A DNA stretch of 42,157 bases from contig JAVVPF010000026.1 in the NCBI GenBank assembly GCA_036655895.1, positions 1-42,157 of the forward strand. The letters are read 5' to 3'. Origin of the DNA: Cloacibacillus sp. Lineage in GTDB: Bacteria; Synergistota; Synergistia; Synergistales; Synergistaceae. The first letter of the stretch is position 1; every line of letters begins with the position of its first letter. Below, one piece after another: positions 1-42,157 of this stretch. The notes under the pieces are model-generated. The model saw nothing but the letters and a program-made list of their open reading frames with translations, ran no database searches and was not told where the DNA came from. The translations under genes were made by a program, and so were the position numbers.

Positions 1-528
1 GCGCGGCTGAGCGAATATCTCAGCGTCGGGCACTTCGCCTTCAAGCGTGTCCATCGGCACGCGGATGTGTACGGGGCCGGGACGTCCGGATGATGCCAGA
101 CGAAAGGCGCGGCGGATCAGAAAAGGGATTTCCGAGGCCTTGTTTATTGTAAACGAGTCTTTTGTTATGCTTTTGAAGAGCGCCGTCTGGTCGAAGCCGG
201 TGAGCATGTTTTTCGGGCCTGTAGCAAGGTCTATGTCCGTCGTTATGACCAGCATAGGGACGCAGGACTGAAATGCTTCGACGACGCCGGGCACCATGTG
301 CGTCGCGCCGACGCTCGGACCTTCACAGACGCCGACTTTGCCGGAGGATCTCGCGTAGGCGTCGGCCATGAAGACTGAGTTTCGTTCATCGCGCGTCAGA
401 TGGTAGTTTATCTCGGGATAATCCTCCCACGCGTCGTAGAGCGAGAGCGTCGTTTCGCCCGGCAGTCCGAAGACGTCGGTCACTTCGTATAATTTAAGCA
501 TTTCCAGCAGAGCCTTGTTCGCTTTCAT
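1..528 (-). CDS. Thiamine diphosphate-dependent enzyme, N-terminal 176 residues (partial)
   Basis: This is the start of a thiamine-diphosphate (TPP) enzyme of the acetolactate synthase / benzoylformate decarboxylase type; the rest lies beyond base 1. The reading frame is open over the whole 528 bases. Visible family landmarks are the early FGLPGE segment (cofactor-binding start of the pyrimidine domain), the Glu-containing TRDERNSVFMADAYAR segment where the activating glutamate normally sits, the GPSVGATHMVPG turn, and the GRPGPVHIRVP segment that usually closes the N-terminal domain. The ATG at 528 is preceded by an AGGAGGAT ribosome site at 536-543. The gene diverges from a FAD oxidoreductase and has its own promoter and a palindromic operator-like site just upstream. 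The substrate cannot be told from this half. Confidence 0.85.
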   Translation of the reverse strand, partial: MKANKALLEMLKLYEVTDVFGLPGETTLSLYDAWEDYPEINYHLTRDERNSVFMADAYARSSGKVGVCEGPSVGATHMVPGVVEAFQSCVPMLVITTDIDLATGPKNMLTGFDQTALFKSITKDSFTINKASEIPFLIRRAFRLASSGRPGPVHIRVPMDTLEGEVPDAEIFAQPR

Positions 529-566
529 AATTAATATCCTCCTAAAAAGTACGAGCCTAATATAGT

Positions 567-581
567 TCATCATAAATGATT
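567..581. promoter_or_regulatory. Putative operator, palindrome ATCAT-AA-ATGAT
   Basis: TCATCATAAATGATT contains a perfect palindrome ATCAT-AA-ATGAT at 569-580. It lies about 10-20 bases downstream of the predicted start of transcription of the TPP-enzyme gene, where a bound repressor would block it. The same 15-mer with one change at the centre (TCATCATTAATGATT) occurs at the promoter of the FCD-domain regulator at 7271-7285. Its role as that regulator's site is inferred. Confidence 0.55.
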
Positions 582-596
582 GATTAATCTCGCATA

Positions 597-625
597 AGCA
601 TAGCTAATTTTTGCATTTCAGTCAA
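597..625 (-). promoter_or_regulatory. Sigma-70-type promoter of the TPP-enzyme gene
   Basis: On the minus strand TTGACT (625-620) and TATGCT (602-597) are separated by 17 bases. Transcription would start near 590, about 60 bases before the ATG at 528, directly upstream of the palindrome at 567-581. Confidence 0.6.
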
Positions 626-650
626 TAGCCGCCGCTTTAAATAAAAAATA

Positions 651-679
651 TTGACATGATACGCGACAGCTTTTATAAT
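651..679 (+). promoter_or_regulatory. Sigma-70 consensus promoter of the FAD oxidoreductase operon
   Basis: TTGACA (651-656) and TATAAT (674-679) match both consensus hexamers exactly with a 17-base spacer. Transcription would start near 686, giving a leader of about 77 bases that ends in an AAGGAGG ribosome site at 748-754. Confidence 0.85.
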
Positions 680-762
680 GAGCATCACTTACTACTCTTC
701 ATTGATGAATGGAACAACGGACGAGCGTCTGAAATTATCAAAATCATAAGGAGGCATCTGTT

Positions 763-2052
763 ATGAAAAAGATCAAAATCGTTGTAGCGGGAGGCGGCTG
801 GGGAGGCTGCGCCGCAGCAATAGCTGCGGTAAAGGCGGGAGCTGATGCCGTGCTCCTTGAACGCGCGGATATGCTGCTTGGCACCGGACTGGTGGGAGGC
901 ATCTTCCGCAACAACGGCAGATACACCGCGGCTCAAGAGATGGAAGCGATGGGCGGAGGCGACCTTTTTCACGTCATGGACGAAAACTCCGGCCATAAAA
1001 ACATCGAGTTCCCCGGCCACGCGCACGCAAGCCTTTATAACGTCTATACGATAGAGCCGGCCGTAAAAAAATATTTGCAGGATATGGGCGTGGAGGTGGC
1101 GACAAACGCCTCCGTTATGAAGATTGAAAAGAAGGACGGCAAAGTGGCCTCCGTTACGACGCGCGACGGCGCCGTTTATGAGGGCGACGCCTTTGTGGAC
1201 GCAACGGGCACGTCGGCCAATCCCGCCAACTGCGTGAAATACGGCAACGGCTGCGCAATGTGCATCCTGCGCTGCCACACCTTCGCGCCGCGCGTCTCCA
1301 TCTGCACGCTTGCGGGCATTGAGGAATGGAACGGGCGCAAGAAGGACGGTTCGCTTGGCGCGATGAGCGGCTCGTGCAAGCTCTTTAAGGAATCGCTTGG
1401 AGCAGAGATAGTGAAGGAGCTTAATGAAAAGGGCGTCTGCGTTGTGCCTATCCCGGCTGCTGCGAACATGAGCGAAAAGCTTGGAATGAAGGCCTGCCAG
1501 CAGTACGCGACGAAGGCTTTCGCGGAGAACATAATTCTGCTCGACACCGGCCCCGCAAAGCTTATGACGCCTTTCTTCCCTCTGGAAAAACTGCGCATGG
1601 TGCCGGGCTTTGAGAACGCGCGCTTTGAGGACCCCATCGGCGGCGGCAAGGGCAATTCGATGCGTTATTTCCAGTTCGCAAATTGCAGCCGCACCTTACA
1701 GGCGCAGGGAGAGGTGGACAACATCTTCTGCGCCGGCGAAAAGGGCGGCGCGATGGTGGGACACACTGAGGCGGTAGTGACGGGCACACTTGCCGGCAAC
1801 AACGCGGTGCGTCTGGCGGCGGGCGAGGCTCTTCTTGAGCTGCCAAGCGCGCTTGCCGTGGGCGATTTCGTCAATCACGTCGTTGACGAGATGAAGGACG
1901 ACGCAAAGCGCGGCACGAAATACACCTTCTCCGGCTCCGTTTATTTTGAGCGCATGAAGGAGCTCGGCCTCTACGACTGCGATCTCTCCTCAATAGAAGA
2001 AAAGGTGGCAAAGGCCGGCATGACCGACATCTTCGCCAAAAAAATAAAATAG
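763..2052 (+). CDS. FAD-dependent oxidoreductase
   Basis: This 429-residue flavoprotein has an N-terminal Rossmann fold: IKIVVAGGGWGGCAAAIAA is the GxGxxG dinucleotide loop and VLLER ends the second strand with the ribose-binding Glu. A second FAD segment near the C-terminus, IFCAGEKGGAMVGHTEAV, is typical of the family that includes fumarate-reductase-like and GidA-like flavoproteins. The middle contains a Cys-rich stretch (NCVKYGNGCAMCILRCHTF, about residues 149-167) that could hold a redox centre or disulfide. The ATG is 8 bases after AAGGAGG. The permease gene follows after 52 bases, probably in the same transcript, so the substrate may be an imported organic acid. The substrate itself is not recognisable. 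Family assignment is secure; the reaction is not. Confidence 0.85.
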   Translation: MKKIKIVVAGGGWGGCAAAIAAVKAGADAVLLERADMLLGTGLVGGIFRNNGRYTAAQEMEAMGGGDLFHVMDENSGHKNIEFPGHAHASLYNVYTIEPAVKKYLQDMGVEVATNASVMKIEKKDGKVASVTTRDGAVYEGDAFVDATGTSANPANCVKYGNGCAMCILRCHTFAPRVSICTLAGIEEWNGRKKDGSLGAMSGSCKLFKESLGAEIVKELNEKGVCVVPIPAAANMSEKLGMKACQQYATKAFAENIILLDTGPAKLMTPFFPLEKLRMVPGFENARFEDPIGGGKGNSMRYFQFANCSRTLQAQGEVDNIFCAGEKGGAMVGHTEAVVTGTLAGNNAVRLAAGEALLELPSALAVGDFVNHVVDEMKDDAKRGTKYTFSGSVYFERMKELGLYDCDLSSIEEKVAKAGMTDIFAKKIK

Positions 2053-2104
2053 CTCGCCCGCGCTCGGCATTTGCACGTTCCCTATTTGAAGGAGGCGTTT
2101 TTAG

Positions 2105-3481
2105 TTGGTTCCAGACCTTACAATAATCCACTATATTTATGTAGCCGTCGTTTTGATCTGCATCACGCTAATGCTCTGCCGCAAGGACATTGTAATCGCC
2201 TGCGTCATCGGCACGTTTTTGATAGGCGTCGTTTATAAAGGCTCCGTCATCGCCGCCATTCAGGTGCTTTTTACGGCGCTTATGGTGGCCGGCACCGACC
2301 TCTTTGGGATTATGCTGGTGATTTCGCTGATGGTGGCGATGCTCCGCGTGCTGAACAGGATGGGGGCGGACTACCTGATATTCCTGCCCTTTAAAAAGAT
2401 AATCACAGGGCCGAATCAGGCCTATATATTCCTGGGCATCATCGCGTACATTTCCGCGTCGCTTTTCTGGCCGACGCCGGCTACCGCGCTTGTCGGAACG
2501 CTGCTCATCCCGGTCTGCATAAGGGCGGGGCTTACTCCGATGGCGGCCGCCGTCGCTGTGAACATTTTCGGCCACGGCATGGGGCTTTCGGGCGATTTAG
2601 TCATTCAGGGGGCGCTTAAGCTCTCATCGACTGCGGCAAACGTGACGGTGGACGACCTGTTTTTTAAGGTTGCCTTGCTTTCCGTGACGACGGGCATCGT
2701 TGCCGGCTTCGTCGCGTGGGTGATGCTGCGCAGGGAGCTGAAAACTTTCAAAGGCTCCGCGGAGTGGGAAAAATATGAAGAGACTGCCGAGCACCACGCG
2801 GAATATAAACCCTGCGCCATCTATTTCGCGGTGGGCGTGCCGCTGGTTTTCGCCGCGATAATCGGGTGTATGATCCGCTATGACATAAAGGGCGGGGACG
2901 CGACCGCTCTCATCGGCGGCACCGCGCTCATGCTGCTTACTATTGGGACTATCGTCAACGACAGGAGAAAGAGTTTTGACGATATGGTCGGCTTTCTTAA
3001 AGAGGGCTTTTTGTTTGGGATAAAAATTTTCGCGCCCGTCATCCCCATCGCCGCCTTTTTCTTCCTCGGCGCGAACTCCGTGACGGACATTTTAGGCAGC
3101 GGCGCGCCAAAGGCGCTCTTTGACGTAGGCCAATGGCTTGCCTTCCATCTTCCGATGGGCCGCGTTCCCGTCGCCTTCGGTAATCTCATCGTCGGCATGA
3201 TAGCGGGCATCGAAGGCTCCGGCTTCACAGGGCTGCCGCTTACGGGAAGCCTCGCGCAGGCGATAGGCGGGCCTCTTGGCCTCAACGTCGCCTACATAGC
3301 CGCAGTCGGGCAGATGGGCTCTATATGGACGGGCGGCGGGTGCCTCGTGCCGTGGGCCTTCGGGCTTGCCGCGACCGCGGGCATCTCGGGAGTGAATCCA
3401 ACGGAGCTTGCAAGAAGAAACTTTTTCCCTGTATGCTGCGGGCTTGTCGTCTCTACGGCGCTTGCAATCTTCCTTATGTAG
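2105..3481 (+). CDS. Multi-spanning membrane permease, ion-transporter superfamily-like
   Basis: This 458-residue protein is almost entirely hydrophobic, with about ten to twelve membrane segments and a short charged loop near residues 215-240. Two related Gly-rich segments, FGHGMGLSGD (first half) and IAGIEGSGFTGLPLTGS (second half), look like the paired re-entrant loops of secondary carriers for organic anions (CitMHS/GntP/NhaC-like). I cannot place it in one family. It starts with TTG at 2105, chosen because AAGGAGG ends nine bases upstream (2089-2095) and no ATG lies nearby. It follows the FAD oxidoreductase in what looks like one operon and ends in a strong terminator. It probably imports or exports the oxidoreductase's substrate or product; this is inference from position. 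Confidence 0.75.
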   Translation: MVPDLTIIHYIYVAVVLICITLMLCRKDIVIACVIGTFLIGVVYKGSVIAAIQVLFTALMVAGTDLFGIMLVISLMVAMLRVLNRMGADYLIFLPFKKIITGPNQAYIFLGIIAYISASLFWPTPATALVGTLLIPVCIRAGLTPMAAAVAVNIFGHGMGLSGDLVIQGALKLSSTAANVTVDDLFFKVALLSVTTGIVAGFVAWVMLRRELKTFKGSAEWEKYEETAEHHAEYKPCAIYFAVGVPLVFAAIIGCMIRYDIKGGDATALIGGTALMLLTIGTIVNDRRKSFDDMVGFLKEGFLFGIKIFAPVIPIAAFFFLGANSVTDILGSGAPKALFDVGQWLAFHLPMGRVPVAFGNLIVGMIAGIEGSGFTGLPLTGSLAQAIGGPLGLNVAYIAAVGQMGSIWTGGGCLVPWAFGLAATAGISGVNPTELARRNFFPVCCGLVVSTALAIFLM

Positions 3482-3500
3482 CTGTCACAATTTTTCATAG

Positions 3501-3538
3501 AAAACGTCCTCCGCGCGGCACGGCTCGGAGGACGTTTT
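3501..3538. terminator. Bidirectional intrinsic terminator
   Basis: A perfect 13-bp stem (AAAACGTCCTCCG at 3501-3513 with its complement at 3526-3538) has T-runs on the plus strand and A-runs that become a U-tract on the minus strand. It separates the permease gene from the convergent ATPase gene and can serve both. Confidence 0.9.
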
Positions 3539-3547
3539 TTATTTGCT

Positions 3548-6226
3548 TTATATTTTAGAGAAAGCGCGCCGCGCGAGCTTCACGCATTCGGAGAGCAGCA
3601 CCACGGAAAAGCCAAGCAGCACTATCTTGCCCCATATCGCGAACGAGAGCGGAACTGTGTCGAAGAGGCCTCCGCCGTACTGCGTTATCAGCGCCTGAAG
3701 CGCGAAGGTGAGCGAAAAGACGCCTATCATCAATTTGTTGCTCGCGAAGTTGCGAAAGACGCTGACGTTTGCAAGCGCACGGCTGTTGAAGGCGTTGAAG
3801 AGCTGGCAGACGACAAAGAGTGTGAAAAGCAGAGTCGGAAGCTGTTCTTTCGCGCCGCCTATGAAGTTCGTCCAGTGCTGGGCCATGAATATCGCCGTGA
3901 TATAGAGCCCGTTTATGACGATGCTGCACATCATGCCTTTTGAAACTATGCCGTCGCTTCTTTTTATCGGAGGCTGGTCCATCAGGTCGCCGCGTATCGG
4001 CTCCAGTCCCAGCGTCAATGCTGGCGGCCCGTCCATTATGATATTTACCCAAAGTATTTGAAGCGCCGTGAAGGGCGCTGAAAACCCGGCCATGATCGAG
4101 ATGAGTATGACAAGCACCGACGAGAGGTTGACCGTCAGCTGGAACTGTATGAAGCGCTGAAAGTTCCTGTATATGCCGCGCCCCCACTGCACAGCCTGAA
4201 CGATGGTGGCAAATGAGTCGTCAAGCAGCACGATGTCGCTTGCCTCCTTTGAGACCTCTGTACCGGAGATGCCCATCGCTATACCCACGTCGGCGTTCTT
4301 TATGGCGGGCGCGTCGTTTATGCCGTCTCCCGTGACTGCGACGACGCTGCCAAGCGCCTTCAGCGTTTTTACGACGCGCATCTTTATTGCGGGCGTACTG
4401 CGCGCTATTACGCGAATGGACGGAAGTCTGAGCGCAAGCTCTTCGTCGGAGAGGCGTTCCAGTTCGCGCGCCTCCACGGCAAGATGTCCGTCGTCAAGAA
4501 TCCCCAGCTCGTCCGCGATGGCGGAGGCTGTTACGAGGTTGTCCCCCGTGAGCATCTTGATCTCAATGCCGGCGCCGCGGCACCGCTCTACGGCGGAAAA
4601 GACCTCGGCGCGCAGCGGGTCCGCGATGGCGGCAAATCCGTCAAAAGTCATGCCGCTTTCGATTGTCGAACGCGCCGCGTCATAGTCCGCGCAGGGAGCT
4701 ACGGCGCGGTGCGCGAAGGCGATGACGCGGCGCGCACGCGCCTGAAACTCGGCTATCTCACCTTCAGCCCTCCGCCTTTCCTCCGCGCTCATTGCGCAGG
4801 CGGAGAGTATTTTTTCTGGGCTGCCCTTGCTGTAGGCGACAAGCGACGCGCCGTCCGCGGCTATGGTCGTCATATTTTTCGTCTCAGACGAGAAGGGAAA
4901 AACGTGGACTATCTCGCTCTTTTCGCGGACGGCGCGGTAATCGCGGCCCGCTGCGTGCACGGCCGCAAGCAGAGCGCACTCCGTGGGGTTGCCTATGAAG
5001 GAGCCGCCGCAGTCATTGCGCACCTCAGCGGTGCTGTTCAGGCAGAAGTTGCCAATAAGCGCCTCGTCCGCCAAATCTTTTGGCGCAAGCCGCGCGCCGT
5101 TTGCTACCAGCTCTTTCACGGTCATGCGGTTTTCCGTAAGAGTGCCCGTCTTATCGGAGCATATAACGTTCACGCCGCCTATCGTCTCACAGGCGGCCAT
5201 TTTTTTGACGAGCGCGTTGTGCTTCGACATTTTGATGACATTTATCGCAAGCGAGACGGCGACGATGGTGGGCAGCCCTTCCGGGACGGCCGCCACGATG
5301 AGCACGATGCTGGTGATGAAGGCTTCGGAGACCGTTTCAAGCGAGGCGGCGCCACGCGCGATGAACGAGGCGAGCTGGATAAAAAAGACGGCGGCCGCGG
5401 CGCCCGTTGCGGCAAACGCTATTTTTTTACCCATGCGCGCCATTTTTTCCTGAAGCGGCGTGCTCGATTTCTCAGACGAGGCAAGCTCCCCCGCTATCTT
5501 TCCAAACTCCGTGCCGTCGCCTACGCCCGTCACCACAGCCGTACCCGCGCCCGCCGTCGCAAAGCAGCCGGAATAGATCATATTAGCGCGCTCCGCAAGC
5601 GGCGTATCGCAGTCGCCGTATACCGCCTCCGCCTCCTTGCGCGCGGGAGAGCTTTCCCCAGTGAGCGCGGATTCGTCCGCCATCAGCGCCGAAGCTGTGA
5701 GGAGCCTTGCGTCCGCGGGGAATTTGTTTCCCGTCTCGACGTTCAAAATGTCGCCCACCACTACGTCGCACTGCGGGATAAGCTGCGGCAGCCCGCAGCG
5801 CACGACGCGCACCTTCGTCTCGTCTCCCATTCTTGAAAGCGCCTCAAAGGCCTTCGCGCTGCGCCCCTCCATGACGACCGTGATGACGGAAGAAAGCGCT
5901 ATTGCCGCGATTATCCCGGCGCATTCGATAAAAACGGTCTCACGTCCGGTCATGCCGCGCGCCACGTTGACGCCTATCGTGATAAGCGCCGCCAAAATAA
6001 GCATCATGATCATCGGCTCGCGCGCTGAGGCTAGCAGCCGGCTAAACGTCGAGACCGGCTTCTGTTTTGTAAAGCTGTTTTTTCCAAAGCGCTTCCGGCT
6101 CGCCTTCACCGCGTCTGCGGAAAGCCCCACCGCCGCCTCCACGCCAAGACGCGCCAGCGTCTGTTCCGCGCTTTCCTGAAATGCCGCGCGCGCCGTTTCC
6201 TCATCTTTTCCAAACCGCATCTTCAT
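3548..6226 (-). CDS. P-type (P2A, PMR1/SPCA-like) Ca2+/Mn2+-transporting ATPase
   Basis: This is an 892-residue cation pump of the P2A group. It has an N-terminal cation-ATPase domain, the actuator loop TGES (about residue 190), the phosphorylation site CSDKTGTLT (Asp about 358), the KGSPE nucleotide-domain motif and the hinge GDGINDAP. Membrane helix 4 carries VPEGLP and helix 6 carries NIIMDGPP, the single-site pattern seen in PMR1/SPCA pumps, which carry Ca2+ and Mn2+. The start is ATG at 6226, about 8 bases after AAAGGA; a GTG at 6229 and an ATG at 6220 are alternatives. The gene is monocistronic, faces a convergent permease gene, and is preceded by a long leader with two terminators, so it is probably controlled by premature termination. 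Family is secure; the choice between Ca2+ and Mn2+ is open. Confidence 0.93.
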   Translation of the reverse strand: MKMRFGKDEETARAAFQESAEQTLARLGVEAAVGLSADAVKASRKRFGKNSFTKQKPVSTFSRLLASAREPMIMMLILAALITIGVNVARGMTGRETVFIECAGIIAAIALSSVITVVMEGRSAKAFEALSRMGDETKVRVVRCGLPQLIPQCDVVVGDILNVETGNKFPADARLLTASALMADESALTGESSPARKEAEAVYGDCDTPLAERANMIYSGCFATAGAGTAVVTGVGDGTEFGKIAGELASSEKSSTPLQEKMARMGKKIAFAATGAAAAVFFIQLASFIARGAASLETVSEAFITSIVLIVAAVPEGLPTIVAVSLAINVIKMSKHNALVKKMAACETIGGVNVICSDKTGTLTENRMTVKELVANGARLAPKDLADEALIGNFCLNSTAEVRNDCGGSFIGNPTECALLAAVHAAGRDYRAVREKSEIVHVFPFSSETKNMTTIAADGASLVAYSKGSPEKILSACAMSAEERRRAEGEIAEFQARARRVIAFAHRAVAPCADYDAARSTIESGMTFDGFAAIADPLRAEVFSAVERCRGAGIEIKMLTGDNLVTASAIADELGILDDGHLAVEARELERLSDEELALRLPSIRVIARSTPAIKMRVVKTLKALGSVVAVTGDGINDAPAIKNADVGIAMGISGTEVSKEASDIVLLDDSFATIVQAVQWGRGIYRNFQRFIQFQLTVNLSSVLVILISIMAGFSAPFTALQILWVNIIMDGPPALTLGLEPIRGDLMDQPPIKRSDGIVSKGMMCSIVINGLYITAIFMAQHWTNFIGGAKEQLPTLLFTLFVVCQLFNAFNSRALANVSVFRNFASNKLMIGVFSLTFALQALITQYGGGLFDTVPLSFAIWGKIVLLGFSVVLLSECVKLARRAFSKI

Positions 6227-6251
6227 CACACATCCTTTTTTGTCTTACAAT

Positions 6252-6297
6252 AAAAAAATGACCCTGCATCAAGCTCCGCGAGCCGAAACAGGGTCAT
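6252..6297 (-). terminator. Leader terminator 2 of the cation ATPase gene
   Basis: Read on the minus strand, a 9-bp perfect stem (ATGACCCTG, 6297-6289, with its complement 6266-6258) encloses a GC-rich inner hairpin and is followed by seven U residues (6258-6252). It lies entirely in the 5' leader, about 25 bases before the start codon, and so would stop transcription before the coding region. Confidence 0.8.
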
Positions 6298-6342
6298 AAA
6301 AAAAGACTCCATGCAGCTCTACGCAGAGCAATACATGAGTCT
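6298..6342 (-). terminator. Leader terminator 1 of the cation ATPase gene
   Basis: On the minus strand, AGACTCATG (6342-6334) pairs with CATGGAGTCT (6313-6304), with one weak pair. It encloses a second stem GCTCT/AGAGC and is followed by seven U residues (6304-6298). It stands one base before leader terminator 2, so the leader carries two complete intrinsic terminators in tandem. Confidence 0.8.
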
Positions 6343-6449
6343 CGTTATTTAAGACAAGCCAGACTTTTTACTGCCTAAAGCCAAGATGTTGACTTGCCAC
6401 GCGTCAAACGCGCCACTACTCCCTCAAGGGTGTTTTAAATTGTCTGACT
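6343..6449 (-). ncRNA. Leader RNA, possible yybP-ykoY-like metal-sensing riboswitch
   Basis: This is the part of the ATPase leader upstream of the two terminators. It can fold: GCGCGU/ACGCGU make a tight hairpin, and AGACAA near the 5' end pairs with UUGUCU near the 3' end, which would close an aptamer of about 100 bases. It contains GGGAGUAG (6423-6416) followed by GUCAACAU (6393-6386), in the order and roughly the spacing I remember for the conserved blocks of the yybP-ykoY (Mn2+) riboswitch, a class often found before P-type ATPases and other metal exporters. The usual downstream GGCAAGACC-like block is not obvious, so the class is uncertain. A structured leader with terminators is well supported; the ligand is inference. 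Confidence 0.45.
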
Positions 6450-6478
6450 AAATTAACATCACAAATATTTTTTGTCAA
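6450..6478 (-). promoter_or_regulatory. Promoter of the cation ATPase leader
   Basis: On the minus strand a consensus TTGACA (6478-6473) stands 17 bases from TAATTT (6455-6450). Transcription would begin near 6443, just at the 5' strand of the predicted aptamer, leaving a leader of about 215 bases. Confidence 0.6.
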
Positions 6479-6529
6479 TAGGCGGCGCCTCCGCCACTTG
6501 CGCAAAAACGCGCGCGGCCTGTTTTCACC

Positions 6530-7234
6530 CTATTTTGAGAGCGCGTCTATCAGGTTTGAAAGGTGTCTTTTCATCGTCAGCTCGGCAAGCTCCGGGTCGC
6601 GCGCCTCTATCGCCTCGTAGATTTTTCTGTGCTCGCTGTTGTACAGGTGGCCCGCGTTGCGGCGTATTTTTTCAAAGGCCTTTGAGTATTCCTCTTTTTT
6701 GCGCAGAAGTTCCACTATCGCCTCAAGTATCTGATTGTGGCTCGCCGCGGCGAGCGTCCTGTGAAATTCCGTGTCGAGCGCGGAGACCGGCGCGCCGTTT
6801 TTAGCCTGCTTTTCCTGTTCGCGTACTATTTTGCAAAGAGCGTCGACCTCTTTCTGCGTGGCGTGCAGCGCCGCAAGGCGCGCGACGGCCGTCTCTACTG
6901 GCAGGCGCGCCGCGAGCAGGTCGAGCAGATAGTTTTTGTTTGTCGCGTCCACAACGTCAAGAAAGCCTTCCGTCCATTTGTCGTGCCAGCGCGCCTGTTC
7001 AAGCTCGCTAAATTTTTCCTCGCCCTTAGGCGCGATGGCGCGTCCCTGATTACTGCGCTTTTCCGTATATCCCGCGCAGTCCATGTCGCGCAGTATGCGC
7101 CCGACTGTGGCCTCGGCCTTCGCAAAGCCCTTGGTCTCCAGATAGCGCTGGATGGAGCCGGCGCCCGCGGGTTCGTCGGATTCTTTCAGGAACAAAAGTA
7201 TGTTGTATATCATATCGTCACGAGACTGAAACAT
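6530..7234 (-). CDS. FCD-domain transcriptional regulator with winged-helix N-terminus
   Basis: The protein has 234 residues. Residues 1-75 form a winged helix-turn-helix whose sequence (ILLFLKESDEPAGAGSIQRYL, then a second helix with TVGRILRDMDCAGY) looks more like the RNase R/NrpR-type winged helix than a standard GntR head. Residues about 90-230 are an all-helical FCD ligand domain, with Asp-x-x-x-His in LDTEFHRTL and later His residues (SEHRKIYEAI, MKRHL) that bind a metal ion in this family. Such regulators usually respond to small carboxylates. The ATG at 7234 follows GGAGGGG. A palindrome overlaps the predicted transcription start, which suggests autoregulation, and a near-copy lies at the TPP-enzyme promoter. 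The effector is unknown. Confidence 0.85.
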   Translation of the reverse strand: MFQSRDDMIYNILLFLKESDEPAGAGSIQRYLETKGFAKAEATVGRILRDMDCAGYTEKRSNQGRAIAPKGEEKFSELEQARWHDKWTEGFLDVVDATNKNYLLDLLAARLPVETAVARLAALHATQKEVDALCKIVREQEKQAKNGAPVSALDTEFHRTLAAASHNQILEAIVELLRKKEEYSKAFEKIRRNAGHLYNSEHRKIYEAIEARDPELAELTMKRHLSNLIDALSK

Positions 7235-7270
7235 GCGGGACCCCTCCGGTCTGTTTTAGATGCGCTTGAA

Positions 7271-7285
7271 TCATCATTAATGATT
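7271..7285. promoter_or_regulatory. Putative autoregulatory operator, palindrome ATCAT-TA-ATGAT
   Basis: TCATCATTAATGATT holds a perfect palindrome at 7273-7284. It begins three bases after the -10 hexamer of the regulator's own promoter and spans the expected transcription start. It differs from the site at 567-581 at one of 15 positions. Confidence 0.6.
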
Positions 7286-7287
7286 TA

Positions 7288-7316
7288 AGGATACCTAAAA
7301 GCTCCGTATAATGCAA
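7288..7316 (-). promoter_or_regulatory. Promoter of the FCD-domain regulator gene
   Basis: On the minus strand TTGCAT (7316-7311) and TATCCT (7293-7288) are 17 bases apart, placing the start near 7281 inside the palindromic operator. Confidence 0.6.
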
Positions 7317-7340
7317 GCCTTACGTTGCAAACAGACGCAT

Positions 7341-7383
7341 AAATAAAAAACGCAAAGCCAGCGTTGCAGCCAGCTTTGCGTTT
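7341..7383 (-). terminator. Intrinsic terminator of the ricin-B-like gene
   Basis: An 11-bp perfect stem (7348-7358 with 7373-7383, AAACGCAAAGC and its complement) is followed on the minus strand by a U-rich run. It lies about 90 bases past the stop of the ricin-B-like gene. The intervening 7384-7473 shows no gene. Confidence 0.8.
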
Positions 7384-7473
7384 ACCCATTAAAAACCAGT
7401 TACGCCACATAATGGACGGCGCGGCACAGGGCGTAACGCAAGCCTGTGCGCCCGTAAATAACGCGTTAGGGCC

Positions 7474-8463
7474 CTAGAACCCTTCCAGCGAATTTATCAC
7501 CTGGGCGGTCTGGTCGTTGTCGTTGGTTACGGAGAGGATCATGAGGCTGCGCGTGCTGCGGTCTTCCGTCACTATTACCAAGGTTTTCACACCGCTTGTC
7601 GTCGTTTCGAAGGCCCAACTGTTTTCGTTGATTTTTTTGGGCTTTGTGCCGCCTATCTCGCGCGACATTTCTGATGCGGTCTGCGAGGCGCGTTCGTCGG
7701 TGTCGAAGCCCGTCATTATTGTGATGGCCGATTCGTCGCGCGGCGCGTAAAGTTCAAGCGACGCAGCCTCCGTCTTTGTGGCTGGCGTCTCCTGGTATCT
7801 CCAGCCGGCGGGCAGAGTCAGGCGCACACGCACGCCGCTGAAGGTCTTTTTTGTGCCGGAAAAGACGACGGGGGCTGACGGCGCCGGCGCGGCGTATGAC
7901 GGGGCCGCGTAGGGGTCGGGCGCTGGCCGGTAGGATGAGGAGCCGCCAAGGCGCACGAGCGTGAAGCCCTGTGCGCGCGAGTTGTTTGGCTCATATCCCT
8001 GGTATCTGTTGCGCAGGGTGCGCCGGTCGCCGTCAAGGTCGAGCGCGAGGCCGGTCTGGACGTTGATGAAGACTGCGCCGTGCGGGCCGTTCTGTATGCG
8101 CCAGCGCTGGTTTGCACGGCCGTGCCACGGCCATAGCAGGATTTCGACGCCGTTTGCCCTTCGGCCGCCGGCAAGGTCGAGCGCAAGGTTTGTGTCGCGC
8201 CACATGACGCGGTATTCTCCGCCGGCAAGCGGCTCTATGCGCCAGTAGCGCCAGTTTTTGTTGTTTTCGTTCTGAAAGATTATGACAGGGCTGCCCTGGC
8301 CGTAGGTTTTGTTCGGCAGCCACGCGCCAGTCATCACAAGGCTGCTTTGGGCCTGCCGTATCATGTACCGGCCGGAAATGGCGGCCTCCGCGCGCGCGTT
8401 TCCCGCGCAGACGGCGATGGCCGCGGCAAGAAGCGTCATAAGAAATAGTTTGTTTATCTTCAC
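7474..8463 (-). CDS. Secreted protein with ricin-B-type lectin domain and PsbP/DUF1795-like C-terminus
   Basis: This 329-residue exported protein starts with a Lys-containing hydrophobic signal peptide ending near NARAEA. Residues about 28-175 form a ricin-B-like beta-trefoil: three repeats with a buried Trp motif (NWRYWRIEP, NQRWRIQN) and Asp-Leu repeats (LALDLAGGR, LALDLDGDR) like the carbohydrate-binding loops. A low-complexity Pro/Ala/Ser linker (about 180-200) leads to a compact C-terminal domain (LTLPAGWRYQE to the end) that resembles PsbP/DUF1795-type proteins. The start is GTG at 8463, chosen because GGGGGAG lies just upstream and the signal peptide then begins at residue 1; the frame stays open further upstream. 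It probably binds glycans in the periplasm or at the surface. No partner gene is evident. Confidence 0.7.
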   Translation of the reverse strand: MKINKLFLMTLLAAAIAVCAGNARAEAAISGRYMIRQAQSSLVMTGAWLPNKTYGQGSPVIIFQNENNKNWRYWRIEPLAGGEYRVMWRDTNLALDLAGGRRANGVEILLWPWHGRANQRWRIQNGPHGAVFINVQTGLALDLDGDRRTLRNRYQGYEPNNSRAQGFTLVRLGGSSSYRPAPDPYAAPSYAAPAPSAPVVFSGTKKTFSGVRVRLTLPAGWRYQETPATKTEAASLELYAPRDESAITIMTGFDTDERASQTASEMSREIGGTKPKKINENSWAFETTTSGVKTLVIVTEDRSTRSLMILSVTNDNDQTAQVINSLEGF

Positions 8464-8544
8464 CGTATCTCCCCCTAAAAATGCTTTTACATTCTTACAG
8501 GGGGCATCATAACATAAAGGGAGCGCCGGGGGCAACGCGCCGCG

Positions 8545-10260
8545 CTAGCTCAGGCAGACTCTGTCTTTTCCTTCGTGCTTTGCGCGATAGAGCGCTTCGT
8601 CGGCTCGTTTTAAGACGGCGTCCGGCTCTTCGTCGGCGAAGAAGGAGGTGACGCCTACGCTTGCTGAGATGGAGACGCGGCTTTCGCCGTTTTCAAAGGT
8701 GAGGGCGAGCGCCGCGCGGATCTGTTCGGCGAGCGCGCGTATCTCTTCGTCGGAAGAGCCGTGGGCCACTACGACAAATTCGTCTCCGCCAAGGCGCGCA
8801 AGCTGCCTTTTTGGGCCGGCCGCGTCACGCAGGGCGGCGGCCGCGGTGCGCAGCGCGTCGTCGCCTTCGAGGTGGCCGAGCGCGTCGTTTACATTTTTGA
8901 AGTTGTCCAGGTCGATGAAGAAGAGCCATTTCACTCCGTCTATACATTTGAAACGCTCTATGGCGTGAAGGATGCCTTCGCGGTTGTAGAGGCCGGTGAG
9001 CGGGTCGGTGCGCGAGGCGTGGCGGAGCCTGCGGTTTTCTTCAAACTGTCTGTATGAGTCGGTGATGTCGATGCGGCTGATGAGCACGATTTTATCGGCG
9101 CGGTCCAGGTAGGCGAAGGAGATGCGTTTGGTGCGCGGCGCGCCGTCCTCCATGACTGTGGCTATCAGGCTGTAGCGGCCGCTTTCTTCAAGGCGCGGGA
9201 TGACGTTTTCCATGCTCATCATCTGCATGACGCGCTGATAATCTTCCGGCGCTACAGCCTCTTGGTTGTAGGCCGCGAGGGTGGAGCTGTAGCTTTCGCC
9301 GTGCGCGGGCGGCGCGAACGGTTCGTTTTCTTCTGAGCAGAATATTTTGTAGGTGTCGTTTTTAGCGTCCACGTAGGCCAGGTAGTCATACTCGTGGGCG
9401 ACGACGGAGAGCATCTGCGACGATATTTTGCTGTCGTCTATGTTGTGGGTGACGGAAAAGCCCATGAGGTCACCTGTGATCGGGTCGGGCAGCAGTTTCA
9501 CGCGCGTGTTTACCCAGATGAGCCCCTTCGTCTCATGCCTGTGACGGTACTGCTGCTCAAACTCGGAGATGCCGAAGCGGTGCGCGTTTACGAGCGTGCC
9601 TCGCGAGAAGCCGTCAAGCAGGCGTTCGCGCTCCCATTCGTCGGGCACATGGGTTGCGAAGTGAGCGAGGTATTCGTCGTAGCCGGTGCGGACGGGCAAC
9701 GCGGCGAGCGTTCCTTTGAGCGATTCGCGGAGCACGACGCCCTTTGTGATGTTGAATTCAAGGCAGAAGGCGTCCGACGCTCCAAAAAGTTCTTCAAAGT
9801 AGGCGAGCTGGCTTTTGTGGCGTTCTTCGAGCGCGCGCCGCTCCGTTATGTCCGTCAGGACGAAGTAGACCGTCCCCGCGGCTTTGCCCTTTGCGACGCA
9901 TTTGACCGAATGCCACGCCATCTTTCCATTTGCTTTTTTTATGAGCAGCTCGCCCTCCGCGGAATAATCGCCGCGGCGCGCGCAGTCGGTGATGCGGCGC
10001 GCCTCGTCCGCCGATTCCTGCGCTATTATGCCGCAGCGGATGAAGCTTTCAGGGACGTCATCTGCTGGAAAGACGGTGTAGGCGCCGTCCGCGCGCAGGA
10101 TGATGCTTTCTTTTATGTTGAACTCGATGATGGTTATATCTGTGTTTTTAAGGGCGACAGAAAGGAGCGCCTTGTAGTTGCGGCGCATTGCGGCGGGCCG
10201 CTTTGATGCTGTTGTTTCTGCGGCGCCGCGTGCTATGGAATTATTTTCTTTTGCGCTCAT
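8545..10260 (-). CDS. Diguanylate cyclase with PAS-like sensor domains
   Basis: The 571-residue protein has two or three PAS-like modules in residues about 30-390 (the ITERRALEER segment is a typical PAC ending) and a C-terminal GGDEF domain. The active site is intact: ARLGGDEFVVV carries the signature, IDLDNFKNVNDALGH holds the metal-binding Asp and substrate contacts, and ISASVGVTSF and RADEALYRAKHEGKDRV close the domain. The usual inhibitory RxxD site five residues before GGDEF is absent (KRQL instead), so product inhibition may be weak. No membrane segment is seen, so it is probably cytoplasmic. ATG at 10260 is taken as the start, with a weak GGGTGA upstream; GTG 10269 is an alternative. 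It diverges from a c-di-GMP phosphodiesterase, which suggests a local opposing pair. Confidence 0.92.
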   Translation of the reverse strand: MSAKENNSIARGAAETTASKRPAAMRRNYKALLSVALKNTDITIIEFNIKESIILRADGAYTVFPADDVPESFIRCGIIAQESADEARRITDCARRGDYSAEGELLIKKANGKMAWHSVKCVAKGKAAGTVYFVLTDITERRALEERHKSQLAYFEELFGASDAFCLEFNITKGVVLRESLKGTLAALPVRTGYDEYLAHFATHVPDEWERERLLDGFSRGTLVNAHRFGISEFEQQYRHRHETKGLIWVNTRVKLLPDPITGDLMGFSVTHNIDDSKISSQMLSVVAHEYDYLAYVDAKNDTYKIFCSEENEPFAPPAHGESYSSTLAAYNQEAVAPEDYQRVMQMMSMENVIPRLEESGRYSLIATVMEDGAPRTKRISFAYLDRADKIVLISRIDITDSYRQFEENRRLRHASRTDPLTGLYNREGILHAIERFKCIDGVKWLFFIDLDNFKNVNDALGHLEGDDALRTAAAALRDAAGPKRQLARLGGDEFVVVAHGSSDEEIRALAEQIRAALALTFENGESRVSISASVGVTSFFADEEPDAVLKRADEALYRAKHEGKDRVCLS

Positions 10261-10570
10261 GAATATCACCCGTTTGTTTTTAATGAGTTCATTATAGTCT
10301 ATATCACAATAAAGTAAAGTTTTATGGGTACTTTTAGATTTTTATTAGTAATTATGGATTATTTTACGCAATTTGTTGCATAAAAGGTGCTTCGTGACGC
10401 GCAAGCCTCCATGCGTTTTTTGGATTTATACACCCTTTTGTCAAGTATTAAACCGGTAGTTTTATCTTCTTTTTTTACATATAATAGGTATAATAAGGGT
10501 GGTTTTTTATAGTTTGGAAGTTGCTAAGTTTGCTCTGCATACGAAAGCGAATCGTTGAAGGAGCTAAGAT
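10261..10570. promoter_or_regulatory. Divergent intergenic region between cyclase and phosphodiesterase genes
   Basis: This 310-base A/T-rich stretch holds no gene. On the plus strand two TATAAT hexamers occur nine bases apart (10480-10485 and 10489-10494), either of which could be a -10 element for the phosphodiesterase gene, though no good -35 partner stands at the right distance. An AAGGAG ribosome site lies at 10558-10563. Confidence 0.4.
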
Positions 10571-13567
10571 TTGACAGCGATGGATGATTTAAGGCAGGCC
10601 GACTGTGAGCCGGCAAAGAAAAAAATACTGATAGCCGACGATTCCGTCGTTGATCGTAAGATTTTGGCGGATCTTTTGTGCCGCGACTATACGGTGAACG
10701 AGGCGGACGACGGCGCGCAGGCGATAGAAAAGCTCGCGCGCGAGCCTGATACGGCGCTTGTGATTTTGGATCTCGTCATGCCGAAGCTTGACGGATGCGC
10801 CGTGCTTGAACGCTTGCAGGCGGACGAAAAGTTGCGGGACATCCCCGTGGTGGTGATAACGGGCAGCGACAGCGAGGAGAGCCAGATAAAGGTGCTTGAT
10901 TTGGGCGCGGCCGACCTTGTGGCAAAACCTTTCAAACTGCGCCTCATAGAGCGGCGTATCCGCAATATAATGGATCGGCGCGAGGCGGCGGCGCTGCGCG
11001 AAAAAAACAGGCTTTACGAGCAGCACATCAACCAGCAGCGCACCTTCATGAAACGCTCCGAGACGGACGAACTGACCGGGCTTTACACGCGCGCGGCCTT
11101 CCTGCGCCACACTGAGGAGCTGCTGAGTTTCGACCCTTCCCACGACTACGTCATAGCTCGCTGGGACGTAGATCATTTTAAAGTTTTCAACGACATTTAC
11201 GGAACAAAGATGGGAGACCGCTTCCTTGCGGATTTCGGCGCGATGCTTTCGGCCAACCATCTGAAAGGCTCCATAATCGGGCACTGGGACGCAGACCACT
11301 TCGTCGCCTGCGTCAGGGCCGAGGATTTCGACCCTGATGCGATGTCCTTGTGGCTTCGTTCTAACGTCGCAAAAGAACACATAGATTTTGAATTTATCTT
11401 CCGCATCGGCATCTACGCAATAAAAGACAAGAGCGTGGACGTCAGCATCATGTGCGACAGGGCGCACCTTGCGCTGCGTACGACTAAAAAGAGCTTCAAT
11501 TGCCGCTACGCCTATTATGAGGAATCAATGCGCTCAATGCTCCTCGAGGAGCAGGAGATGATAAACGAGCTTACCATCGCCTTCGAGCAGAGGCAGTTCG
11601 TCATCTATCTCCAGCCGCAGTACGACTACGACAGAGACAGGCTCATAGGAGCTGAAGCTCTCGTGCGCTGGAACCACCCGCGCAAGGGGCTTATCCCTCC
11701 GATGAAGTTCATTCCGGTGCTCGAACGCAACGGCCTCATCATACAGCTTGACGAATATGTCTGGGAGGAGGCCTGCCGCCTGCTTCGCAAATGGCTTGAC
11801 GCCGGCATCGACCCGCCCTCCCTTTCGGTCAACATCTCGCGCGTGGACGTCTATAATCCAAGGCTCTGCGACATAATAACGTCGCTTGCGGAAAAATATT
11901 CCATCGAGCCCCGCTATCTGCACCTTGAAATAACTGAGTCGGCCTACATGGAAAACCCCGACCAACTTATAAACGTCGTCGAAAAACTTCGCGCCCACAG
12001 CTTCACCGTCGAAATGGACGATTTCGGCAGCGGCTATTCGTCGCTGAACACCTTAAAGGACGTCCCCGTGGACATCCTGAAGCTCGACATGAAATTCTTA
12101 AGCCGCGGCAACTCGGCGCGCGGCGGGAGCATCTTGAGTTCCGTGGTGCGCATGGCGCACTGGCTGCGCCTTCCCATCATAGCGGAGGGTATAGAGACGC
12201 ACGAGCAGGCGGACTATCTAAAAAGCATCGGCTGCACCTGTATGCAGGGCTATTATTTCGCGCGTCCGATGCCGGTGGCCGAGTTTGAGCCGCAGATATA
12301 CAACCCGAAACAGTCGCCGCTCTCCGAACGCTACAAGGACGCGAAGGTACAGCGCGCGGAGGAGTTTCTGGACATCTCGGCGCAGACGGCGCTTCTTTTC
12401 AACAGCTTCGTAGGCGGTGCGGCCATCATTGAATATTCTCACGGGCGCGTTGAAGCGATGCGCATAAACGACAAATTCCTGGAGACGATCGGAGCCACCC
12501 GCACCGAATACCTCGCACAGCAGGCCAACATCATCGACCGTTTCTACCCAGAAAGCCGCATACACTTCGTGCACATGCTGAAGGCGGCGGCGGAAAGCGG
12601 CGAAGAGGCCTCATGCGAGGTGCACAGCACCCCGATAGAGGGCGGCGCGGACATCTGGACCTTCGTTCGCGCGAGGCAGCTTGCGCAGAGCGACCAAAAC
12701 TACATCTATTACATCTCAATAGAAAACATTACGAAGCGCAAGAAGCTTGAGACCGAAAACACAAACCTCTCAGCGCAGATGGCGGGCTTAATAAACAACA
12801 TACCGGGCGGCATCTTGACCTTCGACGAAAAACTGCGTTTCACCTACTCAAACGAGAACGCGGCTTCGATGTTCGGCTTCACGAAGGCCGAAATATGCGG
12901 GCTGTACTCGGTCTCTCCGTTCGCCGCGGTCTATCCCGACGACAAAGAGGCGGTGGCCTCTGCCATCGACGCGCTCTTCCATCAAAAGAACCGCACGGTC
13001 GCGGTCAAATATCGCCACGCGATAAAGGGCGGCGGCTGGATCTGGGTGCAGGCGACCGCAAACCTCATAAAATCGCCGGGCCGCAGACGCATGGCGAGCG
13101 TCGTCGTGCTTGACATCGACGAACAGGTGCGCAGCGACGAATTAAAGGCGGCACAGGCCCGTATGCTTGAAAAACAGCGCGCTCTTATACAGACCCTCTA
13201 CGATTCAGCGCCCTTCGGCGTCATGCAGTATGAAATAAACGAAAAAGGCTTCGACCTCGTGGGCTACAACGAAGCCGCATGGCGCATATTCGGCTACACA
13301 GACGAGGCCGAATACGCAAACGACCTCCTCAGCGGCTCAAGGGTGAAAAACACCCATCCCGAAGACATGCCGCTCGTTCAAAAAAGCATCGCCCGCGCAG
13401 CCTCGATGGACGAAACCGCCGACTTCGACCACCGCATAGTAACGCGAAAAGGCGAAGTGCGCTGGGTGCACACCACTTTGAAAAAGACGCGCTGGTCCGA
13501 AACGGGCGAAATATTGCAGGCCGTCTTCAGCGACATCACAGACCAAAAAACTGGCGCCGGTTTATAA
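10571..13567 (+). CDS. Response regulator with degenerate GGDEF, EAL phosphodiesterase and PAS domains
   Basis: This 998-residue signalling protein should hydrolyse c-di-GMP. Residues about 17-135 are a receiver domain with acidic pair Asp23-Asp24, phosphoacceptor Asp67 (LVILDLVMPKLDG) and the conserved Lys in AKPFK. Residues about 165-310 are a GGDEF domain whose signature has decayed to HWDADHF, so it should not make c-di-GMP. Residues about 330-580 are an EAL domain with the whole active site: GAEALVRW, SVNIS, LEITES, DDFGSGYSSL, ILKLD, AEGIET and QGYYFARP. Three PAS-like modules follow, the unusual part being that they come after the EAL domain. TTG at 10571 fits the AAGGAG at 10558-10563 better than ATG 10580. 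A histidine kinase partner is not encoded next to it. Confidence 0.93.
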   Translation: MTAMDDLRQADCEPAKKKILIADDSVVDRKILADLLCRDYTVNEADDGAQAIEKLAREPDTALVILDLVMPKLDGCAVLERLQADEKLRDIPVVVITGSDSEESQIKVLDLGAADLVAKPFKLRLIERRIRNIMDRREAAALREKNRLYEQHINQQRTFMKRSETDELTGLYTRAAFLRHTEELLSFDPSHDYVIARWDVDHFKVFNDIYGTKMGDRFLADFGAMLSANHLKGSIIGHWDADHFVACVRAEDFDPDAMSLWLRSNVAKEHIDFEFIFRIGIYAIKDKSVDVSIMCDRAHLALRTTKKSFNCRYAYYEESMRSMLLEEQEMINELTIAFEQRQFVIYLQPQYDYDRDRLIGAEALVRWNHPRKGLIPPMKFIPVLERNGLIIQLDEYVWEEACRLLRKWLDAGIDPPSLSVNISRVDVYNPRLCDIITSLAEKYSIEPRYLHLEITESAYMENPDQLINVVEKLRAHSFTVEMDDFGSGYSSLNTLKDVPVDILKLDMKFLSRGNSARGGSILSSVVRMAHWLRLPIIAEGIETHEQADYLKSIGCTCMQGYYFARPMPVAEFEPQIYNPKQSPLSERYKDAKVQRAEEFLDISAQTALLFNSFVGGAAIIEYSHGRVEAMRINDKFLETIGATRTEYLAQQANIIDRFYPESRIHFVHMLKAAAESGEEASCEVHSTPIEGGADIWTFVRARQLAQSDQNYIYYISIENITKRKKLETENTNLSAQMAGLINNIPGGILTFDEKLRFTYSNENAASMFGFTKAEICGLYSVSPFAAVYPDDKEAVASAIDALFHQKNRTVAVKYRHAIKGGGWIWVQATANLIKSPGRRRMASVVVLDIDEQVRSDELKAAQARMLEKQRALIQTLYDSAPFGVMQYEINEKGFDLVGYNEAAWRIFGYTDEAEYANDLLSGSRVKNTHPEDMPLVQKSIARAASMDETADFDHRIVTRKGEVRWVHTTLKKTRWSETGEILQAVFSDITDQKTGAGL

Positions 13568-13746
13568 AAACGGCCGCGCAAAAAGGGCCCGCGCACAAAT
13601 CCTGCACGCTTCGTCCCGCGCGTGCGCGGACAAATATTGCCGTGCGTATTTTCCCCGCCCTTCAATAAGCAAAGGAACGTTATCAAAAAGAGCGCCTTGT
13701 CGTTAAAATCATGGAAATAAAGCGTGATTTGAGCGGAGTGAGGCTT

Positions 13747-14385
13747 ATGAAAAGGTTCGTAACGATACTGAATAAAAAGAGTGCGGCTTTTGCCGCGGCG
13801 CTTTTGCTGACCTGCGCCGCGCCGGCCTGTGCAGGCTTTGGCTTTTACGGCGGCGGATGGGGCCCGTCGTGGTGGAGCGCAGGCGGCTCGTGGGGGCCTG
13901 GGCCCGGCTGGGGCATGGGCTGGGGCGGCCCCTCCGCCGGATGGTGGGGGCCGTCGCCCTACTACAATTATTACAACGGCGTGCAGGACGGCGTAGGAGC
14001 GGGGCTGCTGCTAGGCGAGCTTGACAGGCTTCTTGGAACGCCCGCACCCGCGTCGACTGAAAACTACCAAACGGTGCTGGCGGAGATAAACGCGGCGGCG
14101 CAGACGATGGCCCAAAAAGAGGCGCAGCAGGCGGCGCAGCTTGTGACGGATTCAGGCGTTGAAGCCGCAATCAGCTCGCTGGAATCTTACTGGCGTCAGC
14201 AGACGATGCAGACTGAAGCCGTGACAAACGGCGGACAAAGCCGCCTCGGCGTTTCCGGCTTCACGCAGGGGCTGAAAATCCTATACATAATAGACCAGAC
14301 GCAGTCTAACGTCACCGTCATCGTAGGCACGTCCCAGTTTCAGATACGTCAGACCGCGCAGGCTCCCTACACGCAACCGCAGTGA
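13747..14385 (+). CDS. Secreted Gly/Trp-rich protein of unknown function
   Basis: The 212-residue product begins with a basic, hydrophobic signal peptide (MKRFVTILNKK, then an Ala/Leu core) ending near APACA. The mature N-terminus (about residues 30-75) is dominated by Gly, Trp, Tyr and Ser in short repeats of the GWGPSWW type. A Gln/Ala-rich, probably helical middle follows (about 100-150), then a beta-rich tail (LKILYIIDQTQSNVTVIVG). ATG at 13747 is preferred because the signal peptide begins there and GGAGTGAGG precedes it; an in-frame ATG at 13711 has no ribosome site. The low-complexity front resembles outer-surface or envelope-associated small proteins, but I do not recognise a family. 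The upstream 180 bases hold no gene. Confidence 0.65.
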   Translation: MKRFVTILNKKSAAFAAALLLTCAAPACAGFGFYGGGWGPSWWSAGGSWGPGPGWGMGWGGPSAGWWGPSPYYNYYNGVQDGVGAGLLLGELDRLLGTPAPASTENYQTVLAEINAAAQTMAQKEAQQAAQLVTDSGVEAAISSLESYWRQQTMQTEAVTNGGQSRLGVSGFTQGLKILYIIDQTQSNVTVIVGTSQFQIRQTAQAPYTQPQ

Positions 14386-14411
14386 CCGCGGCCGTGGCCG
14401 CGCACGGTCAC
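14382..14411. terminator. GC-rich hairpin spanning two convergent stop codons
   Basis: GTGACCG (14382-14388) pairs perfectly with CGGTCAC (14405-14411), and an inner CGGCC/GGCCG stem extends it. It overlaps the stop codon of the Gly/Trp-rich gene and the end of the convergent XRE-cupin gene. There is no U-tract, so it may be a weak or Rho-assisted stop. Confidence 0.5.
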
Positions 14412-14953
14412 ATTATCGGAGGATCGCTGCTTACTATGATCTCGGCCTCGGCCTCGCCGTTGTTCTCCCATTTGTGGACGACGAAGCCGTCGTAATATAT
14501 AAAGTCTCCGCTGTTCATCTGGCACGATGTTTCGCCGTAATGAAAAAGGACGGCGCCGCGCATGACGTAGAAAAATTCGTCGCAGGGGCGCGCTGCCTTC
14601 GGCATGACGGCAAAGCCTCCGGCCGGGATGTTGATGACGGCGGGCTGCATCTTCGCGCTGCGCTTTATTGTAAGATAGCGGATGGTGGCGCTCTCCGACA
14701 GCCCGGTGCGCATGACGAAGCCGTCGCCGCGTCTTACCGGGGATATCGGCTCCACCTCATCCGCGTGGGTGAGCGCAGTCATTGGCACGTCGTAGGCCGC
14801 GGCCAGCCTGCGCAGGCTTTCAAGGCTCGGGGATGACTTTCCCGTTTCAAGTTTTGAGAGCTGCGCGATGGAGATTTTTGTAGCGCCGGCAAGAAATTCG
14901 AGCGTCCAGCCTCTTTCCTTGCGATAGTTCCTCAATGTCTCTGAAAATTTCAT
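14408..14953 (-). CDS. XRE-family regulator with C-terminal cupin domain
   Basis: This 181-residue repressor-type protein has an XRE/Cro helix-turn-helix at residues about 5-60 (LRNYRKERGWTLEFLAGATKISIAQLSKLETGKSSPSLESL) and a small cupin barrel at about 105-178, with the metal-type motifs reduced to PCDEFFYVMRGAVLFHYG and GDFIYYDGFVVHKWEN. Relatives such as PuuR-like regulators control polyamine, amino-acid or dipeptide catabolic genes. It sits next to an amidohydrolase and carrier operon on the same strand, which is a plausible target. An inverted repeat overlaps its own -10 element, suggesting autoregulation. The ribosome site is weak (GAGGGTGG). Confidence 0.88.
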   Translation of the reverse strand: MKFSETLRNYRKERGWTLEFLAGATKISIAQLSKLETGKSSPSLESLRRLAAAYDVPMTALTHADEVEPISPVRRGDGFVMRTGLSESATIRYLTIKRSAKMQPAVINIPAGGFAVMPKAARPCDEFFYVMRGAVLFHYGETSCQMNSGDFIYYDGFVVHKWENNGEAEAEIIVSSDPPIM

Positions 14954-15027
14954 TTTACCACCCTCTCGTCAGGGAAGCTCAAAAAGACAAACAGATCGGT
15001 TATAAAGACGTTGCGTCAGTTGCTGGC

Positions 15028-15056
15028 ATTGATATGATTTTTCATATTATATCAAT
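15028..15056. promoter_or_regulatory. Inverted repeat over the -10 region of the XRE-cupin gene
   Basis: ATTGATAT (15028-15035) and ATATCAAT (15049-15056) are perfect inverted copies with a 13-base spacer. On the minus strand the right arm contains TATAAT (15051-15046), a likely -10 element for the XRE gene. A third TTTTGATATG copy lies at 15161-15170. The arrangement fits a repressor binding its own promoter; the binding is inferred. Confidence 0.45.
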
Positions 15057-15205
15057 TCTCTTCAAATAATTAAATAGGTTATCAATAAATCGTGCAAACG
15101 TTCGGTACGCGCGAAAACGGCGGCGAGCGCCGGAGGCTCGGCTTAGGTGCGTTTTTATCGTTTTGATATGCTGGTGTTTGGAAAAGAAATCTTTTTGGCC
15201 GGGTC

Positions 15206-15235
15206 GAGGCGGCGTAATGCGTGACGCGCCGCCTC
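15206..15235. terminator. GC-rich inverted repeat downstream of the amidohydrolase gene
   Basis: GAGGCGGCG (15206-15214) and CGCCGCCTC (15227-15235) form a 9-bp stem about 30 bases past the amidohydrolase stop. The minus-strand sequence beyond it has no clean U-tract. It is the likely end of the carrier-amidohydrolase transcript. The rest of 14954-15265 holds only the operator-like repeat described separately. Confidence 0.4.
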
Positions 15236-15265
15236 CGTCTCGTCCTCTCCGTCAGGCGGAGGGGA

Positions 15266-16450
15266 TCAGTTGTTTTTAAGCAGCGCGAGCGCCCCCGAAG
15301 TCTGAAGCAGGATGCCGGTCTTTATACATTTTTCATCCGCCTCAAAACCCGCGCTGTGGAGCGGTGGATTTTCATCCCTCTCCGAAAAGCCGCAGCCGAG
15401 CTCGTAAAAGCACGAGGGGCGCGCCGCGGCGAAATAAGCAAAATCTTCCGTGCCCATAGTGGGCTTCTTTTTTATGACGACCTTTTCGTCTCCTATGGCG
15501 CCTCTTGCTGCGCTAACGAGCAAAGATACGGTATCGTCGTCGTTTATAAGCGCCGTGTAGCTGGGGCGCAGGATAAATCCGGCGCGCGCGCCAAGCGAGG
15601 CGGCCGTGTGTACGGCGGTCTCCTCTACACGGCGGCGGAGCAGTTTTCTTGTTTTTTCGTCAAGCGAGCGCATAATGCCGGTCACTTCGACGCTGTCCGC
15701 TATTATGTTCCCCTTCGTGCCGCCGTGTATCGAGCCTATCGTGACTACGCCCGGTTCAAGCGGAGAAAGCGCGCGGCTGACTACGTTCTGCACCGCCGTC
15801 ACAAAGAGCGCGGCCGCGGCTATAGCGTCGCAGCCTTCGTCGGGATGGGCGCCGTGACAGCCGCGCCCTGTGAAGACTATCGTAAATTCGTCGGAGGCGG
15901 CGTGCATCTTGCCGTACATAAAGGAGGCGCGTCCAGCCTCAAGCGACGGGTCGACGTGCAGCCCGATGACGTGCGTCACGCGCGGAAACTCAAGCACGCC
16001 CGCACGTATCATGCGCTCCGCGCCGCCCGTCGTCTCCTCCGCCGGCTGAAACAATATCGTGACGCCGCCTTCAAGGTCGCGCTCCATCTCCTTCAGAGCA
16101 AACGCCGCGCCAAGCGCGCAGGCGGCGTGTATGTCGTGCCCGCAGGCGTGCATGACGCCGGGCCTGCGCGACGCAAAAGAAAGGCCGGTAGCCTCTGATA
16201 CAGGCAGAGCGTCGATGTCGGCGCGAATGGCTACGGCGCGCGCAGCTCCGCGCCCTATCCGAACGCTGAGTGCCGTCCCGTCCAGCAGCCGTTCGTATCC
16301 TATGCCGCGCGCATCTAGCATTTCGGCAATTCTCGCACAGGTGGGCTGTTCGCGCCCCGAAAGGTCAGGCTCTTCGTGCATCCTGCGCCTGAAGGAGATG
16401 ACCTCGGGCAAAAATTTATCTATAAGCTTCGTCAAATCGCTGTTATTCAT
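15266..16450 (-). CDS. M20-family amidohydrolase (N-acyl-amino-acid / hippurate hydrolase type)
   Basis: This 394-residue metal-dependent hydrolase removes acyl or aminoacyl groups from amino acids. The metal-site motifs are complete: MHACGHDIHAA (Cys103, His105), QPAEETTGGAERMI with the catalytic Glu pair, and the dimerisation-domain GRGCHGAHPDEGCD. Length and motif order match the HipO/AbgB group. ATG at 16450 is used; AGGAGG stands 8 bases upstream, whereas the codon before it is TTG. It is the second gene of an operon, 12 bases after the YfcC-type carrier, which implies that the carrier brings in its substrate, for example an acylated amino acid, dipeptide or p-aminobenzoyl-type compound. 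The cytoplasmic location follows from the lack of a signal peptide. Confidence 0.9.
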   Translation of the reverse strand: MNNSDLTKLIDKFLPEVISFRRRMHEEPDLSGREQPTCARIAEMLDARGIGYERLLDGTALSVRIGRGAARAVAIRADIDALPVSEATGLSFASRRPGVMHACGHDIHAACALGAAFALKEMERDLEGGVTILFQPAEETTGGAERMIRAGVLEFPRVTHVIGLHVDPSLEAGRASFMYGKMHAASDEFTIVFTGRGCHGAHPDEGCDAIAAAALFVTAVQNVVSRALSPLEPGVVTIGSIHGGTKGNIIADSVEVTGIMRSLDEKTRKLLRRRVEETAVHTAASLGARAGFILRPSYTALINDDDTVSLLVSAARGAIGDEKVVIKKKPTMGTEDFAYFAAARPSCFYELGCGFSERDENPPLHSAGFEADEKCIKTGILLQTSGALALLKNN

Positions 16451-16462
16451 CAAAAAGACCTC

Positions 16463-17857
16463 CTAAAAACCAAATATGACCGCGCCGGCCATAAATAGCA
16501 TCATCATCACCCACATGATGCCAAAGAGCTTCAGAAAAAATTTCCACCATTTTGAAAGCGGGATGCCAGCTATGCCGCAGCCGGTAGCTATGCCGGAGGT
16601 GGGCCACAGAAGGTTTGAGAAGCCGTCGCCAAGCTGGAAGGCGAGCACCGTCACCTCGCGCGAAAGCCCGGCCACGTCTCCAAGCGGCGCCATGATGGGA
16701 ACTATCGCCGCCGCCTGCCCGCTTCCTGAGGGAATGATGAAGTTTATCAGCGCCTGGATGAAGAGCATCCCCTCCGCCGCCAAGATTGGAGGCGCCCCCT
16801 GTATCATGCCCGCCATGCAGTTTATTATTGTGTCTATTATCTGGCCGTCGCGCATTACCACTAAGATGGCGCGCGCTACGCCTACGATGAGCGCGCCAAA
16901 GACGATAGCGCGCGCGCCGGCAAGCAGCTCCTCCGCTATTTTATCCGCGTTCCATCCGAAGATGAGAGCGACTACGATGCCCATCATCAAAAAGAGCGCC
17001 GTAAGCTCAATGTTGCCCCAGCCGCGGAAGAGGCAGCCCCAGAAGATGACGGCCATGACGCCGAAGATGACGCCAAAGGCGGCGTACTCGCGCGGACCCA
17101 TTGAAAGCCGTTTCAGCTCCTCGCGGTCGTAGACAAAGAGCGAATCCTCCGGCGAGATGAGCGAAAGCGACCTGTCCCGCTTTATTTTGCCGCCGTAACG
17201 GAATATCCACCAGAGCGCCACCGCGGAGAAGGAAACAAAGATGGCGGCGCGTACGCCAAAGCCCGAATAAAGCGGGATGCCGGCAATAGACTGCGCTATA
17301 ACTATCGTGTACGGATTTGTGAGGGCCGCGGCAAAGCCTACGCCGATGCCAAGCTGTATGATGGCGAAGCCGAACATCGCGTCATACCCCATCGCTATGC
17401 CCACGCCGACCATTATCGGTATCATGCCGTTGAAGTCGTTCCACATCCCAAAGAGGCTCGCGCCCAGAGCGAAGATCAGATAAAAGAGGACGACGATGAC
17501 GTTCTCGCGCCCTTCGAGCTTGCGGAGCAGAGTGCCCAGCATCTTCTCAAAGGAGCCGGTCTTGATGACGATGGCGAATGCGGCGTTTACGATGAAGATG
17601 AGCGCCACAAGGTCAGCCACCTCGATGATGCCGCGCTGGAAGGAGCTGAAAAAGTCAAGCAGGCCCGCCGGACTCGACTGCGCAAGATACTGGAAGGAGC
17701 CGGGCACGACGAGCTTGCGGAGCGTTCCGTTGACGTCCACCTCATGGTACTGATACTGCCCCGCCGGGATGACCCACGTAAGAAGGCAGGCGGCTGCCAC
17801 GATGTAAAAGAGCATCACATAGGTGTGCGGTATCCTAAGATTTTTCAAAGCTTTCAT
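16463..17857 (-). CDS. YfcC-family / ArcD-like carrier for amino acids or peptides
   Basis: The 464-residue integral membrane protein has about 11-13 hydrophobic segments. The opening RIPHTYVMLFYIVAAACLLTWVIPAGQY is characteristic of the YfcC group, as are GSFEKMLGTLLRKLEGRE, LGASLFGMWNDFNGMIPIMV, GFAAALTNPYTIVIAQSIAGIPLYSGFGVR and the late IIPSGSGQAAAIVPIMAPLGD loop. ATG at 17857 is chosen because GGAGAG lies upstream; the open frame extends further but without a better start. It is co-transcribed with the M20 amidohydrolase, so it probably takes up that enzyme's substrate. The leader contains a terminator-like hairpin, so expression may be controlled by attenuation. Confidence 0.88.
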   Translation of the reverse strand: MKALKNLRIPHTYVMLFYIVAAACLLTWVIPAGQYQYHEVDVNGTLRKLVVPGSFQYLAQSSPAGLLDFFSSFQRGIIEVADLVALIFIVNAAFAIVIKTGSFEKMLGTLLRKLEGRENVIVVLFYLIFALGASLFGMWNDFNGMIPIMVGVGIAMGYDAMFGFAIIQLGIGVGFAAALTNPYTIVIAQSIAGIPLYSGFGVRAAIFVSFSAVALWWIFRYGGKIKRDRSLSLISPEDSLFVYDREELKRLSMGPREYAAFGVIFGVMAVIFWGCLFRGWGNIELTALFLMMGIVVALIFGWNADKIAEELLAGARAIVFGALIVGVARAILVVMRDGQIIDTIINCMAGMIQGAPPILAAEGMLFIQALINFIIPSGSGQAAAIVPIMAPLGDVAGLSREVTVLAFQLGDGFSNLLWPTSGIATGCGIAGIPLSKWWKFFLKLFGIMWVMMMLFMAGAVIFGF

Positions 17858-17912
17858 CAACAAATCTCTCCTGTTTTCCAAAAATGATATGACACGGCGG
17901 CCGCCCCGCAAT

Positions 17913-17962
17913 AAAAAAATCCAGCCAAAACCATTCGCCCGAAGGCGTTAGTTTGGCTGGAT
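17913..17962 (-). terminator. Attenuator-like terminator in the leader of the YfcC-type carrier gene
   Basis: On the minus strand ATCCAGCCAAAC (17962-17951) pairs with GTTTTGGCTGGAT (17931-17919), with an inner CGCC/GGCG hairpin capped by a tetraloop, followed directly by a run of seven U residues. It lies about 55 bases before the carrier's start codon and after both candidate promoters, so it sits in the 5' leader and not behind a gene. Confidence 0.75.
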
Positions 17963-17969
17963 CTTACAG

Positions 17970-18101
17970 ATTATATCCCCGCGCTGGACGCGCGAGTCAA
18001 CTGTCAAGGCAGTCGCTATTCAGTTTTATGAGCCGAAAAAAACGCGCAAGCGCCCCTTTCGTCTGAGAGATAGTCTATAGCCGATGCGGCCTTTTCGTCA
18101 A
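17970..18101 (-). promoter_or_regulatory. Two candidate promoters and leader of the YfcC-type carrier gene
   Basis: The distal candidate is TTGACG (18101-18096), 16 bases, TATAGA (18079-18074). It would give a leader of about 210 bases. The proximal candidate is TTGACT (18000-17995), 19 bases, TATAAT (17975-17970), starting right at the hairpin. The stretch between them carries CTCTCAG and a short GCGC hairpin followed by seven U residues, but I cannot assign it to a known riboswitch. Confidence 0.4.
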
Positions 18102-18202
18102 CCCCCAATAAGCGGCCCTTTTTCGAACTTTTTTTCGCGCTTATACAGCGGCAAAACTACGGATAAGTTAATTGAATCCAGTGTGTACTATTAGAGAGGG
18201 AG

Positions 18203-19207
18203 ATGATAGCGGAAGTGAGACCTTATGCTAAGAGATGCGTGGCCCTGTTTATATCGGCAGTTTTGCTGTGCGCGCCGCAAATAAACGGGCTGTTGTTTTA
18301 TGGCTCCTCTTCGTGCGCCGCTCTTGAAAAAAATAAGCGGGCGCGCGCGGCAGCTCCGGTGTTTTCCGCAACAGAGAGAAAATTCATCAATGAGGGGCGC
18401 GTCATCACCATCGGCTACAGGGTCGACCAGGCGCCCGTCTCCTATATAACCGACGAGGCGACATTTGCCGGCGTCACGCGCGACATTTTCGACGACCTAT
18501 CAAAGATAAGCGGCCTGCGCTTCGCCTACAGGCCATGCCCGCCCGGCGCGGCAAACCTTACATGGCTTGAAAACAACCACATCAGGGTAGTAACAGGCGT
18601 GCCGTTTGACAGAAAGAGCTGCCCGGAAAACAATCTGCTGCTGAGCAGGCCCTATTTCAACAACGAATACGTCTTTATGTGCAGAAAAAACACGGCCTAC
18701 GACCCGCAGAAAAAGATGCGCGTCGCGGTAAAGGCGGGAATGCCGTGCCTCGAAAAAAAGCTCCGCGTCACCTACCCTAACTTCGTCGTCAAAACCTACA
18801 CGAAGGCGGATCAGGCTTTCTGCGCCGCGGAGCTGGACGACGTGGATTACGTCGCCATCAACCGCTGGCGCGCGCAATCTTTCATCGCAAAGCCGCGCTT
18901 TGCGAACATGGAACTTTCCGTGCTCTCTCCCGTGGAATATCCCGTGGCGATCGGCGTGCTGCACTATTACGTGCCTCAGAAGGGCGTAGACGAATGGGAC
19001 TCCGCCACCTTCATCTCAATAATGAACAAAGCAATCGCCGCGCTTGACGCAAAACGCGTGGCACAACAGGCGGCGGCGCCGCGCGAATGCGGCGTGGAAG
19101 AACACGGCCTCCTTGATTACGTTTACAGATGGCAGTATCCTATCTGCGCTCTTATGGCGCTTGGCGCCTGCGCCGCCGCCTGCTGTCTGGCGCGCAGAAA
19201 AAAATAG
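18203..19207 (+). CDS. Membrane-tethered periplasmic binding domain (SBP family 3-like)
   Basis: The 334-residue protein has an N-terminal hydrophobic export segment (about 10-35), a family-3 solute-binding domain (about 55-285, beginning FSATERKFINEGRVITIGYRVDQAPVSYI, with two lobes and the VKAGMPCLEKKL crossover), and a C-terminal membrane helix (about 309-328) ending in RRKK. The cytoplasmic part is only a few basic residues. In relatives such a domain is joined to a GGDEF or kinase output; none follows here, as a convergent gene begins two bases after the stop. It may be a truncated sensor or one half of a two-protein sensor. The ATG at 18203 follows GAGGGAG very closely; GTG at 18215 is a possible alternative. 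The ligand is unknown. Confidence 0.7.
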   Translation: MIAEVRPYAKRCVALFISAVLLCAPQINGLLFYGSSSCAALEKNKRARAAAPVFSATERKFINEGRVITIGYRVDQAPVSYITDEATFAGVTRDIFDDLSKISGLRFAYRPCPPGAANLTWLENNHIRVVTGVPFDRKSCPENNLLLSRPYFNNEYVFMCRKNTAYDPQKKMRVAVKAGMPCLEKKLRVTYPNFVVKTYTKADQAFCAAELDDVDYVAINRWRAQSFIAKPRFANMELSVLSPVEYPVAIGVLHYYVPQKGVDEWDSATFISIMNKAIAALDAKRVAQQAAAPRECGVEEHGLLDYVYRWQYPICALMALGACAAACCLARRKK

Positions 19208-19209
19208 GC

Positions 19210-20232
19210 CTACTTCGGGTCGGGGTAGTTTACCTCTTTCATCACCAGCAGTTTTTTCGTGAGCTTCTCCTCTATCTCGTCAAGCTTCGCCTTCACGTCA
19301 TCGGGGACGTTTAGCCTTGATTCGCGGCTCCATGTCGAAATGTCGATGCAGTCCTCCGCCATGCCGACGGAGAAATCATTTTCCGGCAGCGTGCCGCGTA
19401 TAAAATGTTCAACTATTCCATAGGCTACGTGTCCGCTCAGTTTCACAACGCTTGCCAGCACAGCCTCCGGATATTTGCCCTCCATCTGCGTATCGACGCC
19501 GATGGCCCAGTAGCCGCCCTTCTCCGCCGATTCAATGGCGCCTATGGAGGCGGCTCCAGCCGCGCAGAATATGACGTCCACACCCTTCTGCCTCAGCCTG
19601 TGCGCGGCGGCGGCACCCTTTGCCGGGTCGCCGAAGTCGCCGGTATATTCGCAGAGCACCTGCACATTGGGGTCGATGTAACGCGCGCCCTGGATATAGC
19701 CCTTTTTGAAGCGGTCCATAGCCGGAGTCTTTTCGCCCATGATCATGCCTATCGTCTTGTCCGGGTTTATCCTAGCGCTCTTCGTCTCCGTCGTCATAAG
19801 AGCGGCAAGTGCGCCTCCCAGAAAGCCGCCCTCCTCCTCGCGGAAAAGCACCTTTTGCAGTCCATCGAAGGCGGCGGTCTCCGCGTCAAGCGCCACAAAA
19901 CGCGCGGAGGGGTTTGCCGCGCGCGCCTCAGGGAAATATTTCAGATAGGCTGCGGAGGCTATGATGACAAAATCGGAAGAGGCCGCGCGAAGCATGTAGG
20001 GACGCAGCATATCCGCGTCACTTAACGCGTTCAGCGCGGAGACGGAGAGCTTTTTCGGGCCAAAACGCACCTGCGCGTTCCGCAGCCCGTCGGAAAGCAG
20101 CCTGTTGTAGCTGGTGGGCACGCTTGTGTCGGAGCCTTCAAGCAAAAGCGTCACCTTCTTTGGCGCGGCCTCCGCTCCGCGTGCCGCAAAAACTATAAGC
20201 GCGATGAAGAGAACAAACAGACTTTTTTTCAT
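19210..20232 (-). CDS. BMP-family substrate-binding protein
   Basis: This 340-residue exported protein belongs to the basic membrane protein (BMP/PnrA) group of periplasmic binding proteins, most known members of which bind nucleosides. A short signal peptide ends near ARGAEA without a lipobox Cys. Family hallmarks are LLLEGSDTSVPTSYN at the mature start, FREEEGGFLGGALAALM, KTIGMIMGEKTPAMDRFKKGYIQGA, and VIFCAAGAASIGAIESAEKGGYWAIGVDTQ. The start ATG at 20232 follows AAAGGACG. No ATP-binding or permease gene stands beside it, so its transporter must lie elsewhere or it acts in sensing. The gene is convergent with the tethered binding-domain gene. Confidence 0.88.
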   Translation of the reverse strand: MKKSLFVLFIALIVFAARGAEAAPKKVTLLLEGSDTSVPTSYNRLLSDGLRNAQVRFGPKKLSVSALNALSDADMLRPYMLRAASSDFVIIASAAYLKYFPEARAANPSARFVALDAETAAFDGLQKVLFREEEGGFLGGALAALMTTETKSARINPDKTIGMIMGEKTPAMDRFKKGYIQGARYIDPNVQVLCEYTGDFGDPAKGAAAAHRLRQKGVDVIFCAAGAASIGAIESAEKGGYWAIGVDTQMEGKYPEAVLASVVKLSGHVAYGIVEHFIRGTLPENDFSVGMAEDCIDISTWSRESRLNVPDDVKAKLDEIEEKLTKKLLVMKEVNYPDPK

Positions 20233-20374
20233 CTATTGACGTCCTTTCTTTACCAAATATCAAATGTGACGGCGCGTAAAACTATATGGCATATTATAGC
20301 CTATGACGCCCCTCTGCGGCCAGCAAAACGCGCGTTCACAGCGCGGGGGCCGTTTGCGTTGCCCAACTGTCGCC

Positions 20375-20404
20375 TTGACAATAGCTTCGCTTCCGTATTA
20401 TTAT
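20375..20404 (+). promoter_or_regulatory. Promoter of feoAB
   Basis: TTGACA (20375-20380) stands 18 bases from TATTAT (20399-20404). Transcription would begin near 20411, at the start of a 9-base direct repeat. Confidence 0.6.
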
Positions 20405-20412
20405 GGTCTCGT

Positions 20413-20431
20413 CATAAGTTAGCATAAGTTA
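20413..20431 (+). repeat. Direct repeat CATAAGTTA at the feoAB transcription start
   Basis: CATAAGTTA occurs at 20413-20421 and again at 20423-20431, one helical turn apart, just downstream of the -10 element. The central TTAGCATAA part is also a small TTA-N3-TAA palindrome. This is where an iron-dependent repressor would be expected; the identity of the protein is unknown. Confidence 0.5.
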
Positions 20432-20454
20432 ACGACATTTGGAGTTGAGCATAG

Positions 20455-20685
20455 ATGAACCTTATTGAGATGAAAAGCGGAAGCCGCGCGATTATCACAA
20501 AGCTCCCCGAAGGCGAGGCCGAACAGCGCCTTGAGGCGCTCGGGCTGAGAAACGGCAAGGAGATAGAAAAAATATCCTGTATGCCCTTCGGAGGCCCGGT
20601 CACGGTAATGCTCGACGGACGCAATTTTGCGGTTTCGCACGGCATAGCGGAACAGATAGAATTAGAAGACGACGAAAATCAATAG
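20455..20685 (+). CDS. feoA: FeoA, small SH3-like ferrous iron transport protein
   Basis: The 76-residue cytoplasmic protein has the FeoA/SH3-like fold pattern: MNLIEMKSGSRAIITKLPEGEAEQRLEALGLRNGKEIE followed by GGPVTVMLDGRNFAVSHGIAEQIEL. FeoA supports Fe2+ uptake by FeoB, probably by contacting it at the membrane. It is the first gene of the operon, 35 bases before feoB, with a GGAG ribosome site at 20441-20444. A promoter and a direct repeat stand upstream, which suggests iron-dependent control. Confidence 0.93.
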   Translation: MNLIEMKSGSRAIITKLPEGEAEQRLEALGLRNGKEIEKISCMPFGGPVTVMLDGRNFAVSHGIAEQIELEDDENQ

Positions 20686-20720
20686 AAGGCCGCGCCTGCG
20701 CGCGGAAGAAGGTTCTTTGA

Positions 20721-22502
20721 ATGAGCTGTAAGAATTGCAGGCTGTGTTTTGAAAAAGATAAAGAGGTGCCGTGCGGGTCGGCCCGGATGCGCATACTTCT
20801 CATGGGCAACCCAAACGTCGGCAAAAGCGTATTCTTTTCGCGCCTCACCGGCGTACACGCGCTCTCTTCAAATTACCCAGGAACTACCGTCGGCTTCACC
20901 GAAGGGATAATAAAACACGGAGAGCTCTGCGCGGACCTGATAGACGTGCCCGGCGCCTACACGCTCGACCCGACGAACGAGGCCGAAGAGATAGCAAAAC
21001 GCATCATCGACGAAGGCGCCTCAAAAATAATCCTCGTCATCGACGCGACGGCGCTTGAACGAAACCTCGTCATGGCGCTTCAGGTGCTCGCGCATCACAT
21101 CCCCACGGTGGTCGCGCTGAACATGACCGACGAAGCGCGCCACAAAGGCATCCTGCTGAACGTCCCCAAGCTCGAAGAGGAGCTGGGAGTGCCAATATAC
21201 CAGACGGTGGCCACCACTGGGCGCGGCATAAGCGACCTCGTGGCCAACCTCGACAAGGCGCGCGTAAGCGCCGTCCCGGAAATGACAAAAGAAGAACGCT
21301 GGCAGAGGATAGGGCAGATAATAGCCGCCGTCCAAGTGGTGACACACCGTCACCACACGCTGATGGACAGGATAGAAGACCTCTCCGCGCACCCGATAGT
21401 CGGAGGATTCATCGGGCTTGTCGTGCTCGGATGCAGCTTCGCGCTCATCCGCGTCGTGGGAGAGGGGCTTATAAGCTATATTTTCGACCCCATCTTTTCC
21501 AACTTCTGGCTCCCGATGCTGGACAAGCTAAACGCACTGCTCGGCGACGGCGTAGCGCGCTCGCTGCTCATCGGCAAACTGTTTGACGGCGCAATCGACC
21601 TCGAACAGAGCATGGGGATGCTTTCGACCGGCTTCTACGTCGAGTTCGGCATGGTACTGCCCTACATAATCGCCTTTTACGCCGTGCTCAGCTTCCTGGA
21701 GGACTTCGGATACCTGCCGCGGCTTGCCGTCGTCTTCGACGCTCTGATGCACCGCTTCGGCATCCACGGATACGCCATCATCCCGACGCTGCTCGGCTTT
21801 GGCTGCAACGTTCCCGGCATACTCGGCACGAGGGTGCTTGAATCCGAACGCGAACGCTTTATAACGGCGACGCTCATCTCAGTAGGAGTGCCATGCGTCT
21901 CTATACAGGCGATGCTCTCTTCGACGCTCGGCGTCTTCGGCCTGCGGTACGTTGGCGCGGTCTATCTGATACTGTTCATCGTCTGGCTCGTGCTGGGAAG
22001 GCTGATGCACCTGACGCTCTCAGGCTACAGCCCGGAGCTGATAGTAGAGATACCGCCCTACCGGCTGCCCTCGTTCAAAGCGTGGATGCAGAAATTATGG
22101 TTCCGCATAAAAGACTTCTTCTTTGAGGCGACGCCGCTCGTTTTGGGAGGCATCCTGCTCGTAAACATACTCGACATGATAGGCATTCTTGAACGCGTCG
22201 GGCACGCTCTCGCCCCGTTCTTCCACACAGTGCTCGGCCTGCCCGCCTCCGCCGCCGTCCCCGTAGTCATGGGGCTTTTTAGAAAAGACATCGCGATGGG
22301 GCTGCTCATCCCGCTCGAACTTACGGCGCATCAGATGCTCGTCGCCGTCATCGTGCTCTCCATGACCTTCCCCTGCATAGCCACCTTCGTAGTAATGTGG
22401 AAAGAGCTTGGAATGAAACGAATGCTCGAAAGCAGCGCGATAATGCTTGGCGCGGCGCTCATAACAGGCGCGCTGCTCAATCAGATACTGAATTTAATAT
22501 AG
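20721..22502 (+). CDS. feoB: FeoB, ferrous iron transport GTPase/permease
   Basis: This 593-residue Fe2+ transporter joins an N-terminal GTPase to a membrane pore. The GTPase has G1 GNPNVGKS (residues 29-36), the G2 Thr region PGTTVGF, G3 DVPG, and G4 NMTDEA. The membrane part (about 215-593) has eight or so helices with two Gate-like halves, including GFGCNVPGILGTRVLESERERF and the matching VPVVMGLFRKDIAMG. It is shorter than the E. coli protein, lacking the C-terminal extension. An unusual N-terminal tail has four Cys (positions 3, 6, 9, 18) before the GTPase and may bind iron or sense redox. It follows feoA and is followed after 17 bases by an M23 peptidase gene. Confidence 0.95.
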   Translation: MSCKNCRLCFEKDKEVPCGSARMRILLMGNPNVGKSVFFSRLTGVHALSSNYPGTTVGFTEGIIKHGELCADLIDVPGAYTLDPTNEAEEIAKRIIDEGASKIILVIDATALERNLVMALQVLAHHIPTVVALNMTDEARHKGILLNVPKLEEELGVPIYQTVATTGRGISDLVANLDKARVSAVPEMTKEERWQRIGQIIAAVQVVTHRHHTLMDRIEDLSAHPIVGGFIGLVVLGCSFALIRVVGEGLISYIFDPIFSNFWLPMLDKLNALLGDGVARSLLIGKLFDGAIDLEQSMGMLSTGFYVEFGMVLPYIIAFYAVLSFLEDFGYLPRLAVVFDALMHRFGIHGYAIIPTLLGFGCNVPGILGTRVLESERERFITATLISVGVPCVSIQAMLSSTLGVFGLRYVGAVYLILFIVWLVLGRLMHLTLSGYSPELIVEIPPYRLPSFKAWMQKLWFRIKDFFFEATPLVLGGILLVNILDMIGILERVGHALAPFFHTVLGLPASAAVPVVMGLFRKDIAMGLLIPLELTAHQMLVAVIVLSMTFPCIATFVVMWKELGMKRMLESSAIMLGAALITGALLNQILNLI

Positions 22503-22519
22503 GAACAGGCGATTTTACG

Positions 22520-23386
22520 ATGATGAAAAAAAGACACCTCGCGGCGGCCCTCTGCGCCGCCCTTTTATTTACGCGCGGCGCGCAGGCGTCCGTGACGCTA
22601 GAAGCCCCCGCCGAAGCAAAGATAGGCCAGCCCTTCGTCGTGAACCTCCGCGTCGTGGACGAGAAATTATCCGACGTTAAAATTTTATGGCAGAAAAAAG
22701 AGGCGCGGCTCGCACCGGACGCCTCCGGCTCCTATTGCGCGCTGATAGGGACGGACTTCAAAAACGCAAAGGCCGGCGCCGCCCCGCTTGCGGTATCCTT
22801 TCGCTCTGACGCAAAAGAGGGCCGCACAGAGAGGATAGACCACACAGTAAAACTTACCTCATATAAATATCCGTCGGAAAACATCAGCGTCGAGCCGTCA
22901 AAAGTGAACCCGCCGAAAGAGCTTGCAGAACGCATCGCGCGCGAGGCAAAACTGGGGCGCGCCGCGCTGCAAAGCCAAAGCGGAGGCCGCGCGCCAGCGC
23001 TGCCTTTGGTGCGCCCCGTGCCAGGCCTCTTTACCTCCGTCTACGGCAAGAGCCGCTACTTCAACGGACAATTTCGGGGACGCCACGGCGGGGTGGACAT
23101 GCGCGCAAAAGAGGGCACGCCCGTCAAGGCCGCAGCAGACGGCGCAGTGACGCTCGCCGCGAACTTCTGGTTTGCCGGCAACTGCGTCTACCTCGACCAC
23201 GGAGCGGGCTTCGTCACCTTCTACTGCCACATGTCAAAATTAAAGGTCAAAACAGGCGACCGGATAAAAGCGGGCGACGCAATAGGCCTGTCCGGCCAAA
23301 CCGGCCGCGTCACCGGCCCCCACCTCCACTTCAGCACAATCTGGCAGGGAGAGTTCTTCGACCCAGCCGCGATAATGGAAAAATAA
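22520..23386 (+). CDS. M23-family (LytM-type) periplasmic peptidase
   Basis: The 288-residue exported protein has a signal peptide (about 1-23, ending RGAQA), a beta-rich N-terminal domain of about 100 residues (LEAPAEAKIGQPFVVNL...), and a C-terminal M23 domain (about 175-285). The zinc and catalytic residues are visible: RHGGVDMRA, LDHGAGFVTFYCHMSKL and GPHLHFSTIW. It should cleave peptide bridges of peptidoglycan, and no active-site residue is missing. ATG at 22520 is used; a second ATG follows directly, and the ribosome site (AGGAACAGG) is weak, so translation may depend on feoB. It probably shares the feoAB transcript, an odd partner for iron uptake. Confidence 0.9.
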   Translation: MMKKRHLAAALCAALLFTRGAQASVTLEAPAEAKIGQPFVVNLRVVDEKLSDVKILWQKKEARLAPDASGSYCALIGTDFKNAKAGAAPLAVSFRSDAKEGRTERIDHTVKLTSYKYPSENISVEPSKVNPPKELAERIAREAKLGRAALQSQSGGRAPALPLVRPVPGLFTSVYGKSRYFNGQFRGRHGGVDMRAKEGTPVKAAADGAVTLAANFWFAGNCVYLDHGAGFVTFYCHMSKLKVKTGDRIKAGDAIGLSGQTGRVTGPHLHFSTIWQGEFFDPAAIMEK

Positions 23387-23427
23387 CCTGGCTTAGAAAG
23401 CCGCGGCAGCCTAGATGGCCGCAGCAT

Positions 23428-23470
23428 AAGAGGCTCTTAGGACCCGTTGCTTCTGTCCTAAGAGCCTCTT
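23428..23470. terminator. Perfect 16-bp hairpin between convergent genes
   Basis: AAGAGGCTCTTAGGAC (23428-23443) and its exact complement (23455-23470) enclose an 11-base loop. It separates the M23 gene from the convergent binding-protein gene. No U-tract follows on either strand, but the stem is very stable and can serve both directions. Confidence 0.65.
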
Positions 23471-23534
23471 GTGCACAGCAGATTTTTAAATCTCCGGCGA
23501 TACTACTGGCGTTCTATTTGCTGCATACTGCCGT

Positions 23535-24743
23535 TTATTTTGATGTGCTGCTTTTTATCTTTTCAAACTTCGCTGGAATGACGACATCTGTGGTCTGCAT
23601 GTAGCCTTTGCCAAAAATGTAGGTATCCTGATAGAGCATAATATATTTTTTATTCCTGATGCCGCTTGCAAGGTCAAGATACCTTTTGCCGTTCCACTTT
23701 GAACCGGGCGTATATTTTTCAAGGCAGGCCCTAAAATCGTTGATATTGCCAAGTTTCGCTTTTTTCTCCACGATTCGCTTGCCATATTCGACCAGTCCGC
23801 ACGTCATGGTCCACGGCACGGAGCTGCTCCATGTTCCCATGCGTCCCTTGCCGCCAGCGGCTATGACGGTTTTTTCGATTTTCTTCATTATCGCAGGCCA
23901 GTTGCCAGATTCGCTCTTGAGGTCAATTCCAAAAGCTCCCGGATAACCTAAAATCGGCGACGGGTCATCTTGTTCGATGAAGAAGCCGCCATACTTTGCA
24001 ATCTGTCTCAACAACGGCTCGGTCTGAGCGTCGTTTGTGCAGTAGAAAGCTGTGTTTTTGCCATATTTCTTAAGCCAGGCGGGCACTTTTTCTAGGATAA
24101 ACTGCTGCGCCCCAGCGACGCCTACGTCACTGACAGGGTCTGGCGCAGTCTCAAAGTTAAACTTTATACCAAGTTCTTTACAGGCGGCTTCCATGATCGC
24201 GCGCTTGCGAGACTGAAGTTCGTAGCTCTGATGGCGCGGAAACGAGACCATGACAAAATTTTTCGCGCCAAGTTTTTTCGCGGTGCTGATTATGAGGTAG
24301 CCGCGTGATATGCTGTCGCCGACTGCGCTGAAATCTGAGATGGAGGAGATGACGTTGGGATCCTCATGCGGGGAACCGGAAAGACACAGAATGTCTTTAC
24401 GTTTTTCTTTGATCCGGCGAAAAGCCTCTGTGGTGCCGGGAACAGCGTCGTTGACTACGATGACTTTTATTTTGGGATCGTCAGCGAGCCCAACTATCTG
24501 TGAAATCGTCGTTTCCATCTCCTGCATGAAATTATCCGGAATGGTGACGTGTTTGATCATGCCGCCCTTTGTGGCATCACCGTATTCTTTTACGATCCTC
24601 TCAGCTCCGCGGTAGGCGTCTTCAGCCTGTGAGACGGTAGGCGTCGCTACGCCTATCCTGAATGCCGGCGCAGCCCATGCCGCCCCCTCTACGAGGAGAG
24701 TAAGGCAACATAACGCCATTAAAAATACAGCTAACTTCTTCAT
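23535..24743 (-). CDS. DUF3798-like periplasmic binding protein
   Basis: This 402-residue exported protein has a signal peptide ending near GAAWAA, then a two-lobed sugar/peptide-binding-protein-like fold: FRIGVATPTVSQAEDAYRGAE at the start, IKVIVVNDAVPGTTEAFRRIKEKR, LGAKNFVMVSFPRH, NTAFYCTNDAQTEPLL and the hinge GFFIEQDDPSPILGYPGAFGID. It fits the DUF3798 group, which I know mainly from anaerobes and which has no defined ligand. ATG at 24743 follows GGTGGAG; the upstream GTG at 24755 overlaps that ribosome site and is rejected. No transporter genes adjoin it. It ends against the hairpin at 23428-23470. Confidence 0.75.
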   Translation of the reverse strand: MKKLAVFLMALCCLTLLVEGAAWAAPAFRIGVATPTVSQAEDAYRGAERIVKEYGDATKGGMIKHVTIPDNFMQEMETTISQIVGLADDPKIKVIVVNDAVPGTTEAFRRIKEKRKDILCLSGSPHEDPNVISSISDFSAVGDSISRGYLIISTAKKLGAKNFVMVSFPRHQSYELQSRKRAIMEAACKELGIKFNFETAPDPVSDVGVAGAQQFILEKVPAWLKKYGKNTAFYCTNDAQTEPLLRQIAKYGGFFIEQDDPSPILGYPGAFGIDLKSESGNWPAIMKKIEKTVIAAGGKGRMGTWSSSVPWTMTCGLVEYGKRIVEKKAKLGNINDFRACLEKYTPGSKWNGKRYLDLASGIRNKKYIMLYQDTYIFGKGYMQTTDVVIPAKFEKIKSSTSK

Positions 24744-25029
24744 TACAATCTCCACCTTTCAAAATATTGTCAACTCAGCGATTCGCATATAAATTAATAT
24801 GTTATTGTAAACATTGACAAACGTTTATTATAATTAAGTTACATGCAGCCTATGTTTTCATAATATCACCGGAGGTATAACGTGTCAATATCGTAAAGGG
24901 TACACTATGTTAAAGTTTACAACGCGCGCTTCCACTATGTGTAAAAGTATGATTTGACTTACTGAAGCCGCAGGCTTTATTATATAAAAACTGTCATTTA
25001 TTCATCACAGTACCGGAGGAGAAAAATAG
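24744..25029. promoter_or_regulatory. Divergent intergenic region with a promoter and direct repeats
   Basis: This A/T-rich 286-base gap has no gene. For the plus-strand hydrolase, TTGACT (24954-24959), an 18-base spacer and TATTAT (24978-24983) make a good promoter. CACTATGT occurs twice, at 24903-24910 and 24933-24940, exactly 30 bases apart and each followed by an A-rich AAAGT, upstream of that promoter; it looks like a tandem activator site. Confidence 0.5.
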
Positions 25030-25794
25030 ATGAGACCTTTGATTGGCGTAGCTTCGTCTGCCTTTTATTATTCCCACGCAGATACATTATTTGACGACGT
25101 AAGCCGCGAGGTGATTGAAACGTGCTGGCAGCGGCTATGCCTGACTGGCAAAATGTGCGCGCATATAGAAAGTGCGGGCGGGACCGCCGTGCTTCTTTCT
25201 CTTAAAGAAGACGCCGACGTCATAGATACGATAGCTGAGAGATTTGACGGATTTCTCTTTGCAGGCGGAGCTGACATAACCCCAGCGCTTTATGGAGAAA
25301 CGCCTGACGGAAGCGGTGAGACTGACGCGGCACGTGATAAATTTGAATACGCTCTGCTTAAAAAGGCATATCAAAAGGGTAAGACTGTTTTCGGTATATG
25401 CCGCGGCCAGCAGATGATGAATATCGTCTTCGGCGGAACTATCTTTCAAGACATCAACAGCATAGACCCAACGTGGAAGCTCCACCAGGGCCCATATCCG
25501 ATGGAGGATTATATTCATAGCGTCAAGGCGCTCCGCCCGGAGTTTCTGCCGCGCGCTGACGGGACGTACGCAACAGCGCTTGATGTAAATTCCGCACATC
25601 ATCAAGCCATAAAAAAACTCGCCCCCGGCTTTGTCGTTACAGCAGAGACTGATGACGGCCTTATAGAAGGCATCGCGTTGCCGGAGTACAAGAAAGGCCT
25701 GATAGGAGTGCAATGGCACCCAGAATCTCTTGCCGATAAAGACCCGGTGCAGCACGATTTTTTTCGAATGCTGGTTGAGTACGCAGGGAAATAA
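25030..25794 (+). CDS. Gamma-glutamyl-gamma-aminobutyrate hydrolase-type peptidase (C26)
   Basis: The 254-residue cytoplasmic enzyme belongs to the class I glutamine-amidotransferase-like gamma-glutamyl hydrolases (PuuD group). The nucleophile elbow is FGICRGQQMMN (Cys124) and the His-Glu pair is in GVQWHPES; SAHHQAIKKLAPGF is another family segment, and FAGGADITPALYG is the typical early loop. It would split gamma-glutamyl-GABA or related gamma-glutamyl amides to release glutamate. The ATG at 25030 is preceded by CCGGAGGA. It is a single gene with its own promoter, ending 14 bases before the convergent ligase gene. Confidence 0.9.
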   Translation: MRPLIGVASSAFYYSHADTLFDDVSREVIETCWQRLCLTGKMCAHIESAGGTAVLLSLKEDADVIDTIAERFDGFLFAGGADITPALYGETPDGSGETDAARDKFEYALLKKAYQKGKTVFGICRGQQMMNIVFGGTIFQDINSIDPTWKLHQGPYPMEDYIHSVKALRPEFLPRADGTYATALDVNSAHHQAIKKLAPGFVVTAETDDGLIEGIALPEYKKGLIGVQWHPESLADKDPVQHDFFRMLVEYAGK

Positions 25795-25808
25795 AAGGAA
25801 AATCAGCC

Positions 25809-27062
25809 TTATTCTACGGTCATTCGGCGTTTGTAGGGGAGCGGCTGCGGGCTCTTTTGTTCTTCTATCACCGCTGTGACTGAGGCGGGGAGGAGGGCGC
25901 TGAGGGCCTTTTTTATTTTTTCTTTTATTTGGGCGAAGGAGGCGCTTTCTGCTTGCAGAAAGAGGGTTTTTTTGCCGTGCGCCGTTTGCAGCGCGGCGGT
26001 GTATCCGTAGAGCTCCGGGATGGCGTAAAGCGCGTCGTCTATTTTTTCTATGCTCAGTTTTTTGCCGTCTATCTCAAAGATGTTTTTGAGCCGCCCGCGC
26101 ACGCGTTCGAGGCGCGGCAGCAGGCTTCCGCATTCGCATTTTCCAACGGCAAGCGACGAGATGTCTCCCGTTCTGTAGCGAAAAAGCGGCGTCGCTTCGT
26201 TTGCGAAGGCTGTGACTACTATCTCGCCTACGCTGCCCGCGGGGAGAGGTTCGCCCGTCGCCGGGTCTATTATCTCAATGAGCAGCGAGTCGTGGCGTAT
26301 GTGCTGCGCGCTTTCTTCCCCGCACTGGACGGCGCAGCCGAAGCAGGTCTCCGTCATGCCGTAGTGCGTGTAGACGCGGCACTGCCACAGATCTCTTATA
26401 GCGTCCGGGATAGGTTCCGGCACGTAGTCGGCGCTGAGCAGCAGGCTCTCGGGGCGCAGCCTCGGGTATTTGCGGCAGAGGCGTATTATCTGCGACGGGA
26501 CGCCGACGATTGCGTCTCCGCTCTGCACGGCGGCGGCCGCCGCGTCCACGTCTGTGATGCCGCCGTATATGAGGGCGGGGACGCCGGTGCGTTCCACTCC
26601 CTCTTTAAGCAGGCTTGCGATGCTTCCCGGCGTAGCGTCGGACATCATGACGAGACATCTTTTGCCGCCGCCTATTATGGGCGTCATTCCAAGCTCAAAG
26701 AGCCTCGCCGTGCGAGCGAGGTCGGCCTCGGTGAATCTGAGGCGTTTTGGCGCGGCGGTGCTGCCGGAGGTGCGCAGCGATGTGACGCGGGAGATCTTTT
26801 TTTCCGGCACGCAGACAAAGGCGTCCGGCGCCTCCGTCAGCTCTTCCTGCGTCGTGAAGGGAACGCGCCGCATTGCCTGTTCGCAGTCGATTGAGGATAT
26901 ATCGACGGACTGAAGGCGCTTTGCGTAAAAGGCGCTTTGTTCCGCGGCGCGGCGCATCGCCTCTCTTATTTGGGCCATCTGCCAGACGGAGATAACTTCC
27001 GGCGTTATTGGCGCTTTTATGCCGGAGATTTCGGAGGTCATCACCTCTAGGCTTGAGAGCAT
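25809..27062 (-). CDS. Adenylate-forming ligase, phenylacetate-CoA-ligase-like (DVU_1553-type)
   Basis: The 417-residue enzyme is an ANL-superfamily ligase that would activate a carboxylate as an acyl-AMP. Core motifs are visible: SLRTSGSTAAPKRLRF (phosphate loop), YTHYGMTETCFGCAVQC (A5), LFRYRTGDISSL (A7), RVRGRLKNIFEIDGKKLS (hinge A8) and a C-terminal Lys in PLPYKRRMTVE. A Cys pair in KCECGSLLP is typical of PaaK relatives. It is the last gene of the molybdenum-hydroxylase cluster, 39 bases after the methyltransferase. In the DVU_1551-1559-like neighbourhood I remember, such a ligase is a fixed member, which suggests it acts on a cofactor or substrate of that system. The start ATG 27062 follows AAGGTGA. 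Ligase fold is secure; substrate unknown. Confidence 0.85.
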   Translation of the reverse strand: MLSSLEVMTSEISGIKAPITPEVISVWQMAQIREAMRRAAEQSAFYAKRLQSVDISSIDCEQAMRRVPFTTQEELTEAPDAFVCVPEKKISRVTSLRTSGSTAAPKRLRFTEADLARTARLFELGMTPIIGGGKRCLVMMSDATPGSIASLLKEGVERTGVPALIYGGITDVDAAAAAVQSGDAIVGVPSQIIRLCRKYPRLRPESLLLSADYVPEPIPDAIRDLWQCRVYTHYGMTETCFGCAVQCGEESAQHIRHDSLLIEIIDPATGEPLPAGSVGEIVVTAFANEATPLFRYRTGDISSLAVGKCECGSLLPRLERVRGRLKNIFEIDGKKLSIEKIDDALYAIPELYGYTAALQTAHGKKTLFLQAESASFAQIKEKIKKALSALLPASVTAVIEEQKSPQPLPYKRRMTVE

Positions 27063-27101
27063 CTTGATTCACCTTCTTTTTATGATTTTTTATTAGTTTT
27101 G

Positions 27102-27749
27102 TTAGTTTCCCGTCACTTTTTCCGCGATGAAAAGTCCGTAGGAAAGCTTTGCCGTAACGCCTGTCGTCTCTTTTCCCAGCGCGTCGTCAAGAAAGCCGCG
27201 CCCGAAGTCGAATATGAGCTGGCCGAAGAGCTGGCGCAGCGCTTTGGTATGGTCTTCAAAAAATGTAAGTTCAAAGCCCGCGGCGGCAAGGCGCGCGGCT
27301 ATCGTCTCTTTAAATTCCACTCGGCCAAGGAGGCCTGAGAGCGTCGTCTCTTTTGCTCCGGCCTGCGCGTCGGCGTAGAAGTCGGTTATGACCAGCCTGC
27401 CTCGTTCTTTTAAGAGGCGGCGCGCCTCTAAGAGCGCTGTGGCCGGCGGCTCTATCTTTGAAAAGCTGCATTCAAAAAAAACTCCGTCAAAGGCGGCGGC
27501 GCAAAACGGAAGCGCAGCCGCGTCTGCAAGAAGGCAGCAGGCGCCTTCGGCAATCGCTTTTTCTATTGCCGCGCCCTCTGTGTCTACGCCTGTCATTTTA
27601 AAATCGGAGCAGCTGTTGACGTAGCGGACGGTCTGCCCCTCTCCGCATCCGATGTCGACAAGCGACGCTCCCGCCGAAAAACGGCAAAGCTGGAGCGCGC
27701 GCTTTGTCAGCTCCATTGCCCCGGGTCGCGGCAGTTGGCGGCAGTGCAT
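27102..27749 (-). CDS. Class I SAM-dependent methyltransferase (DVU_1556-type)
   Basis: The 215-residue protein has a class I methyltransferase fold: motif I VDIGCGEGQTVRYV (about 36-49), the acidic MTGVDTEG end of strand 2, ACCLLADAAALPF, FDGVFFECSFSKI and LLKERGRLVITDFYAD. The opening RPGAMELTKRALQLC is like that of the methyltransferases found beside Mop-type aldehyde oxidoreductases. Its ATG at 27749 touches the TAG stop of the radical SAM gene (27752-27750), so the two are translationally coupled and probably act together. It is followed by the adenylate-forming ligase. The methyl acceptor is unknown. Confidence 0.88.
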   Translation of the reverse strand: MHCRQLPRPGAMELTKRALQLCRFSAGASLVDIGCGEGQTVRYVNSCSDFKMTGVDTEGAAIEKAIAEGACCLLADAAALPFCAAAFDGVFFECSFSKIEPPATALLEARRLLKERGRLVITDFYADAQAGAKETTLSGLLGRVEFKETIAARLAAAGFELTFFEDHTKALRQLFGQLIFDFGRGFLDDALGKETTGVTAKLSYGLFIAEKVTGN

Positions 27750-29063
27750 CTATTTTTCACCCCACAGCGTCATGTAGTGGACGCAAAAGGGCACGAGGCG
27801 CCCCTCTTTTGCGACGTGAAGGCTGCACAGGCGAAGGCGTTCAAGGTCTATGTTGCCCGCGTCCTGAAAGGCCATCGAGGTGACTGTAAATCCGTGAGTG
27901 GAAAGCCGCAGGAGGAAGTTATCCATGTCGCCGATGTCGCACGCCTCCTCGCCGCAGCAGGCGGCGGGGGCTGCGCCGCGCTGCCAGCGTCTGCCTACGA
28001 ATTCTCTGTTTTTATCGGCGGGGCTTTCTGCGCCGCAGCAGCAGGCGGGCGCGTCCTCTCTTTTTTTCGTGAGGGGGTAGAGCGTGCCGTCGTCTTTTAC
28101 GATGAAATCGCCGTGAAAACCGCACATCGGATGGTCGCACTTCGACGGCTGGAGGTTTTCAGCTCGTATGAGGCCGCCGGACTGCTCTTCTATGCCGCAT
28201 ATAAGCTCGTCTAACGTAAACCGCGATTGGTCGTCTGGAATGTGCGGGATGCGCCCAAGGTGGGCCACTGGCTGAAAGTGGACGCCGCGCACGGCCGGCG
28301 CGCGCGTTATGGCGTAGCGCAGTATGTCGCCAAGCGCGCCGTCGTTTACGCCTGGCACGACGGTCGGCACGAGAGTGACGCCTATGTTGTGTTTCGCGCA
28401 GTTTGCGATCGCTTTTTCCTTTACCGCAAGAAGCGGGGCGCCGCGCAGTCTTTTATATATTTCGTCGTCCACTCCGTCAAACTGCATAAAGACAAATGAA
28501 AGCCCGGCCTCCGCCAGCCTTTTGACGTAGTTTTCGTCGCGCGCGAGGCGGATGCCGTTTGTGTTGAGCTGGACGTATTTACAGCCCAGCTCTTTTGCGG
28601 CGGCCGTTATCTCAGGCAGGTCGTCCCTCATGGCGGGCTCTCCTCCAGAAAGCTGGACCAGCGTCCGGCCCGGCTTGATGAAGCCCTCCATCTCGCGCAA
28701 GAGCGACGCAAGCGGAACGTCCGCGCCGTTTTTCTTATCGGCGAAGCAGTAGCGGCAGCGCAGATTGCAGCGCTCCGTCACTTCAAGCACGACGCAGCAG
28801 GTGTCGTTTTTGTGCGCGTCGCAGAGGCCGCCCGCGGCGCAGGCGGAGGGGCAGCCGCGCACCTCTTCTTTTGTAAGCTGCGGCGCGCCGCCGTACCACG
28901 CCATGAGATTTTTTTTGTTTTTCCACACCAGCGCGGAAAAACCGCCGTGCTCGGGACAATTTTTTTCAAGGAATGTCGCGCCGTTTCTTACGACAAGCAC
29001 GGCTGAAAGCCTCCGCCCGCAGACGGGGCAGACGCTGAAGGTCTCTCTTATTATTTTTTCCAT
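27750..29063 (-). CDS. trsS: Radical SAM protein with N- and C-terminal Cys motifs (TrsS-like)
   Basis: The 437-residue enzyme has the radical SAM cluster motif CNLRCRYC (Cys99, 103, 106) and the SGGEP glycine motif. Before it, CPVC (12-15) and CPEHG (36-40) form a metal-binding knuckle, and CPSAC...C (71-81) adds more Cys, so further Fe-S clusters are likely. The C-terminal third has CDHPMCGFHG, a CCC run, a CC...C group and the ending CSLHVA...LVPFCVHY. This layout recalls the MoaA-like Tes/MJ0619 group and the protein named TrsS in DVU_1551-1559-like clusters (from memory). The reaction is unknown; an alkylation or maturation step for the molybdenum hydroxylase is possible. It is directly coupled to a methyltransferase gene and follows the zinc-ribbon gene by 6 bases. 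Confidence 0.88.
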   Translation of the reverse strand: MEKIIRETFSVCPVCGRRLSAVLVVRNGATFLEKNCPEHGGFSALVWKNKKNLMAWYGGAPQLTKEEVRGCPSACAAGGLCDAHKNDTCCVVLEVTERCNLRCRYCFADKKNGADVPLASLLREMEGFIKPGRTLVQLSGGEPAMRDDLPEITAAAKELGCKYVQLNTNGIRLARDENYVKRLAEAGLSFVFMQFDGVDDEIYKRLRGAPLLAVKEKAIANCAKHNIGVTLVPTVVPGVNDGALGDILRYAITRAPAVRGVHFQPVAHLGRIPHIPDDQSRFTLDELICGIEEQSGGLIRAENLQPSKCDHPMCGFHGDFIVKDDGTLYPLTKKREDAPACCCGAESPADKNREFVGRRWQRGAAPAACCGEEACDIGDMDNFLLRLSTHGFTVTSMAFQDAGNIDLERLRLCSLHVAKEGRLVPFCVHYMTLWGEK

Positions 29064-29069
29064 CGCAGC

Positions 29070-29264
29070 CTATTTGTCCTCTATTGAGATTTCGACCTGG
29101 GCCATCTTCCCCTTTGCCAGGCTTTCAGGGATGAAGACCTGCCCGCACTGCGGGCAGCGCATCACCTCTGTGTGAAAGGAGTGCTCAAGGTAGCTGAAAT
29201 AGGCGCAGCGCGGTTCAAGCCCGACGCCGCATCTGCTACAGGTCAGTTTCGTGTTTTCTTCCAT
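29070..29264 (-). CDS. Small zinc-ribbon / rubredoxin-like protein (DVU_1557-type)
   Basis: This 64-residue protein has two Cys knuckles, CSRC (about residues 9-12) and CPQC (about 37-40), spaced as in a zinc ribbon or rubredoxin, and an acidic tail. ATG at 29264 is used because GAGGTG stands just before it; the longer frame begins with TTG. The first 29 bases overlap the end of the large FAD/Fe-S gene, so the two are translationally coupled. Proteins like this accompany the same gene set in Desulfovibrio, where they have been called redox proteins (from memory). It may pass electrons or hold zinc for a partner. Confidence 0.75.
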   Translation of the reverse strand: MEENTKLTCSRCGVGLEPRCAYFSYLEHSFHTEVMRCPQCGQVFIPESLAKGKMAQVEISIEDK

Positions 29265-31521
29265 CCCACACCTCTTCAAGCTCTATCTTCATCCTGTGCG
29301 AGTAGGCGTTGTGGACGAAATAGCCGTCCTCGCGCGGCGTGTACTCCACCCAGCAGGTCATGTGCCCTATCTCGCGGTAGCCGACGGAGTGGCCGCCCTC
29401 GTCTTCGAGCTTGCGGCCAGTTCTCTCGCAGAAATTTATTACCTCTATTATATCGTCGTCGAGGATTTTTTCTCTGTTGAGCTTTTCTTCCGTCTCCTGC
29501 GACATAAAAAGCGCGGGGCGCTCTTTTGCCGGTTCTTCTTTGTTCAGCAGCTCTTTCATTAGGATCTCCTTCACAAGTTCCCTGTTTCTGCGGCGTTTTG
29601 AGTAGGAGGGCGCGCGGCGCTCCCAGTCCTTCGCTCCGATGAACACGTCTAAGATGTGTTTCACCGGCTTGCCCGCCTCGGCAAAGAGGTCGCGGCAGTT
29701 TGTGCAGTAGACGACGTAGGGCTGTTCGGAGTCTGAAACTCTTCTTTCCGTCAGCCACTTCGCGTATGGGGGATTTGCTATGGAAATTTGGCCGCCCCAG
29801 GAGCAGCATTTGGCCCTATCTTTTTCGTAGGCGAGCGGCGCAAGCTCAAAGCCGGCCTCTGTCAGCATCTTTCGCACGTTGGCCTGCGTCTCTTTAAAGT
29901 CGCGCGCGGCGCACGGGTCAAAGACGGAAATCAAGCCGCCCTCGTGGCACTGCGGAACCTTCACTCCAAGTTCGTAAAACAGATCGCTTATCATCTTGCC
30001 CTCTATGTCGGGCATTTTTTCGCGCGTCATTTTCATGCAGGTCGGGCAGCCGAAGATGACGACGGGCCTGCCCAGGCTCTCCCATTTTTCATGAAAATCG
30101 GAACAGATTTCGTCATAAACCGCCTGGTCGCCGGCCCAGAGTGCGGGCGCGCCGCAGCAGTCCACGAGGATGGCGGTCTCCGGCAGATGTTTTTTGATGA
30201 TACGATAAGACTCCGTCACATAGGCTGGGTCGGAGGCTCCCATCTGGCAGCCGGGGAAGAATAAATATCGGCTTGCGCCCGAAGCGGGCGCGTGGAAAAA
30301 TTTGGCGTCCGCCCCGCGGGAAAAGGCCATGTCGTTTAACCAGAACTCGTGAAAGGCCCACGGCATCGCGTTCTTCTCGCGCATCGCCCTGTGGCTTTCG
30401 CGCAAAAAGAGGCCTACGTTGATTTCCTGCGGGCAGACCTTTTCGCAGAGGCCGCACTGGTTGCAGGTGGAGATGAGGCGCGTGGCCACCGTGCCGTTTC
30501 CGTCAAGCGTGCCGGGAAATACGGTTATGTGCACCTCTTCTTCTATAAGCTTCGGAAATTTCTGAAAATATTCCATCATGTCGCAGGCGCGCACGCACGA
30601 ATCGCATCTGCACCTAAGGCAGCGCGCCGCCTCACGCCGCGCCTCATCCTCCGTGTAGGAGGCATCAAGCGACGGGAGCACGGCTGCCGCGGCCGTCACT
30701 CCGTCAAGGTTCAGCTCTATCTTCGTCGCGGCGCGCGGCGCGGCCTCTTTCATGTTGCCAGTCTTTATATAGGCCTCTATCAGCGCCGCGGCCGAAAGCC
30801 CATGCGCTATCGCCTCCACGGAGGAGACGCCGGTTATCGAACCTCCGGCGAATATTCCCTTTTCCCGTGAAGCCGCCACCTCTTTTATATTTTCCAAGCC
30901 CTCCGCGCCGCAAAAAAGTCCGAATGCCGCGCCGCCCTTTCCTGTGGCGATGTAGACGGCGTCGTATTCTTTTTGCAACGCCTCAAGCGATGAGACCTCT
31001 TCGCCTGTGCGGAGGCTGTATTTTTCATTTGCGAACTGCTCTTCTATATCTTTTAGGAATATTTCGGAGGGTAGCCTCTCCCAGAGATGTCCGCCGATTT
31101 TTTCTTCTTTTTCATAGACGGTGACGTCGTATTTTTTGCTGGCAAGCCGCAGCGCGCAGGCGAGGCCGCTTATTCCGGCGCCGATTACTGCTATTTTTTC
31201 ATTTTTGGGAGGAAGGTTGTAATTGTTCGGCGCTCTGCGCGAGGCGTACCGCACGGCGGCTTTTTCAAGCAGTTTTAAATCGACCGCGCCTCCGCTGTCG
31301 CGCCTTGGGCAGACGCTCTTGCAGCACTCGCCGCAAATCTCGCTGACAATACGCGGAAAGGCGACGGCGGTAGCGTAAAGGCGGTAGGCCAGGTTGAAGG
31401 CGCCGCGTTCCACGCGCGGGACAAACTCACGCACGTCAAGGCCGAACGGACAGGCCGACACGCAGGGGGCCGGCTCCTTTTCAAGGCAGCACTGGCGAAT
31501 TTTCTCTTTCATTTCGTCCAT
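29236..31521 (-). CDS. FAD oxidoreductase fused to Fe-S and double-CCG (HdrD-like) domains
   Basis: The 761-residue electron-transfer protein has several parts. Residues about 10-90 are a Cys-rich Fe-S domain like that of dihydropyrimidine dehydrogenase/GltD (CVSACPFG, CGECCKSVCPR). Residues about 105-290 are a FAD domain (AVIGAGISGLACALRLA). Residues about 310-385 hold more clusters (CLRCRCDSCVRAC, CNQCGLCEKVCP). Residues about 415-640 carry two CCG domains like heterodisulfide reductase (FFPGCQ, DCCGAP, FGCPTC, then FDPCAARD, KCCSWGGQ, CTNCRDL). A C-terminal tail of about 110 residues includes a lone Cys. It could link NAD(P)H or ferredoxin to the hydroxylase or to the radical SAM protein. 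ATG 31521 follows GGAGTGA and lies 4 bases after the previous gene's stop. The fused order matches the 'dicluster-binding' proteins of DVU_1551-1559-like sets. Confidence 0.88.
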   Translation of the reverse strand: MDEMKEKIRQCCLEKEPAPCVSACPFGLDVREFVPRVERGAFNLAYRLYATAVAFPRIVSEICGECCKSVCPRRDSGGAVDLKLLEKAAVRYASRRAPNNYNLPPKNEKIAVIGAGISGLACALRLASKKYDVTVYEKEEKIGGHLWERLPSEIFLKDIEEQFANEKYSLRTGEEVSSLEALQKEYDAVYIATGKGGAAFGLFCGAEGLENIKEVAASREKGIFAGGSITGVSSVEAIAHGLSAAALIEAYIKTGNMKEAAPRAATKIELNLDGVTAAAAVLPSLDASYTEDEARREAARCLRCRCDSCVRACDMMEYFQKFPKLIEEEVHITVFPGTLDGNGTVATRLISTCNQCGLCEKVCPQEINVGLFLRESHRAMREKNAMPWAFHEFWLNDMAFSRGADAKFFHAPASGASRYLFFPGCQMGASDPAYVTESYRIIKKHLPETAILVDCCGAPALWAGDQAVYDEICSDFHEKWESLGRPVVIFGCPTCMKMTREKMPDIEGKMISDLFYELGVKVPQCHEGGLISVFDPCAARDFKETQANVRKMLTEAGFELAPLAYEKDRAKCCSWGGQISIANPPYAKWLTERRVSDSEQPYVVYCTNCRDLFAEAGKPVKHILDVFIGAKDWERRAPSYSKRRRNRELVKEILMKELLNKEEPAKERPALFMSQETEEKLNREKILDDDIIEVINFCERTGRKLEDEGGHSVGYREIGHMTCWVEYTPREDGYFVHNAYSHRMKIELEEVWDGRKHETDL

Positions 31522-31525
31522 AGGG

Positions 31526-31933
31526 TCACTCCGACGGCTCAATGTAGCCGAATTCAGTCAGCAGTTCTTTTGCGCGGATGTATGTCGCCTTCATCAGCTC
31601 CGGACATTTGACCGCCTTTTCGTAGGGGTCGCAGTGCGTGATGTCGCGGCAGTCCACGGAACCATACTTTCCGCAAAGGTCGTTCTGAAACCACTCCGCC
31701 ATCTCTTTGGTCATCTCTGTGTTTCGGTCGTCAAAAAGGGCGAGCATACAGACCGCGCCGGTGAGCGCGCCGCAGGCGAGGCCGCACTGCATACCGTTGC
31801 ACAGAGCGCGCGCCGCGCGAACGAGCTGGTCGTTCGACTCACCGCGGAGCCGCAGCCCCATCTCAAGGATGATGCTCGAACAGCAAAGCCCCTCGACTTT
31901 AAGCTGATACATTGTTTTAAGTTCGTCTTCCAT
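31526..31933 (-). CDS. C-GCAxxG-C-C family protein (DVU_1555-type)
   Basis: This 135-residue protein has the family's signature CNGMQCGLACGALTGAVC (Cys45, 50, 54, 62), together with an upstream CC pair (17-18) and later Cys at 87, 95, 101 and 110. Members are thought to bind redox cofactors or clusters, but none is well characterised. ATG at 31933 follows a GGGGGG purine run; the frame is open a little further. It is the first gene after the hydroxylase, separated by about 120 bases with a strong hairpin, and its stop is 4 bases from the next start. The Cys pattern implies a redox or metal role in the cluster. Confidence 0.85.
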   Translation of the reverse strand: MEDELKTMYQLKVEGLCCSSIILEMGLRLRGESNDQLVRAARALCNGMQCGLACGALTGAVCMLALFDDRNTEMTKEMAEWFQNDLCGKYGSVDCRDITHCDPYEKAVKCPELMKATYIRAKELLTEFGYIEPSE

Positions 31934-31982
31934 TTGAGACCCCCCTGCTCGTATGATAAACACTCGAATATGATCAGCGGCT

Positions 31983-32026
31983 AAAGACGCCGGGCCGTTT
32001 AATATATTATACGGCCCGGCGTCTTT
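31983..32026 (-). terminator. Strong hairpin after the molybdenum hydroxylase gene
   Basis: AAAGACGCCGGGCCGT (31983-31998) is perfectly complementary to 32011-32026, a 16-bp GC-rich stem with a 12-base A/T loop. On the minus strand only three U residues follow. It probably reduces but need not abolish read-through, so the hydroxylase can be made in excess over the accessory proteins. Confidence 0.65.
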
Positions 32027-32050
32027 ATGATTATAAGTTATATTGCGATT

Positions 32051-34972
32051 TTAGAAGAACTTCTCGCTGGGGCCGGAGCCGAGTGAACGGAAGAAGTCCT
32101 CTTCGCCGTTGAACTTGACGGGGTTGGCCTTTATGTCTTCCAGTTCGTCGTAAAGCTCGGAACCCAGGAAGTACTTCTGCGGCGCTTCCGGCTCTTTGCC
32201 GGCCGCTATCGCGTCAAGGCCGGCCTTGATCTTCGCGGGCGTTGCGGGGATCTCGTGGATCCTAACTCCGCAGGCGTTGTTTATCGCGTTGAGCACCGCC
32301 ATGTGGCCGGAGGACTGGAACGCCTCTGATGCGCCGGATGAACCGAACGGTCCGACTTCGTCGGGGCGCTCGTAGTGGATGACGTCGATATCGTCCGGGA
32401 TGTCTTTGATGTACGGCACGCCGCAGGAGGCGATGTTTCCGTGCTTCTTCACATCCTCATAGATTTCGCTGAGCGCAAAACCGATGCTGTGCGAGATTCC
32501 GCCGTAGGCCTGTCCGTTGACCGCGGCGATGTTGCCCACCTTGCCTACGTCGTCGACGCAGGTGAAGCGTATTACGGTCGTCTTGCCGGTCGCGGTGTCT
32601 ACTTCGACTTCGGCCAGGTTCAGGCAGTAGGTGTATGACGGGCTCGGGTCGCCTACGCCGGTGTTCGGGTCGAGGCGGCAGAGGCCGGCCACGCTTGTGC
32701 AGGACCACTGACCGACATATTTCGTCGGGATGCCTTCGGCCTTCATTTCGTCATAGGTGCGGAAGGTGCCGTCGGGCTTGCGCATCGCGTTGATGAGCTG
32801 GTCGGCCGCAGCCATCGTCGCTTTGCCGCTCATGTAGTGAGTGCGGCTTGCGCCGGACATTCCGCTGTCGGGGCAGAGCTTCGTATCGTTCTGCACGAGG
32901 CGTATCATCTCAGGCGTCACGCCGAGGGGCTTCAGCGCTTCGAGCGTCAGCATCAGCGAGCCGATGTCTCCGCCCTGTCCAAGTTCCTGATAGGTGTCGT
33001 ACTTCGTGAATGTTCCGTCGGGATTGAGTTCAATGGCCGCCGCTGCTTTGTCGGTGCCGCCTTCGGTGACGTTGAATCCGCCCCACGCAAGGCCCACGCC
33101 GCGGCGCTTTTCCGGAGTGTCGGCCGCTTTAGCTTCGGCCACGGCCTTCTCGTAGATAGGCTTCATCAGGTTCATCATCTCTTCCATCGGGTACTGGCGG
33201 AAGGGATAGCTGTTTATATTTGTCTCGCCCGGACGGCCGATGTTGCGCCAGCGGAACTCAAACGGGTCGATGCCGGCCTTCTCGGCGAGCATGTCCATAA
33301 GGGCTTCGCTGAGAGTGTAGGCCTGCGGCGAGCCGTAGCTGCGGTAGGCCGTGCCGAAGTTGTGGTTTGTGTTGGCGACGCGGCAGAGGCCCGCCACGTT
33401 CGGTATCACATAGGGGAAGAACGCAAAGCGCGCCTGCTTCGTGAAGCAGTCGTCGCCGCCCCATGAGTATGCGCCGTGGTCGAGGCCGAAATCAAATTCG
33501 GCGGCAACCAGCTTGCCGTTCTCATCGCAGGAAAGGCGTCCGTTTGAGTAGCAGGGGCAGCGTTTGCCTGAGAAGTGCTGGTGCTCCTCGTAGCTCATGG
33601 AGAGCGCCACGGGGCCGTTCATTACGACGGCGGCCGCGCCCGCGAGGCAGAGGTCGCCCGCGTTGGTGGACCAGCCGAAGCTTGCGCCAGTCGGGTTCAT
33701 CATGACGCGCAGTCTCGATGTGGGCAGACCGAGGCAGGTGCCTATTCTGCTGATCGAGGAGTAGACGCCCTGAGATTTGCACTGGAAGGTGAGCATCCCG
33801 TCTTCGTCAAAATAGGCCTGCACGGCGTCGCCTTCTATTGAAAGATGCGGCTCGCGTGATGAATAGAAGCTGCCGCCTACGCTGTACGGAGACTCTTCGA
33901 TGATAGACGCGACCTTGGCCGGCTCTTCAAGCCCCGCGCCCTTGAGCACGGGCTGCTTGCAGAAAATATTCGGCGTGTCTTCGTGGATGTTCTGAGCGTC
34001 AGGCATCGCGGCTTCAAGGAAGCTCAGGTATTCAGGCAGCTTTTCTATCTCCACCTTTACCTTCGCGGCAGCGGCGCGCGCCTGTTCTTTCGTATCGGCC
34101 ACGACGAGCGCAACTACGTCGCCATAGCGGTAGATTATATTCTCGCAGAGCACTTCTCGGCTTGGGAGCCTTACCGTGCTGCGCTCGTGGAAGTTGGCTT
34201 CGGCTATGATGTTCGTGCCGCCTGCCGCCTTCAGGTCCTTCGCCGTGATGACCATAGATACGCCGGGCATCTTCATGGCCTCTTCGGAATCTATCTTCAA
34301 TATCTTAGCGTGGTGCGCCAGCTTCGGCTGAACTATCGCCACGTGATAGGCGTCGGGCATCTTCAGCTCCTGGTCGTCGCCGTAGTCGGCAAGGCCGCAG
34401 ACCTTGGCAAGCGACGTGGGACGCACAAGGGGCTTTCCGTAGTATTCGCCGTCGGTCGGAAGTTTGACTGTGATGTCGTCTATCGTGGCTTCGCCGCGAA
34501 CGACCTTCGCCGCGTCCATCACCGCGTTTACTATCTGCTTGTAGCCGGTGCAGCGGCAGACGTTCTTATGTTTCTGGAACCACTCGCGGACCTCCGCGCG
34601 CGTAGGATCATTGTTTTGCAGAAGCAGCGCGTAGGCGGAGACGATAAATCCGGGCGTGCAGAAACCGCACTGCACCGCGCCGCAGTTCATGAAAGCGACC
34701 TGAACGGGGTGGAGGTTATTAGGCGTACCGATTCCCTCAACCGTGACCACTTTGCTGTATTCTTCGATTTTTCCCATCTTGCGCGTGCATGAACGAACCA
34801 GCTCGCCGTTGAGCAACACCGTGCAGGAGCCGCAAACTCCTATGCCGCACCCGACCTTGACGCTGGTAAGCCCGAGGCGCCTCAGTACGTCAGCAAGCGA
34901 ATCCTTCACAGGATCACACATGAACATACGGTTTGCACCATTGATATTAAGCCACATTTTCTTAAACGCCAT
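32051..34972 (-). CDS. Aldehyde oxidoreductase / xanthine dehydrogenase-family molybdenum hydroxylase, single chain
   Basis: The 973-residue enzyme joins two [2Fe-2S] domains to a molybdopterin domain in one chain, as in Desulfovibrio Mop. The plant-ferredoxin-like cluster uses Cys42, 47, 50, 62 (GCGIGVCGSCTVLLNG); the second uses Cys102, 105, 139, 141 (QCGFCTPGF, CRCTGY). The molybdenum part begins near 165 and includes KVCGLADYGDD, SFYSSREPHLSIEGDA and FGTAYRSYGSPQ. The catalytic Glu is in GSSGASEAF (about 883). There is no FAD domain, so electrons must leave to a separate acceptor. It should hydroxylate an aldehyde or heteroaromatic substrate in the cytoplasm. A C-terminal tail of about 60 residues follows the usual end. 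AGGAGGAG precedes ATG 34972. The accessory genes follow downstream on the same strand. Confidence 0.92.
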   Translation of the reverse strand: MAFKKMWLNINGANRMFMCDPVKDSLADVLRRLGLTSVKVGCGIGVCGSCTVLLNGELVRSCTRKMGKIEEYSKVVTVEGIGTPNNLHPVQVAFMNCGAVQCGFCTPGFIVSAYALLLQNNDPTRAEVREWFQKHKNVCRCTGYKQIVNAVMDAAKVVRGEATIDDITVKLPTDGEYYGKPLVRPTSLAKVCGLADYGDDQELKMPDAYHVAIVQPKLAHHAKILKIDSEEAMKMPGVSMVITAKDLKAAGGTNIIAEANFHERSTVRLPSREVLCENIIYRYGDVVALVVADTKEQARAAAAKVKVEIEKLPEYLSFLEAAMPDAQNIHEDTPNIFCKQPVLKGAGLEEPAKVASIIEESPYSVGGSFYSSREPHLSIEGDAVQAYFDEDGMLTFQCKSQGVYSSISRIGTCLGLPTSRLRVMMNPTGASFGWSTNAGDLCLAGAAAVVMNGPVALSMSYEEHQHFSGKRCPCYSNGRLSCDENGKLVAAEFDFGLDHGAYSWGGDDCFTKQARFAFFPYVIPNVAGLCRVANTNHNFGTAYRSYGSPQAYTLSEALMDMLAEKAGIDPFEFRWRNIGRPGETNINSYPFRQYPMEEMMNLMKPIYEKAVAEAKAADTPEKRRGVGLAWGGFNVTEGGTDKAAAAIELNPDGTFTKYDTYQELGQGGDIGSLMLTLEALKPLGVTPEMIRLVQNDTKLCPDSGMSGASRTHYMSGKATMAAADQLINAMRKPDGTFRTYDEMKAEGIPTKYVGQWSCTSVAGLCRLDPNTGVGDPSPSYTYCLNLAEVEVDTATGKTTVIRFTCVDDVGKVGNIAAVNGQAYGGISHSIGFALSEIYEDVKKHGNIASCGVPYIKDIPDDIDVIHYERPDEVGPFGSSGASEAFQSSGHMAVLNAINNACGVRIHEIPATPAKIKAGLDAIAAGKEPEAPQKYFLGSELYDELEDIKANPVKFNGEEDFFRSLGSGPSEKFF

Positions 34973-35305
34973 TTCCCCAACTCCTCCTCAATTTGAACTG
35001 TAAAGCAGCAGAGCCTTCTCGCAGAAATACCGAATTGTTGAAACTTCGTTGCGTGTTTGTGGATATATATTTATTATTTATACATCTAGTTTAATATATA
35101 GCAAATATAAACAAAGATAAAGCTTGAGTTTATTTTTGTTTAGTTAAAGTCATTAACTTTTCTTTAAGTGCATATATTGAACTAAATACGGTCGGCGAAA
35201 GAGGCGGCAGTAAAACAATAAAATCGTCCGCTCCTAAAAGAGAGCCGTATTAGGACCGGACGATTTGTATGGCCGTACAAAAATTATTCGATTATGCTAA
35301 TGGGA
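34973..35305. other. Intergenic region with terminator and probable hydroxylase promoter
   Basis: No gene is seen. The region is A/T-rich from about 35040 to 35200. TTTATC, 17 bases, TATATT on the minus strand is one possible promoter of the hydroxylase gene, but several others fit equally. Bases 35221-35266 form a terminator: AAATCGTCCG with its exact complement, an inner CCTAA/TTAGG stem, and a T-rich run on the minus strand. It must have ended the ornithine cyclodeaminase gene, now a fragment. Confidence 0.5.
35221..35266 (-). terminator. Intrinsic terminator of the ornithine cyclodeaminase remnant
   Basis: A 10-bp stem (35221-35230 with 35257-35266) with an inner stem is followed on the minus strand by TTTTATTGTTTT. 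It is about 40 bases past the stop of the cyclodeaminase fragment. Confidence 0.8.
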
Positions 35306-35734
35306 CTATCTCCAGTAGGCTTCGTCAAAGAAGCAGAACTCAGTGCCGAGGCCTTTTTCTACCGCGCGGTCGTAGAGCGTTTTGCCCCACGCCACATCGT
35401 GCAGAGGCATTCCGCCCGTGACGAACATGATGATCTCATCGTCGCTGGTGCGTCCCTTGTCCAGACCGTTTACAACGTCGCCCAAGTTGCGGATGTTTTT
35501 CTGGTCGTATTTACCGGCCTCGATCGCTTTGAGAAGGTGGAAAGAGGGCGCCACGACTGCAACCGCGTCAAGTCCGTCGGGATGCTCTTCGCCGTCGGCG
35601 AAGAATGCCTGGTGCATCTTCCAGTTGTCTGCGAATACTGTGTTCGTTGAGAAGGCTTCGGCGTCCATATCCGCGTCTCCGGTGAAGGTGACAAGCACGC
35701 CCGGCTTGAGCCATTCAGTCTCTATCAATCTCAC
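35306..35734 (-). pseudogene. Ornithine cyclodeaminase / mu-crystallin family, C-terminal fragment
   Basis: The fragment codes for about 140 residues matching the C-terminal half of the family: ETEWLKPGVLVTFTGDADMD, FADNWKMHQAFFADGEEHPDG, then NIRNLGDVVNG, and the ending GGMPLHDVAWGKTLYDRAVEKGLG. Whole proteins are about 320-340 residues, so the NAD-binding loop and the active-site Lys and Asp of the first half are missing. Upstream, homology stops at about 35725-35735, exactly where a histidine kinase fragment begins in the opposite direction. Its terminator is still in place. The only start is a GTG at 35734 without a ribosome site, so it is probably not expressed. Confidence 0.8.
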
Positions 35735-36356
35735 GCTGGCAGAAGAAAAGACCCGCCGGGCTATAGCGGCAAAGCTTCACGACAGCATAGGCTACTCCAT
35801 GGTATCAATGCTCCACATCCTGCGAAACCTGCACGAGGCGCAAAGCGCGCCTGAAGATAAAAAAAATGTTTCGTCCGCGATAGAAGAGATGGAAAAGCTA
35901 ATTCAGGAGACGCGCTCCTTTACCTTTGACATCAGCCCGCCTATTTTGTATGAAGTCGGGCTTTCCGCCGCCATCGAAGCCAGATGCGAGCATATGCAGG
36001 CCAATCACGGCATAAAGTGTTCGTTCAAATCTGAAGGTAAAGAATCAAACGTAGGTGAAGAAAAAAAGGTCTTGTTGTATCAAATGATCCATGAGCTTCT
36101 GGTAAATGTCATAAAACACGCTGAAGCTGCAAATGTACTTGTCATCGTTAGGTGGGGGATGAAAAAAATCCAAATCATCGTAGAGGATGACGGAAAAGGC
36201 TTCAGCCACCCCAATGTCAGGACATCCAACACGGGAATGGGATTATTCAGCATCCGAGAGAGATTAAGATCTGTCTGCGGTGAGATGAAAATCGTCTCCG
36301 TTCCTCTGAAAGGAACCACAATAAGCCTGGTCGCGCCAATTTCCATTCACATATAG
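35730..36356 (+). pseudogene. Sensor histidine kinase (HisKA_3/HATPase type), C-terminal fragment
   Basis: About 208 residues remain: a complete dimerisation/phosphoacceptor helix (TRRAIAAKLHDSIGYSM, with the His in LHDS), then the NarL-partner type ATPase domain with ELLVNVIKHAEAA (N box), VEDDGKGF (G1) and TGMGLFSIRERL (G2). The sensor and any membrane segments are absent. The frame stays open to the left into antisense of the cyclodeaminase fragment, which is fortuitous. No start codon with a ribosome site stands at the fragment's beginning. With the opposing fragment it marks a deletion or inversion junction at about 35730. Expression as a free kinase core cannot be excluded but is unlikely. 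Confidence 0.78.
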
Positions 36357-37034
36357 CCGATAGCCACTTATTGTACAAAACAAAAGGAGTCCATCAAAGA
36401 AACCCAAATCACAAACCGCGGCGAGCTTAAGACAACGCCCCCCCCCCGTGACCACAAATCAGAGTTTGAGCCTGAACTTGCAAAGAAATAATTGACCCAG
36501 CGCAGAAAACATCAAAGACAAGAGAGTTTTTCCATTTACAGAAAGTGAATGGACACTTCAGATATCTCTTTTATCTTCAAATCCTCCGCCCAGGCCATAA
36601 AGGGCACTTATACAAGGAATGCATAGAACGTCTGAATTCAACCTATAGGTAGCTCAACAGTGAGAAGTGTATATTTCCCAGTGCAGGATAGTTTTTAAAG
36701 GCCTTGTATATGTAATCTTTGAAGCAACCAAGAAATGGAGCACCATTTCTCAGCTGGCTAAGTATGCTTAGATAGTTGACCGCAATACACGGGGAACGGA
36801 TGCCAGAATAGCTCTCATTATACAAAAGACGCCCAGTGTCAATGAAGACACAGGGCGCTACCTTAGCTAATAATTCTCTTTAGACTGAGGATTAACGTTC
36901 GCCCAGATTATCTTGGATTTTTCGCAGAACGTTTCTATTCACTGCGTTTTCTTCAGAGGGTCTGTTTAAATAATAGATCTAGCGTTAACCTCTAACGACT
37001 TTGCGCAATATACACGACCGAGACGATCACCATC
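36357..37034. other. Non-coding, probably decayed region
   Basis: No intact gene is found in these 678 bases. There are a run of ten C residues at 36438-36447, a few short open stretches of 30-60 codons without recognisable similarity, and a minus-strand piece of about 28 codons (about 36890-36975) that ends in a natural stop and reads like a protein C-terminus rich in Arg, Asn and Glu. Base composition shifts here from G+C-rich to A/T-rich. It looks like old gene remnants at the border of the A/T-rich cassette; no insertion-sequence ends were seen. Confidence 0.5.
36830..36857. terminator. Imperfect hairpin in the decayed region
   Basis: CGCCCAGTGTC (36830-36840) pairs with GACACAGGGCG (36847-36857) with one A-A mismatch. 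No U-tract follows on either strand. It may be the end of a lost gene, or contribute to termination of the minus-strand amidohydrolase about 180 bases upstream of it. Confidence 0.35.
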
Positions 37035-38291
37035 CTATACCCTACATTCTGGGCTGTATACCTTGCCGTCCTTCATTACAAAGCAGCAATCTCTAAGAGC
37101 ATCTGGATCTTTTAATAAATCGCGTTTCCATGCTGCGATGTCAGCAAGCTTCCCCTTCTCTATTGTCCCCACAAGATGGTCTATCTCGCATATTTCGGCA
37201 TTGTTTTTTGTCGCAGCCCTGAGCGCCCTAAAAGGATCCATACCGCTATTAAGCCAAGCGTTATATTCCCATCCGCTTTCATAATTCTGATGGACAGCAA
37301 CCATATCCGTTCCATAACCAAGTTTAATTTTGCTATCTTTTATTATTTCTCTGCCACGCCGAAGTTGTTCCTGATATTTTTCAAGTTTCTTTTTAAATGA
37401 CGGGCTTTTCTGGGACATACTTTCTATGTCTCCATGAATGGCATCGTCATAGGGGACGAAGGTCGGAACAAGATACGTTCCACTTTCTTCAAACATCCTA
37501 GCAGTTTCTTCATCCATAAGCGATCCGTGTTCTATCCCTGTAATACCAAAGTTTATGAGCTTCTTCATAAGCCTCGGACCATATGCATGAGCAGTAACAG
37601 ATATTTTGACCTCTTTTGCCGTGTCAAAGATGGCTTTAAATTCAGCGTCATTGAGTTGAATGTCATCTGGATCATCATTTGGCGTAGCGAAACCTCCCGT
37701 GGCCATTATCTTAAGGAAGTCAAAACCCATCTTTTTTTCACGTCTAACAGCACCAGTAAAAAAATCTGCACCATTGCCGCAAGTAGGATAGTTGAGCATC
37801 ATATAATCTGAGAGATAGGGATTATTTCTAACTGCTTGTGTCATATCACCATGACTGCCAGGAGTACATAGAAAATGGGAGGAAACAATAAGACGTGAAC
37901 CATCCATATAACCGGCATTTATTACCCGTTTAGCATCCAATTCATAGGCTTCGCGGAACCAACCTAATGAGCGTATTGTGGTAAAGCCTCCTAAGAGAGT
38001 TTTATGAGCTGTTGCCGCTGTTGCCAGAGCCCGATACCCATCCGAATTATATACGGTATCGGTGTATATATCATTCCAATCGAAAAATTCTGGATGGACA
38101 TGAGCATCAATCATTCCTGGGGTTACCGTGCTATCACTTAAATCAATACATTTACAATATTCCGGCACGGACACATTATGACCAACCTCTTCAATTTTGT
38201 TATCCTTAACTAGAATATCCATCTTTTCCTGCAATATATCCGTCACTCCATCGTAAAGCTTTCCACATTTAATTTTTACATAATTTTCCAT
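37035..38291 (-). CDS. Metal-dependent amidohydrolase (imidazolonepropionase / prolidase-like)
   Basis: The 418-residue enzyme is an amidohydrolase-superfamily hydrolase. The metal ligands are visible: VTPGMIDAHVHPEF (His-x-His on strand 1), FLKIMATGG with the bridging Lys, SVTAHAYG and GIEHGS (His ligands) and the catalytic Asp in YGTDMVA. Closest relatives by pattern are the Xaa-Pro/Xaa-Arg dipeptidase-like and imidazolonepropionase-like amidohydrolases. ATG at 38291 follows GAGGAGC; the open frame reaches 38312 but begins there with TTG. It diverges from a sodium:solute symporter gene, and a second enzyme of the same family stands behind that symporter. Both probably act on compounds the symporter imports. 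It is A/T-rich compared with the left half of the window. Confidence 0.88.
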   Translation of the reverse strand: MENYVKIKCGKLYDGVTDILQEKMDILVKDNKIEEVGHNVSVPEYCKCIDLSDSTVTPGMIDAHVHPEFFDWNDIYTDTVYNSDGYRALATAATAHKTLLGGFTTIRSLGWFREAYELDAKRVINAGYMDGSRLIVSSHFLCTPGSHGDMTQAVRNNPYLSDYMMLNYPTCGNGADFFTGAVRREKKMGFDFLKIMATGGFATPNDDPDDIQLNDAEFKAIFDTAKEVKISVTAHAYGPRLMKKLINFGITGIEHGSLMDEETARMFEESGTYLVPTFVPYDDAIHGDIESMSQKSPSFKKKLEKYQEQLRRGREIIKDSKIKLGYGTDMVAVHQNYESGWEYNAWLNSGMDPFRALRAATKNNAEICEIDHLVGTIEKGKLADIAAWKRDLLKDPDALRDCCFVMKDGKVYSPECRV

Positions 38292-38660
38292 CTTATTAGC
38301 TCCTCTTTTCAACTATTTTTTATTTTATATATTGACATCAAAAATTTCTTGATATATATTATATATAATATATAATATTTGGCAAGTGGCCGCGAAGCCA
38401 ACACCGTTTTGTACTTGACGATATTATTTTTTACAATTTAGAAAATAACAACAAATATTTTAAAAATTACTAGCAACGAGATCTGTGCGATAACCTGGGT
38501 TTTTTATTGCACCGGTGTTTGCATGTCTATTTTTTCAAGGCTACTAAATGGTTTGAAGTTTAACAAAGCATACATAAAGGAGGCTATAGACACGAGGAGA
38601 TATGGTGGTTATGTGGTGTGTAACGGGAAGTAAATCTAACTTAAGTCTGGAGGGAATTTT
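38292..38660. promoter_or_regulatory. Divergent regulatory region of the amidohydrolase-symporter cassette
   Basis: This 369-base A/T-rich gap has a 22-bp perfect palindrome of only A and T (38353-38374). The minus-strand promoter overlaps it: TTGCCA (38385-38380), 16 bases, TATAAT (38363-38358). On the plus strand TTGCAT (38519-38524), 17 bases, TACTAA (38542-38547) is a fair promoter for the symporter. An AAAGGAGG at 38576-38583 has no start codon at a useful distance. The palindrome is a likely site for a regulator such as the GntR-family protein at the right end of the window. Confidence 0.5.
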
Positions 38661-38664
38661 ATGA
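38602..38664 (+). CDS. Possible 20-codon leader peptide overlapping the symporter start
   Basis: An open frame beginning ATG-GTG-GTT-ATG runs to a TGA that overlaps the symporter's ATG (ATGA). GAGGAG (38594-38599) is too close to the first ATG but would fit the second start at 38611. The overlap could couple translation to the symporter. Such short frames arise by chance, and no regulatory codon pattern is evident. Confidence 0.2.
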   Translation: MVVMWCVTGSKSNLSLEGIL

Positions 38665-40064
38665 ATCAAGCTTTAGCTGGTCCTGAATATGCAATGGCAA
38701 TTGTTGTTTACCTAGTTGTTATGGTTGCGGTAGGGTGCTATTTCGGCAAAAAGGCTCGTGACGATAAAGACGGTTTCCTACTCGCTGGACGTGAACTGCC
38801 CAGAATAGTATTAGTTGGCACGTTGTTGGCAACCTGGTTTGGGGGAGGCACCGTGGTCGGCGGAGCAGATTTTGTCTATAAAACAGGGCCGTGGGCAGGC
38901 GTTTTCTTTTTTATAGGAGCTCCTATGGGCGCATTGGTTCTTATGGGGCTTGCCCCCAAGATTCGCGAGTTAGCAAAATATACTGTGCCTGAAATTTTAG
39001 AACAGACTTACGGCCCGAAAACAAGATTGGTAGCCTCAATCTGCGTTCTATTAGCCTACACTGGAATTGTTTCTTATAATTTTACAGGAGCAGCGTATAT
39101 CGTAAACCTTGTAACTGGGTTCGACCAATCTTATTCGGTACTTATTGCGGCAGTTATTATGGTGTTTCTAGCTGTCACAGCTGGAATGAATTCTGTCGCC
39201 TGGACAGACGCATTAAGCGCAGCCTTGATCTTCTTTGGAATGGGGTTTGGCCTTTACTTTGCCGCCACATCTGCCGGGGGTTATGCCGCTACCTATGCAG
39301 CATTAACGCCTGCCCAGGCAAGTATAACCGGCGGTCTTTCCTGGACCCAGCTGGCTGGCTATAGCCTCCCGCTCTTCTTTCTTTACATGGGAGATCAAAA
39401 TCAGTTACAGCGCTATGCCTGCGCAAAAACTCCAGCTGAAGCTAAAAAATCTGCTCAGATGTTGTTTTGGGCAATGTGCGTGGTAATATTCCTTGTACTG
39501 AGCTACTGCATGTTTGCAGTTAAACTCATGCCTAATATTAACGGCGACACAGCTATAATGCGCATGGCCATCCACTATGTTCCATATATCTTTGGCGCGC
39601 CCATACTTTGTGCCTGTGTTGCTTTCCTTGTAACCACGGGAGACTCTTTTATCCTCTCTGCTGCAACAAATTTAATGATAGATATCGGTCAAAAGTATTT
39701 CAAACCTGACATGACAGACAAAGAGTTGGTAAAGGGAACTCGTATCGCCATAGTTGGGGTCGGTATATTCTCGTATGTTATGGCGGTATTCTTTCCAAGC
39801 GTACTTAAGATGCAGATGTATTCTTATTCCATCTATGGCGCAGGTGTAACTGTACCGTTGCTGGGAGCTTTCCTTTGGAAAAAAGCAAGCCCCGCTGGTG
39901 GAATGGCATCAGTTCTTACAGGCGGTGTGGCAATCCTTACGTGGGATATGTTTCTTAACCGTCCAATGGGTTTGAATGGCATTTTAGTCGCCGTTCCACT
40001 TGCAGTATTCGCGTTGGTTCTTTTCAGTCTGGCGCTTCCTAAGAAATATGATCCCAATATATAA
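38661..40064 (+). CDS. Sodium:solute symporter (SSS family)
   Basis: This 467-residue integral membrane protein has about 13 helices of the SSS (LeuT-fold) family that includes the proline and pantothenate symporters. Family segments include the first-helix exit KKARDDKDGFLLAGRELP, LLATWFGGGTVVGGADFVYKTG, VPEILEQTYGP, and FLVTTGDSFILSAATNLMIDIGQKYF (the conserved Na+-site region of helix 8). ATG at 38661 follows GGAGGGAA. An amidohydrolase gene starts 17 bases after its stop and another diverges from it, so the solute is probably an amide-bonded compound such as a dipeptide or cyclic amide that these enzymes open. The substrate itself cannot be read from the sequence. Confidence 0.92.
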   Translation: MNQALAGPEYAMAIVVYLVVMVAVGCYFGKKARDDKDGFLLAGRELPRIVLVGTLLATWFGGGTVVGGADFVYKTGPWAGVFFFIGAPMGALVLMGLAPKIRELAKYTVPEILEQTYGPKTRLVASICVLLAYTGIVSYNFTGAAYIVNLVTGFDQSYSVLIAAVIMVFLAVTAGMNSVAWTDALSAALIFFGMGFGLYFAATSAGGYAATYAALTPAQASITGGLSWTQLAGYSLPLFFLYMGDQNQLQRYACAKTPAEAKKSAQMLFWAMCVVIFLVLSYCMFAVKLMPNINGDTAIMRMAIHYVPYIFGAPILCACVAFLVTTGDSFILSAATNLMIDIGQKYFKPDMTDKELVKGTRIAIVGVGIFSYVMAVFFPSVLKMQMYSYSIYGAGVTVPLLGAFLWKKASPAGGMASVLTGGVAILTWDMFLNRPMGLNGILVAVPLAVFALVLFSLALPKKYDPNI

Positions 40065-40081
40065 GGCAGAAGAATACCACA

Positions 40082-41305
40082 ATGCTTACGATTTATAAAA
40101 ATGCGTTCCTACTGGATTGCACGGGAAACGAGCCGGTGGAGAATGGTTGGCTGGCAGCAGAGGACGGCATAATAGTGGAGACGGGAAGCGGCACTCCCGG
40201 AAAATTTAACAATGCAGATGTGGTGGACTGTAAAGGAAACACACTAATGCCAGGCCTCATCGACGCCCATATTCATCTTAATCTCTTTGATGACAACTTG
40301 GCAGAGATCCCCCGTAGAGATTATCCGGCCATGCATTTTGTCAAATGTTTGAATATACTAAAAGATACGGGTGCACAAGGATTTACAACGGTTCGCGACG
40401 CTGGTGGCGCTGATGCGGGCTTTAGAGTCGCAGTTGAAAAAGGACTTGTTCCAGGACCTAAAATCTCTGTTTCCGGCACGTCTATTTGTCAAACAGGAGG
40501 ACACTCGGATGTAAGGTTGTCCACAGAATTTGCACCGCCCATGATCTCCCCCATCCCTATAGGCTGCGTGGCAGATGGGGTCGCCGAGGTACAAAAAGCG
40601 GCACGAGAACAATTGCGACGTGGGGTAGACCACCTTAAGGTGATGGCAGGGGGTGGGTGCGGAAGTCCGGCGGACGAGCCTGACACAACACAGTATTCTC
40701 TTGAAGAGCTAAAAACAGTAGTTGCAGAAGCAAACGCGGTCAAAAGGGTTGTACTTGCACATACATATTCAAATAGCAGCATGCGCCTTTGCGCTGAAGC
40801 TGGAATATACAGTATGGAGCACGGTAATTATCTTGATAAAGCTACAGCCAATGTATTAAAAGAAAAGGGCTGTTGGCTTGTCCCGACACTTTCTACCTAC
40901 TTCTATATGTCGGATCATGGAGATGAACTCGGCATTCCGGCATATTTCTTAAGAAAAATGAAACAAGTCAGAGAGTCGGCTTTAGAGGCGGTGGCTAATG
41001 CCGTTGAAGCTGGGGTAAAAATAGGTTCAGGAACTGACATGGTTGGCTCTGGGCAACCTTACAAAGCAATGGAACTGGAACTGAAAGCAAAGGTCATGGG
41101 GCCGCTCAAGGCTATTCTCTGTGCCACCAGGGAAAACGCCAAGCTGTTAAAAAAAGAGAAAAGCATAGGAACTCTTGAAGCTGGCAAATGTGCGGATATA
41201 CTACTTGTGAATGGAAATCCCATCAAAGATATTTCACTTTTCCAAAACAGAGACAATCTTCTAGTAATAATGCAAGACGGGCGCTTTGTTAAGAAAAAAA
41301 TATAG
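40082..41305 (+). CDS. Metal-dependent amidohydrolase, second of the cassette
   Basis: The 407-residue enzyme is of the same amidohydrolase subgroup as the product of 37035-38291. It has LMPGLIDAHIHLNLF, DHLKVMAGGGCGSP with the bridging Lys, VVLAHTYS, YSMEHGNYLD and IGSGTDMVGSG, so all metal and catalytic positions are present. It shares the Gly-Gly-(Phe/Gly)-rich turn after the Lys with its neighbour, yet the two are clearly different in sequence and have probably diverged in specificity, not arisen by recent duplication. The ribosome site is weak (AGAAG), which suggests translation tied to the symporter 17 bases upstream. It would hydrolyse the symporter's substrate in the cytoplasm. Confidence 0.9.
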   Translation: MLTIYKNAFLLDCTGNEPVENGWLAAEDGIIVETGSGTPGKFNNADVVDCKGNTLMPGLIDAHIHLNLFDDNLAEIPRRDYPAMHFVKCLNILKDTGAQGFTTVRDAGGADAGFRVAVEKGLVPGPKISVSGTSICQTGGHSDVRLSTEFAPPMISPIPIGCVADGVAEVQKAAREQLRRGVDHLKVMAGGGCGSPADEPDTTQYSLEELKTVVAEANAVKRVVLAHTYSNSSMRLCAEAGIYSMEHGNYLDKATANVLKEKGCWLVPTLSTYFYMSDHGDELGIPAYFLRKMKQVRESALEAVANAVEAGVKIGSGTDMVGSGQPYKAMELELKAKVMGPLKAILCATRENAKLLKKEKSIGTLEAGKCADILLVNGNPIKDISLFQNRDNLLVIMQDGRFVKKKI

Positions 41306-41447
41306 ACAATACAGTGAAAATGTTGGGCAAAGGAAGTTGGTATGAAATAAATACGGGTGGTTTAATAAAATATCCTTGGCAAAAGGGGAGAATGATGCAA
41401 AAATAGAATTGTTTTCTTAAATTATCAGCATGAGGACGTGAAGCCGG

Positions 41448-42157
41448 ATGGCAAAACCAAAGACTTTGACTGAAGTGGCATATGAAAATATAAAGCAGTG
41501 GATAATGGAAGGGCAGATAGCGCCCGGTTGTAAGATAAGTCTTGAGGAAACGGCTTCACGTTTAGAAGTAAGCATGACTCCAATTAGAGAAGCACTTACG
41601 AAACTTCAGCAGGATGGACTTGTGGAATATATTCCACGTTCCGGCTGGAGAGCGGCAAGACTTTCAAAAAAAACCTACTTTAAATATAGGGAATTACAGC
41701 TTCTGCTAGAACTTAACCTTACAGAGCTGGCTTTCCCCTACGTTACTGATGAGGCTATCGAGGCAATGAAAGAGGCCAACGAACGGCTGCGCCACGACCT
41801 TGATAGCCTTCCTAAAAAAGAGCTTCCCAGAGCAATTCTTAAAGAAAATGATACAATTCACATGACGTTGTTTTCCTGTTACGGCAATGAAGTTATGACA
41901 AATATGCTGCAAAATGTCTGGGATTCCATGAGTTATTACAGAATGGTCATGTTTAGCACCAACTATTACCGCGAGATTGGCTACAAGGACCACGAGCATA
42001 TAATTGAGGCGATCAAAAGAAATGACGCCCAAGCTGTCCGGTACGCAATGGAGCACCATTTGGTCAATGGTCCTATATGCCTTGAAGAAAGCTTTGACAA
42101 TCAAAAAATGTGGGAAGCCCTAAGAGTTGTTGGGATGGAAGATAAAATCCGCAGCTT
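41448..42157 (+). CDS. GntR-family regulator with FCD domain (3' end outside the window)
   Basis: 236 codons are present and the frame is still open at the window end. Residues about 8-72 form a classical GntR winged helix (VAYENIKQWIMEGQIAPGCKISLEETASRLEVSMTPIREALTKLQQDGLVEYIPRSGW). From about 80 an all-helical FCD ligand domain follows, with Asn-Asp-x-x-x-His (ENDTIHMTLF) and DHEHIIEAIKRNDAQAV, the metal/ligand positions of the family. The ATG at 41448 follows GAGGA at 41432-41436. It stands 142 bases after the amidohydrolase on the same strand, and probably controls the cassette, possibly through the A/T palindrome at 38353-38374. Family assignment is firm; target and effector are inferred. 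Confidence 0.9.
   Translation, partial: MAKPKTLTEVAYENIKQWIMEGQIAPGCKISLEETASRLEVSMTPIREALTKLQQDGLVEYIPRSGWRAARLSKKTYFKYRELQLLLELNLTELAFPYVTDEAIEAMKEANERLRHDLDSLPKKELPRAILKENDTIHMTLFSCYGNEVMTNMLQNVWDSMSYYRMVMFSTNYYREIGYKDHEHIIEAIKRNDAQAVRYAMEHHLVNGPICLEESFDNQKMWEALRVVGMEDKIRS

Follow-up and report, generated by a model that had tools for sequence, protein, structure and literature searches.

The window, which is the whole 42,157-nucleotide stretch that was analysed, encodes a P-type ATPase on its minus strand. The leader of this gene occupies approximately positions 6478-6230, and all of its elements lie on the minus strand as well. The ATPase contains the Pfam domains Cation_ATPase_C and E1-E2_ATPase, and the TIGR models that score best on it are those of PMCA-type and PMR1-type Ca2+ ATPases (TIGR01517, 650.8 bits; TIGR01522, 575.7 bits). 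Read 5ʹ to 3ʹ, the leader is made up of a promoter, an aptamer-like segment, terminator 1, terminator 2, a ribosome-binding site, and the start codon (Table 1).

Table 1. Elements of the ATPase leader and the gene behind it, in window coordinates.
Feature	Positions	Strand	Details and basis
Promoter	6450-6478	-	-35 TTGACA (6473-6478), 17-nt spacer, extended -10 TGTTAATTT, TGT-TAATTT (6450-6458); sequence
Aptamer, Mn2+-riboswitch type, three-way junction form	6332-6432	-	Match to covariance model R1, covariation
P1.1 5ʹ strand (switch helix)	6423-6428	-	Alignments A3/A4; one U-U mismatch in the window
L1 5ʹ half, GGAGUA	6417-6422	-	Invariant in 26 leaders
P2 hairpin	6399-6413	-	Covariation
P3.1/P3.2 arm with internal loop L3	6353-6398	-	Covariation; L3 AACAUCUU at 6383-6390, opposite U 6361
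7-nt linker UUAAAUA in place of P4	6346-6352	-	Alignment A2
Third conserved block AACGAGAC	6338-6345	-	P1.2 3ʹ strand (AC), L1 3ʹ half (GAGA), first P1.1 3ʹ bases; P1.2 varies on both sides
P1.1 3ʹ strand CUCAUG, also 5ʹ arm of terminator 1	6334-6339	-	Sequence
Terminator 1, arms A and B	6298-6341	-	Hairpin 6341-6305, -15.5 kcal/mol, then U7
Terminator 2, arms C and D	6251-6297	-	Hairpin 6297-6258, -23.6 kcal/mol, then U7 tract
Ribosome-binding region AAAAAAGGAUG	6231-6241	-	Sequence
P-type IIA/IIB Ca2+/Mn2+-type ATPase, 893 aa, predicted regulated gene	3548-6229	-	TIGR and Pfam matches

An earlier note on this DNA had described a promoter, a foldable segment with GGGAGUAG and GUCAACAU blocks, and two complete intrinsic terminators in close succession, and all of these are present. 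The foldable segment carries GGGAGUAG at 6423-6416 together with GUCAACAU. Both promoter hexamers are conserved, with a diverged spacer, in two relatives (G029 and G015) that belong to a different genus within the family. These two have the closest leaders, in which the aptamer is kept and both terminators are kept with altered arms. The window leader is predicted to fold 4.7 standard deviations more stably than its dinucleotide shuffles, none of 200 being equally stable. A simple consensus scan for terminators and promoters missed both hairpins and the promoter, since its criteria were unbroken stems, short loops, and a -10 close to consensus. When the leader was compared by blast with 61 genomes, only two genuine matches were obtained besides the leader itself, and the remainder were short chance matches.

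More distant relatives were reached with R1, a covariance model made from 14 leaders from which the window, its genome, and close relatives were excluded. R1 matches the window at 6332-6432 with 80.4 bits (E=1.2e-20). This match supports the suggestion of the earlier note that the leader holds a divergent Mn2+ sensor of yybP-ykoY type and a platform for transcription termination, as does the third conserved block, which the note had called not clear and which is present as AACGAGAC at 6345-6338. The predicted structure consists of P1.1 (CAUGAG/CUCAUG), L1 (GGAGUA/GAGA), a P1.2 of two pairs, P2, and P3 with the internal loop L3. Within it, the L1 motif GGGAGUA (6423-6417) is accompanied by its 3ʹ partner RAGAC (6343-6339) and the short P1.2. 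Covariation supports P1.1, P1.2, P2, and P3. In a sequence-only alignment, two-sided changes occur in 12 of the 24 pairs; among 58 leaders fitted to the model, a procedure that leans towards the model, they occur in 18 of 24, with 96% of cells paired and a score reached by none of 500 shuffles. The two pairs of P1.2 alone appear as GC/AU/GU and UA/CG/UG across leaders, and the core bases of L1 and L3 are invariant in 26 leaders. Immediately 5ʹ of P1.1 lies a conserved CCC that could pair with arm D in the folds, too inconsistently to support a claim.

Terminator 2 directly adjoins the 3ʹ end of terminator 1, and the arms of the two hairpins can also pair with each other. In the window, the A:D pairing is strong (-25.1 kcal/mol, z -4.2), and the B:C pairing (-14.7 kcal/mol, z -1.0) is not significant alone. 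In the predicted fold of the window with P1.1 enforced, B is paired with C and the remainder of A with D. Across a first set of 18 two-hairpin leaders, the mean z was -2.27 for B:C (p 2e-6) and -3.90 for A:D (p 5e-7); the control pairings A:C and B:D lay near +0.4 and are not complementary. An initial idea that B:C alone matters was widened at this point, A:D being equally strong. In the first set, B:C was no better than expected from the similarity of A and C (p 0.25). A further 16 Clostridial leaders, whose arms were called automatically by a fixed procedure, gave z values of -3.28 for B:C (p 6e-8) and -2.73 for A:D (p 3e-4) with nonsignificant controls, and cognate arms paired better than swapped arms (p 5e-5 and 3.5e-4). 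Over 33 leaders, B:C and A:D are each stronger than hairpin similarity predicts (p 0.0013 each), although all of these p-values are somewhat optimistic since some of the tested leaders are mutually related. Numbering the arms 1 to 4, exclusive 1:2, 2:3, and 3:4 pairings beyond chance are thus found across the relatives; taken by itself, the window shows strong 1:2, 3:4, and 1:4 pairings and a nonsignificant 2:3.

This complementarity might also have another origin. Under one alternative, the leader is a Mn2+ riboswitch in which terminator 2 is a mere fail-safe duplicated from terminator 1, and the cross-pairing has no regulatory role. A tandem duplication would yield complementarity of both A to D and B to C, many leaders have one terminator only, and in the window terminator 1 has a U-tract of its own and B:C is not significant by itself. 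However, both cross-pairings exceed what arm similarity predicts over the 33 leaders, and some leaders have a B that is completely complementary to C and not to A. Moreover, hairpin 1 is without a U-tract in several lineages (leaders L133, L135, L035, L046, L048, L163, L168, L174, and L175), so that there the aptamer could act, through P1.1, on the sole terminator only by way of B:C. The duplication account is therefore considered possible but rather unlikely, and a relay that acts on both terminators is preferred. Because terminator 2 (-23.6 kcal/mol) is more stable than B:C in the window, antitermination by this relay would have to be kinetic, and the argument for the relay in the window draws on its relatives and on kinetics. 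A further potential pairing spans the same region: UUGUCUUA in P3 and the linker (6357-6350) is fully complementary to UAAGACAA (6247-6240), which lies just before the ribosome-binding site. The two could possibly form an alternative helix around both terminators, and leader L036 has a similar, longer match.

The genes found behind the element bear on its ligand. About half of the 80 homologous ATPase loci examined in other genomes contain GGGAGUAG, in most cases with GUCAACA 20-35 nucleotides later, at 160-300 nucleotides before the gene, and several phyla have this pair of motifs ahead of orthologous ATPases. The leader consensus reads CAUGAGGGAGUAGUU-(P2)-GGCAAGUCAACAUACUGGCC..GGCCUGGCUUGCCUUAAAUAACGAGACUCAUG. 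In the phylum of the window, R1 finds the element in 14 of 188 genomes, where the genes 3ʹ of it encode the ATPase, MntP, or GDT1/UPF0016 and, at one locus (L142), a protein of the Na+/Ca2+-exchanger family, PF01699. The mntP gene of the window's own genome is without such a leader and starts immediately where the gene before it ends. In a Clostridial sample, comprising 391 genomes of the class that contains Clostridium transplantifaecale, R1 at E<=0.001 is positive in 121 genomes. The 29 best-scoring Clostridial loci, assigned by motif and by eye with Pfam confirmation on samples, precede approximately 15 MntP genes, 9 P-type ATPases, and 5 ABC transporters. Five Clostridial genomes (L163, L164, L165, L167, and L174) have the element before an ABC transporter ATPase that looks MacB/LolD-like by eye, possibly a new Mn2+-controlled transporter. 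The element may also occur more than once at a locus. L036 has two separate copies, at 694-797 before mntP and at 2280-2375 before the ATPase, about 1.6 kb apart, and tandem aptamers whose starts are approximately 145-165 nucleotides apart lie upstream of a single gene at G211:C60 (4831-4927 and 4975-5067) and also in L085 and L105.

Because the element is associated with MntP and GDT1, Mn2+ is its most likely ligand, and loop L3 points in the same direction. In the crystal structure of the X. oryzae aptamer, L3 is ACA48-U49-ACU52, and A48 contacts Mn2+ via N7 (PMC6754395). The family consensus of L3, AACAUACU, is identical to L3 of the X. oryzae Mn2+ aptamer and to the loop of the E. coli mntP leader. 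In the window, L3 is AACAUCUU (6390-6383), with CUU where the family has ACU; the metal-contacting adenosine is retained at 6387, and CAACA is invariant. This substitution, together with the resemblance of the ATPase to Ca2+ pumps, might suggest that an aptamer with the Mn2+ fold now responds to a different ion, with Ca2+ or some other divalent ion that the pump handles as the most likely candidates; according to a review, Ca2+ is bound besides Mn2+ by the mgtA aptamer of S. pneumoniae (PMC9495176). Such retuning seems improbable, given that the same RNA stands ahead of the dedicated Mn2+ exporter genes mntP and GDT1 in many genomes and that the metal-contacting A and the CAAC preceding it do not vary. 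The position of the RNA ahead of MntP and GDT1 and an L3 that corresponds to the known Mn2+ loop also count against the earlier note's option of a different metal sensor.

The place of the element within the yybP-ykoY class requires closer definition. A search with RF00080, which the earlier note had named as its check and as part of its refuting condition, gave no match on the window at the gathering threshold of 45 bits or at E<=10, and none of the other Rfam families reaches its gathering score there; sroE (15.1 bits) and L10_leader (13.2 bits), the highest of the weak scores, were judged to be chance. RF00080 (177 positions and a cut-off of 45 bits in Rfam 15) also leaves the control genome of L. 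lactis, whose aptamer has been crystallised, below its cut-off. On the same 391 Clostridial-class genomes, it yields no match above the cut-off and 30 below it, approximately 12 of which coincide with R1 sites. The cut-off, failing on these genomes and on the control, thus marks the reach of the model and not the limits of the class, and the model may need re-seeding. Control of Mn2+ efflux appears to be under-annotated in many gut and anaerobic bacteria, as 121 of 391 genomes are positive with R1 and none with RF00080.

The canonical crystal forms have a four-way junction with P4, which the window element does not form, its place being taken by the UUAAAUA linker. Helices read by eye indicate that both P4 and P2 are present in the ATPase leaders of C. 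polyendosporum and C. lacusfryxellense and that P4 occurs without P2 in those of Desulfosporosinus and Eubacterium. Intermediate leaders that keep P4 (L058, L104, and L105) score 21-29 bits with R1, and the C. polyendosporum leader (L058) scores 36.4 bits with RF00080, under the cut-off of 45. The absence of P4 is not unheard of, since a review describes a three-way member of the class, the Streptococcus mgtA Mn2+ riboswitch (PMC9495176). As the element neither passes the RF00080 cut-off nor has the P4 helix, it is classed here as a variant and not as an ordinary yybP-ykoY member.

The lack of an RF00080 match and the missing P4 could also be expected if a riboswitch of different origin, for a metal or a metabolite, had come to resemble yybP-ykoY by convergence. 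This explanation is very improbable: the intermediates that keep P4 link the two forms, L1, P1.2, P3, and L3 correspond in their order and size, and R1 reaches canonical members as well, namely the E. coli mntP leader (E=0.004) and the Romboutsia leader (E=0.001). Very probably, the window element shares ancestry with the yybP-ykoY Mn2+ riboswitch. That there is no riboswitch at all, only an ordinary two-terminator leader or a transcription start downstream of the terminators, is scarcely credible in view of the covariation, the conservation across phyla, and the conserved promoter hexamers upstream of the aptamer, even though the promoter scan listed nothing and the case for a riboswitch is one of sequence.

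The preferred reading, held with considerable confidence, sees in the leader a compact three-way riboswitch of the yybP-ykoY (Mn2+) kind that turns transcription ON, with a relay that would act on both terminators. Comparative sequence analysis demonstrates the presence of the element, its homology, structure, covariation, and gene association, and the complementarity of A:B, C:D, B:C, and A:D across relatives. The published mechanism of Mn2+ riboswitches, in which Mn2+-stabilised P1.1 prevents the terminator (PMC11087558), supplies both the ON sign and the antiterminator role assigned to P1.1; by this analogy, the switch in the window is probably ON. Arm A begins with the 3ʹ strand of P1.1, CUCAUG, so a formed aptamer would prevent hairpin 1. 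If P1.1 blocked hairpin 1 alone, however, terminator 2 would stay in place, and it is here that B:C, as a presumed antiterminator, would carry the relay in the cell. At high cellular Mn2+, an ion between L1 and L3 would dock the two legs of the aptamer and stabilise P1.1, which would hold CUCAUG of arm A and block terminator 1. Arm B, freed in this way, would pair with arm C and disarm terminator 2, and the efflux ATPase would be transcribed. At low Mn2+, arm A would be free, A:B and C:D would form, and transcription would stop at U-tract 1 or 2. Should B:C form by mistake at low Mn2+, A could still pair with D and restore the stop.

If the arms do cross-pair, one aptamer helix would open both terminators, which offers a testable answer to the question of why there are two; as a relay, the arrangement would also include a fail-safe that tightens the OFF state. 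More broadly, a widespread, Rfam-invisible subgroup of Mn2+ riboswitches may well use a four-arm relay like that of the trp attenuator, with the switch helix of the aptamer in place of the ribosome, so that a single metal-sensing helix would control two serial terminators or, via a hairpin without a U-tract, a distant one. This general proposal is advanced with moderate confidence. A search of open-access literature, in itself weak evidence, found no report of such tandem terminators in a riboswitch, and likewise none of the size of the three-way subgroup. The compact three-way form appears to retain the Mn2+ site without P4 and may thus represent a minimal aptamer for structural work.

Compared with known systems, the window-type element is closest to the yybP-ykoY Mn2+ riboswitch, represented by the structures PDB 4Y1I (L. 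lactis) and PDB 6N2V (X. oryzae). The element and this riboswitch both have a P1.1 switch helix, L1 of the form GGAGUA/RAGA, a 2-bp P1.2, P2, and P3 with an 8x1 internal loop L3; for L1, P1.2, P3, and L3 the agreement extends to order, size, and sequence. Likewise, both lie upstream of Mn2+ exporters and have P1.1 in competition with a terminator. Unlike canonical members, the window-type element is a three-way junction with the UUAAAUA linker instead of P4, has CAUGAG/CUCAUG as its P1.1, is unseen by RF00080, and often has two hairpins in its platform. In the attenuator of the trp operon, the 1:2 and 3:4 pairings terminate, 2:3 antiterminates, and whatever holds segment 1 decides between them. 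The proposed relay has the same four segments and the same topology of 1:2 and 3:4 versus 2:3. However, segment 1 would here be held by an aptamer helix and not by the ribosome, A:B can itself terminate, and A pairs with D as well. The Streptococcus mgtA riboswitch, as summarised in a review, shares the three-way junction and controls a Mn2+/Ca2+ P-type ATPase (PMC9495176). In corrinoid riboswitch platforms, both activating and repressing, mutually exclusive helix chains set the sign of the response, as is proposed here, and in the activating platform the aptamer-side helix is itself the antiterminator (PMC10653944). These platforms differ from the window element in having a single terminator, another ligand, and another fold (PMC10653944).
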